DNA of 21,938 bases from a virus. How positions within the stretch are numbered: the first letter of the stretch is position 1; each line of letters opens with the position of its first letter. Below, piece by piece: positions 1 to 21,938 of this stretch. The notes under the pieces are model-generated. The model did no database searches. It had not been told where the DNA came from and saw nothing but the letters and a program-made list of their open reading frames with translations. A program made the translations under genes and the position numbers. The stretch is taken from the IMG/VR virus record IMGVR_UViG_3300025736_000238, positions 1 through 21,938 of that record. The stretch is one strand, 5' to 3'.

Positions 1-8
1 GGCGTCAT
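1..8 (-). CDS. first codons of a gene running off the left edge
   Basis: An ATG at positions 8-6 on the minus strand overlaps the TGA stop of the 106-residue gene to its right in the ATGA arrangement used at many junctions in this window. Only two codons are inside the window (Met, Thr), so nothing can be said about the product. The call rests only on the overlap pattern. Confidence 0.35.
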
Positions 9-325
9 CCCGTCGCCTCTGGATACTTCTTCATCAGCCGCCGCAGATTTGCCATGTCCTGCGCCTTTTCTCGGTTTATGCGCTCGGCCCTTCGCTCTGC
101 GTTTATCGCGTCTGATTCTTCCTGGCTTATTACTCCAGCCTCAAGAAGGGATGAGCTAACGGGCTCCGAGTCAAAGTCCAGCGTGACACCATCATCGTAA
201 TCGTGATCTGGCTCTATACAGATGAAGTCGCCGCCGCCGAGGTTGAGAACAATCTCCCAACTCCTGATAACCGCGCCCTCGATTGTCTTCCCAGATATAT
301 CGTCGCCTAACTTAAACTGTCTCAT
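5..325 (-). CDS. hypothetical protein, 106 aa
   Basis: I do not recognise this protein. The ATG at 325 is preferred over the GTG at 328 because it sits five bases after a GGAGGT ribosome site; the GTG would be only two bases away. The first half is predicted beta-rich with an acidic middle (EPDHDYDDG). The C-terminal third is a charged helix (AERRAERINREKAQDMANL) ending in a lysine-rich segment. It overlaps the upstream membrane-protein gene by one base, so the two are probably translationally coupled. No signal peptide or membrane segment is visible, so a cytoplasmic location is likely. Confidence 0.75.
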   Translation of the reverse strand: MRQFKLGDDISGKTIEGAVIRSWEIVLNLGGGDFICIEPDHDYDDGVTLDFDSEPVSSSLLEAGVISQEESDAINAERRAERINREKAQDMANLRRLMKKYPEATG

Positions 326-543
326 CACTTACCTCCTCCAGTAACCGCCCAGGCAATCAACCAGCATACAATAACAAGCACGTGCATAGCCGCTATGCCG
401 ACCAGGACATCATGGACAAACTCAACCGCTAGTACATCTGACATCTGCCTTGCCGCTATGATGAATGGCAAGCACCACGCGCCGAACCCGTAGAGCGCCC
501 CGCCGGCAGCAGCCCATGTTGTTCGTACTGTCTCTCTCTTCAT
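325..543 (-). CDS. small membrane protein with two transmembrane segments, 72 aa
   Basis: This 72-residue protein has two hydrophobic stretches, about residues 10-31 (around ALYGFGAWCLPFIIAA) and 44-67 (around VGIAAMHVLVIVCWLIAW), joined by a short loop containing an acidic residue and two histidines. It starts with MKRE, consistent with a positively charged cytoplasmic N-terminus. An AGGAGGT site lies five bases before the ATG, and the ATG overlaps the stop of the zinc-ribbon gene upstream. A two-helix protein of this size could be a holin, but no endolysin gene lies next to it, so the function is left open. Confidence 0.7.
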   Translation of the reverse strand: MKRETVRTTWAAAGGALYGFGAWCLPFIIAARQMSDVLAVEFVHDVLVGIAAMHVLVIVCWLIAWAVTGGGK

Positions 544-719
544 CTCTTACCTCCTCGCGTAGGATGATAATGGTTCGCCGGACTCGGCATCATCGCCGCC
601 ATCGCATTCTTCTCAAGGCACGCCGTACAGTTCATGCGTCGCGGATGCGTCTCCCAGCTATGGAACCGCACGTCGTGTTCTGCGCCGCACTTCTCACACA
701 CGTATCGGATGCGCTTCAT
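540..719 (-). CDS. small zinc-ribbon protein, 59 aa
   Basis: The reading frame runs from an ATG at 719 to a TGA at 540. It encodes a basic protein with CEKCG at residues 8-12 and CTACL at 31-35, the paired knuckles of a zinc ribbon. A histidine-rich stretch lies between them (HDVRFHSWETH) and a Gly-Gly-Lys-Arg tail closes the protein. The start overlaps the preceding stop (TGA/ATG) and the stop overlaps the next start, so it is an integral operon member. The family is not recognisable beyond the zinc-binding pattern; a nucleic-acid or protein-binding role is likely. Confidence 0.7.
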   Translation of the reverse strand: MKRIRYVCEKCGAEHDVRFHSWETHPRRMNCTACLEKNAMAAMMPSPANHYHPTRGGKR

Positions 720-1054
720 TCGGCCTCGATTGAATTCACAAGTGCACTGGAGAGCTGTGCCGGTGTAGCGGTCATATATTTCCAGAAGTTCGTCTCTCCT
801 TTCTCCATCTTCAGAACGTCACGCAGGTAGAACGTGAACATGACAGCTCTTTCATGACCGCGATGATAGATCGAATCGAACAAACCGCCTTCACCGTGCC
901 AGAGCGTGATGTCAGTTGAGAAGGCTATGCTAACACTTGGACCGTGCATCCGTTCGCGCCATCCACTTGGGCCGTCGTCTTGAAATGGCTTCTTGATCCT
1001 CTGGTCTACATAGAAGTAGCCCAACCATTCCGCTATCCGTTCGTTGTCCGTCAT
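716..1054 (-). CDS. hypothetical phage protein, 112 aa
   Basis: The ATG at 1054 follows a GGAGG site by four bases; a GTG one codon upstream is too close to that site. The protein opens with a helix (NERIAEWLGY), has a central beta-rich part around SVSIAFSTDITLWHGEGG, and ends in a segment resembling the small alpha/beta 'sandwich' proteins common in phage early regions. I cannot assign a family. The start overlaps the stop of the 301-residue HNH gene by one base, so the two are co-translated. Confidence 0.7.
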   Translation of the reverse strand: MTDNERIAEWLGYFYVDQRIKKPFQDDGPSGWRERMHGPSVSIAFSTDITLWHGEGGLFDSIYHRGHERAVMFTFYLRDVLKMEKGETNFWKYMTATPAQLSSALVNSIEAE

Positions 1055-1959
1055 CACGCCTCCTTTGGAACGAAATGCACCACGTCAACCTTGTGGCCTT
1101 CTGGGTCGAATAGGTCGCCGCCTTCTGCCCTCAAGCCCCACACCGTCTTCCCTATCTTGTAACATCTGGCTCCAATTTCCATCGTGTCGCGTAGCTCTGC
1201 CTCGTATGCCGTCCGATAGTACACCTCGGGCCGCGCCCCGGTGAGCCACGACTTCGCAGGGATCTTGACGTAGAAGTATTCGCGCTTCGATCCGTGGCCA
1301 GCAAGACGCCGCGTCTTACGGTAGTCGGATACCGTCATACCTTCAGGCCACTCTAGCCCGTCAAGGCTCTTCTCCCACAGATTAGCCGCGCCCATCAGCC
1401 GCCGTGTGTCCAGCCCGTTCGACGCAAGACACTCTCTCAACGTCCGCGATGCTGGGTCGGTTACGTCAACGACTTGGCCTAGCCTGTATACGCGCTCGGC
1501 TATCGTTGAATCGAGCGATGCGAACGATGATAGCTGCGTGAGGATCTGTTCGCCCTCTTCGGCGTCGCGGCGACGATAGAACCATAGGTAATTGTGATCA
1601 ACGCGCCCGATGCCATAGCCTAGAACGTCTTGATTGTCGATTACTTCGAGGATACCACGCTCTGCTCGTTGGTCTACTACCTCGCCATCAGACAGCATAC
1701 GAAGCGGCGCTGATGGCCCTCTAGCCCACTCAGCGATCACAAGCTGCCCAGTCTCAACCATCACATGAACCGGCGCATGTAGCGTAATGCAATTTTCCAC
1801 TACGTCTTTTTCATCACTGCCGCCAAAACCAAGAGGACAAACATGATGCACTTCAAGCTGTTTCCTGCCTTCCTCAGACCTTCCATCAAAACCAGTTATG
1901 GCACACCGCAACCCATCGAGCCTCAACGCCTCTTCACGCACCGCTCTAGACCTAGACAT
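1054..1959 (-). CDS. HNH endonuclease-like protein, 301 aa
   Basis: The N-terminal 70 residues form an HNH-type nuclease module. It has a first cysteine pocket around C19 (RCAITG), the catalytic histidine pair in EVHHVCPLGFGG (H38, H39), an asparagine in VVENCITL (N56) and a second histidine at H65. The remaining 230 residues match nothing I know and include a basic stretch (RKTRRLAGHGSKREYFYVKI) that may bind DNA. A free-standing homing endonuclease is the simplest reading; a packaging or defence nuclease is possible. A 21-codon fragment similar to its N-terminus lies at 3144-3209. The ATG at 1959 overlaps the upstream HNH gene by eight bases; its SD is weak. Confidence 0.8.
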   Translation of the reverse strand: MSRSRAVREEALRLDGLRCAITGFDGRSEEGRKQLEVHHVCPLGFGGSDEKDVVENCITLHAPVHVMVETGQLVIAEWARGPSAPLRMLSDGEVVDQRAERGILEVIDNQDVLGYGIGRVDHNYLWFYRRRDAEEGEQILTQLSSFASLDSTIAERVYRLGQVVDVTDPASRTLRECLASNGLDTRRLMGAANLWEKSLDGLEWPEGMTVSDYRKTRRLAGHGSKREYFYVKIPAKSWLTGARPEVYYRTAYEAELRDTMEIGARCYKIGKTVWGLRAEGGDLFDPEGHKVDVVHFVPKEA

Positions 1960-2470
1960 CTAGCCACCCCCAATTTTTACCTGTAGCTATTAGGCCAATA
2001 GCAGGCTGAGAAACATTGAACATCCTAGCAATTGCGCGTTGACTTAGTTGTCCAAGAAGATTTCTAATCTCATGAACGTTATCTTCAGTCAACTTTGAAT
2101 TGCCATGAGCCTCGCCTCTAGCTGGAACAAGCAATCCAGTATCTATGGCATGTCTCATATTCTCTGAGCGAGTGACATAAGCGATATTATCTACTTTATT
2201 ATTTGTTTTGCACCCGTCGATATGATGAGCATCATAACCATCTGGCCTTGCACCAATAAACGCTGCCGCAACAATACGATGGCACTTTATATGTTTCTGT
2301 TTGCCGTCTCCCCTCAACCCTATACTCAAGTATCCACATCTTTCTAAGCTTGGTTTTAGTATTCTTCCTACGTGCGAATTTGAGGATTCCTTTATGCGCC
2401 GGATTCTCCCGCGATCACTTACTTCATACGATTCTTCATATCCAACAACAGGCAACCATCGTTCATCCAT
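1952..2470 (-). CDS. NUMOD4-HNH homing endonuclease, 172 aa
   Basis: Three parts are visible. Residues 1-45 are a NUMOD4 motif (WLPVVGYEESYEVSDRGRIRR). Residues 60-110 are an HNH nuclease with HHIDG at 82-86, N90/N95 and the family signature TRSENMRHA. Residues 125-170 form a helix-turn-helix (LSQRAIARMFNVSQPAI). This is the usual build of free-standing phage homing endonucleases. The DNA is visibly more A+T-rich than its neighbours, consistent with recent acquisition. I chose the ATG at 2470; a GTG at 2479 would add three residues but lacks an SD. A paralogue with the same three parts lies at 4178-4699. Confidence 0.88.
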   Translation of the reverse strand: MDERWLPVVGYEESYEVSDRGRIRRIKESSNSHVGRILKPSLERCGYLSIGLRGDGKQKHIKCHRIVAAAFIGARPDGYDAHHIDGCKTNNKVDNIAYVTRSENMRHAIDTGLLVPARGEAHGNSKLTEDNVHEIRNLLGQLSQRAIARMFNVSQPAIGLIATGKNWGWLDV

Positions 2471-2609
2471 CGCTATCACTCTTCATCTTAGCAATCAACG
2501 CCTGCCGTATCGCATCGTTCTTATTCGATTGTCGCTTGATGTACTCGATAACGTCTGAGTCTGTTTCTGAGTTTAGTTGTAGCGTGAACCTCGCGTATGT
2601 AGTGCTCAT
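2463..2609 (-). CDS. ribbon-helix-helix-like small protein, 48 aa (copy 1)
   Basis: The frame from ATG 2609 to TGA 2463 encodes 48 residues. One beta strand (RFTLQLN) is followed by two helices (SDVIEYIKRQ and KNDAIRQALIAKM), the layout of CopG/ParR-type ribbon-helix-helix DNA-binding proteins. A GGAG site lies five bases before the ATG. The start overlaps the stop of the Lar-like gene (ATGA) and the end overlaps the HNH gene by eight bases. A close paralogue is encoded at 5180-5314. A dimeric repressor or DNA-binding role is inferred from fold only. Confidence 0.72.
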   Translation of the reverse strand: MSTTYARFTLQLNSETDSDVIEYIKRQSNKNDAIRQALIAKMKSDSDG

Positions 2610-2902
2610 GATTTCTCCAGATTAGCAAAAGCTCTGCGGCCTGCCTGAGCCACGCTCTGTTCATCGCCGCCATCTGGGCCATAATAGTTATCAACTGCCA
2701 TCTTGCACACGTCTACAAACGCATACGCGCGATTCCACGCTGTAATAGCGACTTCTTCTTGAGACATGGTAGGAGTGCATTGTATGTTGCTCGGACCGTC
2801 AGCGTCACAAGATAGGCAATTAACGCACACTTGGTAATGAGTCCAGAATATCTCAGCCTTACCCCCGCAGAACGGGCAAGGCTTTATGTCTAGTTTCTTC
2901 AT
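2606..2902 (-). CDS. Lar-like restriction alleviation family zinc protein, 98 aa
   Basis: The N-terminus has the signature of the Lar family: KPCPFCGGKAEI with C9 and C12, a second pair CLSC at 29-32, DADGP, then EEVAITAWNRAY at about 49-60. Members of the family are small zinc proteins; the founding Rac-prophage Lar relieves type I restriction by stimulating modification. Most phage relatives are assigned by similarity only. Residues 61-98 extend beyond the usual family core. It has a GGAGG site six bases before the ATG and shares a transcript with the gene behind promoter 3119-3147. Confidence 0.72.
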   Translation of the reverse strand: MKKLDIKPCPFCGGKAEIFWTHYQVCVNCLSCDADGPSNIQCTPTMSQEEVAITAWNRAYAFVDVCKMAVDNYYGPDGGDEQSVAQAGRRAFANLEKS

Positions 2903-2917
2903 GATTTCCTCCAGCGG

Positions 2918-3091
2918 TTAGCTAGTAACCGCTCTGAACTCTTCTTCGTTGAATGCTTCGTCGTTATCGCCGAACATCAAAGCTCGATTGTATGCAGCTA
3001 TTGCTGCGCTAGTCATTCCCTCGAATGAATATCGTCCGTTTGTGTTGTTCGAGTTTACCTGCTGGCGTGCTTGTTCGAGTGTTGCGTTCAT
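2918..3091 (-). CDS. hypothetical protein behind a strong promoter, 57 aa
   Basis: The ATG at 3091 is eight bases after AAGGAGG (3106-3100) and downstream of a consensus promoter. Longer in-frame starts would overlap or lie upstream of the expected transcription start, so they are rejected. The product is small, acidic at the C-terminus (DNDEAFNEEEF), and contains a helix around GMTSAAIAAYNRALMF. No family is recognised. As the first gene after a strong promoter it should be well expressed. Confidence 0.7.
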   Translation of the reverse strand: MNATLEQARQQVNSNNTNGRYSFEGMTSAAIAAYNRALMFGDNDEAFNEEEFRAVTS

Positions 3092-3099
3092 GGTTGTTG

Positions 3100-3106
3100 C
3101 CTCCTT
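3100..3106 (-). promoter_or_regulatory. strong ribosome binding site AAGGAGG
   Basis: AAGGAGG lies eight bases before the ATG at 3091 and fixes that start. The surrounding 14 bases (AGCCAAGGAGGCAA) are identical to those before the ParB-like gene at 13906. Confidence 0.8.
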
Positions 3107-3118
3107 GGCTACATCACA

Positions 3119-3147
3119 ACTATACCACACATGACACGATAAGTCAA
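3119..3147 (-). promoter_or_regulatory. sigma-70-type promoter, TTGACT-N17-TATAGT
   Basis: The -35 hexamer TTGACT is at 3147-3142 and the -10 hexamer TATAGT at 3124-3119, with an optimal 17-base spacer. Transcription would start near 3112 and read leftward into the 57-aa gene, the Lar-like gene and the HNH genes. The -35 box overlaps the stop codon of the HNH remnant. The same hexamers and spacing recur at 13937-13965. Confidence 0.85.
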
Positions 3148-3209
3148 GAGGCGCAACGGTATCCGTCGAGCTTCAGAGCTTCGGCGCGTACTGCTTGGGA
3201 TCTGCTCAC
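3144..3209 (-). pseudogene. HNH gene remnant, 21 codons
   Basis: A GTG at 3209, overlapping the preceding TGA, follows a GGAGG site by six bases and opens 21 codons. The peptide begins SRSQAVRAEALKLDGYRC, closely matching the start of the 301-residue HNH protein at 1054-1959 (SRSRAVREEALRLDGLRC), and then stops at a TGA. The nuclease residues are missing. The break point coincides with the promoter at 3119-3147, so I read it as an HNH gene cut off by recombination. It may still be translated as a short peptide. Confidence 0.75.
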
Positions 3210-3388
3210 GATAGCCTCCGAAGATTCCCGATAGCCATGACAGAACCAACGAGCAACACGCCCCATCCCCACCACGCGCCAGCGCCAGCCGCACCGCTTC
3301 CACCGACAGCAACGTGCATCCATACAATCGTCCATCGACGCGCGTCCATGTGCCGCCCTATCCATCGGTCAATCTTACGGAACATCAT
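3206..3388 (-). CDS. small membrane protein, 60 aa
   Basis: This protein has a basic N-terminus (FRKIDRWIGRHMDARR) followed by one long hydrophobic segment, about residues 22-54, rich in Gly, Ala and Trp (GGSGAAGAGAWWGWGVLLVG), and a short basic tail. A single membrane pass, or two tightly packed ones, is likely. It follows the signal-peptide gene with a one-base gap and no strong SD, so it probably depends on coupling. Two adjacent ATGs (3388 and 3385) cannot be separated. No family recognised; a lysis accessory or exclusion role is only a guess. Confidence 0.6.
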   Translation of the reverse strand: MMFRKIDRWIGRHMDARRWTIVWMHVAVGGSGAAGAGAWWGWGVLLVGSVMAIGNLRRLS

Positions 3389-3826
3389 TCACCACCCACA
3401 GACCCAAGCAACGAATAGCCCTGCAACCGCACCGGCGACGAAGGTAACGTGGATCGCTTTCAACGCCAGCCGTCTAAATCCTTCCTGCATAGAGAGCATG
3501 TCCTGTTGGCATTCTGAGCGGATTGCGTCTGTATTCTCTGTCAGATAGAACTCGCGCCCTTCGATGTAGAAAGCTTCTATTGTGTCCGGTTCGTTGATGT
3601 GAATGACATACGGCGACTCACTTTCATAATCGTATGAAATAACAATCTCTATGTCATTCCCGGTAACCGCGCAAAAATTATACGTCTCTGGCGGCAACGT
3701 GATATTTGACCACACGGCGTCCGGCTTATCTTCGATCTCTATCTCTCCATAAAGCCAATCTTGCCCCGCCGCCGCAACCGCCATCGCCGCAACCAGCATC
3801 AGCACGACTACTATCTTCTTATTCAT
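3389..3826 (-). CDS. secreted or inner-membrane-anchored protein, 145 aa
   Basis: The ATG at 3826 gives a typical signal sequence: MNKK, a hydrophobic core to about residue 19, and an AAAGQ cleavage-like site. An acidic beta-rich domain follows, and a second hydrophobic segment lies near the C-terminus (about residues 121-142, around VTFVAGAVAGLFVAWVCGW). The expected topology is a periplasmic domain anchored by the C-terminal helix. The start overlaps the stop of the upstream gene by eight bases. The family is unknown. A phage-encoded envelope protein of this type could act in superinfection exclusion, but nothing in the sequence proves it. Confidence 0.7.
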   Translation of the reverse strand: MNKKIVVVLMLVAAMAVAAAGQDWLYGEIEIEDKPDAVWSNITLPPETYNFCAVTGNDIEIVISYDYESESPYVIHINEPDTIEAFYIEGREFYLTENTDAIRSECQQDMLSMQEGFRRLALKAIHVTFVAGAVAGLFVAWVCGW

Positions 3827-4181
3827 CACTCACCCCTAACATAGCGCACACCCAGCAAAGCGTGATCGCACGCGCCATCTCGCCACGCGGACACGTCACC
3901 GATACCTGCAACGGGCGGAACTTCGTGAAGCTCTTCGACTTCCATATCAGACACGCATGTGCGCAGTCGCGGCCATTCTCTACCGTGCTGAGTACCCACG
4001 CGCCGTCCTTGATCGTGCCGCGACCGTATACGGATTCGAAGAGGTCGGTCATCGCATAGCCGATGTCTTCTGGATAGAATCCGCACGTGGTAGAGATCTC
4101 GCCGCTACCCAAGCCAAGCAGATCGAGCACCTTGTCGTTCAGGGTATCGTTCGTCAGCTTCAGGATCTCTTTCTTGTTCAT
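3819..4181 (-). CDS. putative phage ABA-sandwich-type protein, 120 aa
   Basis: The layout is an N-terminal helix (MNKKEILKL), a conserved-looking middle (YPEDIGYAMTDLFESVY), and a C-terminal half with strand-rich HACLIWKSKSF then ARAITLCWVCAML. This resembles small phage proteins with an alpha/beta sandwich domain (Phage_ABA_S), which end in a helix of the form A-RAI-x-A-x-L. The assignment is by pattern memory, so only moderate. An AAGGAGG site precedes the ATG, which overlaps the HNH stop (ATGA). Confidence 0.65.
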   Translation of the reverse strand: MNKKEILKLTNDTLNDKVLDLLGLGSGEISTTCGFYPEDIGYAMTDLFESVYGRGTIKDGAWVLSTVENGRDCAHACLIWKSKSFTKFRPLQVSVTCPRGEMARAITLCWVCAMLGVSDE

Positions 4182-4699
4182 TCCGCCTCCTTAAGCCATC
4201 CCCAACTGCCACCGGTAGCGATTGAGCAAATGGTTGACTGGTCAACATTGAACAGTCTGGCGATTGATCTCTGGCTTTCTTTCCTTAGAAGTCGTCTAAC
4301 TTCACGAACATTATCTTCCGTAAGCTTAGACTTCCATTGCCGTTCTCCATGCGCAGCGACGTTCAATCCATTGCGAAACGCGTGTACTATATTTTCCGAG
4401 CGAGTAACGTACTCAAGATTTAGAACTGCATTGTGTTTCTTGATCCCATCTTTATGATTCACTTCTTTACCATCGGGGCATTGACCAAGAAACGCCGTAG
4501 CCACTAGTCGGTGAATGCTATGACGGCGTTGTATCATATTCTTGGATAGGTTAACTTGCATATAGCCACGAGATGCTGAGCCTTTAGCTATTCTTCCTAT
4601 CCGCGTGCCACATCCTGATTTTACTCTGCGCACACGTCCAAGGTTGCTGACTTCGTATATACCTTCATACTCAACTACATCGCGCCATTCTTCAATCAT
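4178..4699 (-). CDS. NUMOD4-HNH homing endonuclease, 173 aa (paralogue)
   Basis: It has the same three-part build as the protein at 1952-2470. The NUMOD4 motif (WRDVVEYEGIYEVSNLGRVRR) is at residues 5-25. The HNH core has NHKDG at 81-85, N90/N94 and TRSENIVHAF. The C-terminal helix-turn-helix is ESQRSIARLFNVDQSTI. The two proteins share long stretches such as SKLTEDNV in the C-terminal part, so they are duplicates that have diverged. Here the first nuclease histidine position is Asn (NHKDG versus HHIDG), which is common in the family. The ATG overlaps the stop of the integrase fragment (ATGA). Confidence 0.88.
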   Translation of the reverse strand: MIEEWRDVVEYEGIYEVSNLGRVRRVKSGCGTRIGRIAKGSASRGYMQVNLSKNMIQRRHSIHRLVATAFLGQCPDGKEVNHKDGIKKHNAVLNLEYVTRSENIVHAFRNGLNVAAHGERQWKSKLTEDNVREVRRLLRKESQRSIARLFNVDQSTICSIATGGSWGWLKEAE

Positions 4700-4815
4700 A
4701 AGTTAACCTTCCGAAAAACCTCGTCGATCTCATCACGGCTAATCCCGACATATCTCAGCGTCGTCTCTTCCCGGCTGTGGCCCAACGCCTGACGTATCAG
4801 GTCGATGGCCTTCAT
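4696..4815 (-). CDS. tyrosine-recombinase C-terminal fragment, 39 aa
   Basis: The ATG at 4815 overlaps the stop of the upstream gene in an ATGA junction, and the frame ends in another ATGA junction. The peptide contains RQALGHSREETTLRYVG, the C-terminal block of phage integrases and Xer proteins, with the catalytic His of LGHS and the nucleophilic Tyr of the RYVG context. The arginines, lysine and N-terminal domains of a working recombinase are absent, so on its own it cannot recombine DNA. Either it is an integrase remnant or a retained small protein. The overlap with both neighbours argues that it is still translated. Confidence 0.75.
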   Translation of the reverse strand: MKAIDLIRQALGHSREETTLRYVGISRDEIDEVFRKVNL

Positions 4816-5183
4816 TCGATGATCTCTAGGCCGCAGTCGTCTGGATCGTCTTGCCGTTCTACTGCGTTGACCTTGGCTACTAGCATCTTGATGTCTTCGA
4901 CGGCCTGAATAGCTGTTTCGCAATTAGTATACTTGCGTGCGAACCAATCATTATCGCCGTCAATATCTCTCCCTCGTATGTATAGAGCGCACGATGATGT
5001 CGAACACTCAGTGTGTCCTGCGGCGAGTGATGGGCGTTTCCATGAGCGTAGATACTTAACCACTGCATTATCTAGACAAGTCACAGCCTGCCCCATACCG
5101 TCATCACGTAACGACTCATCCTGCTCCAACACGCGCCCGAATACGATGCTGCCTACTCGCTGGATTCCTAGTCTCAGTTTCAT
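4812..5183 (-). CDS. hypothetical protein, 123 aa
   Basis: A GGAGG site lies seven bases before the ATG at 5183, which overlaps the upstream small gene (ATGA). The N-terminal half is strand-rich (MKLRLGIQRVGSIVFGRVL) and the middle holds two close cysteines (TECSTSSCAL). The C-terminal part is a long helix (CETAIQAVEDIKMLVAKVNA) followed by an acidic tail. I do not recognise a family. It is cytoplasmic by appearance and is coupled to the integrase fragment downstream. Confidence 0.7.
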   Translation of the reverse strand: MKLRLGIQRVGSIVFGRVLEQDESLRDDGMGQAVTCLDNAVVKYLRSWKRPSLAAGHTECSTSSCALYIRGRDIDGDNDWFARKYTNCETAIQAVEDIKMLVAKVNAVERQDDPDDCGLEIIE

Positions 5184-5314
5184 TTCTCTGCCTCCATCTG
5201 CGCCCTAAGCGCCCGCTTCATCGCGCCGTTCTTGTTATCCTGAGCGTTCAGATACTCAACAATGTCGGCGTCGTTCTCTGTGTTCAGTTGCAGCGTGTAT
5301 TTCTCGACTGCCAT
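5180..5314 (-). CDS. ribbon-helix-helix-like small protein, 44 aa (copy 2)
   Basis: The frame from ATG 5314 to TGA 5180 encodes a strand (KYTLQLN), helix 1 (ADIVEYLNAQ) and helix 2 (KNGAMKRALRAQM). It aligns throughout with the 48-residue protein at 2463-2609, sharing TLQLN, the D-x-x-EY block and NKN-x-A. A G-rich site (AAGGGGG) lies four bases before the ATG. It is probably a dimeric DNA-binding protein of CopG/ParR type; its target is unknown. It is the first gene after the non-coding segment 5315-5488. Confidence 0.7.
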   Translation of the reverse strand: MAVEKYTLQLNTENDADIVEYLNAQDNKNGAMKRALRAQMEAEK

Positions 5315-5488
5315 GTTGCCCCCTTATTCTGGAGGAGGATGGAGGTGTCGAACCCCCGTTAAGACGATTCCATCTGCTCGTATCGTCCATGTTAGCGTAG
5401 GTCGTTCGAACTCCTACGCCCCGCCATCGGATTCCGAGATCGTAAGAACGTGACGGACTCTCCTAGGAATTCCACCATGTCCCCGGCC
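5315..5488. other. non-coding segment with several inverted repeats
   Basis: No credible gene is present in these 174 bases. Besides the tRNA-like end it holds GACGAT/ATCGTC arms (5363-5368 and 5382-5387, 13-base loop) and perfect GCGTAGG/CCTACGC arms (5395-5401 and 5413-5419, 11-base loop with TTCGAA). A GGAATTCC palindrome also lies near 5467-5474. The minus strand just upstream, 5505-5500, reads GGAGGA and could pair with TCCTCC in the acceptor-like part. It may be an integration-site region or an uncharacterised folded RNA. Confidence 0.5.
5330..5357 (-). other. tRNA 3'-end-like segment (possible attachment site core)
   Basis: On the minus strand this reads as the 3' part of a tRNA. There is a 5-base T stem GGGGG, the T loop TTCGACA, the T stem CCTCC with one G-U pair, a 7-base acceptor strand ATCCTCC, one discriminator base and CCA. 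I could not build a canonical D arm and anticodon arm in front of it, so it is not called as a tRNA gene. Phages that integrate into tRNA genes carry such 3' ends in attP. The integrase fragment half a kilobase away fits that reading. A degraded phage tRNA is the alternative. Confidence 0.4.
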
Positions 5489-5734
5489 TCATGCCCTACT
5501 CCTCCGTGTTTGGTTGTATGTCTCTAGAGTGCATTCGCAGAAGATCCCCAGACGCCTCAGTTCATTCTTCACCACACCGAGATACGGCAACCCATGCCTA
5601 TAACCGCACCATGATTTCGTTGTTGCAACCCACCCAAGGCTCTTGTGTAGCTCTGCGCCGCGAGGATGGTTGTAATAAACGAAGAACTCTGGATTCTTCC
5701 GCACTGCTTTTCGTATCTCGCTTACCTTGCCCAT
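5489..5734 (-). CDS. hypothetical protein, 81 aa, apparently leaderless transcript
   Basis: The ATG at 5734 is only six bases after the -10 box of a consensus promoter. The transcript should therefore start at or next to the start codon, with no room for an SD. The protein has a basic helix (KVSEIRKAVRKN) and a conserved-looking core (FFVYYNHPRGAELHKSLGW ... SWCGYRHGLPYLGV), and ends in a basic tail (TRRSRA). I do not recognise the family. The C-terminal 17 bases overlap the GGAGGA element discussed for the non-coding segment. Confidence 0.65.
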   Translation of the reverse strand: MGKVSEIRKAVRKNPEFFVYYNHPRGAELHKSLGWVATTKSWCGYRHGLPYLGVVKNELRRLGIFCECTLETYNQTRRSRA

Positions 5735-5740
5735 GTATGT

Positions 5741-5769
5741 ACCATACCATACCTTGCAACGGATGTCAA
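5741..5769 (-). promoter_or_regulatory. sigma-70-type promoter, TTGACA-N17-TATGGT
   Basis: The -35 box TTGACA is perfect (5769-5764), the spacer is 17 bases, and the -10 is TATGGT (5746-5741) within a repeated GGTATGGTATGGT run. It reads leftward and places the start of transcription at about the ATG of the 81-aa gene. The 115 bases upstream (5770-5884) contain no credible gene, only two copies of GAACGTAA in the same orientation. Confidence 0.8.
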
Positions 5770-5884
5770 GTCACTCAGCCAACCGATTTGCTGCTTGTGT
5801 TACGTTCTCTTTTCCGGCCAGTTTTCAAGCGTAGACTGGGATAGCGTTACAGCGATTACGTTCGGATTGGGGCATTGTGTTGCG

Positions 5885-6109
5885 TTACGCGTCGAGACAT
5901 TCAATTGCGGCTACTGCCGACGCCGCAACCTGGATTAGCTCATCTCGCAGTCTCGCACGTTCGCTCAGCAATGAAGCCTCACACGCTTCTCCAAATTCCT
6001 CTCCGATGATTACGAGCCATCTATCTGGGGTATGATTCTGTTTTCCCCATTTGTCGTCCTGCCTACTAAGCTCATTGGCGATGTCGAATCTGATTGCTTC
6101 TGGCAACAT
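5885..6109 (-). CDS. MazG-like nucleotide pyrophosphohydrolase family protein, 74 aa
   Basis: The sequence matches the compact MazG-like family often found in phages. RQDDKWGKQNH (16-26) is followed by DRWLVIIGEEFGEACEA (29-45), which contains the metal-binding E-E-x-x-E helix. Then comes LRDELIQVAASAVAAIECL (54-72). MazG enzymes hydrolyse non-canonical or regulatory nucleoside triphosphates; phage copies are thought to adjust nucleotide pools or ppGpp. At 74 residues it is slightly shorter than typical members. The ATG overlaps the upstream stop (TAATG) and has a GAGGAG site inside the upstream gene. Confidence 0.8.
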   Translation of the reverse strand: MLPEAIRFDIANELSRQDDKWGKQNHTPDRWLVIIGEEFGEACEASLLSERARLRDELIQVAASAVAAIECLDA

Positions 6110-6423
6110 TACTCCTCCTCAGGCGTAGCGCGGATGGCGTGGCACTTCACACACACCTCTCCGCTAGATACAAACTCGTTAGTTGCGTCTACCCATTCGT
6201 GATTGCATTCGTCATCAAGCATCTCACACGCGGCCAAGTATTGAGTCATTATGTCGGTGGCTGTCATTTCCTTTGGGTTGTTCCACATCATCTTCAGAGA
6301 GTCACGGATAGGCAGTAGCTTCTCAGCGACGATAACTGACGCCATATCATTCCACGCCACGTTGTATTCCAATTGAGGTTGCAACGCACGAACTGCTTCT
6401 ACAATCTCACTCGCTATCTTCAT
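6109..6423 (-). CDS. hypothetical protein with C-terminal zinc motif, 104 aa (paralogue of 7614-7838)
   Basis: Residues 1-73 are a duplicate of the protein at 7614-7838. Both contain an 'AEKL-PIRD-L-MMW-NP' block followed by a 'QY-AACEML' helix. After residue 73 this copy continues into a zinc-finger-like tail: CNHEW, then SGEVCVKCHAIR, with two Cys/His pairs. The other copy stops where this tail begins. The function of the shared core is unknown. An SD (GAGGAGGT) precedes the ATG at 6423. A 20-base stretch at 6215-6234 is identical to 7630-7649. Confidence 0.72.
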   Translation of the reverse strand: MKIASEIVEAVRALQPQLEYNVAWNDMASVIVAEKLLPIRDSLKMMWNNPKEMTATDIMTQYLAACEMLDDECNHEWVDATNEFVSSGEVCVKCHAIRATPEEE

Positions 6424-6466
6424 CCTCTACCTCCTCAATACGTATGGAAATAGCTCTTTTGTTACG

Positions 6467-6913
6467 TTAGTTCCACAGTGCGAACATATATTCAACAAAC
6501 ACTTTCATTCCTTCGTGGTATCGTTCGTGTGATTTCTCGTAGCTCACAGGGAAATCTGAATCCAGAATCTCGTTTGCAGCATCGAACCCATCAATCATTT
6601 GGTCAACGTGGCCATGCCACTTCTTAATCGCGGAATTGTCTTCTTCATCCGAAGGGTTATCCCAACCAAGATTGTCATAACAGCAGGATGGTATTCCTGA
6701 TTTATCACGCATTCCTGGCAACATCTCTCGCATCTTGCCAACGAGCCAATAATCAAGCGACCAAAGCGCCCTGTCATCCCAGCCACGAAAGACTCGCTGC
6801 CATGCCCATTTCACTTGCCGCCACCACTCTCCGAGGATCTCCCACGGATGCAGCAACAGATAACCCCAGCGCATTCCGAAACACCCCTTGTCGATCAAAT
6901 CTCTAGCAATCAT
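6467..6913 (-). CDS. conserved tryptophan-rich phage protein, 148 aa
   Basis: The ATG at 6913 follows AAGGAG; an upstream in-frame start would add seven residues without an SD. The N-terminal half is rich in Trp (PWEILGEWWRQVKWAWQRVF and RGWDDRALWSLDYWLVGKM). This is the pattern of a widespread phage family of unknown function, with 'IKWAWQR...RGYSDRDVW' in other members. The second half is acidic with several aromatic residues and ends VEYMFALWN. The assignment to that family is from memory of the pattern. It shows no membrane-spanning helix, so it is likely cytoplasmic. Confidence 0.72.
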   Translation of the reverse strand: MIARDLIDKGCFGMRWGYLLLHPWEILGEWWRQVKWAWQRVFRGWDDRALWSLDYWLVGKMREMLPGMRDKSGIPSCCYDNLGWDNPSDEEDNSAIKKWHGHVDQMIDGFDAANEILDSDFPVSYEKSHERYHEGMKVFVEYMFALWN

Positions 6914-6950
6914 GCCTCTCCTTATGTAACACAACCGTCAATTGCATACC

Positions 6951-7184
6951 TCACACCTGCAATGATAGCTGCCCTGTCTTGTCAAGGCTCCACCTGGCGC
7001 ACGACTTCTTCACGCCTTCCATCGTCTCCCAGCTAATCGTCTCAGTGTCAATCGGATAACCGTCTTGCCTCAGCTCGGCTATCCGTGCTGGCGCTTTCCG
7101 GCAATCAAACCTCTCGCTGATGTCGTCGCGTGTCAACCTATCGCCGTTCTGCAACGCCGCGAGGATGTCGGATTTCTGGCTCAT
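6951..7184 (-). CDS. winged-helix DNA-binding protein, 77 aa
   Basis: The first 45 residues read as a winged helix-turn-helix: KSDILAALQNGDRLTRDDI, then SERFDCRKAPARIAELRQDGYPI, with the short wing IDTETISW. Such proteins are common in phage early regions, usually as regulators or accessory replication factors. The second half is polar and ends LSLQV. The ATG overlaps the upstream stop in an ATGA junction; a GGGATGAG sequence is the nearest SD-like site. Confidence 0.7.
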   Translation of the reverse strand: MSQKSDILAALQNGDRLTRDDISERFDCRKAPARIAELRQDGYPIDTETISWETMEGVKKSCARWSLDKTGQLSLQV

Positions 7185-7621
7185 CTCATCCCCTTTGCGT
7201 TCACCAATACGAACGTGGCAACCTCACGTAGCACCTTGTATCGCGTCGAGCTGTTATCGCCAGAACACACGACGATATCGCCGGTCTCTAGCGCTTCTGT
7301 AAGCTGTTCACGAATAGCCTCTGTCTTGCATTCTACGTGTAACTCAGTTAGTGCCCTGCTGCCATTCTTAGATATATACGGTGCGTCGTCATGCCATCGG
7401 CAATCGGCGTCATGGAAGTCAATTTCTCTTTCCTTTCTGAATACCTTCTTATTCGGCGAACAAGCCTCGGCCTCAGACCGCAGAAACATCAGCCGCACTC
7501 CACCGCTACGCGGCACTCGCTGTATATCTGCCCCGGCAGCTCTCATACATTTTCTGGCATGGCTAAGAGAGCAACCAATGATCCGCGCGGCTTCGGCTGT
7601 GCCTATGCGTTCGTCAGACAT
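7181..7621 (-). CDS. helix-turn-helix protein, 146 aa
   Basis: The ATG at 7621 follows GAGGA by five bases. The upstream in-frame start is rejected because it lies inside the preceding gene without an SD. Residues 5-32 (IGTAEAARIIGCSLSHARKCMRAAG, in overlapping blocks) form an excisionase/MerR-type helix-turn-helix. The central part is charged (NKKVFRKEREIDFHDADCRWHDD) and the C-terminal 60 residues look alpha/beta. It could be a DNA-binding regulator. The gene overlaps the previous one by eight bases and the next by four. Confidence 0.7.
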   Translation of the reverse strand: MSDERIGTAEAARIIGCSLSHARKCMRAAGADIQRVPRSGGVRLMFLRSEAEACSPNKKVFRKEREIDFHDADCRWHDDAPYISKNGSRALTELHVECKTEAIREQLTEALETGDIVVCSGDNSSTRYKVLREVATFVLVNAKGMR

Positions 7622-7838
7622 CTTTATCCTCAAGCATCTCACACGCGGCTGTGTACTGTGCCAGCATGTCGCTAGGCGTCATCGCCTCTGGATTGTCCCA
7701 CATCATGTGAAGCGCATCACGAATCGGCATCAGCTTCGCGGCGAGGATAGAATTCAGCTCATCTCGACAAACGGTGATCGTAAACCAATCGCCGTCACCA
7801 TGCCCAATCGCCGTTGCAATCTCATCTACTATCTTCAT
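7614..7838 (-). CDS. hypothetical protein, 74 aa (paralogue of 6109-6423)
   Basis: The ATG at 7838 is preceded by AAGGAGGTGCGTG, so the much longer upstream frame is discarded. Residues 31-71 match residues 32-73 of the 104-residue protein at 6109-6423 almost position by position (LMPIRDALHMMWDNP versus LLPIRDSLKMMWNNP; QYTAACEML versus QYLAACEML). This copy ends at EDKDV and lacks the zinc tail. Function unknown. The two copies are separated by three genes. Confidence 0.72.
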   Translation of the reverse strand: MKIVDEIATAIGHGDGDWFTITVCRDELNSILAAKLMPIRDALHMMWDNPEAMTPSDMLAQYTAACEMLEDKDV

Positions 7839-8043
7839 CACGCACCTCCTTGTCCTCAGTCTCGATATCAACAACAAGCGCAGGATCGCCCGTCCACTTC
7901 TCTGCTGCTTCACGAGTTGCGAATACCGGCAACGCCCCGACCTGTCCATTCGCCCACTTCAACTCTAGCTTAGGAATCTTGAACGGTAGGTTGCTATCTA
8001 CCTCCATCGTCTTACAGAACATCTTTGCAGCGTATAGACGCAT
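7822..8043 (-). CDS. hypothetical protein, 73 aa
   Basis: The ATG at 8043 is chosen because AGGAGG lies seven bases upstream; this makes it overlap the previous gene by 32 bases. The core (ANGQVGALPVFATREAAEKWTGD) has the look of small phage proteins that report or bind a parameter value, but no family can be named. The last 15 residues are strongly acidic (VVDIETEDKEVRDEDSR). An alternative, later start at an internal ATG would remove the overlap but has no SD. Confidence 0.62.
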   Translation of the reverse strand: MRLYAAKMFCKTMEVDSNLPFKIPKLELKWANGQVGALPVFATREAAEKWTGDPALVVDIETEDKEVRDEDSR

Positions 8044-8290
8044 CACGCGCCTCCTTGTACAGGAACTTAGCTTTCTCTTCGTCACTTAGCGCATCGAACC
8101 GCTCCCACATATCCCAAAACCCGCGCGGTATGTTCATCCGTGGATCATGGTCGGATCTGCGCAGCGGCGTCGGCCCGTGATAGTGATGCACCTCGAATAG
8201 GTAGCCCTCGAATTCGTAGACCGGCTCGAAGCCACAGACGAAGCCATCAGGTACACCGGGCTTGTTGCTCTTCAGTCGTAGGCAAACCAT
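8012..8290 (-). CDS. hypothetical protein, 92 aa
   Basis: A GAGGAG site lies directly upstream of the ATG at 8290. The middle of the protein, FEVHHYHGPTPLRRSDHDPR, is followed by RGFWDMWERFDALSDEEKAKF, an aromatic-plus-helix block that recurs in phage proteins of unknown function. No catalytic motif is evident although three histidines cluster in VHHYHG. It lies two genes after the helicase loader in the same transcript. Confidence 0.7.
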   Translation of the reverse strand: MVCLRLKSNKPGVPDGFVCGFEPVYEFEGYLFEVHHYHGPTPLRRSDHDPRMNIPRGFWDMWERFDALSDEEKAKFLYKEARDASIRCKDVL

Positions 8291-8299
8291 TACTCCTCC

Positions 8300-8437
8300 T
8301 CAATCTCGCCTGGAATAGTACGTCTCGCGCCCATCGTCTAACCGGACGAGCCAAAGCCAGCAACTCGAATCAGGCAAATCTTTGCCGACAATGACGCCGT
8401 GGCCGTGTTGCGTCGTCACTTGTGACCCTATTGTCAT
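8300..8437 (-). CDS. SH3/KOW-like small protein, 45 aa
   Basis: The frame from ATG 8437 to TGA 8300 encodes a short all-beta protein: VTTQHGHGVIVGKDL, then CWLWLVRLDDGRETYYS. The alternation of strands around HGxGVIVG and VRLDDGR resembles small KOW/SH3-like barrels that bind nucleic acid or ribosomal partners. GGAGG lies eight bases before the ATG, inside the end of the dnaC-like gene, and the ATG overlaps that gene by one base. Confidence 0.65.
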   Translation of the reverse strand: MTIGSQVTTQHGHGVIVGKDLPDSSCWLWLVRLDDGRETYYSRRD

Positions 8438-9027
8438 CACGCGCCTCCACTCAGCCGGTAATCCGCTTGCTTCATCTCAACCATCGTACACGTCTCAACC
8501 CACCGTGATACCGCGCGATCAGTGTAGCGCTCCTTGATCCCTTGCACCGTCAGATTTGTAGACACGGCGATGGGCTTCATGTCGTTGTAGCGTCCATTGA
8601 TAATCTGCGCCAGCTCCTCGTCGATGAACTCAGTTGAGCGCTCCACTCCGAGATCGTCTAACACCATCAGGTCAGCAGACAGACATTGCCTAACCGTGCG
8701 CCTCGTGTTGTTGCGAATGTCGTCACGTAACGCGGCCACTAGATCCAGCATCGGATAGAACGCCACAGTCTTGACCTCTTTCGACACCGCGACCGTCACG
8801 CCGTCCCTATCCTCAAACTGGGGATCAGCGTCTTGGTGGAATATCTGAGCGACGGCAGATAGCAGATGTGTCTTGCCTGTACCTACTGGGCCGATCAACA
8901 GTAGCCCTCCAGTAGAACCGTCAATGAAAGCATGACACGCGGCTCTGGCCTCTTCGCATCCAGGCGGACAGTTGTAGTTCTCAATCGTCGCGTTCTCGAA
9001 TCGCTTGCCAATTACTCCGTAGATCAT
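8437..9027 (-). CDS. DnaC/IstB-type helicase loader ATPase, 196 aa
   Basis: This AAA+ protein has the features of phage helicase loaders. The Walker A motif GPVGTGKTH is at residues 46-54 and Walker B LMVLDDLG at about 120-127. A sensor-1 region STNLT lies at 156-160 and the arginine-finger region TDRAVSRW at 169-176. Such proteins load the replicative DnaB-type helicase at the phage origin. The usual N-terminal helicase-binding domain is short here, about 30 residues, with two cysteines (NCPPGC). It lies two genes after the winged-helix replication protein, the standard order. The ATG overlaps the upstream stop (ATGA). Confidence 0.92.
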   Translation of the reverse strand: MIYGVIGKRFENATIENYNCPPGCEEARAACHAFIDGSTGGLLLIGPVGTGKTHLLSAVAQIFHQDADPQFEDRDGVTVAVSKEVKTVAFYPMLDLVAALRDDIRNNTRRTVRQCLSADLMVLDDLGVERSTEFIDEELAQIINGRYNDMKPIAVSTNLTVQGIKERYTDRAVSRWVETCTMVEMKQADYRLSGGA

Positions 9028-9305
9028 GACGCCTCCTCTATAAGCGAGTAAACAACACGGGCAACCATAGCCGCGTTAACACGCTGCAACACAACGCCTG
9101 CGTGGTCAACAATCTTGAACCATGGAACATAGGCTGCTTGTCCTGTCTCACGATACGGTATGATGCCACTAACAATCACTTGTTGGTGACTGTCAGGATC
9201 CCAAACCGTCTCGCCTTGCTCTATCTTATATTGCCCGTCAATGTCAAGATACAAAGCGGATATCTTTCGATCATCATTCAGGATGTTAGTTCCCAACTCG
9301 CTCAT
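9024..9305 (-). CDS. hypothetical protein between replication genes, 93 aa
   Basis: The start at 9305 has AAGGAGG at the proper distance, and it overlaps the stop of the replication protein gene by one base. The product is predicted mostly beta (LYLDIDGQYKIEQGE; QQVIVSGIIPY; AYVPWFKIVDHAGVVL) with one C-terminal helix (NAAMVARVVYSLIEEA). No family recognised. Its place between the winged-helix protein and the helicase loader suggests a replication accessory role, but this is only position. Confidence 0.68.
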   Translation of the reverse strand: MSELGTNILNDDRKISALYLDIDGQYKIEQGETVWDPDSHQQVIVSGIIPYRETGQAAYVPWFKIVDHAGVVLQRVNAAMVARVVYSLIEEAS

Positions 9306-10087
9306 CACGCCTCCTTGTTGAACGCGTTCACGTATACGCTCGCGTCCCTATCATGTGTTTCGCCTCTGCTTCCAGACTTCAACCCCGCGCTGTACTTGTC
9401 AGGCATAGCACCCGCCGCGTAGTTCGCTATCCATTTGCGGATCGTGTTGATCGTCCACGTCCAGCCGAGATCCTTCAGGCGAACCATGCAGCCGGTTACT
9501 TGCTCAACTGTGTATGCTTCTTCAACGACCATCTGCTTCATGCCTTGTTGGATTGGGAGCCATGATTTACCGCGAGGTCGTGCGCCTTGAAGCTCTGCGT
9601 ATTTCTCAGTGAGCAGATTGAGATCATCCTTTGACATCTTCGGATTGTCCGAAGGAGGTTCTTTACTACCCTCTACACTTAACTCTACACTCTCTATAAG
9701 AGATAACTCCTCGGGTAGTAATGGGTTACTCCTCGGGGCGTTATGGGACGCACCTATAGGCGTAATGGGAATCTCCATTGCTACTCTAGGTGTAATGGGA
9801 AATAGGCGTCTATCTCGCTTGCCGTTGGGACCGTATTCTCTGCGCAGGTATCCCTTCTCTACTAGCTCGGATATGTACTTGCCGATGGTTCGATCTGAGA
9901 ATCCCATCTGTTTGCCTAGCCACTCGTTCGATGCGTAGCAATACCCTGTTTTTCCAATGAGTCCTGTGACTCTTCCGCATACAACCTTTTCACCCATGCA
10001 GATGTCAGTCGCCGCAAGTATTTCAGGGGAGATTAGCACCCATCCTAGCTCGTTGTTTGAATGTTCAATATCGTCCTGTGTTTCCAT
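9305..10087 (-). CDS. winged-helix replication initiation-type protein, 260 aa
   Basis: The ATG at 10087 follows GAGGTG by seven bases; the GTG nine bases upstream would place the start within the SD. Residues 36-83 form a winged helix (CYASNEWLGKQMGFS then RTIGKYISELVEKGYLRR). The C-terminal 60 residues (VEQVTGCMVRL then LGWTWTINTIRKWIANY) resemble the end of phage replication-organiser proteins of the DnaD/O type that hand DNA to the helicase loader. The low-complexity linker (about 110-160) is typical. It is the first gene after the promoter at 10178-10206 and precedes a DnaC-like gene. The exact family is uncertain. Confidence 0.78.
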   Translation of the reverse strand: METQDDIEHSNNELGWVLISPEILAATDICMGEKVVCGRVTGLIGKTGYCYASNEWLGKQMGFSDRTIGKYISELVEKGYLRREYGPNGKRDRRLFPITPRVAMEIPITPIGASHNAPRSNPLLPEELSLIESVELSVEGSKEPPSDNPKMSKDDLNLLTEKYAELQGARPRGKSWLPIQQGMKQMVVEEAYTVEQVTGCMVRLKDLGWTWTINTIRKWIANYAAGAMPDKYSAGLKSGSRGETHDRDASVYVNAFNKEA

Positions 10088-10106
10088 TCCTATCACCTCA
10101 CTAAGT

Positions 10107-10177
10107 AGATGTGGGGACGGCCCGCCGCTTAGTGGCGGACACGCAAAGGCGTCCCGGAAGACCGCCCCGCAACATCT
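10107..10177 (-). promoter_or_regulatory. folded 5' leader of the replication operon
   Basis: The transcript between the -10 box and the SD can fold into a three-way junction. The closing helix is AGATGT (10177-10172) with ACATCT (10112-10107). It continues as GGGG-CGG with CCG-U-CCCC. Two inner hairpins follow, GGACGC/GUGUCC with a 6-base loop and CCGC/GCGG. The fold ends about 12 bases before the SD region. It is not followed by a U tract, so it is not an ordinary terminator. Regulation of translation, mRNA stability or an origin function are options. Confidence 0.55.
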
Positions 10178-10206
10178 ATTATAGCACGTTACGTCGTTAA
10201 ATCAAA
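10178..10206 (-). promoter_or_regulatory. promoter of the replication operon, TTTGAT-N17-TATAAT
   Basis: A perfect -10 box TATAAT lies at 10183-10178. With a 17-base spacer the -35 is TTTGAT (10206-10201); with 16 bases it is TTGATT. The spacer contains the ACGT-rich near-palindrome TTAACGACGTAACG, a possible protein site. It reads leftward into the winged-helix protein and helicase loader. Confidence 0.72.
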
Positions 10207-10261
10207 GGAGTCCCACCGCCCGATAACCTGTGCTTTCGCACTTGGTTCCTTTCGTTTGATT
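10200..10261 (-). other. stem-loop element upstream of the replication promoter
   Basis: On the minus strand AATCAA-(5)-AGGA (10261-10247) pairs with TCCT-TTGATT (10209-10200). Inside lies AACC/GGTT and then the hairpin GTGC-GAAA-GCAC with a GNRA tetraloop (10241-10230). The 3' arm contains the -35 hexamer. A separate hairpin GGGC-TTCG-GCCC lies at 10263-10274, just after the SWIM-protein gene, without a U tract. With the leader at 10107-10177 these fill the 198-base gap 10088-10285, which has no gene. Confidence 0.5.
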
Positions 10262-10285
10262 CGGGCCGAAGCCCACGATGGCTCC

Positions 10286-10720
10286 TCATATCTTCATCAA
10301 CCGTTCAACTTCCGCGAACCACGCCGCGCGTGCCTCGTGCGCTCGCATATCTGCCTGAACCGCCTCAAGCCCTAAGCGGCTCAGTTCGTCTGTCTTGGCT
10401 ACTTGTACTGGTTCAACGTCCTCAGGCGGCTGCTGTGTATCTGACGGCTTCTCAGGCGCTAATCCCTTCGACACTGCGTAGAACGCTACGACGTGCCAAC
10501 AGAGCTTACGAGCGTCGCAATCGCATGTTGTAGCCAGGATCGACTTATTGCCCGGATCGTCATCGTGAATCGCAATGTGAGTAGTATACACAGCGTCTGG
10601 CGTACTACGCGACTTGACATCGGCCACGCTAAGGCTATCTGAGTGGATCGTCACGAGGTCGCGGACGTTTGGCGGCAGCTCAGGGATCTTGGCGAGTATG
10701 TCTGAGACTAGGACTTTCAT
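10286..10720 (-). CDS. SWIM zinc-finger protein, 144 aa
   Basis: Residues 66-76 read CDCDARKLCWH, the SWIM signature C-x-C-x(n)-C-x-H, preceded by strand-rich sequence (VYTTHIAIHDDD) and followed by VVAFYAVSKGL, as in known SWIM domains. SWIM domains bind zinc and mediate DNA or protein contacts. The N-terminal 40 residues and the C-terminal 50 (a helix around AVQADMRAHEARAAWF) are of unknown role. It is the last gene of the recombination operon before the non-coding gap. The SD GGAGGC precedes the ATG at 10720. Confidence 0.82.
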   Translation of the reverse strand: MKVLVSDILAKIPELPPNVRDLVTIHSDSLSVADVKSRSTPDAVYTTHIAIHDDDPGNKSILATTCDCDARKLCWHVVAFYAVSKGLAPEKPSDTQQPPEDVEPVQVAKTDELSRLGLEAVQADMRAHEARAAWFAEVERLMKI

Positions 10721-10729
10721 TGTGCCTCC

Positions 10730-10960
10730 TTAGTCTGAGCTGTCAATGTGGTGAAGGATCTTACATTCGTCGCAGATGTAAACGTGATCTGTACCGCGAA
10801 ACTGATACAGGCTGTTGTCTATGCTGCGCATTTTGTGGCCAAGTGCTTTGCACGCAACTGTCTTCGAATGGTTAATCCCATCATCTTGCCACCCGCAATC
10901 TTCGTACCCTTTCGTTTGCTCACGGTACGTACCGTGGTTTGGGTTTCGTGGTGTTTGCAT
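10730..10960 (-). CDS. hypothetical Cys/His-rich protein, 76 aa
   Basis: AGGAGG lies six bases before the ATG at 10960. The protein contains scattered Cys and His with a final cluster ICDECKILHH (62-71) and an earlier ACKALGH (36-42), which together could hold one zinc ion. Otherwise it is polar, with no hydrophobic segment. I recognise no family. Its SWIM neighbour is also a zinc protein. Confidence 0.65.
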   Translation of the reverse strand: MQTPRNPNHGTYREQTKGYEDCGWQDDGINHSKTVACKALGHKMRSIDNSLYQFRGTDHVYICDECKILHHIDSSD

Positions 10961-10969
10961 TCCAGCCTC

Positions 10970-11122
10970 CTACATTACAGATAGATCGTCGATTGCTGCC
11001 TGAAGCTCGTCGATAAGATGTGTTCGTTCGTTGCAGTCAAAAGTTCCAGCGTCTATAGCTATCCCTCCAACGACAACCTCTACGTTCGCTAGGTTTCCAA
11101 TCTTACGTATTTTGATTTCCAT
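10970..11122 (-). CDS. hypothetical protein, 50 aa
   Basis: The frame runs from ATG 11122, overlapping the preceding TGA by one base, to TAG 10970. The product is strand-rich in its first half (MEIKIRKIGNLANVEVVVGG) with a C-terminal helix (THLIDELQAAIDDLS). GGAGG lies five bases before the ATG, inside the previous gene. This beta-then-helix build is common among tiny phage proteins; no function can be assigned. Confidence 0.62.
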   Translation of the reverse strand: MEIKIRKIGNLANVEVVVGGIAIDAGTFDCNERTHLIDELQAAIDDLSVM

Positions 11123-11268
11123 CACGCCTCCTCGCACTCGCCGTTATCTCCGCAACTCGGACAGTATCCAATCGACGCGTCAACAGGTCGCAGCTCTTCA
11201 TACTCATCCTTCGGCCAACTGTTTCCGCACACTTTGCATGTTACTTTCTCTATGAGAGGGAATGACAT
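11122..11268 (-). CDS. small zinc-ribbon protein, 48 aa
   Basis: The frame from ATG 11268 to TGA 11122 encodes a zinc ribbon: CKVCGNSW at 11-18 and YCPSCGDNGEC at 35-45, with an acidic linker between. AAGGAGG precedes the ATG by about seven bases. It is one of at least six small Cys-rich proteins in this phage segment. Role unknown; nucleic-acid binding is likely for ribbons of this kind. Confidence 0.68.
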   Translation of the reverse strand: MSFPLIEKVTCKVCGNSWPKDEYEELRPVDASIGYCPSCGDNGECEEA

Positions 11269-11311
11269 CACTTACCTCCTTGAAACTCAGCGCGGATCAT
11301 GTCGCGCATCC

Positions 11312-11923
11312 TTAAACGGTTAGAGTTAGCTCCGCGCACACTTCGTCAAGCTCTTCGCAGAACTCAATCAGCGCCGCCTCCAACTTGTCACAGAAGATGC
11401 TATCGCGGTATACGCGCAGGGTGAACAGCGGCAAGCCTGGGACGTACGATACGAAGTCACACCAAAGTCGCCCAGTTACGAGTAGCTGGCCTTGCACCTG
11501 CTGGATGTACGCGGTCGGCAGCTTAGGCTCCAGCGTCAACAGCCGCTCCACCTGCGTCTTCCCAAGCGGGTTCTTCAGCTCAACCAACCCGTCATCTCCT
11601 ACCAGCCCGTCAGGACTTGCACCCCATCGGCCGCAATCGCTGATGCACAATCCAACCTGAACGACTTCAACCTCGTTCTCCATCTCGTACACCTGGCGAC
11701 TCAGAGATTCACGCTCGGATCCCTTCTGCATTGCAATAGAGATGAACGTGTCCTCCTGCGCACCTGTCAATCGTTCAGCAGCCAGCTCGTACATGTAGGC
11801 TGTGCGAGACTTCGACGGCTCGCCTTTGCTGGTGACGATTCGCGAGTATTGAGAAGACGTCGGCTTGCTAAGTCGTTCCGCCCACCATTCCGGCGAGTAT
11901 TGCTCACAGTTGATGATCCTCAT
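11312..11923 (-). CDS. YqaJ/lambda-type exonuclease, 203 aa
   Basis: The nuclease motifs of the YqaJ/lambda exonuclease fold are present in order. They are an N-terminal EQYSPEWWAERLSKPTSSQ block, GSERES at 68-73, GASPDGLVGDDG at 101-112 with the metal-binding Asp, VELKNP at 114-119 with the E-x-K catalytic pair, and the helix YIQQVQGQL at 139-147. These enzymes digest one strand of a double-stranded end to expose 3' single strands. The partner annealing protein (ERF) is encoded directly upstream with a four-base overlap, so the two form a recombination pair. Length is normal for the phage family. Confidence 0.9.
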   Translation of the reverse strand: MRIINCEQYSPEWWAERLSKPTSSQYSRIVTSKGEPSKSRTAYMYELAAERLTGAQEDTFISIAMQKGSERESLSRQVYEMENEVEVVQVGLCISDCGRWGASPDGLVGDDGLVELKNPLGKTQVERLLTLEPKLPTAYIQQVQGQLLVTGRLWCDFVSYVPGLPLFTLRVYRDSIFCDKLEAALIEFCEELDEVCAELTLTV

Positions 11924-12582
11924 TCCGCTACCTCCTGTTTGAGACGTTTGAGATAAGTCGCGTACACATCGTGGACTTGCGAAGCGTCCTCTACGCTGAG
12001 TTCTTTCTTGACCTGGGCACCGTTAGCCGCCCACCAAGGAGCGAACGTCTCAGCGTCTGTGTTGCTGTCTCGCTCACACTTGGCAAGCCAGTTTTCTAAG
12101 ATCTCCCGCGCATCAAGATCATCGTCTTGTCCGCTTGCCTCTGGATCGTCGCCCCACGATATTAGGAACTTACCAGAGCAGGCGTACTTCATCGAAGCAG
12201 TGTCGCCCTTCATCACGGCTTTGTCGCCTGAGTCGATACCAGAGCCAAGCCCCTCAGCCTTCGCAACGAATATGCCATCTGTGAAATACAGGGTAGTCTT
12301 GATAACAGCAAGCGACTTCGTTCCGATGATATGGAACTCCTGAATATCCGCCGCGCTCTCTACGCTGATGCCTTCCTTCACGCATTCCTCGCGTACCTTG
12401 TCAAGTACCTTGCGTGCGGACGTGTAGGTATAGCCGCCGAAGTTGCCGCTCTTCTTTGCCTCATCATCGTTCTGAAGATAGCCAATCGCCTTCATGATGC
12501 GGACCATCTTCGCGTTGAACTCAGGGACTAGATCAAGCAACTTCGTATCCGTCAGCTTCTCTCCGATGGCTGTAAGGTTCAT
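11920..12582 (-). CDS. ERF-type single-strand annealing protein, 220 aa
   Basis: The core matches the ERF family of phage recombinases: YTYTSARKVLDKVREEC at about 51-67, a strand-rich region ending TTLYFTDGIF, and the conserved SGDKAVMKGDTASMKYA at 118-134 followed by GKFLISWGDD. ERF proteins anneal complementary single strands during phage recombination and genome circularisation. The C-terminal 60 residues are an acidic linker plus a helical tail. It precedes the exonuclease gene and overlaps it by four bases. The ATG at 12582 overlaps the upstream stop in the same way. Confidence 0.88.
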   Translation of the reverse strand: MNLTAIGEKLTDTKLLDLVPEFNAKMVRIMKAIGYLQNDDEAKKSGNFGGYTYTSARKVLDKVREECVKEGISVESAADIQEFHIIGTKSLAVIKTTLYFTDGIFVAKAEGLGSGIDSGDKAVMKGDTASMKYACSGKFLISWGDDPEASGQDDDLDAREILENWLAKCERDSNTDAETFAPWWAANGAQVKKELSVEDASQVHDVYATYLKRLKQEVAE

Positions 12583-12812
12583 TCTGCCACCGCCCCAAGA
12601 TCTACAAGCGCGACGATTACAGAATCAATGTCTTCACGAAACTCTCTGAGATAATCCACCGCGCAGTTCAGACCGCTCGGAGTGAAGATCGTGATAGCTG
12701 GCGTCGTGTCTCCGTTATTGATCTTGATGACTCCGTATGTCAATCCCTCGGGTATATACGATTCAAACTTATCGCTTGCCTGTCCGTGGTGATTCGCTGA
12801 TGTGTTGCTCAT
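12579..12812 (-). CDS. hypothetical protein, 77 aa
   Basis: The polar N-terminus (SNTSANHHGQASDKFES) precedes a small alpha/beta domain (YGVIKINNGDTTPAITIFTP; then VDYLREFREDIDSVIVALVDLG). The C-terminal helix overlaps the ERF gene by four bases. No family recognised. The place directly before ERF suggests co-expression with recombination, nothing more. AGGAGG lies about six bases before the ATG. Confidence 0.65.
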   Translation of the reverse strand: MSNTSANHHGQASDKFESYIPEGLTYGVIKINNGDTTPAITIFTPSGLNCAVDYLREFREDIDSVIVALVDLGAVAE

Positions 12813-12824
12813 CGTCCTGCCTCC

Positions 12825-13055
12825 TTACCACAAATCTGTCTGCTGCTCACTCGCAACCTTGTCTTGCTCGCACTCGTCCGCGAACCGCTTGTCCTCGTCT
12901 ACATCTATCATGGCAGATTCCCGAGCCTCAGCCTCGGTCAACGGGCGTAAGCATTGACTTGCGTAATCCTCTGCTGACTTGCCCTGGACGCGGTTGTATA
13001 GCACCTTTGTCCCGTCTGCGAGTACGTGCAAGACTCTATGGTGTGTGTATTTCAT
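12825..13055 (-). CDS. hypothetical protein, 76 aa
   Basis: The ATG at 13055 follows TAGGAGGCGTG; a GTG just before it is too close to the SD. The protein begins with strand-like KYTHHRVLHVLADGTKVLY and ends in a very acidic helix with a Cys-containing DECEQDKVASEQQ. No family recognised. It sits between the Xre-like regulator and the gene ahead of ERF, without overlaps. Confidence 0.65.
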   Translation of the reverse strand: MKYTHHRVLHVLADGTKVLYNRVQGKSAEDYASQCLRPLTEAEARESAMIDVDEDKRFADECEQDKVASEQQTDLW

Positions 13056-13063
13056 CACGCCTC

Positions 13064-13246
13064 CTATTTGACGATCCTAGTGCCCAACGCACGCTCGAAC
13101 GCCATCAGTGACCGACTGCTTGGCAAGCGATCCCCGCTTTCGATGTACGAGATATACCCCTGCGTATACAGCATCTTGTCAGCGAGCTTCTCTTGCGACC
13201 AACCTTTAGCCTCGCGTGCTGCCTTGATTCGCTGTCCGATTGTCAT
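13064..13246 (-). CDS. Xre/Cro-type helix-turn-helix regulator, 60 aa
   Basis: Nearly the whole protein is one Cro/C1-type domain: IGQRIKAAREAKGWSQEKLADKM, the recognition helix around TQGYISYIESGDRLPS, and a final helix SLMAFERALG. Proteins this small are typically dimeric repressors or antirepressors. The palindromic operator at 13938-13954 in the promoter of the same operon is the obvious candidate target, which would make it self-regulating. The ATG at 13246 overlaps the upstream stop (TCATGA) and the SD is weak (GAGGTGAATC). Confidence 0.88.
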   Translation of the reverse strand: MTIGQRIKAAREAKGWSQEKLADKMLYTQGYISYIESGDRLPSSRSLMAFERALGTRIVK

Positions 13247-13422
13247 GATTCACCTCTGGCTTTCGTTTCGTGAGCGTTTTGCATTGCTTCTGCACTTGTG
13301 CCGCATTCGACCGCTAAAGCATCACGGCAATCGCTGAGTAACTTCTGATACTCCGGCGTCACTCTCTCCGGCCCATGATATTTGAGCAACTGGACATAGG
13401 CTGCGCTCAATGCTTGTTTCAT
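13243..13422 (-). CDS. hypothetical protein, 59 aa
   Basis: The frame from ATG 13422 to TGA 13243 has AGGAGG eight bases upstream of the start and ATGA overlaps at both ends. The peptide starts with a helix (MKQALSAAYVQLLKYHG) and contains a short Cys pair (DCRDALAVECG) and a charged C-terminal helix. It is helical throughout by appearance. No family recognised. Because it sits between two small regulatory-type genes it may be part of the operon's control circuit, but that is inference from position. Confidence 0.62.
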   Translation of the reverse strand: MKQALSAAYVQLLKYHGPERVTPEYQKLLSDCRDALAVECGTSAEAMQNAHETKARGES

Positions 13423-13586
13423 TCGTAACCTCCTGCGAACTCGTGCGGCTGCACGCCCATCTCATCTGCCAGCTCGTCTATCGCGCAAAGCGTGCGGTAT
13501 AGGAGCGAACGGTTGCCGTCTTCACGCGCGTCGTCTGCCTTCTCTTCCAGTCGCTCGATCTCTGTGCTGAGGTCCGAGATGGTCAT
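13419..13586 (-). CDS. hypothetical coiled-coil-like protein, 55 aa
   Basis: The frame from ATG 13586 to TGA 13419 encodes a mainly helical acidic protein (SDLSTEIERLEEKADDARED, then LLYRTLCAIDELADEMG) with heptad-like leucines in the first helix. The ATG overlaps the preceding stop (ATGA). An AGGAT-like site is close upstream but weak, so coupling to the ParB-like gene is likely. No family recognised. Confidence 0.62.
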   Translation of the reverse strand: MTISDLSTEIERLEEKADDAREDGNRSLLYRTLCAIDELADEMGVQPHEFAGGYE

Positions 13587-13906
13587 CCTATATCAATCCC
13601 GTACTCCTGGATCATCGCAGTCGGCAGTTCGCTCAAAAAGTCTACGAACGCAAGCTCGTTAATTGTCGGTGATCCGTGAGTTTCGTGTAGCGCTACCATG
13701 TTGAGTCCTGCCAGCGCATACAATTCGTCTAGCTGGATCGTTGGTACTGCTATATCAAGAGCCTGCGCCGCGATATATCTATGAGTGCCTGTTATAAGCT
13801 GATCGCCATCTGCAACTAACGGGCAACCTTGCCAACCATTAACGCTCATATCTTCGATCAATAATTGCGTCTTCCCGCCGTCTCTTTCTTCGTGGACTGT
13901 TTGCAT
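13583..13906 (-). CDS. ParB/Srx-like domain protein, 107 aa
   Basis: The start at 13906 is set by AAGGAGG at 13921-13915 and by the promoter, which starts transcription near 13930; the longer frame would begin before the transcript. Residues about 18-50 resemble the ParB/sulfiredoxin-like domain: GWQGCPLVADGDQLITG followed by THRYIAAQA, matching the G-x-HR-x-x-A pattern. Phage proteins with this domain include partition proteins and nucleases; which applies here is unclear. It heads the operon that contains the Xre-like regulator and the recombination genes. Confidence 0.75.
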   Translation of the reverse strand: MQTVHEERDGGKTQLLIEDMSVNGWQGCPLVADGDQLITGTHRYIAAQALDIAVPTIQLDELYALAGLNMVALHETHGSPTINELAFVDFLSELPTAMIQEYGIDIG

Positions 13907-13914
13907 CTTGTTTG

Positions 13915-13921
13915 CCTCCTT
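13915..13921 (-). promoter_or_regulatory. strong ribosome binding site AAGGAGG
   Basis: AAGGAGG lies eight bases before the ATG at 13906 and rules out the upstream ATGs at the very start of the transcript. The context AGCCAAGGAGGCAA equals that at 3100-3106. Confidence 0.8.
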
Positions 13922-13936
13922 GGCTTTCATATCCAT

Positions 13937-13965
13937 ACTATAACACCGTTATAGGGAAAAGTCAA
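13937..13965 (-). promoter_or_regulatory. sigma-70-type promoter, TTGACT-N17-TATAGT
   Basis: The -35 box TTGACT is at 13965-13960 and the -10 box TATAGT at 13942-13937, separated by 17 bases. It reads leftward into the ParB-like gene. The hexamers and spacer length equal those at 3119-3147. It starts one base after the T-rich tail of the upstream terminator, so it is the boundary between two transcription units. Confidence 0.88.
13938..13954. promoter_or_regulatory. palindromic operator CTATAAC-N3-GTTATAG
   Basis: A perfect inverted repeat with 7-base arms and a 3-base centre covers the -10 box and half of the spacer. A protein bound here would block RNA polymerase. The Xre-type regulator encoded 0.7 kb downstream in the same operon is the likely ligand. 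Confidence 0.7.
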
Positions 13966-13966
13966 G

Positions 13967-14003
13967 TGGCAAAGCAAATGGACCGCAGTTTCCCACGGTC
14001 CAT
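13967..14003 (-). terminator. intrinsic terminator ending the envelope-gene unit
   Basis: The minus strand has ATGGACCG at 14003-13996 paired with CGGTCCAT at 13985-13978. Three further pairs (two of them G-U) lead to a GAAA loop, and TTTGCTTT follows. The 11-pair stem plus U-rich tail is a good intrinsic terminator, placed between the zinc-ribbon gene and the next promoter. Confidence 0.75.
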
Positions 14004-14031
14004 CTACAGCGAAACCCCTTGTCACAGGAGG

Positions 14032-14136
14032 TTATTTGTCGAATACCGCCCCGCAATCCTGACACTCGTAGGTAACAGGATCATCGTAGATCTCAACGAT
14101 ATTAGCCGACCCGCACATCGGGCAGGTTATGGGCAT
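14032..14136 (-). CDS. tiny zinc-ribbon protein, 34 aa
   Basis: The frame from ATG 14136 to TAA 14032 encodes 34 residues with CPMCGS at 5-10 and YECQDCGAVFD at 23-33, a complete minimal zinc ribbon. The ATG lies inside the last codons of the lipoprotein gene (10-base overlap) without a clear SD, so it likely depends on coupling. It is the last gene before the terminator. The conserved four-cysteine pattern makes a real gene likely despite the size. Confidence 0.65.
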   Translation of the reverse strand: MPITCPMCGSANIVEIYDDPVTYECQDCGAVFDK

Positions 14137-14963
14137 GTCGCCGATGGTGTCTGAACAGTACCGCATCCGATGTATGGATTCGCAGGGATCGTCTGAACGT
14201 CGATCGTCTTAGCGCCCTGTTCGTCTTCCCAGGTAGTCATGATTGTAACATCACATCCAGCGCGTGTATCTGTCGGCCATTTAGGGCCACAGGTAGCAGA
14301 CGCATGAGGATAGTTGTCAATGTTGCTCTGCGATGGCGGCGTGTATGGCAAGCCAGACGAAGCCTCAATGTGAACCGGCCAGCCTTGAAGGAACATGAAG
14401 GCGTTATAAACCATCTCGCCACTAGGCATCCTGACATGATACACGTCAGGCTTCGGCGGCTTAGCTCCAGTGTAAGGCGGGCAGAATACAGCCAGCTTGC
14501 CATGCGTGCCCCACTCCACTATCGCGTCAATCATCTTGATGGGTCCGCCCTCGGGATCGTAGGCGTGAGGATAGGTCACAACGTATCGTTCCCGAGCGTG
14601 AAGCGTCCACAGGTTTGTGATGAAATTCAATACCAGCTGCCCAGGAACAGGGCCAGTATTGCGTAGCCAGATGGTCTCAGTTGCCGTCTGCGAATCGTTG
14701 CCGTCGAACCACGTGACAGATACCTCAGTAGGCAGCTCGTTGACGGTGACAACAAGAGTCTTAGAAGTTTGAGTGTACGTCTTGCCTTCTACTGTAAATG
14801 TGAATTGTCCGCCATCAACACCAAGCGCGATCAGCGTCACTTCGCAAGGTGGATAGGCGGAATCGGGAACAGATAGAGTAAGTATGACTACATCGTCAAT
14901 CCAACAGCCTGACAGTACAACAAGCGCCACAAGCAGTGCAAGCAGCGCGATTAGTCGTTTCAT
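14127..14963 (-). CDS. lipoprotein with Ig-like domain, 278 aa
   Basis: The N-terminus is a lipoprotein signal: MKR, a hydrophobic core, and the lipobox VLSGC with the acylated cysteine at residue 20. An Ig-like beta domain follows (about 26-115: VTLIALGVDGGQFTFTVEG; TLVVTVNELPTEVSVTWFDG). A second domain, about 120-278, is rich in Pro, Tyr, Trp and His. I recognise no family. A phage lipoprotein expressed from a separate cassette is reminiscent of superinfection-exclusion lipoproteins and lysogenic conversion genes, but the function is not shown by sequence. GGAGG lies six bases before the ATG at 14963, behind a hairpin-rich leader. Confidence 0.78.
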   Translation of the reverse strand: MKRLIALLALLVALVVLSGCWIDDVVILTLSVPDSAYPPCEVTLIALGVDGGQFTFTVEGKTYTQTSKTLVVTVNELPTEVSVTWFDGNDSQTATETIWLRNTGPVPGQLVLNFITNLWTLHARERYVVTYPHAYDPEGGPIKMIDAIVEWGTHGKLAVFCPPYTGAKPPKPDVYHVRMPSGEMVYNAFMFLQGWPVHIEASSGLPYTPPSQSNIDNYPHASATCGPKWPTDTRAGCDVTIMTTWEDEQGAKTIDVQTIPANPYIGCGTVQTPSATCP

Positions 14964-14977
14964 AATCCCTCCAAATA

Positions 14978-15058
14978 GATAGGGGACTGACGCCTCGTAA
15001 ACGTCAATCCCCCGCGAAGGCCCGCTATGTTTATTGTAAAGGAGGCGCGGGCCGAATT
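14978..15058 (-). promoter_or_regulatory. two hairpins in the leader of the lipoprotein gene
   Basis: The 113-base gap between the beta-barrel and lipoprotein genes contains two strong stems on the minus strand. GGCCCGC/GCGGGCC has a 21-base loop. GGGGATTGACG/CGTCAGTCCCC has an 11-pair stem, one G-U pair and a 9-base loop, ending about 10 bases before the SD. The loop of the first stem contains CCTCC, which could pair with the GGAGG ribosome site. A weak terminator (tail TATCTATTT) or a translational control leader are both possible. Confidence 0.5.
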
Positions 15059-15076
15059 AAATTTCATGTCCCTATG

Positions 15077-15571
15077 CTACCACGCTGCATCGAAGCCGAC
15101 ATAGAAGCTCGTATCGAAGACATCAACACGCCTCGAATTCACATACTCGAATAGGACGCCTGCGTTGAGCGTGAGAACATTGCTTACGTACCCCACAATC
15201 TCGATGCCGAAGTCCCAGCCAATGAGTTCAATAGCTAGCGGCAACGGCGCATAGTCGATGTCAGCCGATGTCGCAACAATCACGTCGAAGTCTTTGATGT
15301 ATCCAAACGTCAGTTTGCCATCGAAGCCCAGCTCTCCAGATAAGGCGCTGATGCCCCAGTCGTAGCTTCGTGTGATTACGAAATCGCCAGACACAGAGAT
15401 TGGCCCCATGTCAATGTACGGAGCGTCGAAGTCCCATCCCACGTATACGTCAAGCGGATAGCTCGCCCCGCCTACATCCACGCCCTGCTCTGCCCCAAAC
15501 TTCCACCCGGCGGAAGCGGCCACTGAAAACATCAGCGCACCTACCAATGCTGTAATTAGAATCCGTTTCAT
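15077..15571 (-). CDS. signal-peptide protein with beta-barrel character, 164 aa
   Basis: The ATG at 15571 gives MKR plus a hydrophobic core and an ASA/G cleavage site near residue 21, with GGAG seven bases upstream; the GTG at 15577 is too close to the SD. The mature part alternates hydrophobic and polar residues in strands (YPLDVYVGWDFDAPYIDMG; LTLNAGVLFEYVNSRRVDVF) and ends FYVGFDAAW, with a terminal aromatic residue. This is the pattern of a small outer-membrane beta-barrel. It points to a diderm host. Phage-encoded outer-membrane proteins are known to alter host surface receptors; that role is inference here. Confidence 0.68.
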   Translation of the reverse strand: MKRILITALVGALMFSVAASAGWKFGAEQGVDVGGASYPLDVYVGWDFDAPYIDMGPISVSGDFVITRSYDWGISALSGELGFDGKLTFGYIKDFDVIVATSADIDYAPLPLAIELIGWDFGIEIVGYVSNVLTLNAGVLFEYVNSRRVDVFDTSFYVGFDAAW

Positions 15572-15583
15572 GTTCACGCTCCT

Positions 15584-15838
15584 CTACTGAAGTTCGTTGA
15601 TCGCAATCTCGGCAGCGGCGTCAACCGCGTCCGATAGAATGCTGACCAGTGAATCGTCCCACGTTGCCTCTGTCTTCTTGGCAACCGCGTCCATCTTCTT
15701 GAGCACCTTGTCTACGTGCGTCTTGATCTTAATGACCTTCTGATCGTTGGCGTCACTTCCTTTAGCGATCCGCGCGATGTTGATGATTGCGAATCCCGCT
15801 TGAAGAAGCGCCCCGATAATAGATGCAACTAGCGTCAT
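15584..15838 (-). CDS. small protein with N-terminal membrane segment, 84 aa
   Basis: Residues 2-25 are hydrophobic (LVASIIGALLQAGFAIINIA), followed by a basic linker (KVIKIKTHVDKVLKKMD). A helical acidic domain (DSLVSILSDAVDAAAEIAI) ends the protein. An N-in or N-out single-pass protein with a cytoplasmic or periplasmic helix is expected. It could be holin-related, since it lies right after the tail genes, but no endolysin is adjacent. GGAGGTG precedes the ATG at 15838. It is the first gene after the possible promoter at 15860-15888. Confidence 0.68.
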   Translation of the reverse strand: MTLVASIIGALLQAGFAIINIARIAKGSDANDQKVIKIKTHVDKVLKKMDAVAKKTEATWDDSLVSILSDAVDAAAEIAINELQ

Positions 15839-15854
15839 GCGTCACCTCCTACCA

Positions 15855-15888
15855 GCGGCATTATAGCCGCCGACGGTATTCAAACCAA
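15855..15888 (-). promoter_or_regulatory. possible promoter TTGGTT-N17-TATAAT with palindromic -10 flanks
   Basis: A perfect TATAAT (15865-15860) is flanked by the inverted arms GCGGC and GCCGC (15870-15866 and 15859-15855). A partial -35 TTGGTT is 17 bases upstream (15888-15883). The -35 matches only three of six consensus bases, so an activator or weak activity is possible. It would drive the 84-aa, beta-barrel, lipoprotein and zinc-ribbon genes. Confidence 0.5.
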
Positions 15889-15889
15889 G

Positions 15890-16129
15890 TCATTCGACAA
15901 TCAGCCTGTCTGTCACCCTGCGTTTTTTACCTACACGCTTCTTTGGCTGTACAGCTTCGATTACCTCAGAGATGTCCTTGTTCTTCATCCCGTTGGATTT
16001 TGCTGCAACGATCGTCAGCGCCATGATAGACGAATCAAGCCGCTTAATCGCTGGCTCCATTCTAATCAATACGAAGACAGCAACGAATATCGGAAAACCT
16101 AGATCCTTGATTACGTCCATCCATACCAT
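15890..16129 (-). CDS. YvrJ-like small membrane protein, 79 aa
   Basis: The first 30 residues (DVIKDLGFPIFVAVFVLIRMEPAI, in overlapping blocks) match the YvrJ family pattern 'LGFPI-x-V-x-x-x-L-x-R-E-P'. A helix with Leu and Ser/Thr follows. The C-terminus is longer than in typical YvrJ proteins and very basic (QPKKRVGKKRRV). YvrJ proteins are found after tail genes in many prophages; their function is unknown and holin-like roles have been suggested by position. AGGAG lies six bases before the ATG. Confidence 0.65.
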   Translation of the reverse strand: MVWMDVIKDLGFPIFVAVFVLIRMEPAIKRLDSSIMALTIVAAKSNGMKNKDISEVIEAVQPKKRVGKKRRVTDRLIVE

Positions 16130-16138
16130 GATTTACTC

Positions 16139-16531
16139 CTATTCCGGCTCCTCAATCAAGGGCAACAGCCCCACCATGACGCCAGTCTCAACCAGCATCG
16201 TACCTTCAGGATCCTCGAATTTGTCCAACGTCAGCGCGTCCATTTTGATCTCGAACTCCTGATCTGAAAGTTCCTTGAATGCCACGTTGAATGCGTCGCG
16301 GTCCTTGAACTCAACCTCACCATTCTCACCAGTGATAAGCTGCTTCTTCTTATCCTTCTTCCCGTATCGCTCAAGCAACCCTAGCCGCGTCATCTCGAAT
16401 GCCTCAGCTTCAGGGCCGATCTGCTTTGCCGAGCGTGCCAGCCAGTAGGCTGTCTTCACCGGCAGCTTGAGTTCCCTGGCTGCGAAGATTGCGTTTAGGA
16501 TTGTCTGTGCATCTCCCGCCTTTAGTTTCAT
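16139..16531 (-). CDS. DUF1617-like tail-region protein, 130 aa
   Basis: The protein starts MKLKAGDAQTILNAIFAARE and continues LPVKTAYWLARSAKQIGPEAEAFEMTR, then LLERYGKKD. This order of blocks, 'LPVK...Y-x-L-x-K...I-x-x-E-x-x-x-F', is that of DUF1617 phage proteins encoded next to tail-tip genes. The second half is acidic (FKELSDQEFEIKMDALTLDKF) and ends in a short hydrophobic stretch (VMVGLLPLIEEPE). The family match is from memory. GGAGGGGA lies upstream of the ATG. It follows Tal with 23 bases between. Confidence 0.6.
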   Translation of the reverse strand: MKLKAGDAQTILNAIFAARELKLPVKTAYWLARSAKQIGPEAEAFEMTRLGLLERYGKKDKKKQLITGENGEVEFKDRDAFNVAFKELSDQEFEIKMDALTLDKFEDPEGTMLVETGVMVGLLPLIEEPE

Positions 16532-16554
16532 ACATCCCCTCCATTCAAAATTTA

Positions 16555-19500
16555 CTACGCCGCTTCCCTAAATGCTAGATAGCGCGTTACTCCCCCAACA
16601 TCAAATGTCATTAGCCCCTCATGCCCTACTTTCAGAGTGACAGAATCAGTGGCAACGATTGCAGAGCATTTGGCTATGGTAGTCCCACCGTTTACCGTGA
16701 ACCAGATTTCACTCCCGCTTTTTAGATAGATGTCACTACCAGCATTGATTGTAATATCTGTCTGTCCTCTCAAATATGGGCTCGCCACCAAGCTCAAATA
16801 TGATGTAGCGCTCGCTCCGTACCAGATATCAGTATCCATGTTTATGTAATGTGTGGTTGCTCCGGCCCCTCCACGCAGAGTACTGCAGTTGTAGATGGCC
16901 TGATTATCCATATCTAAGTATGAGTTTGTTGGGAAGAATGAAGCATAGTAAGGGGTGATAGCGTCTTCGGATATCCTAGCAACGTTCAATGTCCCCGACG
17001 TAATGTCGTCAGCAACTAGCGTGCCTCTGATTGAAGCCCCAGTACACGACATGACACCTAACGCGGTGACTGCGAACGCCCCAGAGTTCACGTTTATCGT
17101 CCCTCCAGTGATAGTTAGATCTGTGCATGTAACTGCGCCAGCTGCGGATACCTTGAACTTAGCACCAAGCCCTATCCCGTCTGTCCCAACATGCACACCT
17201 GCTAGTCCGTCACCATAGGCCGTCTTCGATCCCGTATACAGATGCGTAGCTATCGTGAATCCCCCGACCGTCCCACCTGACGCAGCGATATTCTCGCAAT
17301 TCATCGAGCCATCCGTCTTCACCCAGAAGTCAGCGTCCGCAGGCGTCGCACTGCCAGCGTAGAACGCATAATCTGTGATGGAAATAATCCCGGCTGTCGT
17401 TCCGCCTGAGCCAACCGTCAGGCGGTCCGTGCCGATGGTAACGCCGCCGATCTCTCCAGAGGTCGCTTCAAGAGCACCGGCTGCCGACACTTGGAATGGG
17501 GCCGCCGCGTAAGATGTACCGCCGATGCGAAGCTCTCCCGCTGTGCGGTTCAGCCAGATTGTGTTCCCTGTATTCACTAGCTCGATTGATCCAGTTGTCA
17601 TTTCAAGGTCGCCAGTGATTACAGCGTCAGAGCATGTCAACACGCCAGCTCTGCTTACTTTGAACGTATCACCAAGGCCTATTCCATCTACTCCAATATG
17701 AACTCCATTGCCTACTATGGTGTCATAGTCTACCTTGGCATCTGTATACAGATCGTCGCCAGCGATCGTGAACCCGCCGATGGTCCCACCGTCTGCGTCG
17801 AGCTGATCGCAATGCAGAAGCCCGGAAGTATTCACCCAGAAGTCAGACGTCAACGATGGAGACGAGCTACCAGCAAAGAACACAATGTTATTCGCGTCAC
17901 CGACAACTATGCCAGCGTTGCCAACTGTAAGACTAGCTGTGTCAATATCAACTCCACCAATCTTCCCAGACGTTGCTTCAAGCGCCCCGGCTGCCGACAC
18001 CTGGAAAGGTGCAGAGCTGTAAGTCGTTCCGCCAATGCGTAGCTCTCCTGCCGTCTTGTTAAGCCATATCGTCTCAGTACCATTCACTATCTCTATCGAG
18101 CCAGTCGTCATCTCAATATCGCCGCGCACAGTTACATCGTTAAACTCTGCGTCGCCGTCGCTTTCTATCTGCCAGCCAGCCGTACCAGCTGCGTAGTTAT
18201 CCGACTTCACCGATCCGCCAGCCGTGAGGTTCATCTCGACGGTGAGGTTGCCGGCGGTGAGCTTCGTGACTGCAAGAGAGTTAATCTTGGCATCCGTCAC
18301 TGCTAGGTTGTTAATCTTCGCCTCAGTTACTGCGAGTGCTCCAATCTTAGCCTCTGTCACAGCTAGAGCATTGATCTTAGCAGTCGTCACAGCGAGCAAA
18401 CCAATCTTAGCGTCAGTCACTGCGAGGTTCTTAATCTTGCCCTCAGTTACCGCAAGGCTTCCGATCTTGCCTTCAGTTACCGCGAGAGAATTGATCTTGC
18501 CCTCTTCAACTGCTAGGTTCGCAATGTTTGCCGTATCAACAGCAAGATTCCCTATCTTTGCATTAGTCACCGATCCGCTCGCTAGCTTCCCTTCTGTAAT
18601 CGCAAGGTTGGTGATCTCGCTTGTGATGACAGATAAGCCAGATCGTCCGAGAGTCACGAAGTTAAGTGTCCCCGCGTCTAGGTCAGATGCATTTAGCGAG
18701 CCTCGTATCGTCGCATTCTGAAACTCAGCCGAGCCGTCTTGATCTATCTCCCAGCCAGTGGTCCCAGCTGCGTAGTTCTGTGACTTGATCGACCCGCCAG
18801 CCGTCAGATTCATCTGAACAGCAAGATCCCCTGCCGTCAGGTGAGAGATGGACACATTCCCGATCCATTCGCCGTCTGAGTGGATTATGAGCGGCGTCAC
18901 AGCGTCAGGGTCGAACGTCAGATAGTGCGTAGCGTCACCTACGAGCTTGAACTTACCGTCGATGTCAAAGTATGCACGCCAGTTTGTACCGTCAGAGAAT
19001 CCTAGATACGACGTTGCGGCATACAACCCAGCCGCCGAAGGTGCAGTCGGAAGAGCTCCAACAACCCCGCCAGGAATGTCGATCATCTGTAGTGCAGAAA
19101 GGTCGTTCACCTGGACAGCATCACGGAAATCAAACTCGATAGCCTTGTTAGCGACCTGAATCTGAACGTCACCCGGAGCTCCATTCACATCGCTCTTGGT
19201 GATGGATACAATCCGCGCTTGCACTGATATGTCGAGGTCGTCATACGTCACCTCAACCAATGCACCAAGGACAAATTCATCGATGGACTCGCCTGAGAGT
19301 GAATAGAGATCAGCGCCAGCTACTGAGTATTTCACACGAGGTACTGAGTATTCGGCTATCAAACTCACGGCTGCATCATAGAGATTCTGAGCGACTGAAT
19401 ACCTTTGGTCGATCCATATCCGCTCAATGAGGCCATACGTGGCCACGTTGTTTGACACGTATGCAAAGCCGCTAGGTTCGATGGCTGTGATGTCAAGCTG

Positions 19501-20163
19501 ATCTGCGCCCGCGAGATTCCCATACGGATAGAGCCGCGTCACGATCTGAGTGTAGTCCTCATCTTCATCCACGCTAAGAAGATTGCGGCCACGGTCCAGA
19601 TAGGAAGAGACTGTAGCCGGTGGCGTGATCAGGTTCACGGTCCATGGATAGCTCGACGTGTCAAACGTCCACTGATACGAGCAACCGAACCGCGCCGGTA
19701 TGTCTGCCATCGCTTCGAGTAACGATGTGCCAGGCTCCCACGTATACAGGAATTGCCTGTCAAAGTCAGAGGATCCTAGTGCCCAGTTCACTGTACCTTG
19801 AAGGGCGAGCACGTCGCCTATGCTCGTGATAGACCCTGGCCCCGAGTTCAGCGTAACCTTGACCTCATCATTCATCAGCGTAGCGAAGACATGCTCACAC
19901 TCGAATCTGTAATAGGTCTTCTCACTCGTGCCGCGCTTCGCTTTCTTGATGATACGAAACAGGTCAACGCGTTCGTCGCCGTTGTAAATCTCGGCATATC
20001 TCAAGCCTGTGCATTCTGATATGTGGGGATCGTCGTAAGGCAGTGAGAACCACGCACGATAAAGTTCGTTGATGCGTTGTTCATATCCCACGTCGAACGC
20101 CTGATTCAAATCGGCTACAGGCTCGCGTGCGGCGTTATAGATGACAACTGACGCGTTCGCCAT
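16555..20163 (-). CDS. tail-associated protein (Tal-like) with repeats, 1202 aa
   Basis: Residues 1 to about 375 resemble the N-terminal domain of siphovirus tail-associated proteins (prophage tail endopeptidase/gp27-like hub): INELYRAWFSLPYDDP, RYAEIYNGDERVDLFRI, LLEAMADIPARFGCSYQW. A beta-rich connector follows. Residues about 515-640 are ten-residue repeats of the type LAVTEAKIxx, and 675-1020 are two copies of a 172-residue domain. The rest is fibre-like. The protein forms the tail-tip hub and an adhesive fibre; a lytic domain is not evident. Its ATG overlaps the Dit stop by one base (TAATG), matching the Dit-Tal order. Confidence 0.85.
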   Translation of the reverse strand: MANASVVIYNAAREPVADLNQAFDVGYEQRINELYRAWFSLPYDDPHISECTGLRYAEIYNGDERVDLFRIIKKAKRGTSEKTYYRFECEHVFATLMNDEVKVTLNSGPGSITSIGDVLALQGTVNWALGSSDFDRQFLYTWEPGTSLLEAMADIPARFGCSYQWTFDTSSYPWTVNLITPPATVSSYLDRGRNLLSVDEDEDYTQIVTRLYPYGNLAGADQLDITAIEPSGFAYVSNNVATYGLIERIWIDQRYSVAQNLYDAAVSLIAEYSVPRVKYSVAGADLYSLSGESIDEFVLGALVEVTYDDLDISVQARIVSITKSDVNGAPGDVQIQVANKAIEFDFRDAVQVNDLSALQMIDIPGGVVGALPTAPSAAGLYAATSYLGFSDGTNWRAYFDIDGKFKLVGDATHYLTFDPDAVTPLIIHSDGEWIGNVSISHLTAGDLAVQMNLTAGGSIKSQNYAAGTTGWEIDQDGSAEFQNATIRGSLNASDLDAGTLNFVTLGRSGLSVITSEITNLAITEGKLASGSVTNAKIGNLAVDTANIANLAVEEGKINSLAVTEGKIGSLAVTEGKIKNLAVTDAKIGLLAVTTAKINALAVTEAKIGALAVTEAKINNLAVTDAKINSLAVTKLTAGNLTVEMNLTAGGSVKSDNYAAGTAGWQIESDGDAEFNDVTVRGDIEMTTGSIEIVNGTETIWLNKTAGELRIGGTTYSSAPFQVSAAGALEATSGKIGGVDIDTASLTVGNAGIVVGDANNIVFFAGSSSPSLTSDFWVNTSGLLHCDQLDADGGTIGGFTIAGDDLYTDAKVDYDTIVGNGVHIGVDGIGLGDTFKVSRAGVLTCSDAVITGDLEMTTGSIELVNTGNTIWLNRTAGELRIGGTSYAAAPFQVSAAGALEATSGEIGGVTIGTDRLTVGSGGTTAGIISITDYAFYAGSATPADADFWVKTDGSMNCENIAASGGTVGGFTIATHLYTGSKTAYGDGLAGVHVGTDGIGLGAKFKVSAAGAVTCTDLTITGGTINVNSGAFAVTALGVMSCTGASIRGTLVADDITSGTLNVARISEDAITPYYASFFPTNSYLDMDNQAIYNCSTLRGGAGATTHYINMDTDIWYGASATSYLSLVASPYLRGQTDITINAGSDIYLKSGSEIWFTVNGGTTIAKCSAIVATDSVTLKVGHEGLMTFDVGGVTRYLAFREAA
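17115..18130 (-). repeat. tandem duplication of a 172-residue fibre domain inside Tal
   Basis: Two copies lie head to tail, at about 18130-17615 and 17614-17115. Matching blocks are EMTTGSIE, TAGELRIGGT, APFQVSAAGALEATSG, IGGV, FAGSSSP versus YAGSATP, GGTIGGFTIA versus GGTVGGFTIA, and HIGVDGIGLG versus HVGTDGIGLG. The copies differ in insertions and linkers, so the duplication is not recent. Confidence 0.85.
18240..18620 (-). repeat. 30-base repeats encoding a 10-residue repeat in Tal
   Basis: At least eleven consecutive units follow the pattern LAVT-E/D-x-KI-x-x, varying only at fixed places. They encode a short beta or coiled fibre segment between two copies of an LTAG-x-L...AAGT block. 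The frame is kept throughout, so this is a protein repeat and not a CRISPR array or intergenic repeat. Confidence 0.9.
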
Positions 20164-21938
20164 TATAAGTACCTCGGCTCGTGGTCCACTTCTAGGTCAA
20201 GGTCACGGGTTGCATCGTCGTCTTTCCATCGCAGCTCGTTTGTCCCTGAGTAGAGTTTCGGGAAAGTCCCCGTCATGTTTGCTCTGGCATTCACGCCATT
20301 CAGCTTGACCGTCATATTGTCCGTGTCGATTTCCAGCACGTCGCCAGCCGTGAGCGTTCCAGTGTAGCCAAGTGATTGAGTGATGTAAGCTAGTGCGACG
20401 GCCTCCATAGAAGAGGAAGCAGAGATAGTCACTGATCCTGATTTGACCGTAGTCCCTGAGCAGATAAGAGACATAACAGCTTCAATAGAAACCGCACCGC
20501 TGGCAATCAGATTCCCCGTAGTTGTCATTGACGCAATGATAGCGATCGCCGCTATCCCCTGGCGTATGCGCGTCGGATCAGCAGTGAGAGACGCGATAGA
20601 CGAAATAGAACACGCGCCCGGACGTATACGCGAAGGGACTGCGGACATAGAGGCCACGGCATCAATTGACGCAACAGCAGCCGCAATCAGATTTCCTGCA
20701 GGCGTTACTGAAGAAACTGCATCGATGGTTGTTGCACCTTGCCTTATTCGCAGAGGGACGCCAGTCATTGACGGTGTGACCGTCACGCTGCACTGTCCGC
20801 TCTTAATAGCATTCGAGTCAATGGTCACTGATACGACTGAGTTGATTGGACACACGCCGGATGCAAGCAGATTAGCCGCCACTGTCATGGCAGCCGAGGA
20901 GCTTATCGAAACATTACCATCCTTTATGCTCATTGCCACGGCTATCAGACTTGCTACAGCGTCTATCGAACAAGCGCCGAATTTCATGCGTGTTGCCAAT
21001 GCCGTCAATGATGCGATGGCGTCGATGGACACAGCGGCTGATGCAGTCAAGTTTCCTGTGGCAGTCATTGAAGAGACTGCGTTAATCGAGCAGCTTTCGC
21101 AGTACATATTCGCGGCCTTGGCAATCATGGATGCGATAGCCTCAATGGATACCGCGCCTGAAGCAATGAGATTGGCAGCGCTTATCATGGAAGAGATTGA
21201 GTTGATAGACACCACGCCCGAGGCAGTGAGATTCCCGACACTTACCATTGAAGGAATCGCAGAGATAGACACTACGCCGCTTGCTGTGATGGCTCCATCG
21301 GCCGTCATGCTTGGAACAGTTGAGATAGTGACAGCGCCGAACCTTTTCCGCGTAGCCAACGGTATCAACGATGCCACCGCAGAGATCGTTGACGCTCCCT
21401 GTTGTACGCGACCTCCTTTGATTGTCATGCTTGGGGCAGATGAGATGGACGCAGCGCCGGATGCAATCAGATTCCCTTCAGGCGACACAGAAGACACGGC
21501 TGTTATCGTCACAGCGCCGGATAATGTTTCTCCAGTTGTCCAACTTTGAGCCGCCCCGTATGCAGTGCTATCTGAGTTCGTAGCGTAAGCGCGATAGTAG
21601 TACGCTGTATTCTCAGTCAGCCCTGTCTTTGCCTGATCGAACGCGCCCTCGGCCCCTGCGCCCAACGTAGAAGACCCATCAGCGCCTGCGATATTGACAG
21701 GGTCAGATCCAGCCTTCCAGCAAAAGCCGTGCTGAGTGATTGACCCATCGCCGTCGTCTGTGATGTTACCGTTAAGGGTTGCGCCGCCTGGGACGATTAG
21801 GGTTGCGGCTTGAGTGGTGACAGTTGGAGCGACGATTATGATTTCTTCCCACGTAAGAGCGCTTGGAAGAGTAGATGGGCTTGAGAAGCTGGTCGTTATC
21901 GTAGATGTTCCGCCTGAGTGTTGGTAGATCTTGTCTGC
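20163..21938 (-). CDS. Dit-like distal tail protein with repeats (5' end outside window)
   Basis: The frame is open to the right edge, so at least 592 residues of the C-terminal part are present. The final 75 residues match the C-terminal domain of siphovirus distal tail (Dit) proteins: GTLTAGDVLEID, MTVKLNGVNA, FPKLYSGTNELRW, LEVDHEPRYL. Residues about 38-137 of the visible part are fibronectin-like (LNGNITDDGDGS, HGFCWKAG, TAYYYRAYATNS). Between them are about 19 copies of a 20-residue repeat, about 375 residues. Dit forms the ring at the tail end. Fn3-like insertions in 'evolved Dits' bind host surfaces; this repeat insert is the unusual part. Confidence 0.78.
   Translation of the reverse strand, partial: ADKIYQHSGGTSTITTSFSSPSTLPSALTWEEIIIVAPTVTTQAATLIVPGGATLNGNITDDGDGSITQHGFCWKAGSDPVNIAGADGSSTLGAGAEGAFDQAKTGLTENTAYYYRAYATNSDSTAYGAAQSWTTGETLSGAVTITAVSSVSPEGNLIASGAASISSAPSMTIKGGRVQQGASTISAVASLIPLATRKRFGAVTISTVPSMTADGAITASGVVSISAIPSMVSVGNLTASGVVSINSISSMISAANLIASGAVSIEAIASMIAKAANMYCESCSINAVSSMTATGNLTASAAVSIDAIASLTALATRMKFGACSIDAVASLIAVAMSIKDGNVSISSSAAMTVAANLLASGVCPINSVVSVTIDSNAIKSGQCSVTVTPSMTGVPLRIRQGATTIDAVSSVTPAGNLIAAAVASIDAVASMSAVPSRIRPGACSISSIASLTADPTRIRQGIAAIAIIASMTTTGNLIASGAVSIEAVMSLICSGTTVKSGSVTISASSSMEAVALAYITQSLGYTGTLTAGDVLEIDTDNMTVKLNGVNARANMTGTFPKLYSGTNELRWKDDDATRDLDLEVDHEPRYL
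20390..21518 (-). repeat. about 19 copies of a 60-base repeat encoding a 20-residue repeat
   Basis: The unit is approximately G-x-VSI-x-AI-x-SM-x-A-x-GNLIAS, with small residues at fixed places. Examples are GAVSIEAIASM, GVVSISAIPSM and AAVSIDAIASL. The period is 20 residues with one 19-residue unit. The codons differ between copies, so the array is old or under diversifying exchange. Confidence 0.9.

Follow-up and report, generated by a model that had tools for sequence, protein, structure and literature searches.

In siphoviruses, Dit is regarded as a single chain that forms the hub of the tail tip, and the gene examined here raises the question of how a Dit-like C-terminal domain comes to be joined to a long array of short repeats. 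The gene lies at one end of the window, that is, the whole stretch of DNA analysed, which is an entire IMG/VR record (IMGVR_UViG_3300025736_000238), a linear fragment of 21,938 bases. A preliminary description made from these letters had proposed a whole Dit carrying a fibronectin-like domain and about 19 copies of a 20-residue repeat. We refer to the product as the arm protein, and its parts and its neighbour are as follows.

20163 to 21938, minus strand: open reading frame of the arm protein, 591 aa visible, with a head remnant, an Fn3-like module, 19 repeats and a DitC half
21831 to 21938, minus strand: N-terminal head remnant, the last blade of a propeller-like repeat of 41-43 residues (KIYQHSGGTSTITTSF...)
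21528 to 21830, minus strand: Fn3-like module of 101 aa, 79-88% identical in the arms of L009 and L010
20388 to 21527, minus strand: array of 19 repeats of 20 residues, consensus about IASGAVSIxAVASMTAxGNL
20169 to 20435, minus strand: DitC, the C-terminal half of Dit, with the distal beta-sandwich strands (PF22768; 72% identity to the C-terminus of the one-piece Dit of L007)
16555 to 20163, minus strand: Tal / tail endopeptidase of 1202 aa (PF06605 6e-27, PF09327 2e-12)

The arm reading frame has no start codon inside the window; its 5' end runs past the contig end and the N-terminus is missing, the closest full-length homologue being a protein of 569 aa (L009:11258-12967). Tal lies directly downstream of the arm and is 89% identical over 400 aa to the Tal of L009. 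Based on their coordinates, the arm stop and the Tal ATG overlap by one base in the window, L009 and L010, and this TAATG overlap is predicted to couple the translation of arm and Tal. Within the Tal gene, tandem DNA repeats of 30, 60 and 120 bases (18283-18504) encode repeats of about 10 residues of the LAVTEGKI type. Other parts of the window (1057-2479, 8440-10096, 11315-12582) encode HNH endonucleases, a DnaC-like helicase loader, a replication initiator, a RecE-like exonuclease and an Erf-like annealing protein.

Repeat array, Fn3-like module and head

The regular array of about 19 copies is real and consists of exactly 19 gap-free units without indels, but it runs from 20388 to 21527 and not, as first given, from 20390 to 21518. 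At a lag of 20 residues the identity reaches 0.36, whereas the highest value at any lag in 500 shuffled sequences was 0.185, which rules out periodicity by chance. Several unit positions are fixed, with Ile at position 8 and Ser at position 13 (each in 18 of the 19 units) and Gly at position 4 (16 of 19). Tandem Repeats Finder detected no DNA tandem repeat at the array, and unit-to-unit identity by codon position is 0.50/0.56/0.30, with third positions near random; the pattern is therefore held at the protein level. We read the array, from this codon pattern, as old and kept by selection on the protein.

The preliminary description could not place the repeat and had suggested a profile search against protein families. 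This search returned no family match for the array in Pfam, PHROGs or the PDB, so that neither a Pfam family nor a solved structure accounts for it. On the other hand, an HMM of the window repeat matches gp51 of the Methylophilales phage Venkman at 5e-31 (shuffled decoys reach 0.01 at best), and gp26 of mycobacteriophage Aminay contains a similar unit of 20 residues. This Aminay protein has no match to the window repeat HMM and is matched by the L003 array only, to which it is linked by tblastn. Given its presence in Venkman gp51 and the similar unit of Aminay gp26, we conclude that the repeat is a recurring, unnamed tail-protein unit and not private to the window. Venkman gp51 (L016:4965-5681, MT375522.1) is annotated as 'putative E3 ubiquitin-protein ligase HERC6', although the protein carries 20-residue repeats and its gene belongs to a tail-fibre locus.

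A period of 20 residues, or a multiple of it, beats every shuffle in 9 of the 11 arms tested (narrowly in L009b and L011), and it is also present in arms of quite different sequence (L029, L031). It was not found in the L032 arm, where the period is 45 residues instead, and in the short L025 arm (448 aa) it falls within the shuffle range. The combination of a fixed period with a divergent sequence suggests a structural coil, and a period common to unrelated arm sequences points to a shared stalk architecture. An AlphaFold2 model of the repeats with DitC shows three strands per 20 residues, in register, but with a pLDDT of 55 it is too weak to use, and AlphaFold2 is known to favour solenoids too readily when repeats are perfect (PMC11795689). 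Foldseek with the repeat model gave nothing significant (E no better than 0.39). Overall, we lean slightly towards a solenoid or another regular beta stalk. The arms could instead act as flexible tethers of low complexity, rich in Ser and Ala and perhaps glycosylated by the product of a neighbouring glycosyltransferase-like gene (L009, L022, L025), in line with that neighbour and with the low AlphaFold2 confidence for the repeats. We consider this rather unlikely, given that the 20-residue register is strict, that hydrophobic positions stay fixed while third codon positions are random, and that the period persists in arms of unrelated sequence such as L029.

The domain first called fibronectin-like (21528-21830) is a real, conserved module, although it is Fn3 by motif resemblance only, with no Pfam match at E 0.05 and no PDB profile match at 0.1. 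Its high identity among the arms of the window, L009 and L010, in viruses whose DitN proteins are only 36% identical, suggests a recent exchange or homogenisation of the module. The propeller-like repeat of the head remnant also builds the N-terminal 215 aa of the L009 and L025 arms, and the homologues L009:11258-12967 and L025:41055-42401 begin with MAGNLWS at this head. The heads, including the propeller-like repeat, have no Pfam or PDB match. The repeat is also found at the end of contig L022: this end (12425-12937) and the window (21831-21938) both break inside propeller-like repeat DNA, with an exact match of 36 bases at the window's first bases, probably where the assembly of neighbouring or sister genomes broke off. 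In L022 the propeller DNA stands after DitN, Gp80 and a glycosyltransferase-like gene, and this contig may be the missing neighbour of the window or a sister genome.

The two halves of Dit in related contigs

The C-terminal Dit domain was correctly recognised at the outset, with matches to PF22768 at 8.7e-9, above the cut-off, and to phrog_33 (Dit) at 1e-13. The idea of a whole Dit with an insert does not hold, as homologues with an intact 5' end begin with head domains and a gene of its own encodes the ring half. The ring domain PF05709 is absent from the window arm, which lacks its own 5' end, and from all full-length homologues of the arm; it is present in separate DitN genes of 176-204 aa. 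DitN comprises the ring domain and the first strands of the C-terminal beta-sandwich and ends in a stop, followed by a Gp80-like gene (PF23140). Both halves are carried by 12 contigs (L009, L010, L025 (L087), L088, L011, L029, L031, L032, L091, L094, L095 and L096), while L022 and L026 contain DitN and Gp80 but break off further along. The ring domain occurs once per record and DitC once or twice, with two arms in L009, L010, L025 and L088. In L009, DitN lies at 3836-4405 and the two DitC at 10028-10273 and 12719-12964. The L010 DitN scores below the Pfam cut-off and was found only by PHROGs and the HMMs built here, and the L031 DitC, missed by PF22768, was found with a model made here. In L025 the halves lie at opposite ends of a 45.5-kb contig in which no end repeat was found, a layout that would fit a permuted circular genome. 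A sequencing frameshift or a pseudogene is ruled out as the origin of the split by the whole genes that separate the halves in independent contigs and by purifying selection on both. For the window, we infer its own DitN and the N-terminus of the arm from these relatives. Judged by gene content, the Dit of this virus group is made in two genes; for want of a ring domain in its chain, the window arm is best filed as an evolved-Dit variant and not as Dit proper.

Two relatives have kept a one-piece Dit, with halves 72-76% identical to a split DitN and to the window DitC. In the L007 protein (292 aa), the first part is 76% identical to the L009 DitN and the last 74 residues are 72% identical to the window DitC. 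In the Dit of GBSV1, the L009 DitN matches the N-terminal part and the L009 DitC the adjoining C-terminal part. Besides, a profile of all halves matches the SPP1 Dit (2x8k) across the break, and 2x8k is the best match (E 2e-14) of a single-chain AlphaFold2 model of the L007 Dit (pLDDT 74). On this model the break falls in loop 196-215 of the C-terminal domain, which connects strands 181-195 and 216-230. DitN ends after the former strand and DitC starts at the latter, which places the break in a predicted hairpin loop inside the beta-sandwich.

Where the contigs show it, the gene order is TMP, DitN, Gp80-like gene (PF23140), other genes, arm(s) and Tal. TMP lies outside the window, and it is found upstream of DitN in L009, L010, L011 and probably L088. 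The Gp80-like gene is present in 9 of 9 split records tested by PF23140 and, where examined with an HMM built here, in five further split loci; it is absent from the one-piece record L007. It directly follows DitN in every split contig (L009:4421-5253, L010:4969-5367, L011:5452-5874 and others); L009 has two copies. It may have interrupted the Dit gene, or its product may belong to the arm anchor. Glycosyltransferase-like genes lie beside Ser/Thr-rich arm genes (L009:10645-11268, L022:11742-12425, L025:10986-11798, L087:2506-3129 and L088:4095-4865). The one in L009 matches phrog_2456 at 4e-6, and the products could modify the arms.

The sandwich strands of DitN beyond the ring domain are under purifying selection (dN/dS about 0.1-0.33), and so is DitC. 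In trees resting on a short alignment of 74 columns, the two DitC of each two-arm genome group together in 4 of 4 genomes (support 0.81-0.996, moderate in three). The two DitC of L009 are only 50% identical, less than the 58% shared by L009_1 and L025_1. The one-piece L007 is nested among the split relatives with moderate support, and CBP1/Bha171 stand beside the other split group, a placement that carries a long-branch warning; both positions bear on whether the split arose only once. Between the DitN of L022 and L025, the sandwich strands are far closer (dN 0.06) than the ring parts (dN 0.17), unlike in L009, hinting at recombination between the ring and sandwich parts.

Scans of GTDB genomes with the arm and with DitN found no relative, and thus no host is assigned. 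In one split-Dit group, L011:7594-9198 and L031:12697-14010 encode secreted proteins with PKD-like repeats resembling those of methanogenic archaea, which hints at archaeal hosts for that group. Among cultured phages, tblastn with arms or DitN revealed no split Dit, and the DitN matches that were opened are one-piece Dits. In the open-access literature, which our search covered, we found no report of a split or two-gene Dit.

Proposed assembly of arms on the Dit ring

We propose, with a probability of about 0.72, that the product of this gene is an arm fixed to the tail tip through half a Dit, with DitC completing the sandwich of DitN in trans. DitN would provide the ring domain stacked on the tail tube together with the first strands of the peripheral beta-sandwich, and DitC, the C-terminus of one or two arm proteins, would supply the remaining strands. 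Docking would consist of an arm's DitC filling in the sandwich of one DitN subunit. The arms would then project from the ring on their DitC bases, with the 20-residue repeats serving as stalk or spacer and the N-terminal head (propeller-like in the window) placed outermost to contact the host. On this reading, what is a loop insertion in an evolved Dit has become independent of the chain and is encoded by genes of its own, which can be duplicated and exchanged. Finding two separate halves fused in a relative is a classical indication that they interact, and the L007 fusion speaks for the split halves belonging together. The clustering of the two DitC within a genome is expected if both fit one DitN, while the low identity of the two DitC in L009 counts against the proposal. 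More tentatively, and at less than even odds, one DitN ring could be completed in trans by DitC arms of two kinds, possibly with three copies of each in keeping with the Tal trimer; the virus would then have two receptor-binding specificities on a single ring and could swap or duplicate arms by recombination.

Two other readings of the halves have to be weighed against completion in trans. DitN might be a complete minimal Dit, with the DitC-like domain of the arm repurposed as an anchor on Tal, on the Gp80-like protein or on another tail-tip part. Ring-only Dits do exist (lambda gpM, PMC7291167), so DitC could bind elsewhere, and a Gp80-like gene that follows DitN in all split contigs and is missing from L007 could encode an adaptor. 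We regard this as improbable, as DitN keeps about 50 conserved residues of sandwich strands beyond the ring that a ring-only Dit would not need, and in L007 the two segments equivalent to the DitN strands and to DitC make one domain. Far less probable still is a one-piece evolved Dit in the window, with its ring domain beyond the contig end and the head, the Fn3-like module and the repeats as the insert. The missing 5' end of the arm and the one-piece Dit in the same lineage (L007) would agree with such a protein; the close homologues in L009 and L025, however, start with MAGNLWS at the propeller-like head, and L022, ending in the same propeller DNA, has a separate DitN gene (204 aa) four genes upstream.

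Comparison with known systems

Should completion in trans hold, this Dit, divided within a folded domain and with a duplicated second half joined to differing arms, would let receptor-binding heads be plugged into the tail tip. It would also account for phrog_31951 and show that completion of a domain in trans occurs in nature. Annotation will miss adsorption proteins of this kind because each half scores low alone. Splitting the ring protein and attaching repeat arms to it apparently gives a modular means of mounting various receptor-binding heads on a tail tip.

The family phrog_31951 (173 aa, function unknown) matches all DitC arms scanned against it, over the repeats and DitC, and is never annotated as Dit; it probably represents stand-alone DitC proteins. 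Venkman gp51 and Aminay gp26 (a minor tail protein) share arrays with a 20-residue period but differ in having no DitC. The SPP1 Dit (gp19.1, PDB 2x8k), the best profile and fold match of the one-piece relative, has the same ring domain and C-terminal beta-sandwich, but it is a single chain of 253 residues without arms.

Evolved Dits carry modules in loops of the C-terminal domain (PMC7291167), and those of Gram-positive siphophages (such as J-1, skunaviruses and OE33PA; PMC7291167, PMC8540738) resemble the present system in their extra modules on the peripheral C-terminal domain, their TMP-Dit-Tal neighbourhood and a likely role in host contact. They are, however, single chains with carbohydrate-binding modules in the loops, whereas here the chain is broken at the equivalent loop, Dit takes two genes, the C-terminal half is duplicated in some genomes and the insert consists of an N-terminal head and a repeat array. 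A precedent for completion in trans within a tail-tip device comes from the lactococcal phage Tuc2009, in which BppA and BppU, different proteins from those described here, jointly complete a different, titin-like domain (PMC7291167).
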